Source: Limnochordaceae bacterium
GTDB taxonomy: Bacteria > Bacillota > Limnochordia > Limnochordales > DUMU01
Length of the DNA: 64,000 nucleotides
Assembly (NCBI GenBank): GCA_014896305.1
Contig: JADBKQ010000001.1
Location: forward strand, 124,001 to 188,000
Reading direction: 5' to 3'
Below are positions 1-64,000 of this stretch, in pieces. The notes under the pieces were generated by a model, which was not told where the DNA came from, did not search any database, and saw only the letters and a program-made list of their open reading frames with translations. How positions within the stretch are numbered: position 1 is the stretch's first letter; every line of letters starts with the position of its first letter. Made by a program: the position numbers and the translations under genes.

Positions 1-204
1 AGCCACCATTGAGCACCTCGTCGATGCTGTTGTCGATGACCTCAAAGAAAAGGTGGTGGAGGCCATGAGTGTCGGTGGAGCCGATGTACATGCCTGGACG
101 CTTGCGGACAGCCTCAAGACCCTCCAGAATTTGAATCTGGTTTGCTCCGTAGACGCCATCCCCCGCCGCTTGTCCTTCTTTCTTTTGGACGGCCAACGAC
201 ACAC
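1..204 (-). CDS. gyrB: DNA gyrase subunit B, N-terminal fragment (cut by window edge)
   Basis: Minus-strand translation from GTG at 204: ...[51 protein letters not shown], the GyrB ATPase N-terminus; canonical origin synteny. Confidence 0.93.
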
Positions 205-330
205 CACCTCACCACAGACCGATTCGTCCTGGAAAAAGAGCACTGGCGCCGGACGGGGTGTACGATTTGCCCGTAACCCCCCCGTCCCAAACGCGCAACA
301 TTATGATGGTACCCTTTCGCCCCCAGGCTG

Positions 331-651
331 TCAATTCAAGCGCCCGTTCGTCGCCCGCTGGGGACGGCTCCGCTCGCCGGCTTCGGCCACTGGCTCCAGC
401 CACTCCGAATCGCCCACGACAAGGCCTCGCGCCTTTAACGTGGCCGGAGCCACGGGGCACCCATACGCCCGATCTGCCAGGATCACGTACGAGTTGATCC
501 GCAGGGGGTCGACGATGATCAGCCGGCCCTCTGACCGCTGCCGCTGCAAATAGGCCTGTGTCTGGCTGGGCAACCGCCCCTCGTGTGCATCGATGATGGC
601 GATCACCTCAGACAATGGCACCAGGACATCTCCGCCAAGATGAAGATACAG
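331..651 (-). CDS. remB: Extracellular matrix regulator RemB-like (DUF370) protein; CTG start proposed
   Basis: Translation (LYLHLGGDVLVPLSEVIAIIDAHEG...DPLRINSYVIL) resembles DUF370/RemB; lies between recF and gyrB; a purine-rich SD-like AGGGGGTGGGG precedes the CTG. Confidence 0.72.
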   Translation of the reverse strand: MYLHLGGDVLVPLSEVIAIIDAHEGRLPSQTQAYLQRQRSEGRLIIVDPLRINSYVILADRAYGCPVAPATLKARGLVVGDSEWLEPVAEAGERSRPQRATNGRLN

Positions 652-682
652 AGTACCCCACCCCCTGTCTGTCGAATGGGGT

Positions 683-1873
683 CTATTCCATTCGAGGAAA
701 TTCCATCCTGCCGTCCGTTACGCGCAAAACGAGGTCGTCTAATCCTCCCTTTGGATCGTCTGCCTGCAGGGTACGCAAAAGCTCCGGCTCTGCCGTGGTG
801 ATCCAAACCTGAGTTGGGGACGGAATCGTCCGCAGGAACCGCTGCCTGCGGTCGGGATCCAACTCCGACAACACGTCGTCTAGCAAGAAGACCGGCCAGC
901 GTCCCGTCTGTTGCTCCAGAAAGCAGACTTCTGCCAGTTTCAGCGCCAGTACCGCGCTGCGTTGCTGTCCCTGTGAACCAAAAGTTCGCAGGTCAACCCG
1001 GCCGCTCATGACTCGCAGATCGTCTCGCTGGGGACCTACGAGAGTCATCCCCCGTCGCCACTCCAAATCGGCAACGGCCTCCAACCTGCGCTCCAGCCAG
1101 TGCCGTAACGTTACCCAGTCCTGACTGTTTTCCACTTCCGCCACAGGTGTGGCCGCTGGCACCGCCTCCGACTCGTACGCGAGGGTGAATGGCTCCGATG
1201 AGCCAGCAATCTGCTGGTAGGCCTGGGCTGCGGCCTTCGCCAGATGAGATACGGCCCACAGACGCCGTTCCCACAAGCGAGCCGCGCTTTCCAAGAACAC
1301 GTCCGTAAACGTTTCCAGCAGCTGACTCCGGGCCCGTCCGGCCCCGGCAGCGGCTGCCTGTTGCAGGATGTGGTTTCGCTGCGCCAGCACTCTCTGATAT
1401 CGCTGCAGGTGGTGCCGGTAATACGAGCTGGCTTGAGACAAAAGCTCATCCAGGAACTGGCGCCGTTCCTGCGGACCCCCTTTGATCAAAAACAGGGTAT
1501 CGGGCGTGAACACCACGGCCGAAAAGAAGCCACGCAACTCCCGTGCAGCAACGGCCGTCGCATTCACCCGTACCTGCCGGCGGCTCGCCCCTCCTCCATC
1601 GGCGTGCGCCTGGGTTGCGATGGTGACCTCGGCCGGCCCGTCCTCTCTCTCTACTTCCAGTCTGACCCGGTAACCGCTCTGTCCCCAGCGAATCATCTCG
1701 CGATCCCGGGCGGTCCGAAAAGAGCTACCAGTCAGGCCAAGGTAGATCGCCTCCAGCAGGTTGGTCTTGCCCTGTCCGTTCTCCCCCAGGAGAACCACCC
1801 GCCGCGCATCACACGCAACGTGCAGTTGTGGGTAATTACGGAAATCCTCCAGCTGAACTTCACGTACCCGCAC
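683..1873 (-). CDS. recF: DNA replication and repair protein RecF (GTG start proposed)
   Basis: VRVREVQLEDFRNYPQLHV...LLGENGQGKTNLLEAIYLG (Walker A)...VFLLDDVLSELD (Walker B). Confidence 0.95.
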   Translation of the reverse strand: MRVREVQLEDFRNYPQLHVACDARRVVLLGENGQGKTNLLEAIYLGLTGSSFRTARDREMIRWGQSGYRVRLEVEREDGPAEVTIATQAHADGGGASRRQVRVNATAVAARELRGFFSAVVFTPDTLFLIKGGPQERRQFLDELLSQASSYYRHHLQRYQRVLAQRNHILQQAAAAGAGRARSQLLETFTDVFLESAARLWERRLWAVSHLAKAAAQAYQQIAGSSEPFTLAYESEAVPAATPVAEVENSQDWVTLRHWLERRLEAVADLEWRRGMTLVGPQRDDLRVMSGRVDLRTFGSQGQQRSAVLALKLAEVCFLEQQTGRWPVFLLDDVLSELDPDRRQRFLRTIPSPTQVWITTAEPELLRTLQADDPKGGLDDLVLRVTDGRMEFPRME

Positions 1874-2096
1874 GGTCGCTCCCAGACTCCGCCACACAGC
1901 GATACGTCGTGGCCCCTATACGGATCTCGTCGCCCGGATGCAGTTTTCGTCCCCGGCGGTTCTCGGGTTGCCCGTTTACCTCGACTTTCTGTTGGGCAAG
2001 GAACGCGGGGACCTGCCCTCCGGTAACCACCAGCCCCAGCCTCTTCAGCATCTGGCCAAGCGTGATCCAATCGCCATGAACCGGTACGTCTGTCAC
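1860..2096 (-). CDS. yaaA: S4 domain RNA-binding protein YaaA
   Basis: 78 aa S4-domain pattern (LGQMLKRLGLVVTGGQVPAFLAQQKVEVNGQPENRRGRKLHPGDEI) between dnaN and recF. Confidence 0.88.
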   Translation of the reverse strand: MTDVPVHGDWITLGQMLKRLGLVVTGGQVPAFLAQQKVEVNGQPENRRGRKLHPGDEIRIGATTYRCVAESGSDRAGT

Positions 2097-2121
2097 GGTA
2101 CCCCCTGCCTTCCACCCGAGG

Positions 2122-3240
2122 CTAACTGGTGCGGACTGGCATCATGACACACAGATAGCTATTATCCTCTTCTGGCCGTAGGGTGCCCGGGCTGAGCGCA
2201 CTGTCCAGCCCCAACACGACGTTTTCGCTGGTGAGTGCTTTGAGCACATCTGAAAGAAAACGGGCCTGGTAGGCTGTTTGAAAGGGATTGTCCGTGTAGT
2301 TGATGGCCAGCTCCTCCACCACTTTCCCGACGTCGGCCTCCTGAGCGGTCAGTCGCAGTAACCCTGACTCCAATTGAAGGACAACAAAGGCTGGCCCGGT
2401 CCGGGAAACGAGCGCCGCCCGTTCCACCGCTGCCAGTAGCGGTTCCCGGGGTAGCACCACGGAGAGCCGCTGGTTCAACGGCATCGCCTGGCGGTAAAGG
2501 GGGAATTGCCCTTCCACCAGGCGAGTGGTGAGGCAAAACCCGCCCCAGGAGAAGACTGATTGACGGCGGTCCATTTCCACCGAGATCAGTTCAGCCGGTT
2601 CGTCTGCCGGTGAACGACCTAGCTCCGCCATGGCCCGGGCTGGCACAATCACGGCCATCTCCTGGGCGGGGGCGGACTCTTCTTCTTCCCAGGGATGCCG
2701 CGCCAGCGAGAGGCGGTTGCCGTCAGTGGCCACCAGACGCAGCTCGTCCGCAGCCGCCTCCACCAAAATGCCCGTGAGGAAAGGTCGGCTCGGGTCATTG
2801 GAGACGGCAAAGATCGTGCGCCGGATCATCTCCTGGAAAACTTTGCGTTTCACACTCCATTTGACCGGTTCCTCCGGTGCCGTCAGAGATGGGAAGTCAT
2901 CTCCCGGCTGAAAACGCATGGACAGGTGCGAACTGCCGCAGACCAGGTCGACCTGGCCTTCGTCCTGGGCGTGAGACAGTTGCACCTCTCCGGGTGGAAA
3001 CCGGCGAATCACCTGGCTCAGAAGCCTGGCTTCCAAGACCACGTCTCCAGGTTCCTCTACCTGGGCGGGGATAGTGGTTTCGAGCGAAAGCTCGAGGTCA
3101 GTGGCATTCAACTGCAGCTGGCCGGTGGTGGCCCGCAGTCGAATACCAGCCAGTAAAGGCAGGGTATCCCGGACAGAGACAGCTCGTTCTACAGCCGATA
3201 TGGCGCTAACTAAACGGTCGCGCGGTACTTGCAGGCGCAA
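2122..3240 (-). CDS. dnaN: DNA polymerase III beta sliding clamp
   Basis: 372 aa; MRLQVPRDRLVSAISAVERAVSVRDTLPLLAGIRL...; C-terminal YLCVMMPVRTS; synteny. Confidence 0.96.
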   Translation of the reverse strand: MRLQVPRDRLVSAISAVERAVSVRDTLPLLAGIRLRATTGQLQLNATDLELSLETTIPAQVEEPGDVVLEARLLSQVIRRFPPGEVQLSHAQDEGQVDLVCGSSHLSMRFQPGDDFPSLTAPEEPVKWSVKRKVFQEMIRRTIFAVSNDPSRPFLTGILVEAAADELRLVATDGNRLSLARHPWEEEESAPAQEMAVIVPARAMAELGRSPADEPAELISVEMDRRQSVFSWGGFCLTTRLVEGQFPLYRQAMPLNQRLSVVLPREPLLAAVERAALVSRTGPAFVVLQLESGLLRLTAQEADVGKVVEELAINYTDNPFQTAYQARFLSDVLKALTSENVVLGLDSALSPGTLRPEEDNSYLCVMMPVRTS

Positions 3241-3554
3241 CGGTATCCCTTCTTTCCACGACCCAAGTATACCGTGAGAAAGTTGGCTTTGACGGTGCGG
3301 ATTCCTGCCTCAGGAAAAATCGGGCCGTGGCGTAGCTCGCGGGTGCACGCAAGATGCATTGGCTGCTTGCCGCTACGTCGGCAGGGTAGTTGAGGGCAGG
3401 CAGAGTGCGGATAGTGGGGCTGTGGGTCGGGCGGCCCAAGAGGTGCGAGAGGGCGCGCTTGACTGGGTAAGTGGGTGGACAGGGGGAGAGGAGGAGGTAG
3501 GGGAGGTGAAGGAACCTATGACAACTACGACCGGAGAAGGACCCGTAGGGCGGG

Positions 3555-3750
3555 GGAAAATGTGGATCCGTGGGGGATAATGTGCTAAAGTGCCGAGCGC
3601 AACAGAGTTCCGGAAAAGATGACGGGGGAGAGACCTCCGGCTGGGCTTGTGGATAATGGGTGGACCCTCTGAGGAAGTCGTGGGAAGGCGAGCGGCGAAC
3701 CGCGCAAAAGGGGAAAAGAGCAGGATCCACCCACAAAGGATCCACAGGCG
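3555..3750. promoter_or_regulatory. DnaA-box cluster between dnaA and dnaN (oriC component)
   Basis: Perfect DnaA box TGTGGATAA at 3648-3656; near boxes TGTGGATCC 3561-3569, GGATCCACA 3738-3746; non-coding 3241-3784. Confidence 0.75.
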
Positions 3751-3784
3751 CAATGTGAAGGAGCAGAGGGAGCGGAGCGCTCCG

Positions 3785-5275
3785 TCAAGATACCGGCCGG
3801 CGGAGCTGCTCCTTTAAGGACTCGATGACCGTCTTCAGGGACGGATCCTCATGCAAGGCGGTCTCGACACGCTCACAGGCATGCATCACGGTCGTATGAT
3901 CACGGCCGAATTCCGCCCCGATTTGAGGCAGGGAAGCATCGGTCAGTTCCCGGACCAGGAACATCGCCACTTGCCGGGGAAACGCCACGGCCCGACTGCG
4001 GCGCTTGCTACGCAGCTCATCCAGGGAGACGCCGTAATAATCTGCTACCGCTTTCTGGATCGATGCAATCGAGATCCGCGTGGGAGTAGCGCTCACCATA
4101 GGCTTGAGGACCTCTGCCGCCAGTTCCACGGTGAGCGGCCGGGAGGTCAGGGCGGCGTAGGCGATCACCCGGTTGAGAGCGCCCTCCAGCTCCCGGATGT
4201 TCGTCAGGATCTGGCCGGCCAGGTAGGCGATCACGTCGTTGGAAGCGGCGATGTGTTCCATCGAAGCTTTGCGCTTCAAAATGGCCAGGCGGGTCTCATA
4301 GTCTGGGGGGGAGATGTCGGCCATCAGACCCCACTCGAACCGGGAACGCAGCCGTTCCTCAAGGGTGGGGATTTCCTTGGGTGGACGGTCGCTGGAGATG
4401 ACAATCTGCTTGTTGGCCTCGTACAGCGCGTTGAACGTATGGAAGAACTCCTCTTGGGTACTTTCCTTGCCGGCCACGAACTGGATGTCGTCGATGAGCA
4501 GGATGTCCGCCGTCCGATACTTGGCGCGAAACTGCTCCATCTCACGGCGCTGAATGCCGTTGACCAACTCATTGGTGAACTTCTCCGAAGTGACATACAC
4601 CACCCGCAACGAAGGGTGGTGCTCCAGCGTGTGATGCCCGATCGCCTGCATCAAATGGGTTTTGCCTAGACCCACGCCACCATACAGAAAGAGGGGGTTG
4701 TAACTGTGGGCCGGGTCTTCCGCCACGGCCAGGCAGGCCGCGTGGGCAAAGCGATTGCTCCCGCCGACGACAAAAGTATCGAATGTGTACCGCGGGTTGA
4801 GCGCAGCTGCCAGGTCGTCGACGTGGGCCGCGGCACGGGCCGCTGAGCGGGAGCGGGGAGCCGGCGAGGAAGATATCTGAGATTCAGCCATTGCGGCGAT
4901 AGGGGTGCGCGGAGCACGGGCCCGCCGCGAGGGCGAAGGAGCTGTGGCGTCCAGCGAGGTCAAGCGGGTACCTGCCGCAGGAGGGACTGCCGGCGCGGAC
5001 ACGGGGTGGGAGGGGAGTGGCGGCTGTTCGCCGGGCAAAAGGAACTTTACCCTCCAGTCGGCCCCGAGAAGCTCCGCCAGGCAGGTTCGAAGGTGATCTC
5101 GGTAGTGCGCCTCGAGCCAATCCCGGGCAAATTGGTTGGGGATCTCGACGAGAAGGGTGCTACCCTGCACGCCCAGGGGACGCGCTCCCGTCAGCCAGGC
5201 AGAGTACGTTTCAGAATCAAGCTCATTGGCGAGGAGCGCGAGGGTCTGGGTCCATATTGATTCGGCGTCGTGCAT
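3785..5275 (-). CDS. dnaA: Chromosomal replication initiator DnaA
   Basis: MHDAESIWTQTLALLANELDSETYSAWL...; GGVGLGKTHLMQAIGH Walker A; C-terminal FGRDHTTVMHACERVE DnaA-box binding motif. Confidence 0.98.
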   Translation of the reverse strand: MHDAESIWTQTLALLANELDSETYSAWLTGARPLGVQGSTLLVEIPNQFARDWLEAHYRDHLRTCLAELLGADWRVKFLLPGEQPPLPSHPVSAPAVPPAAGTRLTSLDATAPSPSRRARAPRTPIAAMAESQISSSPAPRSRSAARAAAHVDDLAAALNPRYTFDTFVVGGSNRFAHAACLAVAEDPAHSYNPLFLYGGVGLGKTHLMQAIGHHTLEHHPSLRVVYVTSEKFTNELVNGIQRREMEQFRAKYRTADILLIDDIQFVAGKESTQEEFFHTFNALYEANKQIVISSDRPPKEIPTLEERLRSRFEWGLMADISPPDYETRLAILKRKASMEHIAASNDVIAYLAGQILTNIRELEGALNRVIAYAALTSRPLTVELAAEVLKPMVSATPTRISIASIQKAVADYYGVSLDELRSKRRSRAVAFPRQVAMFLVRELTDASLPQIGAEFGRDHTTVMHACERVETALHEDPSLKTVIESLKEQLRRPVS

Positions 5276-5454
5276 GGGATGGCCTCCGCAAGTATCTACA
5301 ATTGAATGGGGTAAGCAAAAGACCGCGGCGCAGGATAGACTCCGGCGCACAGTCTTCGGAATATCGAGCATTCGGCGAGGAGGCCAAGCTCTCCTGCCCG
5401 AGGAGAGGGACGAACATACCTTCCGGGCAAACGGATAAGCGGTTGTACACAGAA

Positions 5455-5580
5455 TCAACAAGTTATCCACAGGGCAGAGTCTCGACAGGGAGCGAGGTCC
5501 GGGGGCGGGACAAGGAAAGTCCTGCTTTTATCAGGGAATTTGCTCAGGGGAAACTATCCACAAGGTCTGTGGAGAATGCG
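5455..5580. promoter_or_regulatory. DnaA-box cluster upstream of dnaA (oriC component)
   Basis: Perfect TTATCCACA at 5463-5471; CTATCCACA 5555-5563 (8/9); TGTGGAGAA 5569-5577 (8/9). Confidence 0.75.
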
Positions 5581-5670
5581 TGGGGCGTTGGGGAACCGGA
5601 GGGCGCGGCTGGGCCCCAGACAGGACGAGGGCGGCGAAGCCTGCGGTTTAGAAGGGGCAAGGTGTGCGAA

Positions 5671-5700
5671 TTGACACCTCTGGAAAGCGAACAGTATAAT
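5671..5700 (+). promoter_or_regulatory. Sigma-A type promoter for the rpmH operon
   Basis: TTGACA (5671-5676), 18 nt spacer, TATAAT (5695-5700); both hexamers match consensus. Confidence 0.8.
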
Positions 5701-5874
5701 CAATCCGCACTGCAGCCGGGTTGGCAGGCCGACAGGGCCGTTTTTTTACGCATCACATCCCCGGAAGCAGCACAGTGTTGGGTTGGTGGCAATGCCAGAA
5801 ATGAAGGAGGGGAGCGGGGACGACGCTCGTGACCGGGCAAGCGGCGGGGGCGAGCGGCGGCTTCCGCAAACAGG

Positions 5875-6018
5875 ATGAAGAGAACGTGGCAGCCCAAGAG
5901 GCGGCGGCGGGTGAGAGTACACGGCTTTCTGCGGCGGATGTCGACACCGGGCGGCCGCAAAGTATTGGCGAGGCGACGGGCGAAGGGGCGGACCCGCCTG
6001 ACCGTAACGGCGGATTGA
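5875..6018 (+). CDS. rpmH: 50S ribosomal protein L34 (47 aa, below the ORF-track size cutoff)
   Basis: Manual translation [47 protein letters not shown], classic L34. Confidence 0.97.
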
Positions 6019-6377
6019 GCCGGTGTGACGTCTATCCATGCCGGTTGACACGGCGACAGGCGTTTCAGAGAGTATATGATAGAGGTCAGCGCAGCAGCGG
6101 TCCGTGGGTAACCGTACGATGGCTGGCTGGACCATGTCCGAATGGGCGGGTAGGCTTTTCTATCTCTCGCAAGGCGGGCAAGGCGGTGGTGCGGAACCGT
6201 CTGCGCCGCCGGCTGCGGGAGATCGTGCGGCAGTTGGCCCGGAGGGGAGAGTGGCCGGGCGGGACCGATGTCGTATTGGTGGCGCGGCCAGGCGCGGCGC
6301 AGGCATCCTTTGAGCAATTGCAGGACAACTTGGAGCGGGTCATGAAATGGGTGAGGCAGGCACGCGCGTCGGAATAG
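6015..6377 (+). CDS. rnpA: Ribonuclease P protein component (TTG start overlapping rpmH stop proposed; frame open back to GTG 5829)
   Basis: [14 protein letters not shown]...[30 protein letters not shown] motif; directly after rpmH. Confidence 0.92.
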
Positions 6378-6661
6378 GATGGCGCAGGCTATCCTCCGGG
6401 GTAAGTTGGGCTGTGATGATGGCCATCCGTGCTTACCAGCGCGGGATATCGCCGTTTTTGCCACGCAGCTGCCGGTACACTCCCACCTGTTCTGAGTATA
6501 CGTTGCAGGCGGTGGTTCGTTTTGGGGCGGTGCGTGGATTGTGGCTGGGGCTGCGACGGGTAGCCCGCTGCCATCCCTGGCATGAGGGTGGGTATGACCC
6601 GGTGCCAGAGGTATATCCGGCTCGGCGGAGAGAGGTTCTCGCGGTTGGTTTGAAACGTTGA
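6347..6661 (+). CDS. yidD: Membrane protein insertion efficiency factor YidD (start uncertain, possibly 6416)
   Basis: [35 protein letters not shown]...[15 protein letters not shown] signature; between rnpA and yidC. Confidence 0.93.
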
Positions 6662-6855
6662 GGCGATCTGGGGGCGGACGCCGGAGGGCGAACGGATGCG
6701 GTAAGGCAGTTGCGAGCCGAGATCTGTGCGGGGATGCGTGAGACGACTTCCACAGGTGCAGAAGGCGAAGGGGACAGACGAGCCGGCGGCCAGAGGGAGA
6801 AGGTAGGCGGAAGGTTCACGAGAGGAGTAGTGGAGTGGGGTACCTTGAAGCAGGA

Positions 6856-7479
6856 ATGCGGTGGATCCTGGAATTTCTGTACTCAGGAACCCATAATTAC
6901 GGGGTCGCAGTCATTCTGCTGACGGTGGCGATCCGGTTTCTCTTGTGGCCGCTGATGACGCCGCAGTTTCGGTCGGCCCTGGCCATGCGAGAGATTCAAC
7001 CTAAGCTAAAGGCAATTCAAGAAAAGTATGGGGATAACCAGGAAGAGCTGCAGAAGCGAACGATGCAGGTGTATAAGGAGCACGGCGTGAACCCCTTTGC
7101 TGGCTGCTTACCCTTGCTGGTTCAGTTGCCTTTCATGTGGGCACTGTGGCGGATGCTGGCGTCCTACCCATTCAGTGGGGGATTTCTATGGCTGTCGAGC
7201 CTGACGCATGCAGACCCGTATTACATTCTGCCCATCTTGTCCGGGGTGACCACGTGGTTGCAGTCGTGGCTGGGAGGAGCGGCGTCGGACCCGACCAGCA
7301 AGAGCATGACCGTCGTCATGCCCTTGGTTCTGACGTGGATTACGACCACACTGCCGGCGGGGGTTTCCATCTACTGGGTGACGAGCAACCTTTTCGGGAT
7401 CGGCCAGCAATGGGCTGTCACCCGATCTTTTCTTAAGAGGCGACGGGCCGGCCAGGAGGGAGGCAGGGCACGGGCATGA
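6856..7479 (+). CDS. yidC: Membrane insertase YidC/Oxa1/SpoIIIJ
   Basis: MRWILEFLYSGTHNYGVAVILLTVAIRFLLWPL...KLKAIQEKYGDNQEELQKRTMQVYKEHGVNPFAGCLPLLVQLPF. Confidence 0.95.
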   Translation: MRWILEFLYSGTHNYGVAVILLTVAIRFLLWPLMTPQFRSALAMREIQPKLKAIQEKYGDNQEELQKRTMQVYKEHGVNPFAGCLPLLVQLPFMWALWRMLASYPFSGGFLWLSSLTHADPYYILPILSGVTTWLQSWLGGAASDPTSKSMTVVMPLVLTWITTTLPAGVSIYWVTSNLFGIGQQWAVTRSFLKRRRAGQEGGRARA

Positions 7480-8297
7480 ACGAAGAAGAAGGACACCGAT
7501 CAGCAGTTCCTCGTAGCCTGGAGATGACCGGCAGGACGGTGGACGAAGCGGTCATTGCTGCCCTAGAAGAGTTGGGGGTCGAGTCGGATGAGGTCAAAGT
7601 GGAGGTCATCGGGGAAGGGTCACGGGGCCTTTTTGGGCTCGGTGGACGTTACGTCAAGGTACGAGTGACCGAGGTTGACCAGAAAGAACGCTGGATGCGG
7701 CGGGGACGCCGGTTCCTAGAGGAGGTGGTACAGGGCATAGGCGTGGACCTGTCGGTTGACGGGCGGGTGCAGGCAGACGGGTCCATCTTCTACGACTTAC
7801 GGGGGAGCCGCGCCGGTTTGTTGATCGGGCGGCGGGGACAAACCCTCGACGCTTTGCAGTTGCTGGTACGACAGGTCGTCTCCAAGGTAGCCGGGGAGCG
7901 GGTACGAGTGCTGTTGGACGCGGAGGGATACCGGCAGCGTCGGGCGATGAGCCTGAGTAATCTGGCCCGGCGCGTGGCGCAGGAGGTACGGCAGACGGGA
8001 CGCCCGGTGACCATGGAGCCGATGAACGCGGCAGAGCGGCGAATCGTGCACGTGACGTTAAGTGAGGATCCGAGCGTGGAGACGCACAGTGAGGGAAAGG
8101 ATCCCTTTCGGCGAGTGGTGGTTACGCCGGCGCAGACAGACCGGGCGGAGGAAGGAACCGGGACGCCGGCGCGCAGTTCAGCCAGAGCTGTCGGGGAGAA
8201 TGGAAGCGACGGGCAGCCAGGCCGTTCGGATTCAGAAGCAGCGTCGGATTTTTCGGAGGACGTTCAAGATCGGAGTGAGGCGGATCCGCGCGGGTAA
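7476..8297 (+). CDS. jag: Jag/KhpB RNA-binding protein (Jag-N, KH, R3H)
   Basis: GLFGLGGRYVKV (Jag-N), LIGRRGQTLDALQLLVRQVV (KH), MNAAERRIVHVTLSED (R3H). Confidence 0.93.
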   Translation: MNEEEGHRSAVPRSLEMTGRTVDEAVIAALEELGVESDEVKVEVIGEGSRGLFGLGGRYVKVRVTEVDQKERWMRRGRRFLEEVVQGIGVDLSVDGRVQADGSIFYDLRGSRAGLLIGRRGQTLDALQLLVRQVVSKVAGERVRVLLDAEGYRQRRAMSLSNLARRVAQEVRQTGRPVTMEPMNAAERRIVHVTLSEDPSVETHSEGKDPFRRVVVTPAQTDRAEEGTGTPARSSARAVGENGSDGQPGRSDSEAASDFSEDVQDRSEADPRG

Positions 8298-8348
8298 AAC
8301 AGATGCATCAAGAGGGGAAGGGCGTGGGATTGTCCCGGAGTGGGGAAG

Positions 8349-8376
8349 AAAGCGTGCTGAGGTGGCACGCTTTTTT
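8349..8376 (+). terminator. Rho-independent terminator after jag
   Basis: AAAGCGTGC-TGAGGTG-GCACGCTTT followed by TTT. Confidence 0.85.
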
Positions 8377-8428
8377 GTTGCCGGCGCTGGGCGGCGCTGT
8401 GGCGGACGGCGTGCAGGGGGGTGAGCGG

Positions 8429-9262
8429 ATGGGGTGGGGTAGGCAAGAAATCGAGAGATTTCGGCGGGCACTTCGGGAGGGGTTGCAGCAGCTGGAACTC
8501 GACTTGACGGATATGACGGTGGAGATCATGGTGGAATATGCTATAACATTAGCTTCTGCCCAGGAAGAGCAAAATCTTACAGCTCTGCGGGAGCCGGAGC
8601 AAGTAGCGTGGAAGCACTTCGTTGACTCTCTGATGGGGTGGAAGGTCTTCCGCCAGTGGGAGGAAGACAAGCAAGTGCCTCGGAATCAGCCCGGGGGGCA
8701 ATGCCAGGCTGAGAGCGAGCGCTGGTTGGCTGACCTGGGCGCGGGGGCAGGGTTTCCCGGCGTGGTATGGGCTATCGTGGGCGACTGGCATTGCCTGGAG
8801 ATCGAAGCGGAGGGGCGAAAAGCGGAGTTCATCGAGGGGTTACGTGGGCTGGTCGGCCCCGGGCGACTGCAGGTTTGGCATGGGAGAGCCGAGGAGGCTG
8901 GACGGCAGGAGGAATGGCGGGAGCGGTTTGACGTGGTGGTGGCCCGGGCGCTGGCCCGATTGGACGTGGTGGCGGAGTATGGGCTGCCTTTGTTGCGATT
9001 GGGGGGAGGGTTGGTCGCTTACAAGGGACCTGAGGGCCCCGACGAGGTTCAGTGGGTCGGGCCGGAGGTTCGGGGGCGTCTGGGCGGTGGGGAGGCAAAG
9101 GTGTTCCGGTGTGGGCTGCCGGGCGACTGGGGGAGAAGAAGCATCGTTATTCTTGAAAAGGTGGGACATTGCGAGGAATTGTACCCGCGGCGAGTGGGTA
9201 TTCCCGAAAAACGGCCCCTGGGCGGTAGTAGGAGAAGAACAGGGGGTGGCGAAGGGAAATAG
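8429..9262 (+). CDS. rsmG: 16S rRNA (guanine527-N7)-methyltransferase RsmG
   Basis: NLTALREPEQVAWKHFVDSL...LADLGAGAGFPGVVWAI...FDVVVARALARLD; start set downstream of the terminator with adjacent SD. Confidence 0.9.
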   Translation: MGWGRQEIERFRRALREGLQQLELDLTDMTVEIMVEYAITLASAQEEQNLTALREPEQVAWKHFVDSLMGWKVFRQWEEDKQVPRNQPGGQCQAESERWLADLGAGAGFPGVVWAIVGDWHCLEIEAEGRKAEFIEGLRGLVGPGRLQVWHGRAEEAGRQEEWRERFDVVVARALARLDVVAEYGLPLLRLGGGLVAYKGPEGPDEVQWVGPEVRGRLGGGEAKVFRCGLPGDWGRRSIVILEKVGHCEELYPRRVGIPEKRPLGGSRRRTGGGEGK

Positions 9263-9294
9263 GACCGATTCGGACAGGGAAGTGAGGTGCGGCG

Positions 9295-10335
9295 ATGCGG
9301 CTAGGAGACTTCCTACGCTCCCACCCGCAAGCGCGCCGGTCGGGGGTGGAGGCGTCCAAAGGGTCCCCTGCGCCGGCAGAGACGCCCGCCCGGGGCGCAG
9401 GAGGCGCCCAAGAGTTGGGGCAAGAGGCCGAAGCCCGGGATGGAGGGGCCGGCCTGGTGGAGAAGGAACGGCCAAGTGACGGCGAAGAACGAGTAGTCCT
9501 GCTTCCGATCAGCGAGATTCGACGGGGGACATGGCAACCGCGCCACGAGTTCGACGACGAGGATTTGGAGCAGCTAGCCCGCTCCATCGCTGCCCAGGGT
9601 TTGGTCTCTCCGGTCCTGGTGAGGCCGTGGTCGGGTGGCGGGTACGAGCTGGTGGCTGGGGAGCGCCGCTTTCGAGCCTGCCAGCGACTGGGCTGGACGC
9701 ACATCCCGGCGGTGGTGCGGCAGCTCAGCGATCAGGCGGCGGCGGAAGGAGCGCTGGTGGAGAACGTTCAGCGGGCGGACCTGCATTTTCTGGAGGAAGC
9801 CCGCGCGTACCGGCGGCTGATGGAGGAATTCGGCCTGACGCAAGAGCAGGTGGCTGAGCGGGTAGGCAAGAGCCAGCCTGCCGTAGCCAACCGGCTGCGG
9901 CTGCTGAGGCTGAGTGAGCGGGTTCAGGAGGCGATCTGTCAGGCGGGGTTGGGGGAGCGTCAGGCCCGGGCATTGTTAGCGCTGGAGACCGAAGAGGCTC
10001 AGCTGGCCATGGTGGAGCGGATCGAACGCGATCACCTGAGCAGCGAGCAAGTGGAGAAGATTGTGGGGGCGGGGCGGGTAAGAGCCAAGAAGGCGGGACG
10101 CCGGGGCACCGGAGCTCAGGACGCCGAGGGGCGCCACATCATTCGCTGGCTTCAGGATTTACGCCCGTTTCGGAACTCGCTGCGGGAGTTGGTGGCGGCG
10201 TTGCGACAGACGGGAGTAACAGTGGAATTGGAAGAGAGCCAGTCCGATCAGGAGTACCGGGCCGTGATCCGGGTGGATCATGGGCAGCCTGGGGCCCAGG
10301 TGAGTCGGCAGGAGGAGCGTCAATCGATTGGGTGA
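9295..10335 (+). CDS. noc: Nucleoid occlusion protein Noc-like ParB paralog
   Basis: ParB/Spo0J fold (YELVAGERRFRACQRLGW, GALVENVQRADLHFLEEARAYRRLMEEFGLTQEQVAERVGKSQPAVANRLRLL), upstream of parA after rsmG as in Bacillota. Confidence 0.83.
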   Translation: MRLGDFLRSHPQARRSGVEASKGSPAPAETPARGAGGAQELGQEAEARDGGAGLVEKERPSDGEERVVLLPISEIRRGTWQPRHEFDDEDLEQLARSIAAQGLVSPVLVRPWSGGGYELVAGERRFRACQRLGWTHIPAVVRQLSDQAAAEGALVENVQRADLHFLEEARAYRRLMEEFGLTQEQVAERVGKSQPAVANRLRLLRLSERVQEAICQAGLGERQARALLALETEEAQLAMVERIERDHLSSEQVEKIVGAGRVRAKKAGRRGTGAQDAEGRHIIRWLQDLRPFRNSLRELVAALRQTGVTVELEESQSDQEYRAVIRVDHGQPGAQVSRQEERQSIG

Positions 10336-11140
10336 AGTGTTGGCCATTGTGAATCAAAAGGGTGGGGTGGGCAAAAGCACGACGGCCGTCAATTTAGCGG
10401 CCTGCCTGGCGGAGGCTGGCGCCCATGTGTTGCTGGTGGACATGGATCCGCAGGCGAATGCCACCAGTGGCCTGGGGATCGAGCGGCAGCAGTTGAAACG
10501 GTCCATTTATGATTGCCTGATTAGGGGCGAGCCTGTTTCAGAGGCCATGCTCAAAGACGTGGCTTTGCCGGGCCTGGACGTGTTGCCGGCCACCATCGAC
10601 CTGGCCGGTGCGGAGGTTGAGCTGGTTTCCGTCTTCTCTCGGGAATATCGGCTGCGGCAGGCGTTGGATAGCTTGGAAAACGAGTACCGGTTTATCCTGG
10701 TGGATTCCCCGCCGTCGTTGGGCCTACTGACCATCAACTCGCTCGCAGCCGCAAGTGGGGCGCTCATCCCGATCCAGTGCGAGTATTACGCGCTGGAAGG
10801 GGTCAGCCAATTGATGCGGACGGTCGAGATGGTGCAACGCCATCTAAACCGACAGCTTACGATACGTGGCGTCGTGCTGACGATGTACGATAGCCGGACG
10901 AAGCTTTCAGATGAGGTGAGCCGTTCGGTGCGGGAAGTGTTTGGCGAAAGGGTGTTCCATTCCGTCATCCCAAGGAACGTGCGACTGAGTGAGGCCCCCA
11001 GTTTTGGCCAGCCGATCATTCAGTATGACGGGGCTTCTCGAGGGGCGGAGGCGTACCGGGCCCTGGCGCAGGAACTGCTGGGTGGAGCCGCCAATCAGCG
11101 GGAGGGGGCTCACACGGGTACGGGAGCGGGGGGTCAATGA
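10328..11140 (+). CDS. parA: Chromosome partitioning ATPase ParA/Soj
   Basis: VLAIVNQKGGVGKSTTAVNLAACLAEAGAHVLLVDMDPQANATSGLG deviant Walker A. Confidence 0.97.
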   Translation: MGEVLAIVNQKGGVGKSTTAVNLAACLAEAGAHVLLVDMDPQANATSGLGIERQQLKRSIYDCLIRGEPVSEAMLKDVALPGLDVLPATIDLAGAEVELVSVFSREYRLRQALDSLENEYRFILVDSPPSLGLLTINSLAAASGALIPIQCEYYALEGVSQLMRTVEMVQRHLNRQLTIRGVVLTMYDSRTKLSDEVSRSVREVFGERVFHSVIPRNVRLSEAPSFGQPIIQYDGASRGAEAYRALAQELLGGAANQREGAHTGTGAGGQ

Positions 11141-12045
11141 TGGCTCGCCAGGCGTTGGGGAGGGGCTTGCAGGCGCTGATGGGCAGTGAAGCGGTCAGCG
11201 CAGGAGCACAGGAAATTGATATCGACAGAGTGACTCCCAGCGGGTATCAGGCAAGGACCGAGATCGATCCGGAAGCACTTAATGAGCTGGCGGAATCCAT
11301 TCGGTTGCACGGGGTAGTTCAGCCGATTGTAGTCCGGCCCCGCGGGGACGGCTATGAGCTGGTGGTCGGCGAGCGGAGGTGGCGCGCGGCCCAGCTGGCA
11401 GGACTGCGGACCATCCCGGCCGTGGTGCGGGAGCTCGACGAGCGGTCCACTATGGAGTTGGGTCTGATCGAGAACCTGCAGCGGGAGGATTTGAATGTTC
11501 TGGACGAAGCAGAAGCATACCGTCGTCTGATGGAGGAGTTCGGACTGACCCAGGAGCAGGTAGCCAGTGCGGTGGGTAAGAAGCGCTCCAGCGTGGCGAA
11601 CGCCTTGCGGCTGTTGAGCCTCTCAGCCCGGGTGAAGGAACTGGTACGCAGCGGCAAACTTGGGGCCGGACATGCGAAGGTGCTGGCCGGGCTTGAGTCA
11701 GAGCGGGAGCAGCTGGTCCTGGCCCAGGCGGTGGTGGAGCGAGGTTGGAGCGTAAGGCAACTGGAAGACACTGTGCGGCGGCGCAAGAGTGTCAGAGGAA
11801 CCCACACGGGGGGTAGGGCGGAGGAAGGCGCGTCGAACGAGGAGAGCAGTGCCTTGCCGGCTGACATCAAGGAAGTCGTGGAAGCGTTGCAGCGTTTCTT
11901 GGGGACCAAGGTCCGTTGCCGCCCGGGGAAGCAAAAGAGCGTTCTTGAAATCGAGTATTACGGGGAAGAGGACCTGCGCCGCATTCTGGAAAGAGTGGCT
12001 GCCCAATTGGGTGGTCGGGGCGGCGTAGATGATGTGCCGTTTTAG
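11137..12045 (+). CDS. parB: Chromosome partitioning protein ParB/Spo0J
   Basis: MARQALGRGLQALMG...YELVVGERRWRAAQLAGLRTIPAVVRELDE...LIENLQREDLNVLDEAEAYRRLMEEFGLTQEQVA. Confidence 0.97.
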   Translation: MMARQALGRGLQALMGSEAVSAGAQEIDIDRVTPSGYQARTEIDPEALNELAESIRLHGVVQPIVVRPRGDGYELVVGERRWRAAQLAGLRTIPAVVRELDERSTMELGLIENLQREDLNVLDEAEAYRRLMEEFGLTQEQVASAVGKKRSSVANALRLLSLSARVKELVRSGKLGAGHAKVLAGLESEREQLVLAQAVVERGWSVRQLEDTVRRRKSVRGTHTGGRAEEGASNEESSALPADIKEVVEALQRFLGTKVRCRPGKQKSVLEIEYYGEEDLRRILERVAAQLGGRGGVDDVPF

Positions 12046-12051
12046 CCGCAA

Positions 12052-12067
12052 TGTTCCACGTGGAACA
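12052..12067. promoter_or_regulatory. parS: parS centromere-like site
   Basis: Perfect palindrome TGTTCCACGTGGAACA 7 nt downstream of the parB stop. Confidence 0.95.
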
Positions 12068-12162
12068 GTGGCATGGACGATAAGAAAGACGCCGAGGCAT
12101 AAAAGGGGGGAACGGCCCACCCGCACCACGGCCCGCGCAGGCCGGAGGGGTGGCCAGGGACG

Positions 12163-13317
12163 ATGTTGGGTACAACTACCCCGAGTTCGGCCCGGATGGA
12201 TCCCGTTCAGTCCCTCCGCATCCAAGACCGAGTACGATTGGTCGCCTCCTCGCCCCTTCACCGCGGGGTCTATGAGACGACCATTCTCGGCATACAGTCA
12301 GGGAAGCTCCGGGTCGCTCTGCCTCAAGACCAGGGAAAGTTCGTCTTCATTCCCGTGGGTACTACGGTCCAGCTTCTGACCGCCGACGGGCAGCCATCCA
12401 CCCTCTGGCGGGTCATCGACCGCCAGGGAGGTGAACGGCGCAGCCTTGTCTTGTCGCCGCCCACATGCCCAGCCAGCGAGCCCTTCCCGCTTCCCCGGAG
12501 CCGGGTACTGGCAGTTTCCAGCGGCAAAGGAGGAGTCGGCAAGAGTGTGCTTGCCCTCAACCTGGCCCTGGGGCTGGCCGATCTGGGGCGGAAGGTCTGC
12601 CTGATCGATGCTGACCTTGGCACTGCCAATCTGGATGTCCTCCTCAACCTTGCTCCTCGCTACAGCCTGGAAGATGTGGTGCGCGGCGGTCGTGCCCTGC
12701 CGGAAGTCCTGGTACAAGGACCGGGGGGAATTCAGATCCTGCCTGGGGCGTCGGCAGTAGAGGAATTGGCGGATCTGGCAGAATCCCATTTCCGGAAGCT
12801 GTACTCCCAGCTCTCCGAGTTGGACACCCTGGCGGACACCCTCGTGATCGACACCGGAGCGGGGCTTTCCCGGCGAGTCACCAGTTTCTTACTGGCTGCG
12901 GGGGAAACCATTCTGGTTACGACTCCCGAGCCCCATGCCATCACCGACGCATACGCTCTCCTGAAGGTCTTGATGAGCCATCGTCACACGGCTGCTATTC
13001 ACCTCGTGGTCGCAATGTGCAAAAACCACGAGGAAGGTAGCGCGGTGGCGGAAAAGATGATGTTCGCGGCCCGCCGGTTCTTGGACGTAGACCTGGACTT
13101 TCTCGGCGCATTTCCCTTCGACCCCGCAGTTCCGGCATCCGTCCGGCAGCAGCGCCCGCTCTTTCTCAGCTATCCACACAGCCGGGCCTCCCAGGCCATT
13201 AGAAGTTTAGCGGCTCGCTTGTTGCGGCTCCAGGCTGATCCCACCCTGTCCTCGCCCCTGTCCCGCTTCCTTCAGCGCTTGCGCGAAGCGGGAGCTCTCG
13301 CTCGTTTTCGTGATTGA
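12163..13317 (+). CDS. MinD/FlhG (YlxH)-like P-loop ATPase with N-terminal PilZN/YcgR-like domain
   Basis: N-terminus LRIQDRVRLVASSPLHRGVYETTILGIQSGKLRVALPQDQGKFVFIPVGTTVQLLTADGQPSTLWRVIDR; then VLAVSSGKGGVGKSVLALNLALGLADLGRKVCLIDADLGTANLDVLL. Confidence 0.82.
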   Translation: MLGTTTPSSARMDPVQSLRIQDRVRLVASSPLHRGVYETTILGIQSGKLRVALPQDQGKFVFIPVGTTVQLLTADGQPSTLWRVIDRQGGERRSLVLSPPTCPASEPFPLPRSRVLAVSSGKGGVGKSVLALNLALGLADLGRKVCLIDADLGTANLDVLLNLAPRYSLEDVVRGGRALPEVLVQGPGGIQILPGASAVEELADLAESHFRKLYSQLSELDTLADTLVIDTGAGLSRRVTSFLLAAGETILVTTPEPHAITDAYALLKVLMSHRHTAAIHLVVAMCKNHEEGSAVAEKMMFAARRFLDVDLDFLGAFPFDPAVPASVRQQRPLFLSYPHSRASQAIRSLAARLLRLQADPTLSSPLSRFLQRLREAGALARFRD

Positions 13318-13420
13318 ATCTCCCTCTATTTACCCACACTACTCCCGGGAGGCAGGCTCGCGGCCAAGGGGATCTACCGAGCTAAACCCTTCCGAGGGAG
13401 GAAGGAAAGGAGAGGTCGGG

Positions 13421-13663
13421 ATGAACCAACGGCGCGTCGCTCTCGACGATAAACTGGAGTACCTGCGACGTTCCTTACAGCAGAACGGCTACCAAGTGGT
13501 CGGACTGACCGACGGCTTGAGGACGGCCGATGCGGTCGTCATCAGCGGCATGAACCGTAACCTCACCGGCGCGCAAGATATCCGCGTAGACGCTCCGGTC
13601 GTCGATGCAGACGGCAAGACGCCAGACGAAGTTCTGGCGGCGTTAGCCGAACGCCTCAGCTAA
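13421..13663 (+). CDS. YkuS family (UPF0180) protein
   Basis: 80 aa: MNQRRVALDDKLEYLRRSLQQNGYQVVGL...ADAVVISGMNRNLTGAQDI; SD GGAAAGGAGAGG. Confidence 0.78.
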   Translation: MNQRRVALDDKLEYLRRSLQQNGYQVVGLTDGLRTADAVVISGMNRNLTGAQDIRVDAPVVDADGKTPDEVLAALAERLS

Positions 13664-14409
13664 GGAGTACCTGCCGACTGACGCGGCGGGACGGACCCGG
13701 GCCAGGCAAGATCCTGTCCTCCCGCCGCCTCCAACGTTGCCACACCCGGGAGTGATCGCACGGAACCTGACAGACTCGGCTCGCCTCGCTCGGCTCCCGC
13801 CCAGGACCCCTCGAAGCCAACCCCCGCTGCCTCCAACAGCGCCATTCCAATCACCTCGGCCATGCGGGCGACGAGATGCAAGCGGGTGTTCTGCAGCACA
13901 AAGTATTCCATGAAGCCCCCAACGTTGACGACGCCAACCAGGTGAATATCGCCAACAGGGGGCAAGTTCTTATTCACTCCCGTCCCGGGGTGCAGGGGGC
14001 CGAGCCGCAGAGACACCGTACCGACATGACTGGCCTGGCCCAGACAGGCATCCACGGCAATCACCGCATGTCCCGAGGCCTCCTCCAGGTGGCCAAGGAC
14101 CTCTACCAGATTGGTGGCGTGAACGGGAAGCTCCAGTGTCCCGAAAACACGTAGCTGGGGAGGAGCATAGCGACGCAGATAATCACCGACGAGTGGCCCA
14201 AGCGCGTCCCCGGTAGAGCGGTCAGTGCCGACGCAAACGACCGTCCAGGGCTGGCGGGCCAGTCCCATCTCCAACAGGCTGAAACGAATGGCCTCGGCTA
14301 ACCGCCGCGAAGCTACTGGCTCCTGGTAATGAACCCGAACCACCGGGGAGCTCAGGCTGTTGCCATCCGCGGGAAAACGTTCATTCGGCCAGTGAACACT
14401 TGACGCCAT
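13660..14409 (-). CDS. yyaC: Spore protease YyaC
   Basis: WTVVCVGTDRSTGDALGPLVGDYL...VHATNLVEVL...VIAVDACLG...GPLHPGTGVNKNLPPVGDIHLVGVVNVGGFMEYFVLQNTRL. Confidence 0.9.
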   Translation of the reverse strand: MASSVHWPNERFPADGNSLSSPVVRVHYQEPVASRRLAEAIRFSLLEMGLARQPWTVVCVGTDRSTGDALGPLVGDYLRRYAPPQLRVFGTLELPVHATNLVEVLGHLEEASGHAVIAVDACLGQASHVGTVSLRLGPLHPGTGVNKNLPPVGDIHLVGVVNVGGFMEYFVLQNTRLHLVARMAEVIGMALLEAAGVGFEGSWAGAERGEPSLSGSVRSLPGVATLEAAGGQDLAWPGSVPPRQSAGTP

Positions 14410-14608
14410 GGGACCTCCTCACATCGGGAATGGGTAGTAGGAGCGCGCATGCACCAACAGGATATGCAGGAGGATCGCCCCCGATACGCACCCGTTCCCT
14501 CCGGTGCAGAGGAAGAACCCCTCTGGCCGGAGAAGAGGAGAAGAGTTCCGGAGAGGAGCCGGAGTCAAAGAAGCTTCTTGGTTCTCACAATGGGAAAGGA
14601 ATGCCGCC

Positions 14609-15835
14609 ATGGGGTTGCTGGAGTATCAGGCAAAGGGTCTGCTGGCCTCCGCAGGGATCGCCGTTCCCGCCGGACGGGTCGCGACCACCGTCACCGAGGC
14701 CGTGGCAGCTGCTCAGCAGGTAGGCCTGCCGGTCGCAGTCAAGGCCCAAGTGCCCACTGGTGGCCGGGGTAAAGCGGGAGGGATAGCTCTAGCCCGCTCG
14801 GTCTCAGAAGTCGAGGCCGCCGCTCAGAGGATCCTCCGCCTTTCGATCGGTGGCTTTCCCGTTCAGGCCCTCCTGATCGAGCGGGCCTGGGCGGGGGAAA
14901 TCTCTGACGCCACTCGCCAGCTGGAGTGGTACGCTGCTGTCACGTTGGACCGGCACGAGCAAAGCCTCGTCGCGTTGTTTTCCACCGCCGGTGGCGTGGA
15001 CGTCGAAGTGGTTTCCCGCCAGACGCCCTGGCGGATGCTGCGGCTTCCCGTCGCCGCCACGGGATCCTGGTGGCCGTTTCAGGGCCGGGAACTGGTGGCC
15101 CGGGCCAAGATCGAGACTTGCTGGACACAGCCCTTGAATCGCCTCTTCGCTGCCATGGTTAACCTGGCGTACAGAGAGGATGCACTTCTTGTCGAGATCA
15201 ACCCGCTTTTTCCCGCACCGTCCGGCGAACTATGGGCCCTGGATGCCAAGATTGAACGGGACGAAGCGGCCTTCTTCCGCCACGATCAACCCCCCGGTGC
15301 GGTCACACCCCCCCTAGACTGGACCACCCTAGCCCGGGAGGTCTCCCGCCTGCCAGAGGCACAGGTAGCCGCCGTCCTGGAGAACCGGGCCCGGCAAGCG
15401 GGGCTGGCTTACGTTCGCCTGACGGGAGACATCGGGATCATCGGTAACGGTGCCGGGCTGGTGATGGCCACCGTGGACGCAGTCCAGAGGCTGGGCGGAA
15501 GGCCAGCGGATTTCTTAGATGTGGGTGGAGGAGCCCGGCGCGAACGGGTACAAGATGCCTTGCAGCTGGTGGCAGCCGATCCCCAGGTACGCGTAATCCT
15601 CGTGAACGTGCTGGGCGGGATCACCCGCGCAGACGAGGTGGCGGCGGGCATCCTGGCCGCTACCGGCACTCTGGCCGAACGAGGCCGCCGTCTTCCCTTG
15701 GTGGTGCGCCTGGCTGGCAACCGGTCTGAGGAAGGACGGGCGTTGTTGAGCCGGTCGGTAACGGGGGCGGGGGGGCCTATTCACGTGGCCTCCAGTCTGA
15801 CGCAGGCGGTGCAGCTCGCCATCGAGACCGCCTAG
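14609..15835 (+). CDS. sucC: Succinate/malate-CoA ligase beta subunit-like (ATP-grasp), SucC family
   Basis: MGLLEYQAKGLLASAGIAVPAGRV...VKAQVPTGGRGKAGGI...NPLF...ADFLDVGGGA...VILVNVLGGITRADEVA. Confidence 0.85.
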   Translation: MGLLEYQAKGLLASAGIAVPAGRVATTVTEAVAAAQQVGLPVAVKAQVPTGGRGKAGGIALARSVSEVEAAAQRILRLSIGGFPVQALLIERAWAGEISDATRQLEWYAAVTLDRHEQSLVALFSTAGGVDVEVVSRQTPWRMLRLPVAATGSWWPFQGRELVARAKIETCWTQPLNRLFAAMVNLAYREDALLVEINPLFPAPSGELWALDAKIERDEAAFFRHDQPPGAVTPPLDWTTLAREVSRLPEAQVAAVLENRARQAGLAYVRLTGDIGIIGNGAGLVMATVDAVQRLGGRPADFLDVGGGARRERVQDALQLVAADPQVRVILVNVLGGITRADEVAAGILAATGTLAERGRRLPLVVRLAGNRSEEGRALLSRSVTGAGGPIHVASSLTQAVQLAIETA

Positions 15836-15861
15836 GGCGATTCTGCCGGAGGGGGAGGACC

Positions 15862-16737
15862 GTGGGTGTACTGGTACGGCGAGATTCTCGCATCCTGGTT
15901 CAAGGGATCACCGGCCGGGAGGGGCGTTTTCACACCGCCCGGATGCTCGCTTATGGTTCACAGGTTGTGGCTGGCGTCACGCCAGGCAAGGGCGGCTTGA
16001 CGGTCGAAGGAGTGCCTGTATTCGAAACCGTATCGGAGGCCCGTGCCCAGACCCACGCGGACGTGTCCGTCGTCTTCGTACCTGCCCCGCACGCGGCAGA
16101 CGCAGTGGCGGAGGCAGCTGCAGCCGGCCTCTCCTTGGTGATCTGTATCACGGAAGGAGTCCCGATCTTGGACACGGTACGCGTGGTGGCATGGTGCCGC
16201 CAGCATGGGACCCGGCTGATTGGGCCGAACTGCCCCGGGATCATCGTGCCGGGCCAGACGTTGGCCGGGATTCTGCCCGGAGAGATGTTCCGTCCCGGGC
16301 CGGTGGCTGTCCTGTCGCGCAGCGGGACGCTTGCATATGAAGTAGCCGCGGCCCTGGGCGACGAAGGACTCGGGCAGTCGACTTGCATTGGGGTCGGCGG
16401 GGACCCAGTCATTGGTACCCGCTTCACCGATTTACTGCCTTTGGTAGCGGCAGACCCTGCTACCGAGGCCATCGTTCTCATCGGGGAAATTGGCGGCCAA
16501 GATGAGAACGAGGCGGCTGCGATGCTACCCGCACTGGGCAGACCAGTCTTTGCCCTGTTGGCTGGGACTGCAGCCCCGGCCGGGAAACGGATGGGACACG
16601 CCGGGGCGATCATCTCCCGCCCGCAGGAAACCGTTTCTGCCAAAACCGCCGCTCTGCGTGCAGCCGGCGCCACGGTTTGCTCTAGTCCCGAAGAATTAGC
16701 CCAAGCGGTTGCGGCTCGTTTACGTGTCACCAGCTGA
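15862..16737 (+). CDS. sucD: Succinate/malate-CoA ligase alpha subunit-like, SucD family
   Basis: ILVQGITGREGRFHTARMLAYG...LIGPNCPGIIVPG...GVGGDPVIGTRFTDLL...GHAGAIIS phosphohistidine motif. Confidence 0.9.
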   Translation: MGVLVRRDSRILVQGITGREGRFHTARMLAYGSQVVAGVTPGKGGLTVEGVPVFETVSEARAQTHADVSVVFVPAPHAADAVAEAAAAGLSLVICITEGVPILDTVRVVAWCRQHGTRLIGPNCPGIIVPGQTLAGILPGEMFRPGPVAVLSRSGTLAYEVAAALGDEGLGQSTCIGVGGDPVIGTRFTDLLPLVAADPATEAIVLIGEIGGQDENEAAAMLPALGRPVFALLAGTAAPAGKRMGHAGAIISRPQETVSAKTAALRAAGATVCSSPEELAQAVAARLRVTS

Positions 16738-16834
16738 TCATGCGTGCTTCCCGTGCGTCCGCTTCAGGCCCAGGCGCCGCCTGCCCGACGGCCTGCCCCG
16801 GGAAGCCTGTCTCGGTTGGCTGCCAGCGCCCCCG

Positions 16835-17968
16835 CTACACCAACTGTACCTTGAGCGCATCCATCACGGTCTGAATCGGGTTGCCCAGGGTTGCCTTGTC
16901 GCTCCCGGCAAAAAGCAACGCTACGGCCTCCCGTCTTTCGTTCACAATGAGTGCTCCCGAATCGCCGGGTTCGCTCAGCCGGCTAAACAGGAACTGGTGT
17001 TCGAACTCTGCCGATTGCTCTCCGTAACCAACCTCCATCCGGACGTCGAGACCGAGCAGGCGGCCACTCGTGACCCCACTGGAGCGCCCGCTCTTGAACA
17101 CCCGTTCTCCCAGGTTGGGCCGGGCCACTCCAGTCACCCGCCCGATCCCCAGAATTTCCGGGGAAATGTCGTCCGGATTGACAGGAGCTGCCAAGGCGGC
17201 ATCAACTGTATTAACGGGCACTTCGTTGGAGGCAAGGCGCAGCCCAAAGGCGGCCAGGATCCGCTGCAGCCCACGCAGTAGCGGGGAGAGTGAAACAGGG
17301 TCGTTCACGCTGAGCAACGGTGCGAACTCGACCAGGCGGGCGATGGTATCGGCTCCGGTAACCCCGCCATCGTAGGTTCCCGGCTGAAGAATCGCATCGC
17401 CCCGGCGCGCCCGCCCATCTCGCCCATTGCTGGCGTTGGCCAAAACGTGGTTATTGGAGAGGATGTACCGAACTCCCTGACGCTCGACCACCGCTCCAAA
17501 CGTACCGGCCGTAACAAGGTAGTGACCTAGGGAGACCCCAGGTGGCGCCGGACGAACTTTTCGAAGACGGGTCGGGTCGCCTGAAGAAGGCCCCTGTGGC
17601 GTAACCGGGTGATCCTTCCCGGAGAACTCCAACAAGCGTACGTCGCCCACCTCCACTACGTCGGTGGGCATCCCGTCGATGTGGGACTCGACCCTCTCCG
17701 AGTGCGCCAGGTTCCCCAACGGCTCCTTCTTGCGCACAAAGACCAGCACAGCGACTTGCGAGGTGGGCTGACCCTGGGTCAACTTCAGCCCGACACCGCT
17801 GCCGACAACGTTGCTCTTCCGTCGCAGGTAACTTGAGCTATGCGCGTGAGCCCGCAGAAACTGGGCCAGGTCATTCTGGTCGGACACCTCTGATCCCCCC
17901 ACCCGCTGGTTGCTCCCGGGGCGACGCCGGAACCGGCCGGCCCAGACTGCGCCGATCAGGACAGTCAA
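16835..17968 (-). CDS. Nal1-like / trypsin-fold serine protease family protein (start uncertain)
   Basis: VVGSGVGLK...VLVFVRKK...TAGTFGAVVERQGVRYILSNNHVLAN...GDAILQPGTYDGG...FKSGRSSGVTSG...EPGDSGALIV...LLFAGS. Confidence 0.78.
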   Translation of the reverse strand: MTVLIGAVWAGRFRRRPGSNQRVGGSEVSDQNDLAQFLRAHAHSSSYLRRKSNVVGSGVGLKLTQGQPTSQVAVLVFVRKKEPLGNLAHSERVESHIDGMPTDVVEVGDVRLLEFSGKDHPVTPQGPSSGDPTRLRKVRPAPPGVSLGHYLVTAGTFGAVVERQGVRYILSNNHVLANASNGRDGRARRGDAILQPGTYDGGVTGADTIARLVEFAPLLSVNDPVSLSPLLRGLQRILAAFGLRLASNEVPVNTVDAALAAPVNPDDISPEILGIGRVTGVARPNLGERVFKSGRSSGVTSGRLLGLDVRMEVGYGEQSAEFEHQFLFSRLSEPGDSGALIVNERREAVALLFAGSDKATLGNPIQTVMDALKVQLV

Positions 17969-18265
17969 CGAAATGGCAGAGGGGGCCGGCGAATACGGTA
18001 ACTATCCGCGCGTGCGGCCCGGCAGACGCCAGACGGCAAACAGGGTCTGTTTGCGCCAGCGTAGAATAGGACTGAGCAGTAGCTTGAGGAGACGTTCCAT
18101 GCCGTTCCCCTCCTGCGGCACCCGATGTCGCTACAGTATATCGGGGGGACGGATAGGAGGTTCCTAGCCTACCGGCCCACTTCTGTAGCCAGCAGGCCAG
18201 CCGCCTGGGTCTCGAGCGCGTCAGCGCGGACGGGCAGCCGCATAGCGGCTGCGGTTCAAAAAGGG

Positions 18266-19543
18266 GTGGTCACGACGGACCTAAAGGCCCTTCACCAGAG
18301 CCCGCTTCACGAAGCACATCAGCGAGCAGGAGCGAAGTTCGCGGAGTTTGCGGGTTGGAGCATGCCAGTCCAGTACCAGGGGATTCTCCAGGAACATGAG
18401 GCGGTCCGCCAGCGGGCAGGGGTATTTGATCTCAGCCATATGGGAGAGTTTCTTTTTGCCGGCGAAACAGCAGCCCGCTTTTTGTCCTGGAGCGTGACCA
18501 ACGACCCAGTGCGGCTCCACAGGGGGCAAGCTCAGTATGCCTGTATATGCACGCCTGCTGGCGGGGTTGTGGATGACATCGTGATCTATCGGCTCCCCGA
18601 TCCCCCGGCTACCCAGCCTTTGCCTGCCTGGACCAGGCCATTGGCCGCAGCTGGCATAGCGGTCCCGACCCACCAGGACTCCGAGGGCAGATGGGCCGAG
18701 GGCGAGCCCGTGTACCTGGTGGTGGTGAATGCGGCCAACCGTGATAAAGACGCCAGATGGTGGCAGGCGCTGGCGCTAGGCAAGATCTCCCTACCTCTAG
18801 ATGACACCCTGCCCGGAGGCGATTTCCGGCTCGGCCCATGGCCCCTCGATGTGAGCGACCAAGTGGCCAACGTTGCGATCCAGGGGCCAAAAGCGGAACA
18901 AATCCTCCGGAGCGTGGCCACGATATCAGTTCCCTGGGAGAGCCTGCGGTACTATTGGTCCAGTTGGGGCAGAGTACAGGATGTGCCTGCGCTGGTCGCT
19001 CGCACGGGCTATACCGGAGAGGATGGCTTTGAGCTCTACGTCGATAGCTCGTTGGTGTCGTTCGTCTGGGAGACTCTCCTGGCAGCAGGTCGTCCCTCAG
19101 GACTAGTCCCTGCGGGTCTTGGCGCCCGTGATACCCTCAGGACGGAGATGCGGTATGCCCTCTACGGTCATGAACTGGACGAGAGCACAACCCCCCTGGA
19201 GGCGGGCTTGGACTGGGTGGTGAAGTATGCCAAGGGCCCGTTCGTGGGGCGAACCGCGCTGGTTCAACAGAAACGGGCAGGGGTGCCGCGTCAGCTGGTA
19301 GGCCTGGTAATGGAGGACCGGTCGATCCCACGGGCCGAGAACCTGGTGAAAGCGGGGGGAGTCGTTGTCGGAAGGACAACCAGTGGAGGATTTTCGCCCT
19401 CGTTAGCGAAAGGCGTTGCGTTAGCCTATGTTCCAGTCGCTTACGCGCCGGTAGGTACCTTCTTATCCGTGGAAATCCGGCAGCAGGATCACCCTGCCCG
19501 GGTGGCAAAGACCCCCCTGGTCACGCCCCACATTCACCACTAG
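18266..19543 (+). CDS. gcvT: Glycine cleavage system T protein (aminomethyltransferase); GTG start proposed
   Basis: SPLHEAHQRAGAKFAEFAGWSMPVQYQGILQEHEAVRQRAGVFDLSHMGEF...ARTGYTGEDGFELY...GLGARDTLRTEMRYALYGHEL. Confidence 0.95.
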   Translation: MVTTDLKALHQSPLHEAHQRAGAKFAEFAGWSMPVQYQGILQEHEAVRQRAGVFDLSHMGEFLFAGETAARFLSWSVTNDPVRLHRGQAQYACICTPAGGVVDDIVIYRLPDPPATQPLPAWTRPLAAAGIAVPTHQDSEGRWAEGEPVYLVVVNAANRDKDARWWQALALGKISLPLDDTLPGGDFRLGPWPLDVSDQVANVAIQGPKAEQILRSVATISVPWESLRYYWSSWGRVQDVPALVARTGYTGEDGFELYVDSSLVSFVWETLLAAGRPSGLVPAGLGARDTLRTEMRYALYGHELDESTTPLEAGLDWVVKYAKGPFVGRTALVQQKRAGVPRQLVGLVMEDRSIPRAENLVKAGGVVVGRTTSGGFSPSLAKGVALAYVPVAYAPVGTFLSVEIRQQDHPARVAKTPLVTPHIHH

Positions 19544-19594
19544 TTCGCCTGCCGGCCTGGAACGCAAGCCAAACCATGGGGAGGAGATTCACGA

Positions 19595-19987
19595 ATGGCC
19601 GCCTATCCGCAGGAATATCGCTACAGCAAAGAACACGAATGGGTAAAGGTGTCGGGAAACAAGGCCCGCATCGGTATCACGGATTACGCCCAGCAGGAGC
19701 TGGGAGATGTCGTTTTTGTGGACCTGCCTTCTGTAGGGGATACCATTACGGCTGGCCAGCCGTTCGCCGTGGTGGAGTCCGTGAAGTCCGTCTCGGACGT
19801 GTATGCTCCCGTTTCGGGAGAGATCGTGGCCGTCAATGACCATCTTTCCGACAGCCCGGAGCTGATCAACCAGTCCCCTCACGACGAGGGTTGGATCTGC
19901 GAGGTTGAGATGAGCAACCCTGCCGAGGTGGACGAACTGATGACCGCGGATGAGTATCAGGCCTCAGTGAAATCTGAGGCGGAGTGA
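19595..19987 (+). CDS. gcvH: Glycine cleavage system H protein
   Basis: YSKEHEWVKVSGNKARIGITDYAQQELGDVVFVDLP...VVESVKSVSDVYAPVSGEIVAVN (lipoyl-Lys motif). Confidence 0.97.
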   Translation: MAAYPQEYRYSKEHEWVKVSGNKARIGITDYAQQELGDVVFVDLPSVGDTITAGQPFAVVESVKSVSDVYAPVSGEIVAVNDHLSDSPELINQSPHDEGWICEVEMSNPAEVDELMTADEYQASVKSEAE

Positions 19988-20049
19988 GGCCGCCTGCATC
20001 CTGGGTTGTGCTATACCAACCTTACTCGCACCCCCAAGGAGGCCGAGAG

Positions 20050-21411
20050 ATGTCCTACCTGCCGCACACTGCGAGTGAACGAGAACGGATGTTGGCCGCG
20101 TTGGGGTGTCGCGAGATAGATGAACTCTTTACGGACATTCCACCCCGGCTCCGTTGCCCGCAGGATCTGGGCCTGCCGCCGCCCCTGCGAGAGAATGAAC
20201 TCTGGCAGCTGGCCCGAAGCTTGGCCGACCGCAACCAGGACCTCGACCACCTGTGCTGTTTTCGGGGAGCCGGCGCGTATGACCGCTTCATTCCCGCCGC
20301 AGTGGCAGCCCTGGCCAATCGAGCGGAGTTCTTGACGGCGTACACTCCCTACCAGGCGGAAGTCAGCCAGGGTGAACTGCAAGCCATGTGGGAGTACCAG
20401 TCCCTCATCTGCAACCTCACCGGGCTCGATGTCGCCAACTCATCGATGTACGACGGCGCCAGTGCGCTTGCAGAAGCCGTGCTTCTGGCCACTGGCGTCA
20501 CTGGGCGCACCACCGTCCTTGTCTCCGAAGCGCTGCATCCGGAGTATCGCCAGGTGGTGGAGACCTACGGCGCTGCGCGCGGGGTGACGGTAGAGACTCT
20601 CCCGGCCGAGCAGGGCTGTACCCGCTCCCGGGAGACCGCTTCCTTGACCGAGCGCAAGCAGCCTGCCGCGGTCGTCCTGCAGTCACCCAACTTCTTCGGT
20701 ATTCTCGAGGAAGATACCCGGGCCATTGGAGAATTTGCTCACGCCCATGGGGGACTGCTGATCCTGGTCGTGGATCCCATCAGCCTGGCCATCGTCGCCT
20801 CCCCCGGTGAACTCGGCGCCGATCTGGCGGTCGGCTCCGGCCAGGGGCTAGGCTCGCCCCTGGCGTTCGGCGGGCCCTACTTCGGCTTTCTGGCTGCCCG
20901 CCAGGAGTTTCTGCGCCGGTTGCCGGGGCGCATCGTGGGAGAAACGGTGGACAGCCAGGGTCGGCGCGGCTTCGTTCTGGCCCTGCAAACCCGTGAACAG
21001 CACATCCGCCGTGAGAAGGCGACTTCGAACATCTGCACCAACCACGCGCTGGGCGCGTTGGCGGCTGCCGTCTATTTGAGTCTACTGGGACCTGCCGGCC
21101 TGACGGAAGTGGCAACGGCGTGCTGGCGGAATGCCCATTATCTCGCTGAGCGCCTGGGCCGGCTCAGGGGAGTGGAGCTCCTCTTTCCGAGTGCCCCATT
21201 CTTCCAGGAGTTTGTTCTGCGGTTGCCGGGCCGCAACCCGGAAGAGGTAGACCAGGCGTTTTTGCGCCAAGGGTTCCTTGGCCCGCTGCCGCTCTCCCGC
21301 CTCCTGTCCGACCCGAAATGGCAGGACACCTACTTGGTATGCGCTACCGAGTCCCGTACCCGCGAGGAGATCGACCGCTTCATCCAGGTTACACAGGAGA
21401 TGGTGGCATGA
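20050..21411 (+). CDS. gcvPA: Glycine dehydrogenase (decarboxylating) subunit 1
   Basis: MSYLPHTASERERMLAALGCREIDELFTDIPP...FRGAGAYDRFIPAAV...TAYTPYQAEVSQGELQAMWEYQSLICNLTGLDVANSSMYDG. Confidence 0.96.
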   Translation: MSYLPHTASERERMLAALGCREIDELFTDIPPRLRCPQDLGLPPPLRENELWQLARSLADRNQDLDHLCCFRGAGAYDRFIPAAVAALANRAEFLTAYTPYQAEVSQGELQAMWEYQSLICNLTGLDVANSSMYDGASALAEAVLLATGVTGRTTVLVSEALHPEYRQVVETYGAARGVTVETLPAEQGCTRSRETASLTERKQPAAVVLQSPNFFGILEEDTRAIGEFAHAHGGLLILVVDPISLAIVASPGELGADLAVGSGQGLGSPLAFGGPYFGFLAARQEFLRRLPGRIVGETVDSQGRRGFVLALQTREQHIRREKATSNICTNHALGALAAAVYLSLLGPAGLTEVATACWRNAHYLAERLGRLRGVELLFPSAPFFQEFVLRLPGRNPEEVDQAFLRQGFLGPLPLSRLLSDPKWQDTYLVCATESRTREEIDRFIQVTQEMVA

Positions 21412-22946
21412 GCTCGACCAACCAGGGCGCTGACGGAGCGTACCCTCTCCTCTTTGAACGTTCCGTCCCCGGTCGCCGCGGGGTACTGCCACCGGCGACC
21501 ACTGTTCCGGTCGCCTGGAATCCAGAGCGGTTGCCGGCCTCTTTGCGACGAGCCCGGGCCCCCCTCCTGCCCGAACTGTCCGAGCTCGATGTCGTTCGCC
21601 ACTACAGTGGCCTGTCCCAGCGCAATTGGGGTGTGGATCTGGGCTTCTACCCCTTGGGCTCGTGTACCATGAAGTACAACCCCAAAGTGAACGAGGCGAT
21701 TGCCGCCCTTCCGGGATGGCAACGCCTGCACCCCTATCAGCCGGAACAGACCGTACAGGGGGCGCTGCAGATTCTCTTCGAACTGGAGCGGGATCTGTGC
21801 GCTCTGACCGGGATGGCCCAGGCGACTCTTCAGCCGTCCGCCGGAGCTCAGGCCGAGCTTTTGGGACTGCTACTCATCCGTGCGCATCACCAGCACCATG
21901 ATCCCGCCCACGCCGCACGCCGGCGTCAAATCATCGTCCCCGATTCCGCTCATGGTACAAACCCAGCTAGCGCCGCCGCCGCCGGGTACGAGGTGGTCCA
22001 GGTTCGCTCCAATGACCGGGGACTGGTGGACGTGAAGCACCTGAAGGAGCTAGTGGGACCTCAGACAGCCGGTCTCATGCTGACCAACCCCAACACACTG
22101 GGCTTGTTCGAAGAGGACATCGAGACCATTGCTGAGATCATTCATGCGGCCGGCGGGCTCCTCTATTACGACGGCGCAAACCTCAACGCGATCGTCGGCA
22201 TCGTGCGACCCGCAGACATGGGATTTGACATTGTCCACCTCAACCTGCACAAGACATTCTCTACACCGCACGGCGGTGGTGGGCCGGGAGCTGGCGTGAT
22301 AGCGGTCACCCCGCCATTGGCTCCGTTCTTGCCTGGCCCCAGGGTAGAGTACGATGCAGCCAAGAACCAATACCACTGGCGTGCAGCAGGCCCGTGGACC
22401 GTCGGCCGGCTGCGGGAGTTTTACGGCAACTTCGGGGTCTTGCTGCGAGCCTGGGCGTACATTCGCAGCTTAGGAGCGGAGGGGCTGCGAGAAGTAGCCC
22501 GCACGGCGGTGCTGAACGCCAACTACTGCCGTGCCAAGCTGCAAGATTGCCTGGAGGTCCCTTACGCCGATCGCCCGTGTAAGCACGAGTTCGTGGCTAG
22601 TGCCCGGGAGGTGCACCGTCGAACCGGCCTGCACGCCCAGGATCTGGCCAAGGGCTTGCTGGACCGGGGCTTCCATGCTCCCACCGTCGCTTTTCCTTTG
22701 ATCGTGGAGGAAGCGCTGATGTGTGAGCCGACGGAGACGGAGTCACTGCAGACACTGGACGCTTTTGTTGATGCCTTGCAGCAGGTGGTCCACCTGGCTT
22801 ACACTCAGCCCGATGAACTGCGCACTGCTCCTCACCGGGCCCCGGTGGGCCGGCTGGACGAGGTACTGGCCAATCGACATCTCAAGTTACGTTGGCTGCC
22901 AGACCCACCGGCTACAGGACCAACTGCCGAGGGGCCAACGCCGTAG
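21408..22946 (+). CDS. gcvPB: Glycine dehydrogenase (decarboxylating) subunit 2; ATGA overlap with gcvPA
   Basis: GVDLGFYPLGSCTMKYNPKVNE...LNLHKTFSTPHGGGGPGAGVI PLP motif. Confidence 0.96.
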   Translation: MSSTNQGADGAYPLLFERSVPGRRGVLPPATTVPVAWNPERLPASLRRARAPLLPELSELDVVRHYSGLSQRNWGVDLGFYPLGSCTMKYNPKVNEAIAALPGWQRLHPYQPEQTVQGALQILFELERDLCALTGMAQATLQPSAGAQAELLGLLLIRAHHQHHDPAHAARRRQIIVPDSAHGTNPASAAAAGYEVVQVRSNDRGLVDVKHLKELVGPQTAGLMLTNPNTLGLFEEDIETIAEIIHAAGGLLYYDGANLNAIVGIVRPADMGFDIVHLNLHKTFSTPHGGGGPGAGVIAVTPPLAPFLPGPRVEYDAAKNQYHWRAAGPWTVGRLREFYGNFGVLLRAWAYIRSLGAEGLREVARTAVLNANYCRAKLQDCLEVPYADRPCKHEFVASAREVHRRTGLHAQDLAKGLLDRGFHAPTVAFPLIVEEALMCEPTETESLQTLDAFVDALQQVVHLAYTQPDELRTAPHRAPVGRLDEVLANRHLKLRWLPDPPATGPTAEGPTP

Positions 22947-22957
22947 TCGGGGGGGCG

Positions 22958-23821
22958 ATGAAACGAATGCTGTCAGGCGGCGCAAGCTTTGGTTCCTGGC
23001 GCTTGCTTTGGCATGGGCCTGCCCGGGGCAGCTGGAACATGGCCGTTGACGAGGCGCTGCTGGAAGAGGTTGGCGCCCACCGTTCACCGCCTACCTTGCG
23101 CCTGTATGCTTGGTCTCCCCCAGCGCTTTCCCTGGGAGCGCATCAAGATGCGGCCGCGGTGGTCAACCACTCAGCCCTGGACGCGGCGGGAGTGGACCTG
23201 GTCCGGCGACCCACGGGCGGCCGTGCGGTCCTGCACGATGCCGAGGTCACTTACAGTGTAACGTTACCGCTGGATGATCCCAGCCTGCCGGCAGGCGTGC
23301 TCGGTTCGTACCGCTATCTCAGCGGAGCTCTGGCCGCTGGGTTGAGACGCCTGGGCCTTCGCGCAGGATTGAAGGCGTGGGAAGGAAGCGCCACAGGACG
23401 CTCGCCAGCTTGCTTTGCTGCTCCGTCCTGGTATGAGCTGGTGGTTGGACGCCGGAAGCTGGTAGGTAGCGCTCAGCTCCGCCGCCAGCGGGCGTTGCTG
23501 CAGCATGGGTCGATTCTGTTGCGTCTGGATGTCGGTCGTTTGCTCAGCCTCTTACGCTGGCCCGACGAGACCGCGCGCCAGCGGGAGAACGCGAGATTGC
23601 TGGAACAAGCCGGGGCTTTGGAACCTCTCCTCGGACGTTCCCTATGCTGGGAGGAGGTTGCCACGGCGGTGGCTGCCGGCTTTGGCGAGCAGCTCGGGGT
23701 GACCCTTGCCCGGGGCGAATTCACCGTGGAAGAACAGAAGCAGGCCGAATGGTTGGACCGGCACAAGTATTCTACAGCGGCGTGGACATGGGAACGGGCC
23801 GTTCCCGGTGACCAGGAATGA
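22958..23821 (+). CDS. Lipoate-protein ligase / octanoyltransferase family (LplA/LipM-like)
   Basis: GSWNMAVDEALLEEV...LRLYAWSPPALSLGAHQ...LVRRPTGGRAVLHDAEVTYSV...KLVGSAQLRRQRALLQHGSILL. Confidence 0.9.
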   Translation: MKRMLSGGASFGSWRLLWHGPARGSWNMAVDEALLEEVGAHRSPPTLRLYAWSPPALSLGAHQDAAAVVNHSALDAAGVDLVRRPTGGRAVLHDAEVTYSVTLPLDDPSLPAGVLGSYRYLSGALAAGLRRLGLRAGLKAWEGSATGRSPACFAAPSWYELVVGRRKLVGSAQLRRQRALLQHGSILLRLDVGRLLSLLRWPDETARQRENARLLEQAGALEPLLGRSLCWEEVATAVAAGFGEQLGVTLARGEFTVEEQKQAEWLDRHKYSTAAWTWERAVPGDQE

Positions 23822-24840
23822 ATGAACCGGCCTCCCCAAGCACCTCCTCCGGTATGATCACGGGGTTGAACCGGCTGGCCTACCTCGGCCCCCCGGGCAC
23901 GTTCAGCCAGGCTGCCGCCTTGTCGTATCTGGAAGCATTCCAGGCGGAGCTAGGGTCGACCACCCGGGTGTCATTGGTACCATACCAGCACATTGAAGAT
24001 GTTCTCACGGCGGTGGCCAGGCAAGAGGTGGAAGAAGGAGTCGTCCCCCTGGAGAATTCACTCGAGGGATCGGTCGCCCTCGTGCTCGACTGCCTGCGCG
24101 ATGAACCGCGGCTGCGGCTCCGAGCTGAAATTGTGGTTCCCGTCGAACAGGCGCTGATGGGGCTGCCTACCACGGTGTGGGAACGGGTCCGCCGGGTGAT
24201 CTCTCATCCGCAGGCTCTGGCGCAATGCCGCAATTACTTACGTACCCACCTACCCCAGGCCGAGTGGGTGACGAGCAGCAGTACCGCCGCGGCCGCCGCC
24301 AGCGTGGCGCAGGCGGGGGATCCGACACAGGTGGCCATCGCCCCTCATGTGGCTGCCGCCGTCCACGGGCTTACCATCCTGAAGGCCCCTGTACAGGATC
24401 GGCCGAATAACGCCACCCGTTTCGTGATCGTCGGGCGGACGGACCGGGCCCCCACCGGGCGGGACAAGACTTCGCTCATCCTGCGCCCGGGTGTCGACCG
24501 TCCTGGGCTGTTGCATGCACTGTTGGGAGAGTTCGCCCGTTACGGTATCAATTTGAGCCGGATCGAAAGTCGGCCGGCCCGTCGGCGGCTGGGGGAGTAT
24601 GATTTCTTCATAGATTGTGCTGGCCACCGCCTGGAGCCGCCCCTATGCTGGGCACTGGCGAGCCTGGCCCACCAGGAAGTCTGTGTGCAAGTATTGGGCT
24701 CTTATCCTCAGTGGCCATTGGCGAAGGCGGAGGCGGGGACAGTGGGTCGACTGGCGGTGGACGATTCCCGGACAGCAGTCGGAGAAGTGGCGCAAGCGGC
24801 AGAGGAGGGGGAGGGCGATGAGGACGACGGCTCTGGCTAG
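23818..24840 (+). CDS. pheA: Prephenate dehydratase with ACT domain
   Basis: LAYLGPPGTFSQAAALSY...VVPLENSLEGSV...NNATRFVIVGR...GLLHALLGEFARYGINLSRIESRPARRRLGEYDFFID. Confidence 0.95.
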   Translation: MNEPASPSTSSGMITGLNRLAYLGPPGTFSQAAALSYLEAFQAELGSTTRVSLVPYQHIEDVLTAVARQEVEEGVVPLENSLEGSVALVLDCLRDEPRLRLRAEIVVPVEQALMGLPTTVWERVRRVISHPQALAQCRNYLRTHLPQAEWVTSSSTAAAAASVAQAGDPTQVAIAPHVAAAVHGLTILKAPVQDRPNNATRFVIVGRTDRAPTGRDKTSLILRPGVDRPGLLHALLGEFARYGINLSRIESRPARRRLGEYDFFIDCAGHRLEPPLCWALASLAHQEVCVQVLGSYPQWPLAKAEAGTVGRLAVDDSRTAVGEVAQAAEEGEGDEDDGSG

Positions 24841-25825
24841 TGCTCTGGGGCAGTTCACGGACTGGTTTGCCTGGGACAGGCTGGCGGGGCTGGTGCGCGT
24901 GGCGGCCTCCATCGCCCTGGTCGTGGTGGGGGTTGCCCTGGCCATCCGTCTCGCCGATATCCTGGTCACCCGCGCGTTGCGGCCCAAACCCGGGGAGGAC
25001 CAGCGGCGGCGGATGGACGAACGGCGCTTGCGGACGCTGGCCACTCTCATCCAAAGCTGCATACGGTATGTGTTCTACTTCGTTGGCGGCCTCACCATTC
25101 TGCAGCTTTTCAATGTGCCCATTACCTCGGTACTGGCCACGGCAGGGATCGGCGGATTGGCGTTGGGATTTGGCGCCCAAAGTTTGGTACGGGATGTGAT
25201 CACAGGGTTTTTCTTAGTCTTCGAGGGGCAGTTTGGTGTCGGGGATTACATCCAGGCAGCTGGGGTGGAAGGCATCGTCGAGGAGATGGGACTGCGGGTG
25301 ACCCGCATTCGGGACTTTGGTGGTCAGCTCCACATCATTCCGAACGGGCAGATCACCCAGGTCACCAACTTCATGGGTTCAGGCATGCGGGTCATGTTCG
25401 AAGTGGGCATTTCGTATGAAGCGGATGTGGACCGGGCCATGCAGGTGCTGCAGGAGCGGTTGGACCAATTGGCCGCCCATCAGACTGAGGTGCTGGGAGA
25501 GGTACTGATCGTGGAAGGGCCCAAAGTCTTGGGGGTTTCCGCCCTATCTGACTCTTCGGTCAGTCTCTTGATCTGGGCCAAGGCAAAACCGATGGGACAG
25601 TGGCAGGTGGAGCGGGAGTTGCGGAAGGCGTGCAAGCAGGCGCTGGAACAGGCGGGCATCAGCATACCGTACCCTCATGTGCATCTCGTCTGGGACGAGA
25701 CGTCTCACGGCCCGGTGCCGCTGCGGATCCTTTCAGGGGGACCGGCGGCGTCTGCCGGGGTGTCACCATCCTCTGAAGGCGTGAGCTGGACAGCAGGAGG
25801 GTCTGGCAGCGAGCGGAAGGCTTAG
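24818..25825 (+). CDS. Small-conductance mechanosensitive channel (MscS family)
   Basis: [42 protein letters not shown]...[19 protein letters not shown]. Confidence 0.93.
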
Positions 25826-25862
25826 CTGCACGGCGGAGGTTGAACGGGAAGACGGGGATGAC

Positions 25863-26087
25863 GTGCAGATGAATCCACACCAGTACTTTCTGGGCGACGT
25901 GGTCCGCTTACGGAAACCTCATCCCTGTGGGAGCACGGACTGGGAGGTATTGCGGACGGGCATGGATTTCCGCATTCGTTGCCTGGGGTGCGGCCGGGTC
26001 GTTCTGTTGCCTCGCCCGCGGTTCGAACGGGAGGTCAAGCAGGTGATCAAACGGCAGATCTCCAGCGAAGAGTCGGAAGGGCGGTGA
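25863..26087 (+). CDS. DUF951 (YyzM-like) protein
   Basis: Short [51 protein letters not shown]. Confidence 0.88.
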
Positions 26088-27226
26088 CCAAGACGACACA
26101 ATTGGCAGCTGGGATCGTAGGCTTGCCCAATGCGGGGAAGTCTACCCTCTTCAATGTGCTGACCCACGCTGGGGCAGAGGTAGCGAGCTACCCGTTTTGT
26201 ACCATCGATCCCAACCAGGGGGTCGTGCCGATTCCTGACCCCATGTTGGACAAGTTGGCAGCGTTGCTGCAGCCGGAAAAGGTCACGCCAGCAACGATCC
26301 GCTTTGTCGATATCGCCGGTCTGGTCAAGAACGCCAGCAAAGGAGAGGGTCTGGGCAACCAGTTTTTGGGCCACATTCGGGAGGTAGACGCTCTAGTGCA
26401 TGTAGTACGCTGTTTCCATGACCCCGATGTGACGCACATCTATGGCGACCTTGACCCCAAGCGGGATGCGCAGATCGTAGAGACCGAATTGTTGCTGGCG
26501 GACGTTCAGACGGTGGAGCGGAGGATGGAAAAGGCGGAGCGGCAGGCGAAAAGCCACACTCCTCAGGCAGAGCGGGAGAAACGACTTCTCGAGCAACTCC
26601 TGCAACACCTGAACCAGGGGCGGGCGGCACGCCAGTTCGTTCAGACGTTCTCCCAGCCCAGTGAACAGGAGCAGGCTGCTGCCCTGGTGGCGGAGCTATT
26701 CTTGTTGACGGCCAGGAGGATGGTATACGTTGCCAACATGGATGAAGACGAGTTTGCCGCCTGGCATACCGGTACGCCGAGCCAGCAGTATGAAGCGTTG
26801 GCCGCGCACGCCCGTGAACAAGGAGCGGTGGTCGTCCCCATTGATGCTGCCTTTGAGCAGATGCTCGATGACTTGAGCGAAGAAGAGGCGCAGGAGTTCC
26901 TGCAGGAGATGGGGATGGAGCAAACCGGCCTGCGGCGCTTGCTAGCGGCGGTGCTGGATGTGCTCGAGCTGATTCCGTTCTACACCGTCAAAGGGGTCGA
27001 GACCCGTAGCTGGCTGGTGCGAAAAGGAACGACCGCGCCGGAAGCCGCAGGTCAGATCCACTCGGACATGGAACGGGGGTTCATTCGGGCCGAGGTGGTG
27101 CCCGCGGAGCAGCTGCTGGCAGCAGGCAGCTTTGCGGCCGCCCGGGAGCGGGGTTGGGTGCGTTCGGAGGGACGGGATTACGTGGTCCAGGCAGGCGACG
27201 TGGTCCTCTTCCGGTTTAACGTGTGA
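26084..27226 (+). CDS. ychF: Redox-regulated ATPase YchF (GTG start proposed)
   Basis: [45 protein letters not shown]...[38 protein letters not shown]. Confidence 0.95.
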
Positions 27227-27284
27227 ACGGGGGTCTATCCCTGGTAACCTGGGTGAACGTAGAAAAAGGAGAGTGCTGAGGTAG

Positions 27285-27977
27285 ATGGAAGAGAAGCGGG
27301 TAAATCCGCCGGCAGGCAGTTCAGCCAGGATGGCGGGAGTTGCAACCCGCGCTGGCCACCCCGGAGCAGGAGGCGACCTTCCCTCGCGGGAGGCAGCCTG
27401 GCAGCTCGTCTGCGAGTGGGTACAGAGTGATTCGTTGCGCAAACATCTGCTGGCGGTGGAAGCCGCGATGCGCCGAATGGCCGAGCGAGCCGGGGGCGAC
27501 CCGGACCGTTGGGGGCTGGCCGGGTTGGTTCACGATCTGGATTGGGAGCGTTACCCGACCCGGGAGGATCACCCCTACCGGGGCGTGGAGGCGTTGCGTC
27601 AGGCAGGCTTCCCTGAGGACATCGTGCATGCGGTGCTCGCCCATGCGGATTACACCGGGACGGCGAGGGAGTCGGACATGGATCGCGCCCTTTACGCCGT
27701 GGATGAACTGACGGGCTTGATCACTGCGGCGGCTCTGGTCCGGCCGGATCACTCCCTACGGACGCTGGAAGTGAAGTCGGTCGTAAAGAAGATGAAGGAA
27801 AAGCGGTTCGCTGCCGGGGTGGATCGGCAAACGATCGAGGTGGGGGCGCAGGAGTTGGGGCTGACCGTACCGGAGTTGACGGCTGAGGCTCTGGCTGCCA
27901 TGCAGGGGATAGCAGACCAACTGGGGTTGGCGGGGGAGCCGGGGCAGCCAGCCGAAAAAACAGTTACAAGCTCTTGA
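27285..27977 (+). CDS. HD-domain (HDIG) phosphohydrolase
   Basis: LRKHLLAVEAAMRRMAE...WGLAGLVHDLDWERYP...VHAVLAHADYTG. Confidence 0.85.
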   Translation: MEEKRVNPPAGSSARMAGVATRAGHPGAGGDLPSREAAWQLVCEWVQSDSLRKHLLAVEAAMRRMAERAGGDPDRWGLAGLVHDLDWERYPTREDHPYRGVEALRQAGFPEDIVHAVLAHADYTGTARESDMDRALYAVDELTGLITAAALVRPDHSLRTLEVKSVVKKMKEKRFAAGVDRQTIEVGAQELGLTVPELTAEALAAMQGIADQLGLAGEPGQPAEKTVTSS

Positions 27978-28854
27978 TGGCGGGCAGTCGAACGTAGGCG
28001 GTTGCTCCGCGGTGCGGGCGGTTGAACAGCCGCAGGTAACCTGAGGCTTGTGAAAGAACGCGGTGGGCGAGTTTTAGCCCCCAGCCGTGTCCTCCCGGGC
28101 GGGAGCTTCCGGCGTCGACGGAGTTGGGGCGGAAGGGACGTTCCAGCAGCCAGCTGGGGACACCCGGGCCTTCGTCTTCGATCCAAAGGTGGCAGTGGGC
28201 TCCCAGTTGGGCCAGACGCAGGCGGACGGCAGAGCCGGGCGGGCTGAACTGAACGGCGTTGCGCACGAGGCAGACCAGGGCTTCAGTCAGCAAGGGTAGG
28301 CTTCCCTCCACCCAGCATTCATTGCCTGCCCATTGCTGCACTTCGAAGCGGATTCTGCGGGCGGCGGCCTCACCGCCCAGCCTATCTTGTACCTCCTGCA
28401 GAACTTTCTCCAGGGCGCAGGGCTGGGCTGGCGGGTGGCGCAACTGCTCGTACAGCAGGGGCCAAACGCGGGCGCGGCGTTGCAACTGATCCACCTGGTC
28501 TTCGAGGCGGCGCAACCACTGCCAGGCCGCCTCCGAGTGATCGCTGTGATCAGGTGTCGCCGAAGGGGGGAGGTATGGCCGTGGTTCTTCAGCGGAGGCA
28601 GCTTCTGCCGGCTCGCGGGCGAGAGAGGTACGCAGGAGCTGTAACAACGCTCTGGTAACGGCGAGCTCGTTGAGCAGTTCGTGCGTGAGAAGTGGTACCA
28701 ACCATGGTTCCGGAGAGGACGACAGCGACGAGTCCACGGCGTCAACGAAGGCCGAGAAGCTGTGCGGCCGGCAAAAGCGAGTGGGTCTCCTCACGACGAT
28801 CGCCCCCTTGCCGCAGAATGAAGTGGGAACGACAAACGACCTTCGTACCAGCAA
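27964..28854 (-). CDS. Cytosolic sensor histidine kinase-like protein (start uncertain)
   Basis: LLTHELLNELAVTRALLQLLR (H-box like), CLVRNAVQFSPPGSAVRL (N-box), LWIEDEGPGVP (G1), GHGWGLKLAHRV (G2). Confidence 0.82.
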   Translation of the reverse strand: MLVRRSFVVPTSFCGKGAIVVRRPTRFCRPHSFSAFVDAVDSSLSSSPEPWLVPLLTHELLNELAVTRALLQLLRTSLAREPAEAASAEEPRPYLPPSATPDHSDHSEAAWQWLRRLEDQVDQLQRRARVWPLLYEQLRHPPAQPCALEKVLQEVQDRLGGEAAARRIRFEVQQWAGNECWVEGSLPLLTEALVCLVRNAVQFSPPGSAVRLRLAQLGAHCHLWIEDEGPGVPSWLLERPFRPNSVDAGSSRPGGHGWGLKLAHRVLSQASGYLRLFNRPHRGATAYVRLPAIKSL

Positions 28855-28963
28855 TGCCCTGATATTCGCTGGCTGTATACCAACTCCTTTATTCGCGGGT
28901 CATGAGACTTATCGAGGAAATTGCGAAAACAATAAGGGATATCGAAAGGGGGACATCGTTTAT

Positions 28964-29338
28964 ATGGAATCAGAAAAGGCTTCGGGCGCGGGTAACAGCC
29001 CGCAACGGCTGACCCTGGAAGCGTGGGCTTCTTCATCGCCCGCCTCGGGCAGCCCAGAGGAGTCCAAGAACAAGATCGTCGTAACTGTGCTGGGCAAAGA
29101 TCGCATCGGCATCATCGCTAGGGTTACTGGAGTGCTGGCTCAACACCACGTCAACATCCTGGACATTAGCCAGACCATTTTCGGTGAACTTTTCTCCATG
29201 ACTCTCATTGGGGACATCGGGCGAGCGGATATACCCTTCGTGGAGTTGAAGCGGGAACTTGTGGCCGCCGGGCAAGAGTTAGGGGTTCGGGTACTGATAC
29301 AGCGGCAAGAGGTGTTCGAACGTATGCATCGCCCCTGA
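28964..29338 (+). CDS. ACT-domain protein (UPF0237 family)
   Basis: KIVVTVLGKDRIGIIARVTGVLAQHHVNILDISQTIFGELFSMTLIGDI; directly upstream of the UPF0210 gene. Confidence 0.92.
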   Translation: MESEKASGAGNSPQRLTLEAWASSSPASGSPEESKNKIVVTVLGKDRIGIIARVTGVLAQHHVNILDISQTIFGELFSMTLIGDIGRADIPFVELKRELVAAGQELGVRVLIQRQEVFERMHRP

Positions 29339-29412
29339 TAGACTCATGAACGGGTTTACCGATCTATTATGTATTATGGCGGTTATGAACGGCCGAAAGG
29401 ACGGTTGGCATC

Positions 29413-30804
29413 GTGCCCTTTACGACACAAGAGATCTTGGAGACCATCCGTATGGTCGAGGTGGAGCACTTTGACATCCGTACAGTCACCCTGGGTATCA
29501 GCCTGCGGGAGTGTGCAACACCGGATGCCAAGGCGCTCAGCGCCAACGTATACGAGAAAGTGGTCCGCATTGCGTCACGGCTCGTGCCGGTGGCTCAGGA
29601 GGTGCAAGACGAGTTCGGTATCCCCATCATCAATCAACGGATATCGGTCACTCCCGTAGCCCTGGTGGTGGAACCGGCCGTGGTAGCCGCCGGCAGCTCG
29701 GCAGCCGCCCAGGAGATCCTCGTCGAGGTGGCACGCGCTCTGGACCGCGCCGCGGCTGAGGTGGGGGTCAATTTCATCGGGGGCTTCTCGGCTCTGGTGG
29801 ACAAAGGCTGCACTCCTGCCGACTGGGCTCTCATCGAGTCACTGCCAGCTGCTCTGGCGTCCACGAACCGGCTTTGCGCCTCGGTCAACGCAGCTAGCAC
29901 TCGTGCCGGGCTCAACATGGATGTTATCGCCCGTCTGGGTACGATCATCCAGCAGATTGCTCGGGCAACGGCAGACCGCGGGGGGAGTGGTTGTGCCCGG
30001 TTCGTTGTTTTCGCCAACATGCCAGGAGACAACCCCTTCATGGCTGGCGCTGTCCACGGCCTCGGCGAGCCGGAAATAGCCCTAAACGTAGGGATCAGCG
30101 GGCCGGGAGTCGTCCTGGAGGCGATACGACGTCTCGGCAAAAACCGGCCTCTGCAAGAGGTGGCCGAAACGATCAAGCGGACCGCGTTTAAAATCACCCG
30201 CGCCGGCGAGCTGGTGGGTCGCGAGGTGGCAGCCCGCTTGGGGGTGCCTTTCGGCATTCTAGATCTGTCGCTGGCCCCCACCCCCGAAGTGGGGGATTCG
30301 GTGGCCGAGATCCTGGAAGCCATTGGAGTGGACGTGGTTGGAGCCCCAGGGACGACCGCCGCTCTAGCATTGCTCAATGATGCCGTCAAAAAGGGTGGGG
30401 CCATGGCCTCCACCTCAGTGGGGGGCCTCAGCGGTGCGTTCATCCCGGTAACCGAAGACGCCGGCATGGTCGCGGGGGTCGCCCGGGGCGCGCTTGGGTT
30501 GGAGAAGCTGGAGGCGATGACCTCCGTCTGCTCGGTTGGCCTCGACATGATTCCGCTGCCCGGAGACACGCCGGCGCATACCCTGGTGGGGATTTTGGCC
30601 GACGAGCTCAGCATTGGGGTGATCAACCACAAGACGACGGCGGTCCGAGTCATCCCGGTGCCAGGCAAGAAAGCTGGCGAGCGGGTAGACTTTGGTGGAC
30701 TCCTGGGCGGTGGACCCATCCTGCCGGTGTCGGCTTTTGGCTGCAACGTGTTGGCGCAGCGGGGCGGCCGGATTCCGGCGCCGCTGCAAAGCTTGCGTAA
30801 CTAG
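29413..30804 (+). CDS. PFL family protein (DUF711, UPF0210)
   Basis: [28 protein letters not shown]...[28 protein letters not shown]. Confidence 0.93.
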
Positions 30805-30865
30805 CAAAGCCGCTACAATCGGACGGAAAGAACCGGAGTCCGTATGGGCTGGCTATTCGCTCCCA

Positions 30866-30902
30866 TGAGCCGCCAATCCGCATTGAAGCGATTGGCGGCT
30901 CA
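30866..30902. terminator. Perfect 13-bp stem hairpin downstream of UPF0210 gene (possible terminator)
   Basis: TGAGCCGCCAATC - 11-nt loop - GATTGGCGGCTCA; no immediate U-tract, T-rich sequence ~20 nt further on. Confidence 0.5.
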
Positions 30903-31128
30903 CGTCCTTGCATCTCCCTCAATTTTTTCTACTTTCCCCGTTTTTCCGCCTATGCAAGGGGCGGCTCGGTGCTTATAATGATCCCAGCCTTGTCACAACC
31001 GTGCACCGGAGACTGGGCAGCCTGAAGGTGGAGGCGAGGATGGGCGTGTCGCCGATCGCTGCCCGACCACCATCCGAGTAGCGGCGCAGACTGGTAATTC
31101 AGGACAGACAGGGTGGGATCGTTCTACC

Positions 31129-32730
31129 ATGTCGACGGTGGTCTCTTCTCGGACCTTCGGGCTCCCCAGTGCACCGGCGGCGGAGGCTGCGACCTCGCCG
31201 GAGCAGGACCGGATGCCCTTGCTGGAGGCAAACCGGGCTTATCAAGAAGCCCACATCGCTCGTTTCCACACTCCTGGACACAAGGGCGGGGCCGGAGCGC
31301 CAGCTCCTTTGCGGGAGATGCTGGGTCCGGCACTGCTCTACGATGCCTGTGACGAAGTACAGGCGCCGGAATTGGGCCAGGACTGGGACGAAGCGATGGA
31401 TCAGGCGGAGGAGTTGGCGGCTCAGTTCTATCGCACCAACCACACATTTTTCCTGGTCAATGGGACGACTTCCGGGATTCAGGCCATGCTGCTGGCCGCG
31501 GCCGGTCCAGGGGAGGAAGTGATTCTCCCCCGGGATGCCCACTGGTCCGCCGTGAGTGCTCTCATTCTGAGCGGTGCGCACCCAGTTTTGTTGCCGACGC
31601 CGTACGATTGGGAGTTGGGAGTGCCAGGGATTCCCGAGCCCGAGGCGTATGCCCAGGCCTTGCAGGAGCATCCCAACGCCAAAGCCGTCTTCTTGATCAA
31701 CCCTAACTACTACGGCGTGGCTGGTCGGGTTTACGATATCGCCCGCATTGCCCATGAGGCGGGAATCCCCCTTCTGGTGGATGAGGCACATGGGCCGCAT
31801 CTGCGCTTCCACCCGGATCTGCCGCCCAGCGCCCTGGACGCCGAGGCCGACGGCGTGGCGCAGTCCATGCATAAGTTGCTGGGTGCTATGACCCAAGCGT
31901 CCCTGCTTCATGTGCAGGGAGGCCGGTTGCCCTGGTCTCGTGTGGCTGCGGCCCTGCGCCTGGTGACCAGCACCAGCCCGAACCCGCTTCTATGCATCTC
32001 TCTGGACGCGGCCCGCTGGCAAATGGCCAGGTATGGACGGGGGCTGGTTGCCCGCACCCTGGAACTGGCCCGACAGGTCCGTGTCCAGCTGGCTTCCATT
32101 CCCGGGCTGAAGCTGTGGGGACGGGAAGCGATGAGACGTCCCGGCTACCATGACCTGGATCTGACCAAGGTCATCGTCGACGTGTCGGAGCTGGGGATCA
32201 CCGGCTTCGAGGCGGAGCGGCGTTTGCGTGAGTACGGCGTTCAGGTGGAGTTGTCGGACCTGACCCACGTTTTGGCGTTGATCACCATTGGTGATACGGC
32301 AGAGTCAATCGCGCGCCTGGTCGGTGCATTCCAGCGCCTGGCGGCCGAAGCGCCCGCCCGGGTCAGCGGACCGTTTCACACGCTGCCCCTCGACGCAAAA
32401 GGACCGGCCAGGGCGTCTGGTTCACCCCTGGCCTTGTTGCGACCGGATGCTCGTTTCCTGCCCGTACCCGAAGCGGTGATGTCGCCGCGGGACGCGTTTT
32501 TCGCGCCATCAGAGTGGCTCGGGTGGGATCGAGCGGTAGGCCGTGTCGCGGCGGAGTGGATCGCTCCTTATCCGCCAGGGATTCCCGTGATAACTCCGGG
32601 TGAACGGGTTACCCCCGAGGTAGCGCAGGCAGTACACATTTGGGTGAAGGCCGGAGCCCATCTGCGTACCTTCTCTCCCGGCAGCGATGGGCGGCAAGGT
32701 ATTCGGGTGGTGGCTGATGAGTCATTGTAA
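31129..32730 (+). CDS. Orn/Lys/Arg decarboxylase family (PLP-dependent, fold III group)
   Basis: ARFHTPGHKGG...NHTFFLVNGTTSGIQAMLLA...LLVDEAHGPHLRFH...GVAQSMHKLLGAMTQASLLH; same family that precedes tmk in many Bacillota. Confidence 0.92.
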   Translation: MSTVVSSRTFGLPSAPAAEAATSPEQDRMPLLEANRAYQEAHIARFHTPGHKGGAGAPAPLREMLGPALLYDACDEVQAPELGQDWDEAMDQAEELAAQFYRTNHTFFLVNGTTSGIQAMLLAAAGPGEEVILPRDAHWSAVSALILSGAHPVLLPTPYDWELGVPGIPEPEAYAQALQEHPNAKAVFLINPNYYGVAGRVYDIARIAHEAGIPLLVDEAHGPHLRFHPDLPPSALDAEADGVAQSMHKLLGAMTQASLLHVQGGRLPWSRVAAALRLVTSTSPNPLLCISLDAARWQMARYGRGLVARTLELARQVRVQLASIPGLKLWGREAMRRPGYHDLDLTKVIVDVSELGITGFEAERRLREYGVQVELSDLTHVLALITIGDTAESIARLVGAFQRLAAEAPARVSGPFHTLPLDAKGPARASGSPLALLRPDARFLPVPEAVMSPRDAFFAPSEWLGWDRAVGRVAAEWIAPYPPGIPVITPGERVTPEVAQAVHIWVKAGAHLRTFSPGSDGRQGIRVVADESL

Positions 32731-32789
32731 TAAGCGGAGAAGCCCACAGGCTAGCTCAGGCTAGCTGTGGAGATTTGGAGGTCCAAGGG

Positions 32790-32827
32790 TGGGGGATGGG
32801 GCGGCAACCATCCCCCAGTCCTTTTTT
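32790..32827 (+). terminator. Rho-independent terminator after decarboxylase
   Basis: GGGGGATGG-GGCGGCAA-CCATCCCCC followed by AGTCCTTTTTT. Confidence 0.85.
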
Positions 32828-32937
32828 CGTTTTGTTGCAGACGGCCGCAAGCCTACGTCCTCTGGGGAATCCCGCCCAAGCAGGAGACCCTCGTTCAGTG
32901 CCGAACTGGATAGAATCCCGGGCAGGAGGCGTCACGC

Positions 32938-33654
32938 TTGTCTGCGTTCATCACGATCGAGGGAATCGACGGGTCAGGGAAGAGTACGCAGACGGCCCGC
33001 TTGGCTCAGCGTCTGCGGAGGCTGGCACCGGAGGTGGTGGTCAGCCGTGAACCGGGCGGCTCGCCGCTGGGCGAAGCGTTACGCACCCTCTTGCTGGCAC
33101 GTGACCGCCCCATTGACCCCCGGGCGGAAGCCTTGCTGTTGGCGGCGGCCCGGGCAGACCACGTGCAGACGCTGATTCGCCCTGCTTTGTCCCGTGACGC
33201 CATAGTGGTGGTCGATCGCTTCGTCGACTCGAGTTTGGCCTACCAGGGCTACGGATTGGGACTCGGCGTGGAGTGGGTGTTACAAATCAACCGCTTTGCC
33301 CTGGCTACCACTCTCCCGCCCCCGGCAACAGGGCCGGCATCCGAGCAGGCGGCGGAGTGCTGGCCGGATCTAACCGTCCTGCTCGATCTGCCGGTCGTGG
33401 TGGCCCAAGAGCGCTTTCGCCAGGAAGGCAGGGATCCCGATCGGGTAGAAGCCCGGGGAACGGCGTATCTGGAGCGGGTGCGTGAGGGGTACCTTCAACT
33501 GGCTGAACGGTGGCCGCAGCGGATCTCTACAGTGCCGGCACAAGGGGACAAGCACGAGGTGGAGTCCGCCATCTGGCAGGCCGTGTTGCAGCGATGGCCC
33601 CAATGGGCCTCACTGGCGTCAGGCACTGAAGCCGAGGGGGGGACACCACTATGA
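32938..33654 (+). CDS. tmk: Thymidylate kinase (TTG start)
   Basis: SAFITIEGIDGSGKSTQTARLAQRLR...REPGGSPLGEALR...VVDRFVDSSLAYQGYGLGL. Confidence 0.96.
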   Translation: MSAFITIEGIDGSGKSTQTARLAQRLRRLAPEVVVSREPGGSPLGEALRTLLLARDRPIDPRAEALLLAAARADHVQTLIRPALSRDAIVVVDRFVDSSLAYQGYGLGLGVEWVLQINRFALATTLPPPATGPASEQAAECWPDLTVLLDLPVVVAQERFRQEGRDPDRVEARGTAYLERVREGYLQLAERWPQRISTVPAQGDKHEVESAIWQAVLQRWPQWASLASGTEAEGGTPL

Positions 33655-34004
33655 AGCTCATGTTGTGCATCATTCAAGACCAGGATGCCCCGGCAGTCCT
33701 GGATGGCTTGCGCCAAAGCGGGCTCAGTGCAACCAAGTTGGCCAGTACCGGCGGGTTCTTACGGCAAGGCAACACCACTTTAGTTCTGGGCGTGAACGAA
33801 ACCCAGGTAGACGAGGTGTTGGCCATTCTCAAAAACTCCTGCCGTCCCCGGGGAGCGGCGGCTTCCAATCCGGGCAACCAGGCTTGGGGTACCGCTCCGT
33901 CTGAAGCGGGTACGGATGGGAATCGCCCGACGGGAGAACGGCCACGGAGGGTGGGCGGCGCCATCGTGTTCGTGCTTAATGTGGCCCGATTCGACAGGGT
34001 TTGA
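33651..34004 (+). CDS. darA: Cyclic-di-AMP receptor DarA/YaaQ-like
   Basis: MKLMLCIIQDQDAPAVLDGLRQSGLSATKLASTGGFLRQGNTTLVLGV...GGAIVFVLNVARFDRV; between tmk and holB. Confidence 0.9.
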   Translation: MKLMLCIIQDQDAPAVLDGLRQSGLSATKLASTGGFLRQGNTTLVLGVNETQVDEVLAILKNSCRPRGAAASNPGNQAWGTAPSEAGTDGNRPTGERPRRVGGAIVFVLNVARFDRV

Positions 34005-34121
34005 CGGGGCGAACGCGGGCCCGGCGGCGAGGAGCATTTTGTCCACGAATTTGCTACAATTCTAGTGTTGACCTTCCCGCTGCCTGGTTGGGAAGGCTTC
34101 AGGGAGGCGAGGGCTAGGGTC

Positions 34122-35168
34122 ATGCTGGAAGTGCCGCAAGTACTCGGGCAGGAGCGAGTGCGCCGCCTGCTGGGTTTGGCGCTCCGGCACGGACGGTTTC
34201 CGCAGGCGCTCTTGATCGCCGGCCCGGCGGGGATCGGCAAACGGGCGCTAGGAAGGCAATTGGCGGCCGCACTACTCTGTTCCCATCCGGCGGAGGATGG
34301 GTGGGGCTGTGGCCGGTGCCGCTCCTGCCGGGCGGTGGCCTCCGGCGCTCATCCTGACCTCCATTGGCTGGAGGCCGACCCCAACACAAAGTTGACGCTG
34401 GAAGCCGTCCGCCCGTGGCATACCCAGGCCAGTGGCCTGACGCCCGCCTGGGGGGAGCGGGTGGTGGGAGTGGTAGTGCCGGCCGAGGAGCTGACGGAAG
34501 CAGCCCAAAATAGCCTGTTGAAGGTGATCGAAGAGCCTCCGCCGACTGTAACGTGGCTTTTGCTTACCGCCAACCCGGCGGCGTTGCTGGCCACGATCCG
34601 TTCTCGCTGCCAACTGGTGCAGCTCGATCCGGTACCGGCTCGAACCATTGCCGATTGGTTGGTCTCCGCCCAGCAGCAGGAGCCTTCCCGAGCCCAGGAG
34701 ATTGCCCGGCTGGCCGCCGGACGCCCTGGGGTGGCCCTCGAGTGGGTACAGGACTCCAGGGCTGAATCGCTGCGCCAGGAGGTGAGCCAGGTACTGATGC
34801 AGATGGGCCGGGGCCGGGCAGCAGAGCTTTTGGAGGTGGCCCGCGCCTGGAGCGAAGCGGGTGACCACCTGGCCCGCCGCCTGGAGCTTCTGGCGTTGGG
34901 GTGGCGGGACCTGGTAGTCGTGCAAGCGTGGGAGCAGGGCGCGGCGCAGCATGGCCAGGATCAGGGGAAAAACTGCCAGCCCCCTGTGCCGTTGTACTTT
35001 CCGGAGTTGCGCCCGGCGCCCCAGGCAACGACGCTGGTGTCGGCCGGTCGGTTACTGGCCTGTGCCAGTCGGGCTCTTGCGCTAGCGCGGCAACTCAGCA
35101 TCTGGGGGAGCGCCCGGCTCCAATTGGAAGCCCTGCTGGTGGAGGCGGAGACGGCCTGGAAGGGGTAA
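34122..35168 (+). CDS. holB: DNA polymerase III delta' subunit
   Basis: QVLGQERVRRLLGLALRHGRFPQALLIAGPAGIGKRALGRQLA...CGRCRSCRAVASGAHPDLHWL...AAQNSLLKVIEEPPPTVTWLLLT. Confidence 0.93.
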   Translation: MLEVPQVLGQERVRRLLGLALRHGRFPQALLIAGPAGIGKRALGRQLAAALLCSHPAEDGWGCGRCRSCRAVASGAHPDLHWLEADPNTKLTLEAVRPWHTQASGLTPAWGERVVGVVVPAEELTEAAQNSLLKVIEEPPPTVTWLLLTANPAALLATIRSRCQLVQLDPVPARTIADWLVSAQQQEPSRAQEIARLAAGRPGVALEWVQDSRAESLRQEVSQVLMQMGRGRAAELLEVARAWSEAGDHLARRLELLALGWRDLVVVQAWEQGAAQHGQDQGKNCQPPVPLYFPELRPAPQATTLVSAGRLLACASRALALARQLSIWGSARLQLEALLVEAETAWKG

Positions 35169-35173
35169 AGAGC

Positions 35174-36349
35174 TTGTCGGAAGCCAAACAGGTTAACATG
35201 ATTCCAGTCGTGGGCGTTCGATTTGGCCACGACTGTCGAATATCGTATTGTGATCCGAAAGACCTGGCATTGGATCGCGGGATGCGGGTGGTGGTCGAGA
35301 CGCCCCAGGGTGAGCAGTTGGGAACGGTGATCGTGCCCACCCGCTGGTGGCCGGAGGACGCTGTGGCCGACCGGCTGCTCCGCGTCGTAAGGGTTGCCAA
35401 TGATCAGGACGAAGAGAGGGCTCGGCAGGCCAATGAGCAGGCGAGTCAAGCGCGCGCGTATGCCCAAGAGAGAATCGCGGCGTTGGGCTTGCCCATGCGG
35501 CTGGTCGATGTGGAGTGGACGCTGGACCAGAGCAAGGTGACCTTCTATTTCGTGGCCGACGGCCGGGTAGACTTCCGTGAGCTGGTTCACCAGTTGACCG
35601 AGTATCTGCATTGCCGCGTCGAGCTTCGCCAGATTGGCGCCCGTGACCACGCCCGCATACTCGGGGGACTGGGTCCGTGCGGTCGGCCCTTGTGCTGCGT
35701 CTCGTTCCTGCGGGAATTTGCTCCGGTGTCCATTCGCATGGCGAAGGACCAGAACCTGGTGTTAAACCCGGGGCGGATCTCGGGTATGTGTGGGCGGCTC
35801 ATGTGCTGCCTGCGGTATGAGGAAGAGACCGACCAGCCCGGTGACGAAGCCAACGGGGAGGAAAACGGCTCACAGACGGGTGAAGCCCAGGAAAAGGGCG
35901 CCGCGCCCCCGGAGGGGGAGCCGGGTCAAGAGCTGCTGGGCAAAGGCGAAGGAAAAAGAGAGGCGGAGCTGAACGGAGGCGGTTGCCGCCGGGAAGAGTC
36001 ATGTCGTTGCCCGTGGGCGATGGCGCACCTGCCAGAAGCCGCTCGAGACAAAAGCAAACCGCTACCGTCCCCCCGCCCCTCGGGGAAGGCGAGGACGGCG
36101 GCGAGGATTGCATCGGCAGGGTCAGAAACAGGGCAAGAGCCGGCTGGCCCAGATGCTACCGCCCCCGCTGGCGGTCGATCCACGAGTCCTGGGCGTCCGG
36201 CGGGCCATCGGTCACGGCGGATGGGGCAAGGAGTGGCAGCCGCACCGTCGCCCTCGTCGCCGCCCCGCTCCCGGCAAGAGCCGGCAGCCAAACGGGCGGC
36301 CGCCACGAGCAAACCCCACAGGCGCAGAAAGGGGCCGAATGTGGCGTGA
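35174..36349 (+). CDS. ricT: PSP1/RicT (YaaT) family protein with long low-complexity C-terminal extension
   Basis: VVGVRFGHDCRISYCDPKDLALDRGMRVVVETPQGEQLG...RILGGLGPCGRPLCCVSFL...GRISGMCGRLMCCLRYE; extension follows. Confidence 0.9.
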   Translation: MSEAKQVNMIPVVGVRFGHDCRISYCDPKDLALDRGMRVVVETPQGEQLGTVIVPTRWWPEDAVADRLLRVVRVANDQDEERARQANEQASQARAYAQERIAALGLPMRLVDVEWTLDQSKVTFYFVADGRVDFRELVHQLTEYLHCRVELRQIGARDHARILGGLGPCGRPLCCVSFLREFAPVSIRMAKDQNLVLNPGRISGMCGRLMCCLRYEEETDQPGDEANGEENGSQTGEAQEKGAAPPEGEPGQELLGKGEGKREAELNGGGCRREESCRCPWAMAHLPEAARDKSKPLPSPRPSGKARTAARIASAGSETGQEPAGPDATAPAGGRSTSPGRPAGHRSRRMGQGVAAAPSPSSPPRSRQEPAAKRAAATSKPHRRRKGPNVA

Positions 36350-37341
36350 GCTCAGCCCCTGCACCAGCACCGGGGACACTATACGTCTGTGGGACACCCA
36401 TTGGGAATCTGGAGGATTCCAGCCGGCGCCTGTTGAGCACATTGGCGCAGGTGAACTGGATCGCTGCAGAAGACACACGCCAGACGCGCAAGCTGCTGGC
36501 CCATTTCGACATTCACACGCCGCTTGTCGCCTACCATGAGCATAACCGGGCACGACAAGAACCGGTGCTGATCGCCCGGCTTTTGGCCGGTGAGTCAGGG
36601 GCGTTGGTCACCGATGCCGGCATGCCGGCCATCTCTGACCCTGGGCAGAGTCTGGTAAACGCGGCGCATCGAGCGGGAGTCCCGGTGCGGGTGGTCCCCG
36701 GCCCTTCAGCGGTTACGGCTGCGCTGGCCATCTCCGGACTAGCCAGCGAACGCTGGTGCTTCGAGGGCTTTCTCCCTCGCCAGAGCAAGCTACGGCAAGA
36801 GCGGCTGGAGCAGCTCCGCCGCGAGGCGCGCACCATCGTCTTGTTTGAGGCGCCTCACCGTGTGCAGGAGACTCTGGCCGAGTTGGCAGCGGTGCTGGGG
36901 GATCGCCAAGTGGCCGTAGTGCGCGAGTTGACCAAGCAGTTTGAAGAGTGCCGGCGAGCCTCTCTTTCCCAGCTGGCCCGGGAATGGCAACAGGAGCCGG
37001 CGAGAGGCGAGTTCGTGCTGGTGATCGCCCCACCCGTACAGGGACAGCCGTTCTCCCCTGCACAGGATACCGGGGAGACGATCGCAGCGGAGGACGAGCC
37101 CGTCTATCGTGCCACCGTGGCGGCCTTGCAAGCGCAAGGGTGGAGCCGTTCTCAGGCGATTCGCAGGGTGGCTCAGCGGTTCGGCCTCTCTCGTGACGAG
37201 TTGTATGCCAGGTTGTACGGGCAGCGAAAGCCGTCCTCGGCAGACGAGCCTGGCGGGATGAGAGACTGGGAAGACACGAACCCCGGCGAGAAGGAGGGAA
37301 ACACGTCTCCTGCCACCGGGGCTCGAGCCAACGTCCCGTAA
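36346..37341 (+). CDS. rsmI: 16S rRNA 2'-O-methyltransferase RsmI (GTG start overlapping ricT stop)
   Basis: GTLYVCGTPIGNLEDSSRRLLSTLAQVNWIAAEDTRQTRKLLAHF...GALVTDAGMPAISDPG...VPVRVVPGPSAVTAALAISGL. Confidence 0.95.
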   Translation: MSSAPAPAPGTLYVCGTPIGNLEDSSRRLLSTLAQVNWIAAEDTRQTRKLLAHFDIHTPLVAYHEHNRARQEPVLIARLLAGESGALVTDAGMPAISDPGQSLVNAAHRAGVPVRVVPGPSAVTAALAISGLASERWCFEGFLPRQSKLRQERLEQLRREARTIVLFEAPHRVQETLAELAAVLGDRQVAVVRELTKQFEECRRASLSQLAREWQQEPARGEFVLVIAPPVQGQPFSPAQDTGETIAAEDEPVYRATVAALQAQGWSRSQAIRRVAQRFGLSRDELYARLYGQRKPSSADEPGGMRDWEDTNPGEKEGNTSPATGARANVP

Positions 37342-37379
37342 AGGAGGGCAAAAGTGCAGGGATAGGGCGGGCAAGAGGG

Positions 37380-37625
37380 CTACGAAGCGTTTTGCATGGC
37401 CTTCCAGCATTCGCCGCAGATGTTTTTGTCCTTGAAAACCCGAATGTCATCAGCGCTTCCACAAAAGATGCAGGCGGGTTCGTACTTCTTGAGAACGATC
37501 ATCTCGCCCTCGACGTAAATTTCCAGGGCGTCCTTCTGCCCGATTTGCAGGGTACGACGCAGCTCAATCGGGATGACGACCCGGCCCAGGTCGTCGACCT
37601 TCCGTACGATACCGGTCGATTTCAT
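37380..37625 (-). CDS. abrB: AbrB/SpoVT family transition-state regulator
   Basis: MKSTGIVRKVDDLGRVVIPIELRRTLQIGQKDALEIYVEGEMIVLKKYEPACIFCG. Confidence 0.93.
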   Translation of the reverse strand: MKSTGIVRKVDDLGRVVIPIELRRTLQIGQKDALEIYVEGEMIVLKKYEPACIFCGSADDIRVFKDKNICGECWKAMQNAS

Positions 37626-37751
37626 TGGCACTACCTCCTCGACACCGTTCGACACTGGCGACCCAGGCCAAGTATACTAATATTTCCAGTCCCACGTCAA
37701 TCCCTGCCAGGGAAACTTGTGGGGATTTTGTCAGAAAGGAAGACCCTTCTC

Positions 37752-38513
37752 ATGAGGCTTACCATTCTAGGTGCGACCAGCCCCGTTCCCGGTCCTGGAG
37801 AGGCAAACCCCGGCTACCTCCTCGAGACGAATGGAGAGCGATGGTTGCTGGACTGTGGGTCCGGCGTCATCTCCCGCCTGCAGCGATACGTTCCCCTGAG
37901 CCAGCTGAATGGTTGTCTTATTACCCACTTCCACCCCGATCACATAGCGGATCTTTGGACGTTGTCGTTTGGCCTTGGACGCCTCTTCCTGGCCGGGCAA
38001 CGAGAGGAGCGGTTCCCCATCTACGTGCCACCTGGATACGCCACAGTCTTTTGGGAGCTTACCGACCGCGTCGGTGGGTTTTCCTCCCTATTTCGTTCGT
38101 TCCTGGATCTTACCGAGTATCGCCCGCACAGCACATGGCTGCTGGGACGAACTGTAGCCGAGTTCTACCCTACAGGACATCCTCTGGCAGCCCACGCCAT
38201 CCGCCTGGAGGGAGATCGGAGTCTGTGCTACTCGGGCGATGCTACGCTGCATGGTGAACTCGTGGCCGCCGCTGCCCATGTCGATCTCCTGCTCTGTGAG
38301 GCCGGCGCCCCCGACGCGGCACAGGCCGAAGAGACACATCATCTGACGGCTACCATGGCGGCACAGGTGGCCGCGGAGGCCGGAGTGGGAGAGTTGGCCC
38401 TCACCCACTTTCTGAGTGGGGAGGATCGACAGGCGAAGGTACACGAGGCGGCCCGCCTTTTCTCTGGTCGCTGCCGTGCAGTGCGGGAAGATGATGTGAT
38501 CGCTCTCGCCTAG
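37752..38513 (+). CDS. Metallo-beta-lactamase fold hydrolase (RNase Z-like)
   Basis: MRLTILGATSPVPGPGEANPGYLLE...CLITHFHPDHIADLW...LCYSGDATLHGELV...LALTHF. Confidence 0.88.
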   Translation: MRLTILGATSPVPGPGEANPGYLLETNGERWLLDCGSGVISRLQRYVPLSQLNGCLITHFHPDHIADLWTLSFGLGRLFLAGQREERFPIYVPPGYATVFWELTDRVGGFSSLFRSFLDLTEYRPHSTWLLGRTVAEFYPTGHPLAAHAIRLEGDRSLCYSGDATLHGELVAAAAHVDLLLCEAGAPDAAQAEETHHLTATMAAQVAAEAGVGELALTHFLSGEDRQAKVHEAARLFSGRCRAVREDDVIALA

Positions 38514-38553
38514 CCAGGCAGAAACCCCTGGCGATGGTCCCGCGCCATCAGCA

Positions 38554-39879
38554 CTACTGGCTAGGTGCCACCACGAATCCCAGGCGGATGGGCCCGGCCG
38601 TCCAAATATCCGCAGCTGCCTGCACATCCACGCGTGCCGGGCCTTTGATCTGGGCTACCCGGTTCATCGCCGAGAAAACTTGGTCCAGGTCAAAAGCGGC
38701 TCCATGGGCGGGCAGAAGAAGGCCTTGTTCGCGAGCCAACTCCTCCAGGCGGCGGGATACGGCGGCGTAGAGCGTCTCAAACACGGCCGCTTCGCTTTGA
38801 CGCCCATCCACCGTCACACTCAACAGCTGTTGACCTGCCTGGAAAAGGCGACGGTTCACGATCAAAGAGAAGTCTACAGAGGCGGGTTCTCCTTGGAGGG
38901 AATTAGCTACGGAGTAAATCTGTACGACGACGCTGGAAACGTCGGGCCGGCTCATGATCGCGGCTGTCACCCTGTCCAGAATCTCATCCAGGCTGAGAAT
39001 GCGGGGGGTGGGCGGCTGCGCCCCGTTTTGCGACTCGATGGAGAGGACGTTGAGGAGCAGGATATTGCCGTCGGCGTTGGGAGCGGCTCCTCGGCGTTGG
39101 GCCTCTTGCGCTGCCCACTTCAACAAATACTCCAGGAACTGGCGCACCCACTCTTTTCCGCGCTGAGGTGTGGCGACACCATAGACAAGAGGTTCACCGG
39201 CCTTGATGGCCACATTGCCTTCACGGAAGTCGACAAAATACTTGTACAGGTCACCGAACAGGCGGGAACTATACTGTTGCAGATTGCCCATGCGGTCCGT
39301 CAGCTGGGCAATCTGGCTCTGCAAGCTGGCCCGCTGCTTCTCGAGGGCACTCTTTTGGGCAAGCAATGTTTTCCGTTCGTCGGCCAGCTCGGCAATCTCT
39401 TTTTGGGCCGCCTTGGCCGAGGCCTGCAACTGGGCGTTCGTTCGTTCCAGCTCGGCCTGGTTTTGGGTCAGTTGAGCAATATGCTGGTCCAGTTGGCGGA
39501 TGGACTCATGAGCCAGGGCCAGCTGCTGTTGGGTCTTGGTCAAATCGCTCCGACTGTATGAAAGGGTGGCCTGCAGTTTGCGCAGCTCTTCGGATCGAAT
39601 CTGCCGGTCGGACTCGAGTGAGGCGATGGTCTGGCGGATCTTCTCCATGCCGAAAAGGGCCGTCCGGGCATCCTGGGAGATGGCGGCTACGCCCAGGACC
39701 GTGCCCAGGGCAATCAAGCCGCCTGTGAGCACCGCCACCACGACCGAGGTATACTTGGGACGCAGCCCCAGCAGGGATAGTCGTCCCCGCCCCACCGCCC
39801 GCCCGATCCGGTCACCGGCCCAGGCGACCAAAGCGCCCAGGACAAACATGGTCGGGATCACCCAGAAACCGAAGAGCAC
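38554..39879 (-). CDS. DUF3084 domain protein (N-terminal TM segments, coiled coil)
   Basis: VLFGFWVIPTMFVLGALVAWAGDRIGRAVGRGRLSLLGLRPKYTSVVVAVLTG then coiled coil and NILLLNVLSIES... Confidence 0.83.
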   Translation of the reverse strand: MLFGFWVIPTMFVLGALVAWAGDRIGRAVGRGRLSLLGLRPKYTSVVVAVLTGGLIALGTVLGVAAISQDARTALFGMEKIRQTIASLESDRQIRSEELRKLQATLSYSRSDLTKTQQQLALAHESIRQLDQHIAQLTQNQAELERTNAQLQASAKAAQKEIAELADERKTLLAQKSALEKQRASLQSQIAQLTDRMGNLQQYSSRLFGDLYKYFVDFREGNVAIKAGEPLVYGVATPQRGKEWVRQFLEYLLKWAAQEAQRRGAAPNADGNILLLNVLSIESQNGAQPPTPRILSLDEILDRVTAAIMSRPDVSSVVVQIYSVANSLQGEPASVDFSLIVNRRLFQAGQQLLSVTVDGRQSEAAVFETLYAAVSRRLEELAREQGLLLPAHGAAFDLDQVFSAMNRVAQIKGPARVDVQAAADIWTAGPIRLGFVVAPSQ

Positions 39880-40074
39880 CCTGTCACTTCCCTCCTGTGG
39901 GTCAAACCGGGCCAAACGCAGTACTTCTCGTTGACGACCTTGTTTTCCTCGTTTGCCGAGAGGCGGTTGGGCAGCAACAGAATGGGAAAGGTAGTAAGCT
40001 GAACTATGACCAGTCCACGTGAGCCACTCCATCCCTGCCGGGCAGATCCGGAATCTCATGGCGGAGCTGAGGGA

Positions 40075-40944
40075 ATGGATAGAGAGCCCTCCGCTCCTTC
40101 TGCCCTGTGGATCGACAGCCATTGCCATCTCAATGATGAGTCATTTGCGTCGGATCTGGAGACTGTCTGGGCCCGTGCTTGCGAAGCCGGGGTTGTGCAA
40201 GCCATCGTGCCGGGCTACGACGTGGCTTCCTCACGTCGTGCCCTGGCCCTCGCCCGCCAGCTCCCTCGCGCCCTGTTTGCAGCCGTAGCGATTCATCCGG
40301 ATCAAGCCGATCAGGTAACCGACACCGACTGGGCTGAGCTTACGGACCTGACCAGGCAACCTGAGGTGGTGGCGATTGGGGAGACGGGGCTCGACTTTCA
40401 TTACCCTACCCCTTCCCGCCAGGCTCAAATGGACCTCTTTCAGCGTCATCTTGAGCTCGCCGTGCAACTGAGGCTGCCCGTCATCGTTCACAGCCGGGAG
40501 GCGGAGGACGAGACCCTCCGGCTGTTGCGGAAGGCTGGCTGGAGCACCACCGCAGCCCCGGCCCCGGGTTGCCAGGTAATCCTGCATTGCTTCATGGGCA
40601 GCGAAGCTTACGCCCGGGAGGCACTGGCGTTGGGTTGCATGATCTCTTTGTCGGGAGCGTTGACCTTTCGCAAACTGGAGGCCTTGCGGGAACTGGTCAG
40701 CCGTCTTCCAGGGGGACGGCTGCTGGTGGAGACAGACGCCCCCTACCTGGCCCCGGAACCCTACCGGGGGCGTCGGAACGAACCGGCATGGGTCGCTCTG
40801 GTTGGCCAACGACTGGCCGCGGTGCGGGGCGAAGACGTGCAGGCGATGAGCCGGCAGCTATGCGAGAATACTCGCCGGGCGTTTCGCCTGCCGCCAGCTC
40901 CCGCTCAGACATTAGGCGTGCCCAAGGTCATTCTCCCTGGGTGA
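40075..40944 (+). CDS. tatD: TatD family DNase (start approximate)
   Basis: WIDSHCHLNDESFASDLETV...EVVAIGETGLDFHYP...QMDLFQRHLELAVQLRLPVIVHSREAEDETLRLL...LLVETDAPYLAPEPYRG. Confidence 0.94.
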   Translation: MDREPSAPSALWIDSHCHLNDESFASDLETVWARACEAGVVQAIVPGYDVASSRRALALARQLPRALFAAVAIHPDQADQVTDTDWAELTDLTRQPEVVAIGETGLDFHYPTPSRQAQMDLFQRHLELAVQLRLPVIVHSREAEDETLRLLRKAGWSTTAAPAPGCQVILHCFMGSEAYAREALALGCMISLSGALTFRKLEALRELVSRLPGGRLLVETDAPYLAPEPYRGRRNEPAWVALVGQRLAAVRGEDVQAMSRQLCENTRRAFRLPPAPAQTLGVPKVILPG

Positions 40945-41932
40945 ACCCGCCGATACGGATTTCAGACGAATCACCAATGTTGAGGCTGGTAAACGAGCCG
41001 GCGACGACCGCATGTTCACCCACCAGCGAGTCAGAAAGCACCACGTTTTCTACCCGGCAGCCCTCGTTGAGGATGCTCTCCCGCACAATGCTGTGACGGA
41101 CAATTACGTCGTCGCCAATCGAGACGTAGGGGCCGATCACGGAGTTCTCCAGCTGAGCGCTGGGGGCGATGGACACTGGCGGGATGACGATGTTCTTCCC
41201 GGGAGGATAGGGGTGGCCGTTTTCTGCCAGCAACACATGATTGGTGGTGAGCAGCGTCTGTGGGTTTCCACAGTCGTACCATTCGTCGACAGGGAACGTG
41301 TCCCACTCGTCTCCGGCTTCAATCATGTGTTGGAGCCCATCGGTCAGCTGGTACTCGCCTTTGACCCGCTGGTCCCGGCGGATGACTTCATCCAGGGCAG
41401 CGATCAGGCGATCTGGGTGTTGCACATAGTACAGGCCAACGATCGCGAGGTTGCTGGTAGGATGAGCTGGCTTTTCCACCAGTCGACGGATCCGGTGGTG
41501 CTCGTCCAGCTCGACGATGCCGAATTTCGTAGGGTCGTCCACGGGCCGGACTCCCAGGGCACTCACCTTTCCGGCGAGGACAGGGGCCAGCTTGGCGCGG
41601 AAGATGGTGTCGCCCAGGACGATGAGCACGGGCTCATCCAGATGTAGAGCGGACTGGGCCAGGTAGACTGCGTGGCCCAGACCCAGGCGCTCTTGCTGCT
41701 CCACGAAACGGACTTTCAGGCCGTAATGCGAGGACACATACTGGACGATTTTATCTCCCAGGTAGCCAACGACCAGGACGACTTCGTCGATGCCCAGGGG
41801 GATCAGTTCATCGAGGATGTGGCCGAGAATGGGTTTGCCTGCGACCGGAACCAGGGCCTTGGGAAGCGTGTGCGTATGGGGCCGCAGGCGCGTACCGACG
41901 CCCGCAACAGGTAAGAGAGCCTGCATGAACAA
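40928..41932 (-). CDS. Sugar-1-phosphate nucleotidyltransferase (glucose-1-phosphate thymidylyl/uridylyltransferase-like) with left-handed beta-helix tail
   Basis: MQALLPVAGVGTRLRPHTHTLPKALVPVAGKPILGHILDEL...EWYDCGNPQTLLTTN...NSVIGPYVSIGDDVIVRHSIVRESIL. Confidence 0.9.
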   Translation of the reverse strand: MFMQALLPVAGVGTRLRPHTHTLPKALVPVAGKPILGHILDELIPLGIDEVVLVVGYLGDKIVQYVSSHYGLKVRFVEQQERLGLGHAVYLAQSALHLDEPVLIVLGDTIFRAKLAPVLAGKVSALGVRPVDDPTKFGIVELDEHHRIRRLVEKPAHPTSNLAIVGLYYVQHPDRLIAALDEVIRRDQRVKGEYQLTDGLQHMIEAGDEWDTFPVDEWYDCGNPQTLLTTNHVLLAENGHPYPPGKNIVIPPVSIAPSAQLENSVIGPYVSIGDDVIVRHSIVRESILNEGCRVENVVLSDSLVGEHAVVAGSFTSLNIGDSSEIRIGGFTQGE

Positions 41933-42103
41933 CCCTCCATCTGATTCGCAGCGCTGGGGTACTACGGCTATGATACCATGCCTGGCCAGGGCCTATGCTG
42001 CCTGAACCGGAAGGGAGGGGTTGGGGAAGTCACCTACCCGGGATTCTGGTACAATCGCTGCGTGGGTGTACGCCCGCAGTACCAATGGGGAGAAGGGACG
42101 CGG

Positions 42104-43393
42104 ATGCCAACCCTGGCTGTTGTCGGTGTGCAGTGGGGAGACGAGGGAAAGGGGAAGGTCACCGACTACCTGGCGGCTCAAGCCGACTTCGTGGTTCGTT
42201 ACCAAGGGGGGGCCAATGCAGGGCATACAGTGGTTCATCGAGGCCAGCAGTTTCAGTTGCACTTGGTGCCATCCGGCATCTTGTATCCGGGGACGATCTG
42301 CCTCATCGGTAATGGCGTTGTCATCGACCCCGAGCAGCTGATCCACGAGCTGGAAGACCTGGAGCAGCGGAAGATTGACACTCGCTCACTATTCATTAGC
42401 GACCGGGCTCATGTGATCATGCCCTACCACAAAGAGCAGGACCGTCTGGAAGAGGAACGCCGGGGAGCGGGTCGCATCGGTACCACAGGCCGCGGCATCG
42501 GGCCCTGCTATGCGGACAAGGTGGCCCGTTACGGCATCCGGATGGTGGACCTTCTGGACAGGCAAAGCCTGGAGACGGTGCTGCGGCGGGTACTGCCGTT
42601 CAAGAACGCCCTCCTGCAGTCGGTCTTCCACCATCCCGGTTTCGACGCCGAGCAGCTGGCGGAGCAATATCTGCGCTATGGTGAACAGCTGCGGGAGCGG
42701 ATCGTGGATACAGTGACGCTGGTCAACGAGGCGGCGGAGAACGGGAAGCGAGTCCTATTCGAGGGCGCGCAGGGGACGCTGTTGGATATCGACTTCGGCA
42801 CGTATCCGTTCGTGACTTCGTCTTCGCCAACGGCGGGCGGCGTGAGCACCGGAACCGGCCTGGGACCGACCCGGTTGCAGCGGGTTGTGGGCGTCAGCAA
42901 GGCGTACGCCACCAGGGTAGGGGAGGGACCATTTCCGTCCGAGGAGAAGGGGACTGCAGCCGAGCAGTGGCTGCGGGAGCGCGGGCACGAGTACGGCACG
43001 ACGACCGGCCGTCCCCGTCGCTGCGGCTGGTTCGACGCCGTGGTGGCCCGGTACGCGGTGCGGGTGAACGGGGTCACCGGCTTGGCGATTACGAAATTGG
43101 ACGTGCTGGACGGGCTGGAGAAAGTCAAGGTGTGCGTAGGGTACCGCTATCAGGGACAGGTGCGGCGCTCGTTTCCTACGGACTTGCGGCTGCTGGCAGA
43201 ATGCGAGCCAGTCTGGCAGGAGTTTCCCGGCTGGGAGGCGACCCGGACGGCCACTCGCTATGATGAGCTTCCCTCGCAGGCTCAGCAGTACCTGAAGGCC
43301 ATTGCGGAGTTGGCGGGAGCCCCCGTGGCACTGGTTTCCGTCGGTAACGAACGGGAAGCGACCATTGTGGTCGAGCCTGATCTTCTGTTCTAA
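42104..43393 (+). CDS. purA: Adenylosuccinate synthetase
   Basis: MPTLAVVGVQWGDEGKGKVTDYLAAQADFVVRYQGGANAGHTVV...GTTGRGIGPCYADK...FEGAQGTLLDIDFGTYPFVTSSSPTAGG. Confidence 0.98.
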   Translation: MPTLAVVGVQWGDEGKGKVTDYLAAQADFVVRYQGGANAGHTVVHRGQQFQLHLVPSGILYPGTICLIGNGVVIDPEQLIHELEDLEQRKIDTRSLFISDRAHVIMPYHKEQDRLEEERRGAGRIGTTGRGIGPCYADKVARYGIRMVDLLDRQSLETVLRRVLPFKNALLQSVFHHPGFDAEQLAEQYLRYGEQLRERIVDTVTLVNEAAENGKRVLFEGAQGTLLDIDFGTYPFVTSSSPTAGGVSTGTGLGPTRLQRVVGVSKAYATRVGEGPFPSEEKGTAAEQWLRERGHEYGTTTGRPRRCGWFDAVVARYAVRVNGVTGLAITKLDVLDGLEKVKVCVGYRYQGQVRRSFPTDLRLLAECEPVWQEFPGWEATRTATRYDELPSQAQQYLKAIAELAGAPVALVSVGNEREATIVVEPDLLF

Positions 43394-43445
43394 ATCGAAA
43401 TCGTTCCAAATGTACACCGGGAGAGAAGCTCCTTCGCCCGACCGT

Positions 43446-43464
43446 AGCCCGGGCCGGGCTTTTT
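43446..43464 (+). terminator. Rho-independent terminator after purA
   Basis: AGCCCG-GGC-CGGGCT followed by TTTT. Confidence 0.75.
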
Positions 43465-43588
43465 GTGTCGTTAGTCACCTATGAGGATTTGAAACACGGC
43501 TGGGGGTTGCCCCCCGCTCCCCCGGCCTTGCTGGCTGGCCCTGGTCAAGTTGACCACGAGGCCGGTTTATGTTAACCTCAATCGGTGA

Positions 43589-43664
43589 GCCGCCATCGTC
43601 TAGGGGCCTAGGACATCGCCCTTTCAAGGCGGAAACACGGGTTCGAATCCCGTTGGCGGTACCA
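43589..43664 (+). tRNA. tRNA-Glu(TTC), CCA encoded
   Basis: Cloverleaf: acceptor GCCGCCA/TGGCGGT, anticodon loop CTTTCAA, GTTCGAATCC T-loop, ACCA. Confidence 0.95.
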
Positions 43665-43737
43665 GGAAGCCCCGATGCCTTTACAAACGGGATAGTGGTA
43701 CGGTACAATGTTGTCGTCCGACGACACCAAGGGCGAC

Positions 43738-43814
43738 GGGCGCATAGCTCAGTTGGTTAGAGCGCTGCGTTCACATCGCAGAGGTCGAAGGTTCGAGTCC
43801 TTCTGCGCCCACCA
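43738..43814 (+). tRNA. tRNA-Val(CAC), CCA encoded
   Basis: Acceptor GGGCGCA/TGCGCCC, anticodon loop TTCACAT, GGTTCGAGTCC, ACCA; TTACAA-17 nt-TACAAT promoter-like hexamers upstream. Confidence 0.95.
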
Positions 43815-43828
43815 TAGGTTGTGTGCGA

Positions 43829-43903
43829 GCGGATGTAGCTCAGCGGTAGAGCATCGGCTTCCCAAGCCGAGGGCCGCGGGTTCAAATCCCGTCATCCGCT
43901 CCA
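43829..43903 (+). tRNA. tRNA-Gly(CCC), CCA encoded
   Basis: Acceptor GCGGATG/CATCCGC, anticodon loop TTCCCAA, GGTTCAAATCC, TCCA. Confidence 0.95.
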
Positions 43904-43936
43904 TTTTCTTGTTCGTTATGGCTCGATGGTGGCGGG

Positions 43937-44011
43937 GCTGGCGTGGCTCAGTGGTAGAGCAGCGCACTCGTAATGCGCAGGTCGTGGGTTCGACTCCCAC
44001 CGCCAGCTCCA
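43937..44011 (+). tRNA. tRNA-Thr(CGT), CCA encoded
   Basis: Acceptor GCTGGCG/CGCCAGC, anticodon loop CTCGTAA, GGTTCGACTCC, TCCA. Confidence 0.95.
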
Positions 44012-44091
44012 TCTTTGTCTCTCCTGGCTCGCCGGATGGAAGACTTGCTGGGTAGATCGGGACAGAGTATAATACAAGTGACAGCGGATGT

Positions 44092-44166
<75 letters not shown>

Positions 44167-44289
44167 TTTTTGTACTCGTGATGATGGGGGCCGCTGGCTG
44201 GATCTGCTCGGGGGAGCTACGCCAGCGGCTTTGTTGTACCCTTGGAGTGTCCTCAGGCAAGGTTCCCGAGGAGCGACAGGGAGGTAGAG

Positions 44290-45531
44290 ATGGGCATGCG
44301 GATCCTGCTTGCGTTGGATAAATTCCGGGGCTCACTGGACGCGGCGCAGGCAGGCCGGGAATTGGCCCGCGGCATCGCCCGGGCCTGGCCGCACGCCGAC
44401 TGCCGGGTGCTCCCTATGGCCGATGGCGGCGAGGGTACGGTGGAAGCCGTGTTGAGCAGCGTGGGCGGAAGATGGATCCCGGTGCAGGTCCATGACCCCC
44501 TGGGCCGACCACGCACGTCCGGTTACGCCTGGCTGGGGCAGGAGACGGCCCTGGTCGAGATGGCGCAAGCGTCCGGCCTGGCCTTGCTGGATCCGGCGGA
44601 GCGGTCTCCTCTGCAGACCAGCAGCCGGGGAACGGGCGAACTGCTGGCCGCGGCGGTGGCAGCGGGGGCCAAGAGAGTCGTACTGGCTGTTGGTGGTTCG
44701 GCGACCGTCGACGGTGGCGCCGGCTTGCTGGTGGGCCTGGGTTGCCGGCTGTGGGACAAGGATGGGCGGGAACTGGACGGCAGCGGTGGGTCGCTGGGTG
44801 AGGTCAGCCGGCTTGACTTGCAGCCGGCGGTGGAAAGACTGTGCCAGGTAGAGGTGGAAATTGCTTCGGATGTGACCCATCCCCTTCTCGGCGTCCAGGG
44901 AGCTGCCCGGGTGTTCGCTCCGCAGAAAGGGGCCACGCCGCAACAGGTGGTCCAGCTGGAGGTAAACTTGGCCCATTGGGCGCAGATGCTTCGGAACGCG
45001 GGCGGCCCGGCGGATCTGGGCACTCGTCCAGGGACGGGAGCGGCCGGGGGAGTAGCGGCAGCCCTGCTGTCCGTCGCACGCCATGTGCAGGTGGTGTCCG
45101 GCGTTGAATGGGTCGCCCAGGCGGTCCGCCTGGACGAGGCTATTCAGTGGGCGGATCTCGTCATCACTGGCGAGGGCCGTCTGGACGAGCAGACGGCCGG
45201 CGGGAAAGTAGTGGCTGGCGTGGGCCGCCATGCGCGTCGGCTGGGACGCCCAGTGGTGGCCATCGTCGGGACGATCGGCGGTGGGTGGCAGGCAGATCCG
45301 GTCCGGCTGCGCGACGCCTGCGGACTTCTGGCAGAGGCGAGCATTCTACCGGAACCGATGGAGCTATCGGTGGCAATGACCAGAACCCCGGAGCTCCTGG
45401 CTGCCGCGGGTGAGCGAATGGCCCGCTGGCTGGAGGTCGGGATATCGTTGGGCAAGCCGGGAAGCCGGCAGCCTGCCGACGAGAGCACTTGCTCCGCGCG
45501 GCAAGGGTTTGGGCAGGCCGCTGGAGAATGA
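44290..45531 (+). CDS. Glycerate kinase (GlxK/GarK family)
   Basis: MRILLALDKFRGSLDAAQAGRELARGIARAWPHADCRVLPMADGGEGTVEAVL...VLAVGGSATVDGGAGLLVGLG...ITGEGRLDEQTAGGKVVAGVG. Confidence 0.95.
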   Translation: MGMRILLALDKFRGSLDAAQAGRELARGIARAWPHADCRVLPMADGGEGTVEAVLSSVGGRWIPVQVHDPLGRPRTSGYAWLGQETALVEMAQASGLALLDPAERSPLQTSSRGTGELLAAAVAAGAKRVVLAVGGSATVDGGAGLLVGLGCRLWDKDGRELDGSGGSLGEVSRLDLQPAVERLCQVEVEIASDVTHPLLGVQGAARVFAPQKGATPQQVVQLEVNLAHWAQMLRNAGGPADLGTRPGTGAAGGVAAALLSVARHVQVVSGVEWVAQAVRLDEAIQWADLVITGEGRLDEQTAGGKVVAGVGRHARRLGRPVVAIVGTIGGGWQADPVRLRDACGLLAEASILPEPMELSVAMTRTPELLAAAGERMARWLEVGISLGKPGSRQPADESTCSARQGFGQAAGE

Positions 45532-45629
45532 ATGGGGTCAGTTCCCATGGGGGGTGGCCCACGGGTCTCGCCGGACAAGGTTACTGCAGGCTCGATTCGC
45601 AAGGACGTTCAAGGAGGGACGGTGTTTCG

Positions 45630-46601
45630 ATGAAGATCGGTGTCTTTACAGTTCTGTTCAGGGAGCTCTCGTTTCCCGAAATGTTGGCGAAAGTGAAATC
45701 GTTCGGGATCGAAGCGGTCGAAATCGGCTGCGGCGGCTATCCCGGCAAGTCTCACTGCGATCCGGCCGATCTCCTGGCCCACCCCGACAAGCTGGCCACG
45801 TGGAAAAGCCAACTGGCGGACTCCGGGCTGGATCTGGTAGCCCTCAGTTGCCATGGTAATCCGCTTCACCCGCGCCCCGAGGTAGCCCAGAGCTACCATA
45901 ACGATTGGCGGAATGCAGTCTTGCTCGCCGAGAAGCTGGGGGTCAAGACACTGGTTGGCTTCTCGGGTTGCCCGGGGGACTCTGACCGCTCCACCAACCC
46001 CAACTGGGTCACCTGTGCCTGGCCCCCTGATTACCTCGAGATTCTGAACTGGCAATGGCAAGAGAAACTGATTCCCTATTGGACGAAGGAAGCCGCTTTT
46101 GCCAAGGATCACGGCATAGAACGGATTGCCTTCGAGATGCATCCGGGCTTTTGCGTGTATAACCCCAGCACTTTGCTGCAGCTACGGCAAGCGGTGGGGC
46201 CGATCATTGGGGCGAATGTTGACCCCAGCCACCTCTTCTGGCAAGGGGTCGACCTGGTAGCCGCCATTCGCCGGCTAGGTGAGGCTGGGGCGATCTACCA
46301 CTTCCACGCCAAAGACACTTACCTGGATCCTCTCAACTACAAGGTCAACGGCATGCTGGACGCCACGCCGTACACTCAGATCCCGCAGCGCTCCTGGACC
46401 TTCCGCAGCCTGGGCTATGGCCATGACGTGAAGGTCTGGAAGGACATTGTGACGGCGTTGCGTACGGTAGGGTACGACGGAGTTCTCAGTATCGAACACG
46501 AGGACGCCATGGCGTCCATCGAGGAAGGGCTGCGGAAAGCGGTGGCCGTGCTCCAGGAGGCTGTCCTCCGCGACCCGCCGGCTACGGCTTGGTGGGCTTA
46601 A
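45630..46601 (+). CDS. Sugar phosphate isomerase/epimerase (xylose isomerase-like TIM barrel)
   Basis: MKIGVFTVLFRELSFPEMLAKVKSFGIEAVEIGCGGYPGKSHCDP...FEMHPGFCVYNPSTLL...IGANVDPSHLFWQGVD...YHFHAKDTYLD...LSIEHED. Confidence 0.92.
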   Translation: MKIGVFTVLFRELSFPEMLAKVKSFGIEAVEIGCGGYPGKSHCDPADLLAHPDKLATWKSQLADSGLDLVALSCHGNPLHPRPEVAQSYHNDWRNAVLLAEKLGVKTLVGFSGCPGDSDRSTNPNWVTCAWPPDYLEILNWQWQEKLIPYWTKEAAFAKDHGIERIAFEMHPGFCVYNPSTLLQLRQAVGPIIGANVDPSHLFWQGVDLVAAIRRLGEAGAIYHFHAKDTYLDPLNYKVNGMLDATPYTQIPQRSWTFRSLGYGHDVKVWKDIVTALRTVGYDGVLSIEHEDAMASIEEGLRKAVAVLQEAVLRDPPATAWWA

Positions 46602-47049
46602 CCTGATAAGGGAGAGAGGGTGGGGCGGGTTCCAACGCCAGGAGCCAGTAGTGGCGGCGATGGTACCGCCCTACCTCCAGCGCACGGTGGCGGATGAGGT
46701 AGTACACGCGGTTGTCTGCGTCCACTTCATAGCAGTGGTTATGCCACTCGTCCCACCAATCCCGGCGGATGCGGGTAATGCGATGGAGTTGGGGTGCGAG
46801 GCCCGTGTCAAGTTCCCAAAACACTACAGGCACGGGCGGTTTCACGCCCACGCGGAAACCCACTGCGATGCGCCGTCGGCGCAGATTACGATCGTTGCAG
46901 GAAGCCAGATGACAGGGCACGGCCCCGGCCGTCTCTTCCTGGCGCTCGATCACCCGCCGGCGGTAGATCACGGGGGAGTGGGCGGACCGCTGCGAAGAGG
47001 TTAGCTCGTCAGGCTGCTGATTGGTCATGAGCTCCCTCACCTTGCTCAA
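46582..47049 (-). CDS. Hypothetical protein, possibly distantly DUF6504-like
   Basis: 155 aa ORF filling a gap; ...VVFWELDTGLAPQLHRITRIRRDWWDEWHNHCYEVDADNRVYYLIRHRALEVGRYHRRHYWLLALEP...; family assignment tentative. Confidence 0.55.
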   Translation of the reverse strand: MSKVRELMTNQQPDELTSSQRSAHSPVIYRRRVIERQEETAGAVPCHLASCNDRNLRRRRIAVGFRVGVKPPVPVVFWELDTGLAPQLHRITRIRRDWWDEWHNHCYEVDADNRVYYLIRHRALEVGRYHRRHYWLLALEPAPPSLPYQVKPTKP

Positions 47050-47183
47050 ACATCCTCGCCCAGGCGAAATTCGAGGCCAAGCGACGCGTTCCTTCCCTTG
47101 ATCAGGGGAGATCTGTTAGGAAATCCGATCGTTCCCAATGAGTGTCTCGTAACAAACCGGTTGGGCCTAGGAGGCGGCAGTAG

Positions 47184-48116
47184 ATGGCTCAGGCGCAGCT
47201 TTTGGATGGCGCGGCACTGGCTTGCCAGGTGCGGCGACAGATTCGGCAGCAGGTAACCGAAATGCAGGCAGCGGTAGGGCGGACTCCCGGGTTGGCTGTC
47301 ATCCTGGTAGGTGACGACCCGGCTTCCCAGATTTATGTGCGCAATAAGGAGAAAGCCTGCACGCAGGTGGGAATCCTTTCCCTATCACGCCGTTTTCCGG
47401 CGGATGTGTCCCGTTCGGAGCTTTTCGAGGCCATCCGGCAGTTCAACGACGATCCTCGAGTAGACGGGATCCTGGTCCAGCTGCCGCTGCCCCAGCCGGA
47501 GTGGGAGATGGATGCTATCGCCAGCATCGATCCGGGGAAGGATGTGGACGGGTTTCACCCGCTCAATGCCGGCCGTTTACTGGAAGGGGTCCCCGGCTTT
47601 TTGTCATGCACTCCAGCGGGGATTCTCTATCTACTTCGCCATGCCGGGGTGGAGTTGGTCGGACGCCGGGCGGTCGTGGTGGGCCGTAGCAACATCGTGG
47701 GCAAACCAGCAGCCCTGCTACTTCTTCGCGAACATGCCACGGTGACAGTGGCCCACTCCCGTACTCGCGATCTGGCTGCGGTATGCCGGGAGGCGGAGGT
47801 GCTGGTGGTGGCAGCCGGGCATGCCCATCTGATCGGTGCTGACGCTATCCGACCAGGGGCGGCGGTGGTGGATGTGGGAATGAACCGGACTCCGGAGGGC
47901 CTGGTGGGGGATGTGGACTTTGCCGCGGTATCGCAAGTGGCCGGGTGGATTACCCCCGTCCCCGGAGGCGTAGGGCCGATGACCATCGCCATGTTGCTGC
48001 TCAACACCTTGTTGGCCGCTCGCTGGCATACCGGGCTCGATGCCGAGTTGCGCTCACCGCTGGAGTTTCTGGCGGAAAGAGGCAGGGAGGACGGAGACTC
48101 TCGTCCTCCCTGCTGA
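47184..48116 (+). CDS. folD: Methylenetetrahydrofolate dehydrogenase/cyclohydrolase
   Basis: LAVILVGDDPASQIYVRNKEKAC...VDGILVQLPLPQ...DPGKDVDGFHPLNAGRLL...VVGRSNIVGKPAALLLL...TPVPGGVGPMTIAMLL. Confidence 0.98.
   Translation: MAQAQLLDGAALACQVRRQIRQQVTEMQAAVGRTPGLAVILVGDDPASQIYVRNKEKACTQVGILSLSRRFPADVSRSELFEAIRQFNDDPRVDGILVQLPLPQPEWEMDAIASIDPGKDVDGFHPLNAGRLLEGVPGFLSCTPAGILYLLRHAGVELVGRRAVVVGRSNIVGKPAALLLLREHATVTVAHSRTRDLAAVCREAEVLVVAAGHAHLIGADAIRPGAAVVDVGMNRTPEGLVGDVDFAAVSQVAGWITPVPGGVGPMTIAMLLLNTLLAARWHTGLDAELRSPLEFLAERGREDGDSRPPC
48082..48113. terminator. 12-bp perfect hairpin abutting the folD stop codon (possible terminator between convergent genes)
   Basis: GCAGGGAGGACG - GAGACTCT - CGTCCTCCCTGC immediately before TGA; no U-tract. 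Confidence 0.45.
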
Positions 48117-48168
48117 CCGGAGGCTTCGATCGAGCGGTCCAGTGGCCGGCGCGATGCGAGCCTGAAGG

Positions 48169-48576
48169 TTACTGGGAAGCCCCAGGCTTCTGCAAGTTCT
48201 GGGAAGTCTTGTAGAAGCGCTGAGCTTCGGTGTTACCTGCCTGGGCCGCCTGTTGATAGGAGCTACCGGCCGTTCCAGGAGAGGCGGCTGTTTCGAACGC
48301 GGTGGGCTTACCAGCAGCGCCCGCTCCTCCCCGGGCGGCTTGACCCATTCCCGTCTGTGCCGAACCGGCCTGGGAGTACATGCTTGCACCGCTCGGCGTC
48401 TGGTAGGCTGACTGTCCCGGCTGCCGGCCGCCCAGTTCGCTAGCGGTTTCGTAGAACCGGGAGGCCTCTTGGGCGCCGCCTAGCGCTGCTGCTTGAGCCG
48501 GATTCTGCGTCCCAGCCTGGCCTGCCTGGGTCCCATACTGAAAGGCTAGAGTCCGACGGCGATTGCGATTTGCCAT
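48169..48576 (-). CDS. Ala/Gln/Gly-rich repeat protein, candidate gamma-type SASP-like or other spore protein
   Basis: MANRNRRRTLAFQYGTQAGQAGTQNPAQAAALGGAQEASRFYETASELGGRQPGQS...QAGNTEAQRFYKTSQNLQKPGASQ; internal EA(S/Q)RFY repeat. Confidence 0.5.
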   Translation of the reverse strand: MANRNRRRTLAFQYGTQAGQAGTQNPAQAAALGGAQEASRFYETASELGGRQPGQSAYQTPSGASMYSQAGSAQTGMGQAARGGAGAAGKPTAFETAASPGTAGSSYQQAAQAGNTEAQRFYKTSQNLQKPGASQ

Positions 48577-48793
48577 GCCGTCTCGCGCCTCCTCTTGGTT
48601 GATGCCCCGACCCGGGGTTCAGTAGTAGGGTTGCCCAAAGGGATAGGCATAACTCTGACCAGGCTCGTCCTCAATCTACCGGGGGAGCTAGGTCCGATCC
48701 AGACGCCTCTGGAACCTCTTCTGTCGGGTTGACATGGCAGTGTAGCCATCCGTAGCATCAACACAGATCTGGTCGGCAAAGGAGGGACTTTCC

Positions 48794-50050
48794 TTGGCGG
48801 TAGACTCTGGACTAGGTGTGCCCATTGGTATCCTGGCCGCCCACAGCCTGTCAGCGGCGGCGCGACTGGTATATACCTGGCTCTTCGCCCAGGGGCTGGC
48901 CAGCCGGGGCGAGGGGCGGGTGACTGCCGACCAGGCAACCAGAGCGTTGGGACTGCCGGCCGAAGATGTGGAAACTGCGTTGAATCAGTTAGAGGATTTC
49001 GGCGTCATCCGCCTGTCATTGGAGGGAGCTTCTGACGCCGATCTCTCCGCTTCTGCCGGGGCAGCTGTGCCCTCTCCCGTGCAAGCGCCAGCAGCTCGAC
49101 AGCTGGTGATCGCCTATGAGTTGACGCCGTTGGAGGATATCGACTGGACCTTGCTGGGAGCGGCTCAGGCCGTTGCCGAATGGGCTGCTCCGGTGTTGGC
49201 ACCGGTTGCCGCCACAACCGATCCTTCTGCTCCCAGTGAACACGTTCTCGACGCCGAAACGCCCATATCAACGGTGGGTGAACCAACGCCTCCGCCTGGA
49301 GCAGAGGTCATCCGGGGCACGCCCGACCGGCTACTCACCCTAGATCAAAGGGTTCAAAAGTACGGCCTCGAACCAGTTCTAGCCCATATCTATCAGAAGA
49401 TCGGGCCTGCCTTCACGCCGGAGATGGTCCAGATGCTGGTGGGATGGGCGGAAGAGGACTCTTTCCACTTTCCGCCCGCGGTCATCCGCCTCATCGTAGA
49501 GGAGTGCGCCAACCGGGGAAAGCTGCATCCCAAGTATATGCAGAAAGTGGCGGAAGGCTGGTACGCTCAGGGAGTTCGGACGGTGCACCAGGCGCAGGAG
49601 ATGGTGGCCCGCCAATCGGAGCGAAACCGGCTCTACCAGGCGATTTGCCGTCGCCTGAACCTGGCCCGGCGCCTGACCCAGGACGAAATGGACCTCTGCC
49701 GGAAGTGGGTGGATGATTGGGGCTTCTCGGAAGAGGCAGTGTTGGCCGCTTGCGGCGAGACCGTGAAGACAACCTCCCCTAGCTTCCGCTACATTGACGC
49801 TGTACTGGAGGCCTGGTATGAACGGCGGCGCACGGCGGGTGGACAGGCCGGCGATGCCCCTGTTCCAGCTGGCCATGCAGCCACCGTCGAAAAGGGGCAG
49901 GTGCTGGTCCTGCCCCATCCAGCCAGCCGGCCCCGTTCCAGGGCTATCCCCGACGATCAGGAGAAGCGTCGCCGCCAGGATTACTGGGGCGCGTACCAGC
50001 GAATGATTGGGACCCCGGCCCGTTCTACTGGTTCGACAGGGGAGCATTGA
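48794..50050 (+). CDS. DnaD-domain replication initiation protein (start uncertain)
   Basis: N-terminal winged-helix-like region; C-terminal YGLEPVLAHIYQKIGPAFTPEMVQMLVGWAEEDSFHFPPAVIRLIVEEC...FRYIDAVLEAWYERR; followed by a DnaI-like gene. Confidence 0.75.
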   Translation: MAVDSGLGVPIGILAAHSLSAAARLVYTWLFAQGLASRGEGRVTADQATRALGLPAEDVETALNQLEDFGVIRLSLEGASDADLSASAGAAVPSPVQAPAARQLVIAYELTPLEDIDWTLLGAAQAVAEWAAPVLAPVAATTDPSAPSEHVLDAETPISTVGEPTPPPGAEVIRGTPDRLLTLDQRVQKYGLEPVLAHIYQKIGPAFTPEMVQMLVGWAEEDSFHFPPAVIRLIVEECANRGKLHPKYMQKVAEGWYAQGVRTVHQAQEMVARQSERNRLYQAICRRLNLARRLTQDEMDLCRKWVDDWGFSEEAVLAACGETVKTTSPSFRYIDAVLEAWYERRRTAGGQAGDAPVPAGHAATVEKGQVLVLPHPASRPRSRAIPDDQEKRRRQDYWGAYQRMIGTPARSTGSTGEH

Positions 50051-50051
50051 G

Positions 50052-50963
50052 ATGGCGTCCAACCCCGAGAAAGAGATTCGTCTGCCAGCCGGCCTCAAGG
50101 AGTATTACGAGACGCGACTGCCGGAGCTGCGCCGGTACGGGTTCGACGAATCGATGTACCGCCGTTACGAGCAGGAATTCCTGATTTTGTGGCGGGATGC
50201 CCAAGCTTGCCGCCAGTGCCACAGCCGGGCCGGCTGCCGGGCTACCACGCCCGGGCATCCGCTTCAGATTCACGAGGAGGGAGTCCGCCTGTACGGCGAA
50301 CCGGCTTTTGCCGTGGCTCCCTGCGCACGGGAGCTGGCCCGGCGCGAGCAGGCCTGGCTGCAGACGGCGATCCGTTCAGCCCGGCTGCGGCGGACCGACC
50401 TGCAGCAGACGTTTGCCAATTTCCGGGTGACAGAGCAGAACCGGACCGTATATGAGGCTTGCCTGAATTACGCCCGCACCTACCAACCGAGGCAGACTAC
50501 GTTCGGCATCGTCTTGACTGGACCCGTGGGAACGGGCAAGACGCACCTGGCCTGCGCCATTCTCAACGAATTACGACAGCGGCGCATCGGCGGGCTGCTC
50601 AAGGTCGATGTGGCGGAGCTGCTGGGCGAGATGAGGGCGGTGGTGACGCAAGGGGCATCCACTTTCCCTTTGATGGAGGCAGCCAAGGAAGCGGAGCTGC
50701 TCGTCCTCGACGACCTGGGACAGGAGTACCAGACCGAATGGACCCGTACCACGGTGGGCGAGTTGATCAACGCTCGCTATGCGGATCGTCGGCCGATGGT
50801 GATCACCACCAATCTGGACCTAGAGGCACTCTCCCGTCTGTTCACGGAGAGGGTCTCCTCGCGGCTGTTGGGCATGAGCCAGGTGTTGGTGCTGGAGGGG
50901 GATGACTACCGGATCCTCCAGCACCGGCACCTGGTTCACCGGATCGACCAGAGCCGCGCTTAG
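50052..50963 (+). CDS. dnaI: DnaI/DnaC-like helicase loader AAA+ ATPase
   Basis: CRQCHSRAGCR...TFGIVLTGPVGTGKTHLACAILNELRQRRIGGLLKV...LLVLDDLGQEYQTEWTRTTVGELINARYADRRPMVITTNL. Confidence 0.87.
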   Translation: MASNPEKEIRLPAGLKEYYETRLPELRRYGFDESMYRRYEQEFLILWRDAQACRQCHSRAGCRATTPGHPLQIHEEGVRLYGEPAFAVAPCARELARREQAWLQTAIRSARLRRTDLQQTFANFRVTEQNRTVYEACLNYARTYQPRQTTFGIVLTGPVGTGKTHLACAILNELRQRRIGGLLKVDVAELLGEMRAVVTQGASTFPLMEAAKEAELLVLDDLGQEYQTEWTRTTVGELINARYADRRPMVITTNLDLEALSRLFTERVSSRLLGMSQVLVLEGDDYRILQHRHLVHRIDQSRA

Positions 50964-51196
50964 CGGCCAGATTCGCTTTGGGAGTACGGCTGGGCGTTGT
51001 CCCACATCAACTGCATCATGGCCTTCAGCGTGAACCAGGTACGGGCGTGCCCGTATTCATCCCCCATGATGCTCAGGGTGATCAACCGCAGCTCGTCGTC
51101 GGGCAGGTCCCGTGCCAGCAGGGCATACTCCGAGACTGCACTCAGTTCGTCGTGGATGGCGGAAGAGATCCGCTGCTCGATTTCCCGATCCTGCAT
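50960..51196 (-). CDS. Small ferritin-like / rubrerythrin-type domain protein
   Basis: IEQRISSAIHDELSAVSEYALLARDLPDDELRLITLSIMGDEYGHARTWFTLKAMM: DEL..SEY and DE..HA iron-ligand spacing. Confidence 0.75.
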   Translation of the reverse strand: MQDREIEQRISSAIHDELSAVSEYALLARDLPDDELRLITLSIMGDEYGHARTWFTLKAMMQLMWDNAQPYSQSESGR

Positions 51197-51244
51197 GATT
51201 CATCACCTCCGTAGGAATGGCCTCGTACGGGTAGCGGTCGTCGT

Positions 51245-51703
51245 CTAATCAGGCGGAAATGGTTTCCACGTCAGCGAGCTGGCCGGCGTCGGAGAGGGCC
51301 GAGATGGTGGTGGCCCAGGCGCTGGTTCAGCGAAATGAGGTGGCGGCGGTGCCACAGACGGTGGAGCAGAATGAGGTGGTGGGGCGGCGACGGTTTCTTT
51401 TGTGATGAATGGAGCTCGGCCCAGCGGTTCGCTCCAGGGTGGTACCAAGGATTGCCCTTCCCGATACCGCCGAGCCGTCTCGCTGATCCTCTGAGCCAGC
51501 TCCTGTTCCTGGGATGCCACCTCTTCGACCAGTTGCGCCGTGATGCCCCACCGGGGGTCGCCGTTTGCGACCCTGCGCAACTGCTGACTCAACTCTTGCC
51601 AGCGCGAGCTGCGTTCGGCACTCTGCCGGGCCAAGGCAACCAGACGGGCAGCAATCTCCTCACGGCCGGTAAGCCCCGCGATGAAGGGGGCCGTTGTGCC
51701 CAC
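51245..51703 (-). CDS. Hypothetical protein with Pro-rich C-terminus
   Basis: 152 aa ORF; helical N-terminal half, Pro/Ala-rich tail; no family recognised. Confidence 0.45.
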   Translation of the reverse strand: MGTTAPFIAGLTGREEIAARLVALARQSAERSSRWQELSQQLRRVANGDPRWGITAQLVEEVASQEQELAQRISETARRYREGQSLVPPWSEPLGRAPFITKETVAAPPPHSAPPSVAPPPPHFAEPAPGPPPSRPSPTPASSLTWKPFPPD

Positions 51704-52127
51704 GTTCTTTCCCCCTTGCCGGTTTCGCCGTGGCCTTCCACGGCTGGGCGTATCCCCCTGACCCCTTGCGTCCCTTGCTCCGGACCCTTCTTGTCAGGAT
51801 GCGGCTCAAGCACAGTCTATGGGGAGCGGCAGCGTTTGCTCTCCCCCTGCGGCCCCACTCTGTCCGGACCGGGGTGGAAGAGACCCTCGGTGGCAGCGGG
51901 GGCAGGGTTCACCGGATAGAGGGCGGGAGAGTACGTGAGGGTCTCTTTCGCCCCAGAAGAGGGGTAAAGGAAGAAGGAGGACGACCGTGGGTAGCGAATA
52001 CATCACATGCGCCTTTCCGAGCCCGCATAGCGGCTCGGGTCAGCATCGTCTTGTCCCTTCTCGCCCGGAGCAATCTCGCGTGGCGGTGCTGCGGGAAGGC
52101 ACAAGTGACAAGTGGATACGGGCAAAA

Positions 52128-52375
52128 GGTGCCTCTCATGCCCATGGGATGAGGCCGAAAGCCGATCCGCGCCAGGCGAGGCGGCTGTTCACCAGGGTAA
52201 GCGAGAGGAGAATAGGGAAGTAGGAGCAGTGGGAGCATCCGTCGCCCCCACCGCAAACCTCGCGGGCCCGCCACTGTACCCGGCGACCCCCCATGACCAC
52301 TGGCCTGACGACAGGCTGGGAAGGAGAAGGGGAGGAAACGGCAGATGCATCGCCGGAGCCAGGAGACCTGCCTTT
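52128..52375 (+). promoter_or_regulatory. Cobalamin (AdoCbl-type) riboswitch aptamer upstream of btuFCD
   Basis: GGTGCC..., GAATAGGGAAGTAGG, GGGCCCGCCACTGTA, CCACTGGCCTGACGACAGGCTGGGAAGG, GAGCCAGGAGACCTGCC: conserved B12-box elements in order. Confidence 0.92.
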
Positions 52376-52500
52376 TGCCTGCACCAAGTCCCTCGCGGAA
52401 AGGGGATGGTGTGCGACTCGATGACATCGAGCCGGCGCTGGCTGTGTCCTGTCGCGTTCCTGCAGCGGGCAGAGCCAGGCGGCGGTATGTGGTCGTCTCG

Positions 52501-52524
52501 TCCACCCATCCGGGTGGATTTTTT
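52501..52524 (+). terminator. Riboswitch expression-platform terminator
   Basis: TCCACCC-ATCC-GGGTGGA followed by TTTTTT. Confidence 0.88.
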
Positions 52525-52553
52525 GTTGCCTTCCTTGCCTGGCTTTGACCACC

Positions 52554-52581
52554 CGGACAGTGGACAGCGGACAGTGGACAG
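52554..52581 (+). repeat. Tandem heptamer (YGGACAG)x4
   Basis: CGGACAG TGGACAG CGGACAG TGGACAG between riboswitch terminator and btuF start. Confidence 0.85.
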
Positions 52582-52643
52582 GCTGTTCAAGAGTAGCACG
52601 GGTGCGTTGGACTGGACAGGAGATTGACGAGGAGGTTGATCCA

Positions 52644-53669
52644 ATGCGGTTCATGTTCACGATGGGAAGGAAGATTCGCCACTTGCAGGCAGTCTGGGAG
52701 CGACGTGGGCAGGCTACAGACAAGGGTGGCGGGGGTTGGCGCTTCGGGCTCGCCATCGGGGCCCTGGGGATCATCATCGCAGCCAGTGCCATGTCCCTGC
52801 CGATGTACGTGCCGGTGGCAACCGCGGCCACGGCCGATCAGGCCGCTGCCGCTCCACAGTTTCCGGTGCAAATGGTCGATGCGACCGGCCAGAATGTCAC
52901 CTTGAAAGCGGCTCCCCACCGGATTATCACTCTTGCCCCTAGCCTGACGGAGATGGCCTACGCCCTTGGGCTGGGGCAGGAGCTGGTAGCGGTCAGCGCG
53001 TACAGCGATTATCCTCCTGAGGCCAAGAGCCTGCCCGTGGTGGGAGACGCCTTCTCTCTCAGCTACGAGAAGCTCCTGGCCTATCAGCCCGATCTCGTGC
53101 TGGCGGATGAGACGCTCCAACCCCAGGCGGCGGCCCGCCTGCGGCAGCTGGGGGTTACCGTCTTTGTAGTCGCTCCGAAGACCCTGCCCGATGTGCTGTC
53201 TACCCTGCGGCAGCTGGGGCAACTGACTGGCCGGGCCGCGACCGCAGACCGTCTCGTGGCCTCGCTGCAGGCGCGAATCCGGGCGGTGGAAGAGAAGGTG
53301 GCCCGGCTTCCTGCCACCGACCGTCCCCGGGTCTACGTCGAGATCTGGAACAACCCCTTGATGACCGCCGGTCCCGGCAGTTTCCTCGATGAACTGATTC
53401 GGCTGGCGGGGGGCGTCAATGTGGCCGCCGGCACAGGTCAGGCTTGGCCCCAGATTAGTGCCGAGCTGATCCTGGCCGCCAATCCGGATGTCATCCTGCT
53501 GACCATCAAGGACAAGGAAGAGGTGCTCAAGCGCCCAGGCTGGTCCTCCCTGAACGCCGTGCGCCGTGGGCGTGTGTACGAGGTAGTGCCGGACACTTAC
53601 GTGCGGACTGGTCCTCGTTTGGTAGATGCGCTGGAGTCGCTCTTTGCGCTTTTGCATCCCGAGCAATAG
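52644..53669 (+). CDS. btuF: ABC transporter substrate-binding protein, cobalamin/Fe-siderophore (BtuF-like)
   Basis: Cobalamin riboswitch upstream; IITLAPSLTEMAYALGLGQELVAVSAYSDYPPEAKSLPVVGDAFSLSYEKLLAYQPDLVLAD. Confidence 0.9.
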   Translation: MRFMFTMGRKIRHLQAVWERRGQATDKGGGGWRFGLAIGALGIIIAASAMSLPMYVPVATAATADQAAAAPQFPVQMVDATGQNVTLKAAPHRIITLAPSLTEMAYALGLGQELVAVSAYSDYPPEAKSLPVVGDAFSLSYEKLLAYQPDLVLADETLQPQAAARLRQLGVTVFVVAPKTLPDVLSTLRQLGQLTGRAATADRLVASLQARIRAVEEKVARLPATDRPRVYVEIWNNPLMTAGPGSFLDELIRLAGGVNVAAGTGQAWPQISAELILAANPDVILLTIKDKEEVLKRPGWSSLNAVRRGRVYEVVPDTYVRTGPRLVDALESLFALLHPEQ

Positions 53670-53690
53670 AAAAGACGTGGCGAGGAGATC

Positions 53691-54725
53691 ATGCCAGGAT
53701 TGAAATCAGGGCCAGAGAGTGCCAGCCGGTTCCGCTGGATGCTGTGGGGAAGCGGCTTGCTCCTGGCCGTGCTGGGAGCGACGGCGGCTGCGCTGGGGCC
53801 GGTCGCCGTTCCACTCCCGCAACTGCTGAACATTCTGCTGCACCCCCGGGGCTCTGCCGCTCCCGAATACCTGCAGACCATTGTCTGGCAAATCCGCCTG
53901 CCCCGAGTGTTGCTGGCCATGGAGGTGGGAGCGGCCCTGAGCCTGGCTGGCGTTACCTACCAGGGCCTTTTCCGCAACCCGCTCGCCGACCCCTACGTTC
54001 TGGGCGTGTCATCGGGGGCGGCGCTGGGGGCAACCCTGGCGGTCGTCTGGAGGCATTGGGGTGGGCCCTCCGGAGCATGGGTCTTGCCTGCCCTGGCGTT
54101 TGCCGGGGCGCTGTTTACCACGGCCGTAGTCTACCTGCTGGGCCAACAGGGACGTCGCTTGCCGCTCACCGGTCTATTGCTGGCGGGGGTGGCGGTCAGC
54201 GCCATGAGTAGCGCCCTGGTCTCCGCCCTGTTGATCTTTGCGGGCCAAAGCATGCAAGAGGTGGTCTACTGGATGATGGGGTCACTCAACGGCCGGGGCT
54301 GGCCAGAAGTGGTTTCGATCCTCCCTTTCCTGGCCGGTGGGTCTGCCATCCTGGCAGTGTCTGCACGCCCCCTGGATCTGTTCCTCGCAGGAGAAGAACG
54401 GGCACAAGCTTTAGGATTGCCCGTCGAAGCCACCAAGTTACTGCTGCTAACTTCCGGCGCCCTGCTAGCGGCGGCTGCCGTGGCGACCAGCGGGGTCATT
54501 GGTTTTGCGGGGTTGATCATTCCCCACGCCGCCCGTCTGCTGGTCGGCCCGGCCCACCGTCGACTTCTTCCGGCGGCTGCCTTGCTGGGAGCGGCTTTCC
54601 TCCTGGCCACGGATACCGTGGCCAGGCTGATGGTTCAGCCAGTGGAGTTGCCTATCGGCGTCATCACGGCGGTCTGCGGCAGCCCGTTCTTCCTCTGGCT
54701 GTTGCGTCGGCAAGCGGCACGATAG
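53691..54725 (+). CDS. btuC: FecCD/BtuC-type ABC permease
   Basis: WQIRLPRVLLAMEVGAALSLAGVTYQGLFRNPLADPYVLGVSSGAALGA...GVIGFAGLIIPHAARLLVGPAHRRLLPAAALLGAAFLLATD. Confidence 0.93.
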   Translation: MPGLKSGPESASRFRWMLWGSGLLLAVLGATAAALGPVAVPLPQLLNILLHPRGSAAPEYLQTIVWQIRLPRVLLAMEVGAALSLAGVTYQGLFRNPLADPYVLGVSSGAALGATLAVVWRHWGGPSGAWVLPALAFAGALFTTAVVYLLGQQGRRLPLTGLLLAGVAVSAMSSALVSALLIFAGQSMQEVVYWMMGSLNGRGWPEVVSILPFLAGGSAILAVSARPLDLFLAGEERAQALGLPVEATKLLLLTSGALLAAAAVATSGVIGFAGLIIPHAARLLVGPAHRRLLPAAALLGAAFLLATDTVARLMVQPVELPIGVITAVCGSPFFLWLLRRQAAR

Positions 54726-54761
54726 CACGCTGCCCTCCATGGGGAAGAGAGGGGGAAGACA

Positions 54762-55682
54762 GTGGTGACACTTTCTGATGACGCTCGGCTGCCTCGCCCC
54801 CTGCTCGAGGTGGACGACGTGAGCGTGGTACGGGGTGGCTCCGTGGTCCTCGAGAACGTCAGCCTGTCGGTTCAACCGTCAGAGCTGCTAGGGGTGATCG
54901 GGCCGAACGGAGCCGGTAAGTCTACCCTGCTGCAGGCGATGGCGGGCTTGTTGCCGCACTCGACCGGGTCCGTCCGGTTTGCCGGAGAACCCATCGAAGG
55001 CTGGCCCCGCCGGCGGCTGGCACGGCGGTTGGCGCTGGTCGGGCAGGCGACGGGATGGTCGTTTGCGTTACCAATCCGGGAGGTGGTAGCGCTGGGGCGC
55101 TACCCCTACCAGCCCTGGTGGGGAGGCGAATCTCCTGTCGACCGGCAGGCAGTGCAGGATGCCTTGGCCTGGACGAACCTGACGGAGTTGGCCGCCCGGC
55201 CAGTGACGGCAGTGAGCGGAGGGGAGGCCCAGCGAGTTTTGCTGGCGCAAGCATTGGCCCAAATCTGGCAGCCCGGCGATAGCAGGTCTGAGCCCGAGAC
55301 GCCGCCCGTCCTTCTACTGGACGAGCCCACTGCCCATCTCGATCTGGGCTATCAGGTTGGCTTCTTTTCCTTGTGGAGGCAGATCCAGACCCGCCTGCGG
55401 GCGGCCATCGTCGTTGTCCTGCATGATCTCAACCTGGCCGGCCGGTTCTGCGATCGCCTGTTGCTCCTGTCCCAGGGGCATGTCGTGGACTGGGGCCGTC
55501 CTGAGCAGGTGCTACAACGAGAGCAGCTGGAACGAGTCTATGGGACACCCTTGTGGGTGGGGCACATAGTGGAGAACCATCCTGGCGACCCAGGGGCGGT
55601 GGGGCAGGCCAGCCCGCAAAGATCAGCGGGAATACCAGTCGTGTTGCCAGCCCCGCCTGGGGCATGTCATGGCAGAGTCTGA
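54762..55682 (+). CDS. btuD: ABC transporter ATP-binding protein (BtuD-like)
   Basis: LLGVIGPNGAGKSTLLQAMAGL...VSGGEAQRVLLAQALAQ...VLLLDEPTAHLDLGYQ. Confidence 0.93.
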   Translation: MVTLSDDARLPRPLLEVDDVSVVRGGSVVLENVSLSVQPSELLGVIGPNGAGKSTLLQAMAGLLPHSTGSVRFAGEPIEGWPRRRLARRLALVGQATGWSFALPIREVVALGRYPYQPWWGGESPVDRQAVQDALAWTNLTELAARPVTAVSGGEAQRVLLAQALAQIWQPGDSRSEPETPPVLLLDEPTAHLDLGYQVGFFSLWRQIQTRLRAAIVVVLHDLNLAGRFCDRLLLLSQGHVVDWGRPEQVLQREQLERVYGTPLWVGHIVENHPGDPGAVGQASPQRSAGIPVVLPAPPGACHGRV

Positions 55683-56716
55683 GCAAAAACACGAAGGAAA
55701 TTGCCACCCAGAATGTCCTCTACGTCTTCAGGGCGATATCCGTGAGCCAGGAGCGCCTCCGTCAGCAGCGGGAGGTGGGAGACATCAGGCAACTCTACGG
55801 GGGTCTTACTGATACCGTCGAAGTCCGACCCAAGACCGACGTGTTCAGGACCGACCAGGTCAACGATATGGTCGATGTGTCGCACGATGTCCTCGATCCG
55901 GGCAGGCAATTGTTGCGCGTCGGGCCTCAAGAAAGCCGGCAAGAAATTGATCCCCATCACCCCGTCGTGTTGGGCCAACGCCTGGATCTGAGCATCGGTC
56001 AAGTTGCGGGGGTGGTTGCAGATCACGCGGCAGTTGGAATGCGAGGCAATCAAGGGACCCGAGTAGACCTCCAGCGCGTCCCAAAAGCCCCGGTTTGAGA
56101 GGTGAGAGACGTCCAGCACCATTCCCAACTTGGTCATCCGCTGAACGACCTGCCGACCCAGGCGGGTGAGCCCGCCGCCCGCTTCGGCTTCCTCCACCCC
56201 GTCTGCCAGCTCGTTGCGGCCGTTCCAGGTCAGCCCCAGCAGCCGGATTCCCAGCTGGAAGAAGAGGTCCAGCAGCTCGAGGCTGCCGGCCAGTGGTTCA
56301 CCCCCTTCCAACGAAAGTAGGGCTGCCACCTGCCCGCAGCCCGGCCGGCCCACCCGTTGCAGATCGGAACGGGAGCGAACCAGCCAGAGGCGAGGAGTAT
56401 GCACCACTTCTCGGTAGAAGGAGTCGATCAGGCGGAGCGCCTGGCGGGTAGCAGCCAGATGACCGGCAGCCGAAGGGTCTACCCAAATCGGAAAAACTTG
56501 CAGGTCGACGCCTCCAGCCAGGAGACGAGGAATATCCACATGGCCTTCCCGGCTCTGTTCCCATAGATGGCGGCGACCGGCCAGAACGTCCTGCAAGGTA
56601 TCGGCGTGTGCATCCACTACCACCGCCTGGCGGTGGAGGGCGGCAGCGGTTGGTGATATGGAGCGTTCAGAAGTTTGAACTACCGTAAAAAAGCCTTCTT
56701 TCCAGTTTGTACTCAT
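55667..56716 (-). CDS. Membrane dipeptidase (peptidase family M19)
   Basis: AVVVDAHADTLQDVL...DIPRLLAGGVDLQVFPIWV...LLSLEGGEPL...GIRLLGLTWNGRNELADG...LDVSHLSNRGFWD...IASHSNCRVI...HVGLGSDFDGI. Confidence 0.94.
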   Translation of the reverse strand: MSTNWKEGFFTVVQTSERSISPTAAALHRQAVVVDAHADTLQDVLAGRRHLWEQSREGHVDIPRLLAGGVDLQVFPIWVDPSAAGHLAATRQALRLIDSFYREVVHTPRLWLVRSRSDLQRVGRPGCGQVAALLSLEGGEPLAGSLELLDLFFQLGIRLLGLTWNGRNELADGVEEAEAGGGLTRLGRQVVQRMTKLGMVLDVSHLSNRGFWDALEVYSGPLIASHSNCRVICNHPRNLTDAQIQALAQHDGVMGINFLPAFLRPDAQQLPARIEDIVRHIDHIVDLVGPEHVGLGSDFDGISKTPVELPDVSHLPLLTEALLAHGYRPEDVEDILGGNFLRVFAQTLP

Positions 56717-56903
56717 TTACCGTCCGAGACTCACATCCTGGTATGGTACTCCTGCGTGTACGACACACATAGCCAGTATAGTCCTTACGATGCCGGCGTT
56801 CGTCTTTGTCACACAGAGGGTCTCAGGTTGGAATCCGCCGGAACGGGCCACACTGATAGCAGATTTATGGTGGAAGCATGTGAGCAAGGACGGGGGAATT
56901 CGG

Positions 56904-58145
56904 ATGGGCGAGCCGCAGGAGCATGATCGCAGCCGCAGTTTGCGCCGTCCCTTCCGGACGGCGATCACCTGGGTCGTAATCGGGTTGGCCTTGCTGGTAC
57001 TGGCTAGCCCCATTTCATGGAGACTATGGGCCACTCTCCCCGGCCTGCGGGCGATGGCGACCCCCTGGTCGCCCGATGCGCTGCAGGACCGCGTCGTACG
57101 AGTGGCCGACCAGGTCAGTGCTTCGGTGGTTAAAGTAACGACCACTTCCGAGACCTACATGGACAACTTCTTTCTCCAAATTCCACAGGAGATGCAGGGA
57201 CATGGCTCGGGGGTGATCTTTGACCCAGCCGGCCTGGTGCTGACGAACAACCATGTGATTGCAGACGCCAAGCAAATCCGGGTGTTCCTCAACGACGGGC
57301 GCCACTTCCGGGGGCGGATCCGGGGAGCTGACCCCTGGACGGATTTGGCCGTAGTTCAACTGGAACCTGAACCGGGCACTCCGCCGGCGCCGGGCGTCTC
57401 TGCCAGGACGCCCTTCCCTGTGGCGCGGATGGGGGACTCGGCCAAGATCAAAGTAGGGCAATTCGTCGTGGCGATTGGGAACCCGTTTCAGTATGATTAT
57501 TCGGTCACCTTTGGCGTGATCAGCGCGCTCAACCGCGATCTGCCGGTGGTGCCGGAAGGTACGGGCGTGCCGCCGACTCCCGGCGGCCCCCAGGCCCCCA
57601 ATCCCTCACCGCCGCCTGGCGTGAACGTATCCTCTATCCCGGTCTACCTGCAAGGACTGATTCAGACAGACGCCTCGATCAACCCGGGCAACAGTGGTGG
57701 CCCCCTGGTCGACGTGGATGGGCATGTCATTGGAATTACCAGTGCTATTCTTCGCCCGATCGAGGGGATCACCCCCAATATCGGTTTTGCCATTCCGATC
57801 AACAATGCCCTCAAAGTAGCTCGCCAGCTTCTCGAAAAAGGGCGAGTGCTGCGGTTGGGGGTCCTCAGCGGTACGCTGGACGCCCGGGTCGCTGCCGACT
57901 TGTCCAAGATGCTGAAACGGTCACTTCCCGTGCAGACGGGGGCGTATGTTCTGCAGCTGATCCCGGATACTCCGGCGACCCGCATGGGCTTGCAACCGGG
58001 CGATATCATCGTGGGGTTGAACGGGGAGCCGGTCGATTCGGCAGAAAAACTGGCCGGCCTCGTGGAGAAGGCCGGGTTCGGTGCGACGGTGCGGGTCGAG
58101 TACTATCGTGGACCTGAGCGATTCACCGCTACGGCTACCTTGTAG
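56904..58145 (+). CDS. HtrA/DegP-like S1C serine protease with PDZ domain (start approximate)
   Basis: GSGVIFDPAGLVLTNNHVIADAKQIRVFL...INPGNSGGPLVDVDGHVIGI...PATRMGLQPGDIIVGLNGEPVDSAEKL. Confidence 0.94.
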   Translation: MGEPQEHDRSRSLRRPFRTAITWVVIGLALLVLASPISWRLWATLPGLRAMATPWSPDALQDRVVRVADQVSASVVKVTTTSETYMDNFFLQIPQEMQGHGSGVIFDPAGLVLTNNHVIADAKQIRVFLNDGRHFRGRIRGADPWTDLAVVQLEPEPGTPPAPGVSARTPFPVARMGDSAKIKVGQFVVAIGNPFQYDYSVTFGVISALNRDLPVVPEGTGVPPTPGGPQAPNPSPPPGVNVSSIPVYLQGLIQTDASINPGNSGGPLVDVDGHVIGITSAILRPIEGITPNIGFAIPINNALKVARQLLEKGRVLRLGVLSGTLDARVAADLSKMLKRSLPVQTGAYVLQLIPDTPATRMGLQPGDIIVGLNGEPVDSAEKLAGLVEKAGFGATVRVEYYRGPERFTATATL

Positions 58146-58318
58146 GCTGCAAAAGGCCTTCCTGATCCTGGGCGGGAAAGGTCCGGTCGCTGGCAGTTAC
58201 GGCGGTTCGCGCCACCGCTTGGCTTGTGGTCGACACCGGCGTCATAGTAGAATCGGGCCATGCCGGACCCGGCGAACCTGTTAGAAAAACGCCCGGCCCA
58301 GCGTTAGGAGGAGCCCGC

Positions 58319-59791
58319 TTGACGGCTTGTCTGTCGACACGGTCACCCCAACCCCGCCCGGTGAAGGACGAGCATGACGAGCATGGTCCGGGCATTCCGG
58401 CCCCGCCTGTGCCGGCTGCTGCCGATCTCGCTTCGGCGACGCGGGCCGACCCGGTCCTGGCCCGCAACCACCGTCTCAACGTCCTGAATGGGTCGGTGGC
58501 CATCGTCGCCATCAACCTGAGCGTTTCGTTTTACGCCATCTACGCCCAGCGTCTGGGTGCCTCCACCACCCAGATCGCTCTTCTGACGGCCCTGCCAGCG
58601 GTGGTGATGGCTCTGGCCTTCCTGCCCGCCGCGGCGTGGCTGGAGAAAACGTTTCAAAAGCGCCGGCTTATCGCTGTTGTACTCGCGATCACCCGGGTGC
58701 TGGTGGCCACCCTGGCGCTGGTGCCCATCTTTCCGCCGGTAGTGGCCAGCTGGCTGGTCGTAGCGATCGTCGCGCTAGATGCACTGCCGGGAGCCGTTAT
58801 CACGGTGGGCTGGCAGTCTTACATGGGCGAGATCTTCCCCTCCAACTTGCGAGCCCAGCTCTTCGCTGTGCGCAACTGGTGGATGGGCTGGTCGGGGATG
58901 ATCGCGGTCCTGGTCGCGGGGGTGGCCATCGATGCGCTGCCATTTCCCTTAGGCTACCAGCTCACCTTCATCGCGTCCGCCTTAGCGGGCCTCGTCGAAA
59001 CTTATTTCTTCTATGCTCTGCGTGAACCCGCATCGACCACTCAGCAGCGGGCTTCGCCAAAACGAACCCGGGCGGCGGTAGGCCCTGAAACCTTCGCCCC
59101 GAGCCGCCTGGCATCGCGCCTGCGCTCAGTGAAAGGAGAATGGGAGCGCCTGCGTCAGAATCCAGCGTACGCGCGTTTCCTCGTAGCGGTTTTTCTCTTT
59201 CACGTCGGATGGATGGCGCTCTGGCCGGTGTTCACTGTGTATAAGCTGGAGACGCTGCACGCAAACAATACCTGGATGAGTATATCGGTGGTTACGTCCA
59301 GCCTCGGCTCGATCTTTACCTACCGGTGGTGGTCATGCCGTTCCAGCGATCGGGGGAACCATTGGGTGATAGCGGTGACAGCACTGGCATTGACGGCCGT
59401 GCCAGCGGCCTGGGTCGCCTTTGCCCGCACCTTGACCGTAGCGGCTTTGCTGGACGGGTTAGGCGGCATCGTCGTGGGCGGATTCAACTTGGCCGTTTTC
59501 AACTCTGTTCTCGACCTGGCCGACGCCAACCGGCGAGCGACGGACATCGCCTATTTCAACATCCTGGTTCAAATGGCGGGTTTTCTCTCGCCCCTGGCCG
59601 GAATGTATCTGTACAACCGATGGGGGTTTGCCGCCGCCATGCTGACGTTTGCTACAGTGCGAGCGGCTGGTACGGCGCTGCTATGGAAATTGGGAACCTA
59701 CCACGGCAAGGAGGCCGCGGCTTTCCGCCGGCAGCACGGGTTGGGGTGTACGGCCCACTCGTCTAATAGTGATATGGTTCTCCCCGGATGA
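58319..59791 (+). CDS. Major facilitator superfamily transporter (TTG start proposed)
   Basis: Multi-TM hydrophobic protein (AINLSVSFYAIYAQRLGASTTQIALLTALPAVVMALAFLPAAAWLEKTFQKRRLI...); SD TTAGGAGGAG 6 nt before TTG. Confidence 0.8.
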   Translation: MTACLSTRSPQPRPVKDEHDEHGPGIPAPPVPAAADLASATRADPVLARNHRLNVLNGSVAIVAINLSVSFYAIYAQRLGASTTQIALLTALPAVVMALAFLPAAAWLEKTFQKRRLIAVVLAITRVLVATLALVPIFPPVVASWLVVAIVALDALPGAVITVGWQSYMGEIFPSNLRAQLFAVRNWWMGWSGMIAVLVAGVAIDALPFPLGYQLTFIASALAGLVETYFFYALREPASTTQQRASPKRTRAAVGPETFAPSRLASRLRSVKGEWERLRQNPAYARFLVAVFLFHVGWMALWPVFTVYKLETLHANNTWMSISVVTSSLGSIFTYRWWSCRSSDRGNHWVIAVTALALTAVPAAWVAFARTLTVAALLDGLGGIVVGGFNLAVFNSVLDLADANRRATDIAYFNILVQMAGFLSPLAGMYLYNRWGFAAAMLTFATVRAAGTALLWKLGTYHGKEAAAFRRQHGLGCTAHSSNSDMVLPG

Positions 59792-60242
59792 TTCGAAAGG
59801 CCCGGTAAAGCTGCTCCATCAGGACGAGGGCGGCCAACTCGTGGGCAAAGGTGAGCCGGGAAAGCGAGAGCTGTTGGGTGCTGACAGCGACGAGCGAAGG
59901 ATGCAGGCCGAGCGTGCCGCCGATCACAAAGGCCAGGCGTTGTCCTGACTGCTCCCACCAATCCTTCAGGTGACGGGCGAATTCCAGCGTGTCATATGCG
60001 GGTCCGCCGGGGGTGAGGGCGATCAGCCAGGCCTGTTGCGGTTGGTGAAGGCGGAGGCGCTCTGCCTCTCGGGCCTGGATTCGCTCGCTCCCAGACGGCG
60101 TAACGTGCGCTGGGAGGGGTTCAGGGCGGACCGCCTGCAGGTGAAAGCGGGCGGAGGCAGACAGCCGGCGGGCATACTCCTCCACCCCCTCTTTATAGAA
60201 CCCTCGCAGTGGACCGACGGTGGTCAACCATATGTCCGGCAT
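59763..60242 (-). CDS. rlmH: 23S rRNA (pseudouridine1915-N3)-methyltransferase RlmH
   Basis: MPDIWLTTVGPLRGFYKEGVEEYARRLS...LAFVIGGTLGLHPSLV...LSLSRLTFAHELAALVLMEQLYRAFRIIRGEPYHY. Confidence 0.95.
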   Translation of the reverse strand: MPDIWLTTVGPLRGFYKEGVEEYARRLSASARFHLQAVRPEPLPAHVTPSGSERIQAREAERLRLHQPQQAWLIALTPGGPAYDTLEFARHLKDWWEQSGQRLAFVIGGTLGLHPSLVAVSTQQLSLSRLTFAHELAALVLMEQLYRAFRIIRGEPYHY

Positions 60243-60426
60243 CCGGCCTCGACCTCTACTCTTTCCCACCGGCCAGGAGATAGCCGGTGTTTGTCGAACT
60301 CCTGTCCAGTTTCTATATATCCCATGGCCTGGACTGCGCACCGGCCGGCGTCACCCGCGTCTTGCACCTCGCAGATGCGCCCGGTCGCCAGGGAGCCAGG
60401 CGGGATGAGCGAAATGGGGGAGCGGT

Positions 60427-61095
60427 ATGCGGACGGCAAAGATCAGCGATGCAGTGGTCAGGCGTCTGCCCCTGTACCTGCGCATCCTCGACCAGCTGGC
60501 GGTTCACGAGGGTCCGGATGCCAGCCTCTCCTCACAAGAGTTGGGCGAGCGAGCCGGCGTCTCCCCTGCCCTGGTACGGAAGGATTTGGCCTGGTTTGGC
60601 GAGTTTGGCAAGCAGGGCGTGGGTTACGACGTGCAGTACCTTCGGACGGCTCTGCGGAAAATCCTTCATCTGGACAAGGAAATCCGGATCGCTTTGGCCG
60701 GCGTAGGCAATTTGGGGTTGGCCCTGGCTCGCTATCACCGCCGCCGTTATCTTTCTGAACCGGAGTTCCATTTGCACATCGTGGCTCTTTTTGACAATGA
60801 TCCGGCGAAATGGGGAGAAGAGATCGATGGGGTACCCATTACCCCCATGTCCCAGATGCCAGAGATGGTTCGCCGCCTGGGAATTCGTATGGGGATCATC
60901 ACGGTGCCTGCTGAGGCCGCTCAGGAGGTGGCCAACCAGATGGTACGATCAGGAGTGAGGTTGATCCTCAACTTTGCTCCCGCTACTCTGTCGTTGCCGG
61001 AACATGTACACGTGGCCACTGCCGACCTCAGTGTGGAGCTGCAACGTCTGTCATACTATTTGGACGAAGACGAGGCCAGCCCCGTTCCTCACTAG
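60427..61095 (+). CDS. rex: Redox-sensing transcriptional repressor Rex
   Basis: VVRRLPLYLRILDQL...SSQELGERAGVSPALVRKDLAWFGEFGKQGVGYDVQYLRTALRKILHLDKEIRIALAGVGNLGLALARY. Confidence 0.97.
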   Translation: MRTAKISDAVVRRLPLYLRILDQLAVHEGPDASLSSQELGERAGVSPALVRKDLAWFGEFGKQGVGYDVQYLRTALRKILHLDKEIRIALAGVGNLGLALARYHRRRYLSEPEFHLHIVALFDNDPAKWGEEIDGVPITPMSQMPEMVRRLGIRMGIITVPAEAAQEVANQMVRSGVRLILNFAPATLSLPEHVHVATADLSVELQRLSYYLDEDEASPVPH

Positions 61096-61208
61096 GAAAC
61101 GCAAGGAGTCAGACTTGCCCGTGTGTATCTGCACGGGCCTCCGGGCAACCTTGTGTAATGTGCCAGGGGATGGTAGCATCGGAGTCAGAGGTGTAAAGAG
61201 GTGGGGTC

Positions 61209-62201
61209 ATGGCCAAGGATATCCAGCGCTTTTCCCTTCCCTCCCGGACGCTGATTTCTCGTATCGAGGAAGAGTTGGAAAGCGTATTGCGCAGCGAAGA
61301 CGCGGTGGCGGAGATCGGGGTTCACCTGTGGAGAAGCGGGGGCAAACGCCTGCGTCCGCTGCTCACTTTTTTGTCGGCTCAGCTCTTTTGCCCTGGGGAT
61401 GAGGTCATGCTACAGCCGGTGCTGCGGGTGGCCGCTGCTACCGAGCTGGTGCACATGGCCACGCTGGTTCACGATGACATTCTGGACGAAGCATCGTTTC
61501 GCCGGGGCTACCCTACCGTAAGCGCGTTGTGGGGAGACCAGACCGCAGTACTGGCAGGGGACGCCCTGCTCGCGCGGGCGTTGGTATTGTTGGCGGACAA
61601 CGCGCCGCAGATCGTGGTCCGGTGGATGTCGCAAATGGTCTACGACATGTGTGAGGGCGAAGTTTACCAGCAACAGACCCGTTTCAACCTGCAACAGACA
61701 GAGGAGACCTACCGCCTTCGCATCGAAAAGAAGACAGGCCGCTTTTTGGCGGCCTGCTGCCAAGCGGGCGCGTTCATGGGTGGCGCCACGGCGGAGCAGG
61801 TGGAGACAGCCCGGCAATTTGGTTTGCACCTGGGGCTGGCGTTTCAGATAACCGACGACGTCCTGGATATCGACGGAGACCCAGAGCTAATGGGTAAGCC
61901 AGTCGGCAGTGACCTGGCCGAAGGAATCTTGACCTTGCCGGTGCTGCGTGCGCTCCAGGTCGACAAGGGGGAACCGCCGTTGGCCCAGCTGCTCCGCCCT
62001 GATACCGATCTGCATTTGCGGCCAGACCATGTCCAGGAGATCCTGGCGCGAGTGCGAAAGACCGACGGCGTGTCATACACCCTGCGGCAGGTGGAAAGCG
62101 AGCTACGCCTGGCGCAGCAGTATCTGCAAGCGTTACCGGAGGGAGAGGCCCGAGACCAGCTGACCGCATTGTTGGGGCAGATGGGTCACCGACGAACGTA
62201 G
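61209..62201 (+). CDS. Trans-polyprenyl diphosphate synthase (heptaprenyl-type)
   Basis: GGKRLRPLLTFLSAQ...LVHMATLVHDDILDEASFRRG (FARM), FQITDDVLDIDGD (SARM). Confidence 0.93.
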   Translation: MAKDIQRFSLPSRTLISRIEEELESVLRSEDAVAEIGVHLWRSGGKRLRPLLTFLSAQLFCPGDEVMLQPVLRVAAATELVHMATLVHDDILDEASFRRGYPTVSALWGDQTAVLAGDALLARALVLLADNAPQIVVRWMSQMVYDMCEGEVYQQQTRFNLQQTEETYRLRIEKKTGRFLAACCQAGAFMGGATAEQVETARQFGLHLGLAFQITDDVLDIDGDPELMGKPVGSDLAEGILTLPVLRALQVDKGEPPLAQLLRPDTDLHLRPDHVQEILARVRKTDGVSYTLRQVESELRLAQQYLQALPEGEARDQLTALLGQMGHRRT

Positions 62202-62249
62202 CCCCGGCAGAGCACGGCTGGGCCGGGACGCCCGCATCAACAAAGGGGG

Positions 62250-63278
62250 ATGGTACGAATGGACGACACAGGCGGACGCACCTTCACGGCTCCCGGCCCT
62301 GGGCCAGTTCCTGGCTGGAGAATCGCCGGCTGGTTACGGAAGTGGCCGCTGGCGCTGGTGATCGTCTTAGGCATCTGGTTTTTCGTTCCCGGCTCAGGGC
62401 TCTGGTATACTGTACCAGCCGCCCTCCAGGGTCGTGTGTATACGCTGGGGGCACCCGGGCCCATTGCCGACCCCGGTTTGCATTTCAAGCTTCCCTCACC
62501 GATTCAGACCGTACGACTCTTTCCTCACACGCGGGTGGATACCATCCAGGTGGGGTTTGCTACACAGCCGCCGACTCGAGACGCGCAGACGTTGGGCTAT
62601 ACATCGGGCATCAACTACGTTTTGACCAACGACCAGAACCTGCTGCATGTGGAGTATACGGTGCAGTACACATATCCCGAGTCCTGGAAGCAATGGGAGA
62701 ACATCGAGGACTTCGGGGCGCTGATTCGCGGAGCCGCTGAGGCGGCTATGCGCTCCACGGTGGCCAGCCACAGTGTGGACGAAGTGTTGACGACGCAGAA
62801 GGACGTGGTCCAACGGGAGGCGCAAGCACACTTGCAGGAGCTGCTGAAAGCGGTGGACGCCGGGGTTCAGGTTTTCAACGTGCAGCTACAATCCGTGGCG
62901 CCTCCTGAACCGGTGCGCGATGCGTTTGCCGAAGTGCAGAACGCGATCGAGACCCGCTCCACGTTGGTGAACCAGGCACAGGCCTACCAAAACGCCAAGC
63001 TGGCCGAGGCGCAGGGAGAGGTGGCCAAGGTTATTGCGGAAGGGGAGGCTTATGCAGCAGAGCGCGTAAACAAAGCGCAAGGAGACGCCGCTCGGTTTAA
63101 CCAGCTCTACGAAGAGTATCGCAAGTCCCCCGACGTAACACGGGAACGGCTCTACAACGAGATGCTCCAGCAAGTGCTTCCCAGTGTCAAGGAGATCTAC
63201 ATCACGGATAGCCATGGGGTTTTGCAGCAGTTGAAGCTGGGCCAGAGCGGCGGCCAAGGAACCGGGTCGGGAGGTTGA
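62250..63278 (+). CDS. hflK: HflK, SPFH/band-7 protein
   Basis: N-terminal TM; GPIADPGLHFKLPSPIQTV...EVQNAIETRSTLVNQAQAYQNAKLAEAQGEVAKVIAEGEAYAAERVNKAQGDAARF. Confidence 0.87.
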   Translation: MVRMDDTGGRTFTAPGPGPVPGWRIAGWLRKWPLALVIVLGIWFFVPGSGLWYTVPAALQGRVYTLGAPGPIADPGLHFKLPSPIQTVRLFPHTRVDTIQVGFATQPPTRDAQTLGYTSGINYVLTNDQNLLHVEYTVQYTYPESWKQWENIEDFGALIRGAAEAAMRSTVASHSVDEVLTTQKDVVQREAQAHLQELLKAVDAGVQVFNVQLQSVAPPEPVRDAFAEVQNAIETRSTLVNQAQAYQNAKLAEAQGEVAKVIAEGEAYAAERVNKAQGDAARFNQLYEEYRKSPDVTRERLYNEMLQQVLPSVKEIYITDSHGVLQQLKLGQSGGQGTGSGG

Positions 63279-63282
63279 GCCA

Positions 63283-64000
63283 ATGCGTAGATGGATAGTG
63301 ACCGGGGTTGTCATCATCCTGGCTATCATCCTGGTCTCGTCGGCGTTGTTTACCACCAACCCGCGCACGCAAGCGGTGGTGCTTCAGTTCGGCGACCCGG
63401 TTCGTTCGGTGCAGGCGGCGGGGCCGCACATGAAGGTGCCGTTCATTGAGACAGTCCAGTTGCTCCCGAAGACCGTACTGTTTCTCAACGCGCAGCCAGA
63501 AGAGGCCATCTCTCTTGACAAGCGCACCGTGATCGCCGACTACTATGTCGTCTGGCGGATCAAGAATCCGATGCTGTTCGTCAAGACCATGGGAACCGTG
63601 GCCAAGTCCTTGATTCAGCTGGATGACATCGTGTTTAGTTCGGTCCGCCAAGAGATCAGCAGGACGAGCTTTGACGAGCTGATCGTCGCCCGCAGGGAGA
63701 TGACCAACCATATCGTTTCGGACGCGGCGCCGAAGTTGGAACGGTACGGGATTGATCTGCTCGACGTCGAGTTCGTACGGCTGGAATTGCCCCAGCAGAA
63801 CCAGCAAGCCGTCTTTGAACGGATGCGCTCCGAGCGGGATCGCATCGCGCAGCAAGAGAAAGCTCAAGGGACCGCACAGGGGACGAGCATTCGGGCCGAT
63901 ACCGATCGGCAGGTGGCCACCATGGTGGCCGTGGCGAAACGGCAAGCCCAGGAGATCATGGGGAAAGCGGACGCGGAGGCGACCCGTATCTATGCCCAGG
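63283..64000 (+). CDS. hflC: HflC, SPFH/band-7 protein (3' end beyond the window; not in ORF track)
   Basis: Manual translation MRRWIVTGVVIILAIILVSSALFTTNPRTQAVVLQFGDPVRSVQAAGPHMKVPFIETVQLLPKTVLFLNAQPEEAISLDKRTV... Confidence 0.88.
   Translation, partial: MRRWIVTGVVIILAIILVSSALFTTNPRTQAVVLQFGDPVRSVQAAGPHMKVPFIETVQLLPKTVLFLNAQPEEAISLDKRTVIADYYVVWRIKNPMLFVKTMGTVAKSLIQLDDIVFSSVRQEISRTSFDELIVARREMTNHIVSDAAPKLERYGIDLLDVEFVRLELPQQNQQAVFERMRSERDRIAQQEKAQGTAQGTSIRADTDRQVATMVAVAKRQAQEIMGKADAEATRIYAQ

Follow-up and report, generated by a model that had tools for sequence, protein, structure and literature searches.

The protein encoded at positions 12163..13317 (+ strand) of the window, by which we mean the whole 64,000-nucleotide stretch of Limnochordaceae DNA analysed here, is a conserved paralogue of FlhG that carries a PilZN domain, and it belongs to a widespread second family of FlhG-type proteins. 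This protein, consisting of 384 amino acids and delineated through Pfam, its sequence relatives in the PDB and an alignment of its homologues, comprises an N-terminal PilZN domain (12211..12462, +; about aa residues 17 to 100), a short linker placed from the alignment (12463..12498, +; about aa residues 101 to 112) and a deviant Walker A ATPase domain of the FlhG/FleN type (12499..13227, +; about aa residues 113 to 355), whose SGKGGVGKS motif spans aa 120–128. A predicted C-terminal helix (aa 365–375; 13255..13287, +) corresponds in position to the membrane-targeting helix of FlhG and MinD. Conservation among 27 aligned sequences begins at about residue 17–20, so that PilZN is part of the translated protein; this contradicts a translation start near residue 110, one of the outcomes that would have spoken against the original prediction. 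The ATG codons at 12163 and 12196 are indistinguishable as the start of the gene, and both include PilZN. A scan for promoters and terminators gave no signal above chance. A full-text literature search, in which few subscription journals were covered, found no prior description of a PilZN-FlhG protein, and in a review of FlhF and FlhG from December 2025 (PMC12826062) the terms "PilZ" and "YcgR" occur nowhere.

Pfam family matches, profile comparison and a fold search all support the presence of a PilZN domain at the N-terminus of the ATPase, as originally proposed. The window protein matches the Pfam family PF12945 (PilZNR) between aa residues 20 and 72 with a marginal score (23.5 bits against a cut-off of 23; E 6e-5). 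The same family was matched by all relatives in a diverse alignment (12/12; best E 4e-12), and scanning genomes with it gave a score as high as 53 bits for a fusion relative in genome G015. Moreover, a profile of 54 fusion N-terminal domains was matched to the PilZN domains of YcgR over 104 columns with 99.5% probability. Since the N-terminal domain was of low confidence within the full-length model, it was modelled separately, resulting in a mean pLDDT of 75 and an all-beta pattern. The top fold match of this predicted domain in the PDB was the PilZN-PilZ protein MotI/DgrA of Bacillus subtilis (E 9e-4, TM 0.70; the matched half of MotI is not given), and the second was VCA0042, likewise a PilZN-PilZ protein. 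The fold search did better than a sequence search of the PDB with the N-domain profile, which returned chance matches only. The fusion thus resembles the brake proteins YcgR, MotI (DgrA) and PlzD in its N-terminal PilZN and its flagellar association, but it differs from them in having an ATPase and no PilZ domain, and consequently no canonical c-di-GMP site: the PilZ family PF07238 was matched in none of the 12 fusion members. Direct binding of c-di-GMP is unlikely because no PilZ domain follows PilZN, and the direct connection to this second messenger suggested by the original annotation is not sustained.

The C-terminal part of the protein matches Pfam models of ParA/MinD-type ATPases (aa residues 114 to 353). 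Its best sequence relatives in the PDB are FleN (E 3e-58) and FlhG (E 1e-41), well above MinD and Soj, and the modelled ATPase matches the FleN and FlhG structures 5j1j and 4rz3 with a TM score of 0.94; Soj lies far below them both in sequence and in fold, and MinD forms its own clade in the ATPase tree (support 100/100). Thus, although the fusion shares its ATPase superfamily with Soj/ParA and MinD and stands in a soj-parB neighbourhood, it is clearly closer to FlhG, and its earlier assignment to the FlhG/MinD-like spatial regulators is supported and can be narrowed to FleN/FlhG as the closest proteins by sequence and fold. Besides the ATPase domain, it shares with FlhG (FleN, YlxH), a MinD-like ATPase that governs how many flagella are made and where they are placed, the deviant Walker A motif, the position of the basic/hydrophobic C-terminal helix and its occurrence in flagellated genomes. 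The amphipathicity of that helix is not significant in the window member (p 0.18), and its hydrophobic moment is significant in some fusion members only, the relatives showing a similar hydrophobic/basic pattern.

The FlhF-FlhG pair has been described as a conserved switch behind flagellation patterns, in which FlhG acts on FlhF via its DQAxxLR helix. It is here that the fusion departs from FlhG, since it has an added PilZN and, apart from two forms located in flagellar operons, no such helix: DQAxxLR precedes the ATPase in 36 of 37 canonical FlhG proteins versus 2 of 54 fusions. In the window protein the motif is absent and PilZN stands in the place of that helix. A DPVQSLR stretch near its N-terminus, considered as a hidden DQAxxLR, is not kept in relatives, and a third fusion with the motif, matched automatically (L226), was discarded because the motif lies inside a PilZN strand. 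The two exceptions, from genomes G338 and G422, have the same PilZN and ATPase domains as the window fusion, but they keep the FlhF-activating helix and are encoded between flhF and ycgR (flhF-[DQAxxLR-PilZN-FlhG]-ycgR); no other FlhG-type gene was found in those genomes. Genome G161 was rejected as a further case of a fusion being the sole FlhG, its operon containing a divergent FlhG with DQAxxLR.

Within the phylum, the fusion is carried by at least 54 genomes. It occurs in 28 of the 73 genomes searched from the window's class, spread over 10 of its 16 families, and a sample of 399 genomes drawn from across the phylum yielded full-length fusions in at least 26 genomes from other classes. That the window's genome is flagellated follows from its FlhA, FliG and flagellin genes, all of which lie on other contigs, and one or more flagellar marker genes are present in every carrier examined. 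FlhA accompanies the fusion in 26/26 carriers outside the class, which are not phylogenetically independent, and in all carriers within it except G027. The latter, lacking FlhA and FliG, was dismissed as an aflagellate carrier because it has flagellin genes, the missing markers being attributed to assembly gaps. The co-occurrence within the class says little, as almost every genome there is flagellated, and that observed outside the class is more informative. A canonical FlhG is retained alongside the fusion in most carriers, and many have a full PilZN-PilZ YcgR as well.

The window's own family is different in this respect. In the window's genome (G000) and in its sisters G001 and G002, the gene order of the flagellar operon is flhA-flhF-pilZ-sigD, which leaves no space for flhG, and a search of these three genomes gave no further FlhG-like gene scoring above MinD level; within the family, no FlhG-type protein besides the fusion was found. 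The FlhF of the window's genome (L114 706-1842) has no recognisable GTPase domain, its P-loop region reading GAKGSGKEGVG, and gives no SRP54 match, versus 139.7 bits in a relative with canonical FlhG. In G001 the GTPase domain score of FlhF is partial (43 bits), and the FlhF of G002 is also reduced. A 689-aa ORF of the window's genome (L113 14402-16471, G000:C12) appears to be a FliR-FlhB fusion, and ORFs of similar length are present in G001 and G002. The functional idea originally attached to the gene would be weakened by a canonical flhG encoded separately within the flagellar operon; such a gene is absent from the window's genome and present in most relatives. The motility half of that idea is strengthened by the flagellar genes of all carriers, by the close forms within the flagellar operon of three other genomes and by the fusion being the only FlhG-type gene of the window's family.

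Canonical flhG is absent from a contiguous operon in G000, G001, G002, G016, G024, G030 and G033, all of them carriers, and the verified losses represent about four events (families f1, f7, f10 and f12). No verified loss was found among the non-carriers of the class, where three apparent losses proved to be contig ends. With carriers in 10 of 16 families, the chance probability of all losses falling in carriers is approximately 0.12 (hypergeometric, computed by hand), and the confinement of flhG loss to carriers is thus suggestive, not significant. Family f12 and genome G024 have no DQAxxLR protein in the operon, yet their FlhF retains an intact GTPase domain. Consequently, FlhF does not invariably decay where its activator is lost, and this combination is left unexplained by the model proposed below.

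On balance, we consider it likely that the fusion represents a family paralogous to FlhG, PilZN-FlhG, and helps to determine how many flagella are formed and where, docking through PilZN and not activating FlhF. In FlhG, the DQAxxLR motif stimulates FlhF, dimers bind the membrane by the C-terminal helix, and C-ring proteins are bound, namely FliM or, in B. subtilis, FliY (PMC12826062, PMC12327844). For the N-terminal domain of E. coli YcgR, residue D54 is needed for binding to FliG (PMC10140304). By analogy, the ATPase of the fusion would alternate, like FlhG and MinD, between a monomer in the cytosol and a dimer on the membrane, and PilZN would anchor it at the flagellar base (C-ring or stator), similarly to the way in which the YcgR N-domain contacts FliG in E. 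coli, so that the fusion would limit or place basal bodies without stimulating FlhF. An FlhG module that gains such an additional contact with the flagellar base and lacks any known way to activate FlhF would constitute an FlhF-independent factor for flagellar placement or number. The contact between PilZN and the motor, carried over from E. coli YcgR, would be the weakest step of this mechanism, and the N-terminal domain of E. coli YcgR belongs to a different Pfam family. A flagellar role of the fusion is probable, although the protein may have another function in those carriers that keep a canonical FlhG. A widespread FlhG without the activating helix and with a brake-type domain, sometimes as the sole FlhG, makes it possible to study in natural lineages how FlhG works when it does not activate FlhF; furthermore, PilZN-FlhG allows one to ask whether PilZN is a general docking module for the flagellar base.

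The slot that relatives fill with flhG and a full PilZN-PilZ YcgR bears on whether c-di-GMP could nevertheless act on the ATPase. In the window's genome, it holds a PilZ-only protein of 149 aa between flhF and sigD (L114 1848-2297, G000:C12; PF07238, 55 bits), in whose sequence the RxxxR and DxSxxG motifs are visible and which has no PilZN; this genome also has one GGDEF gene. Both observations would suit an FlhG gated by c-di-GMP, in which PilZN pairs in trans with the separate PilZ protein and the second messenger sets flagellar number. We regard such gating as improbable, since the PilZ protein of the sister genomes G001 and G002 is longer, keeping about 100 N-terminal residues, which indicates that the split is not a general trait, and since a full PilZN-PilZ YcgR is present too in many carriers.

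The gene order around the fusion introduces a second alternative. Whereas canonical flhG lies in the flagellar operon, flanked by flhF and ycgR/sigD, the window fusion is located instead at soj-parB. A second ParB-family gene, Noc-like by position (9295-10335), precedes soj (parA; 10328..11140, +) and parB (spo0J; 11137..12045, +), both identified with Pfam, and a perfect parS (TGTTCCACGTGGAACA, chance expectation 0) lies at 12052-12067. The fusion starts 117 nt past the parB stop and 95 nt past this site, which confirms its reported closeness to parB and parS. Downstream are a UPF0180 (YkuS-like) gene (13310..13663, +), whose true start is probably ATG 13421, and a yyaC-like spore protease gene (DUF1256; 13660..14409, -) assigned with Pfam, the latter being a conserved neighbour. 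In all 27 class carriers checked, from ten families, soj-parB is directly upstream on the same strand. With fusion starts extrapolated from the alignment, the gap to parB measures approximately 14–162 bp in 25 of these carriers, the remaining two having gaps of approximately 213 and 454 bp; in several families it is only about 14–28 bp (about 14–22 bp in f8-type genomes). In many class carriers parS lies between parB and the fusion, and yyaC usually follows next on the opposite strand.

This arrangement, in which the shortest gaps suggest one transcript with soj-parB, would be compatible with an accessory ATPase of the ParABS system or of sporulation, derived from FlhG and repurposed in the class to assist in placing the origin or the sporulation pole. 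Retention of canonical FlhG by most carriers points in the same direction. However, the fusion occupies scattered loci away from parB in other classes, so that adjoining parB and parS, a trait of ParA/Soj, is found for the fusion in the window's class only: the segregation-locus address is a property of that class, and the fusion family as a whole lacks it. Gene order near the origin is, moreover, generally well conserved, which means that the linkage may be inherited and not functional, and both the flagellar genes of every carrier and the genomes having the fusion as sole FlhG argue for a flagellar role. We therefore judge such an accessory ATPase rather unlikely. The link to chromosome segregation put forward in the original prediction is accordingly upheld as far as gene order is conserved within one class and fails outside it, where the gene is unlinked to parB; a functional link, with conserved gene order as its sole basis, is at most possible. 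Returning to PilZN-FlhG as a flagellar factor, the fusion of the window's class is probably co-expressed with soj-parB, so that its synthesis may be kept in time with the chromosome cycle, and it provides a concrete gene for testing a coupling of flagellation and chromosome segregation.

Two further readings were weighed. The marginal PilZN score of the window member and the strong divergence of carrier G016 would fit a relic or a functionally minor paralogue with no distinct role, but the Walker and switch motifs of the ATPase and the core residues of PilZN are kept across the deep branches of the family, and the gene order is kept across ten families of the class, which makes a relic highly improbable. 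At the other extreme, the FlhF/FlhG switch might have been rebuilt in this lineage: with the GTPase arm lost or decayed, PilZN-FlhG would read the motor state, or c-di-GMP in trans through the stand-alone PilZ protein, and would be made in step with soj-parB, matching each origin or pole with a flagellum. We consider so complete a rewiring very unlikely.

As for the origin of the family, ATPase-domain trees placed most fusions apart from canonical FlhG. In a free tree, the flhG of family f4 fell inside the fusion clade; this was a search artefact, given that a constraint holding all canonical sequences together yielded a better likelihood. The same constraint placed the three in-operon PilZN forms among canonical FlhG (p-AU 0.74), and a single clade of all fusions was compatible with the data as well (p-AU 0.62), so that the fusion may have arisen once or several times. 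The flagellar operon of G114, ordered flhA-flhF-flhG-[PilZN-FlhG]-ycgR, is the arrangement expected from a single tandem duplication that began within flhG and extended into the part of ycgR encoding PilZN. Such an event would gain PilZN and lose the DQAxxLR helix in one step.

Some individual genomes deserve mention. In G077, G161 and G123 (L161, L263 and L265), the FlhG of the operon is short and diverged, with a long branch in the ATPase tree in the case of G077, while the separately encoded PilZN-FlhG shows good conservation, as though it had taken over the role of the ATPase. In another fusion carrier (G102), the operon flhG is split over two overlapping frames (L266 4692-4979 and 4868-5557), through either a frameshift or a sequencing error. 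Finally, in one Syntrophomonadaceae MAG (PUKV01000028.1; L034 1028-2221, +), HU takes the place of PilZN: an HU-type DNA-binding domain (PF00216, aa 10–96, E 5e-25) is joined there to an ATPase of the FlhG type, which falls with the PilZN-FlhG clade.
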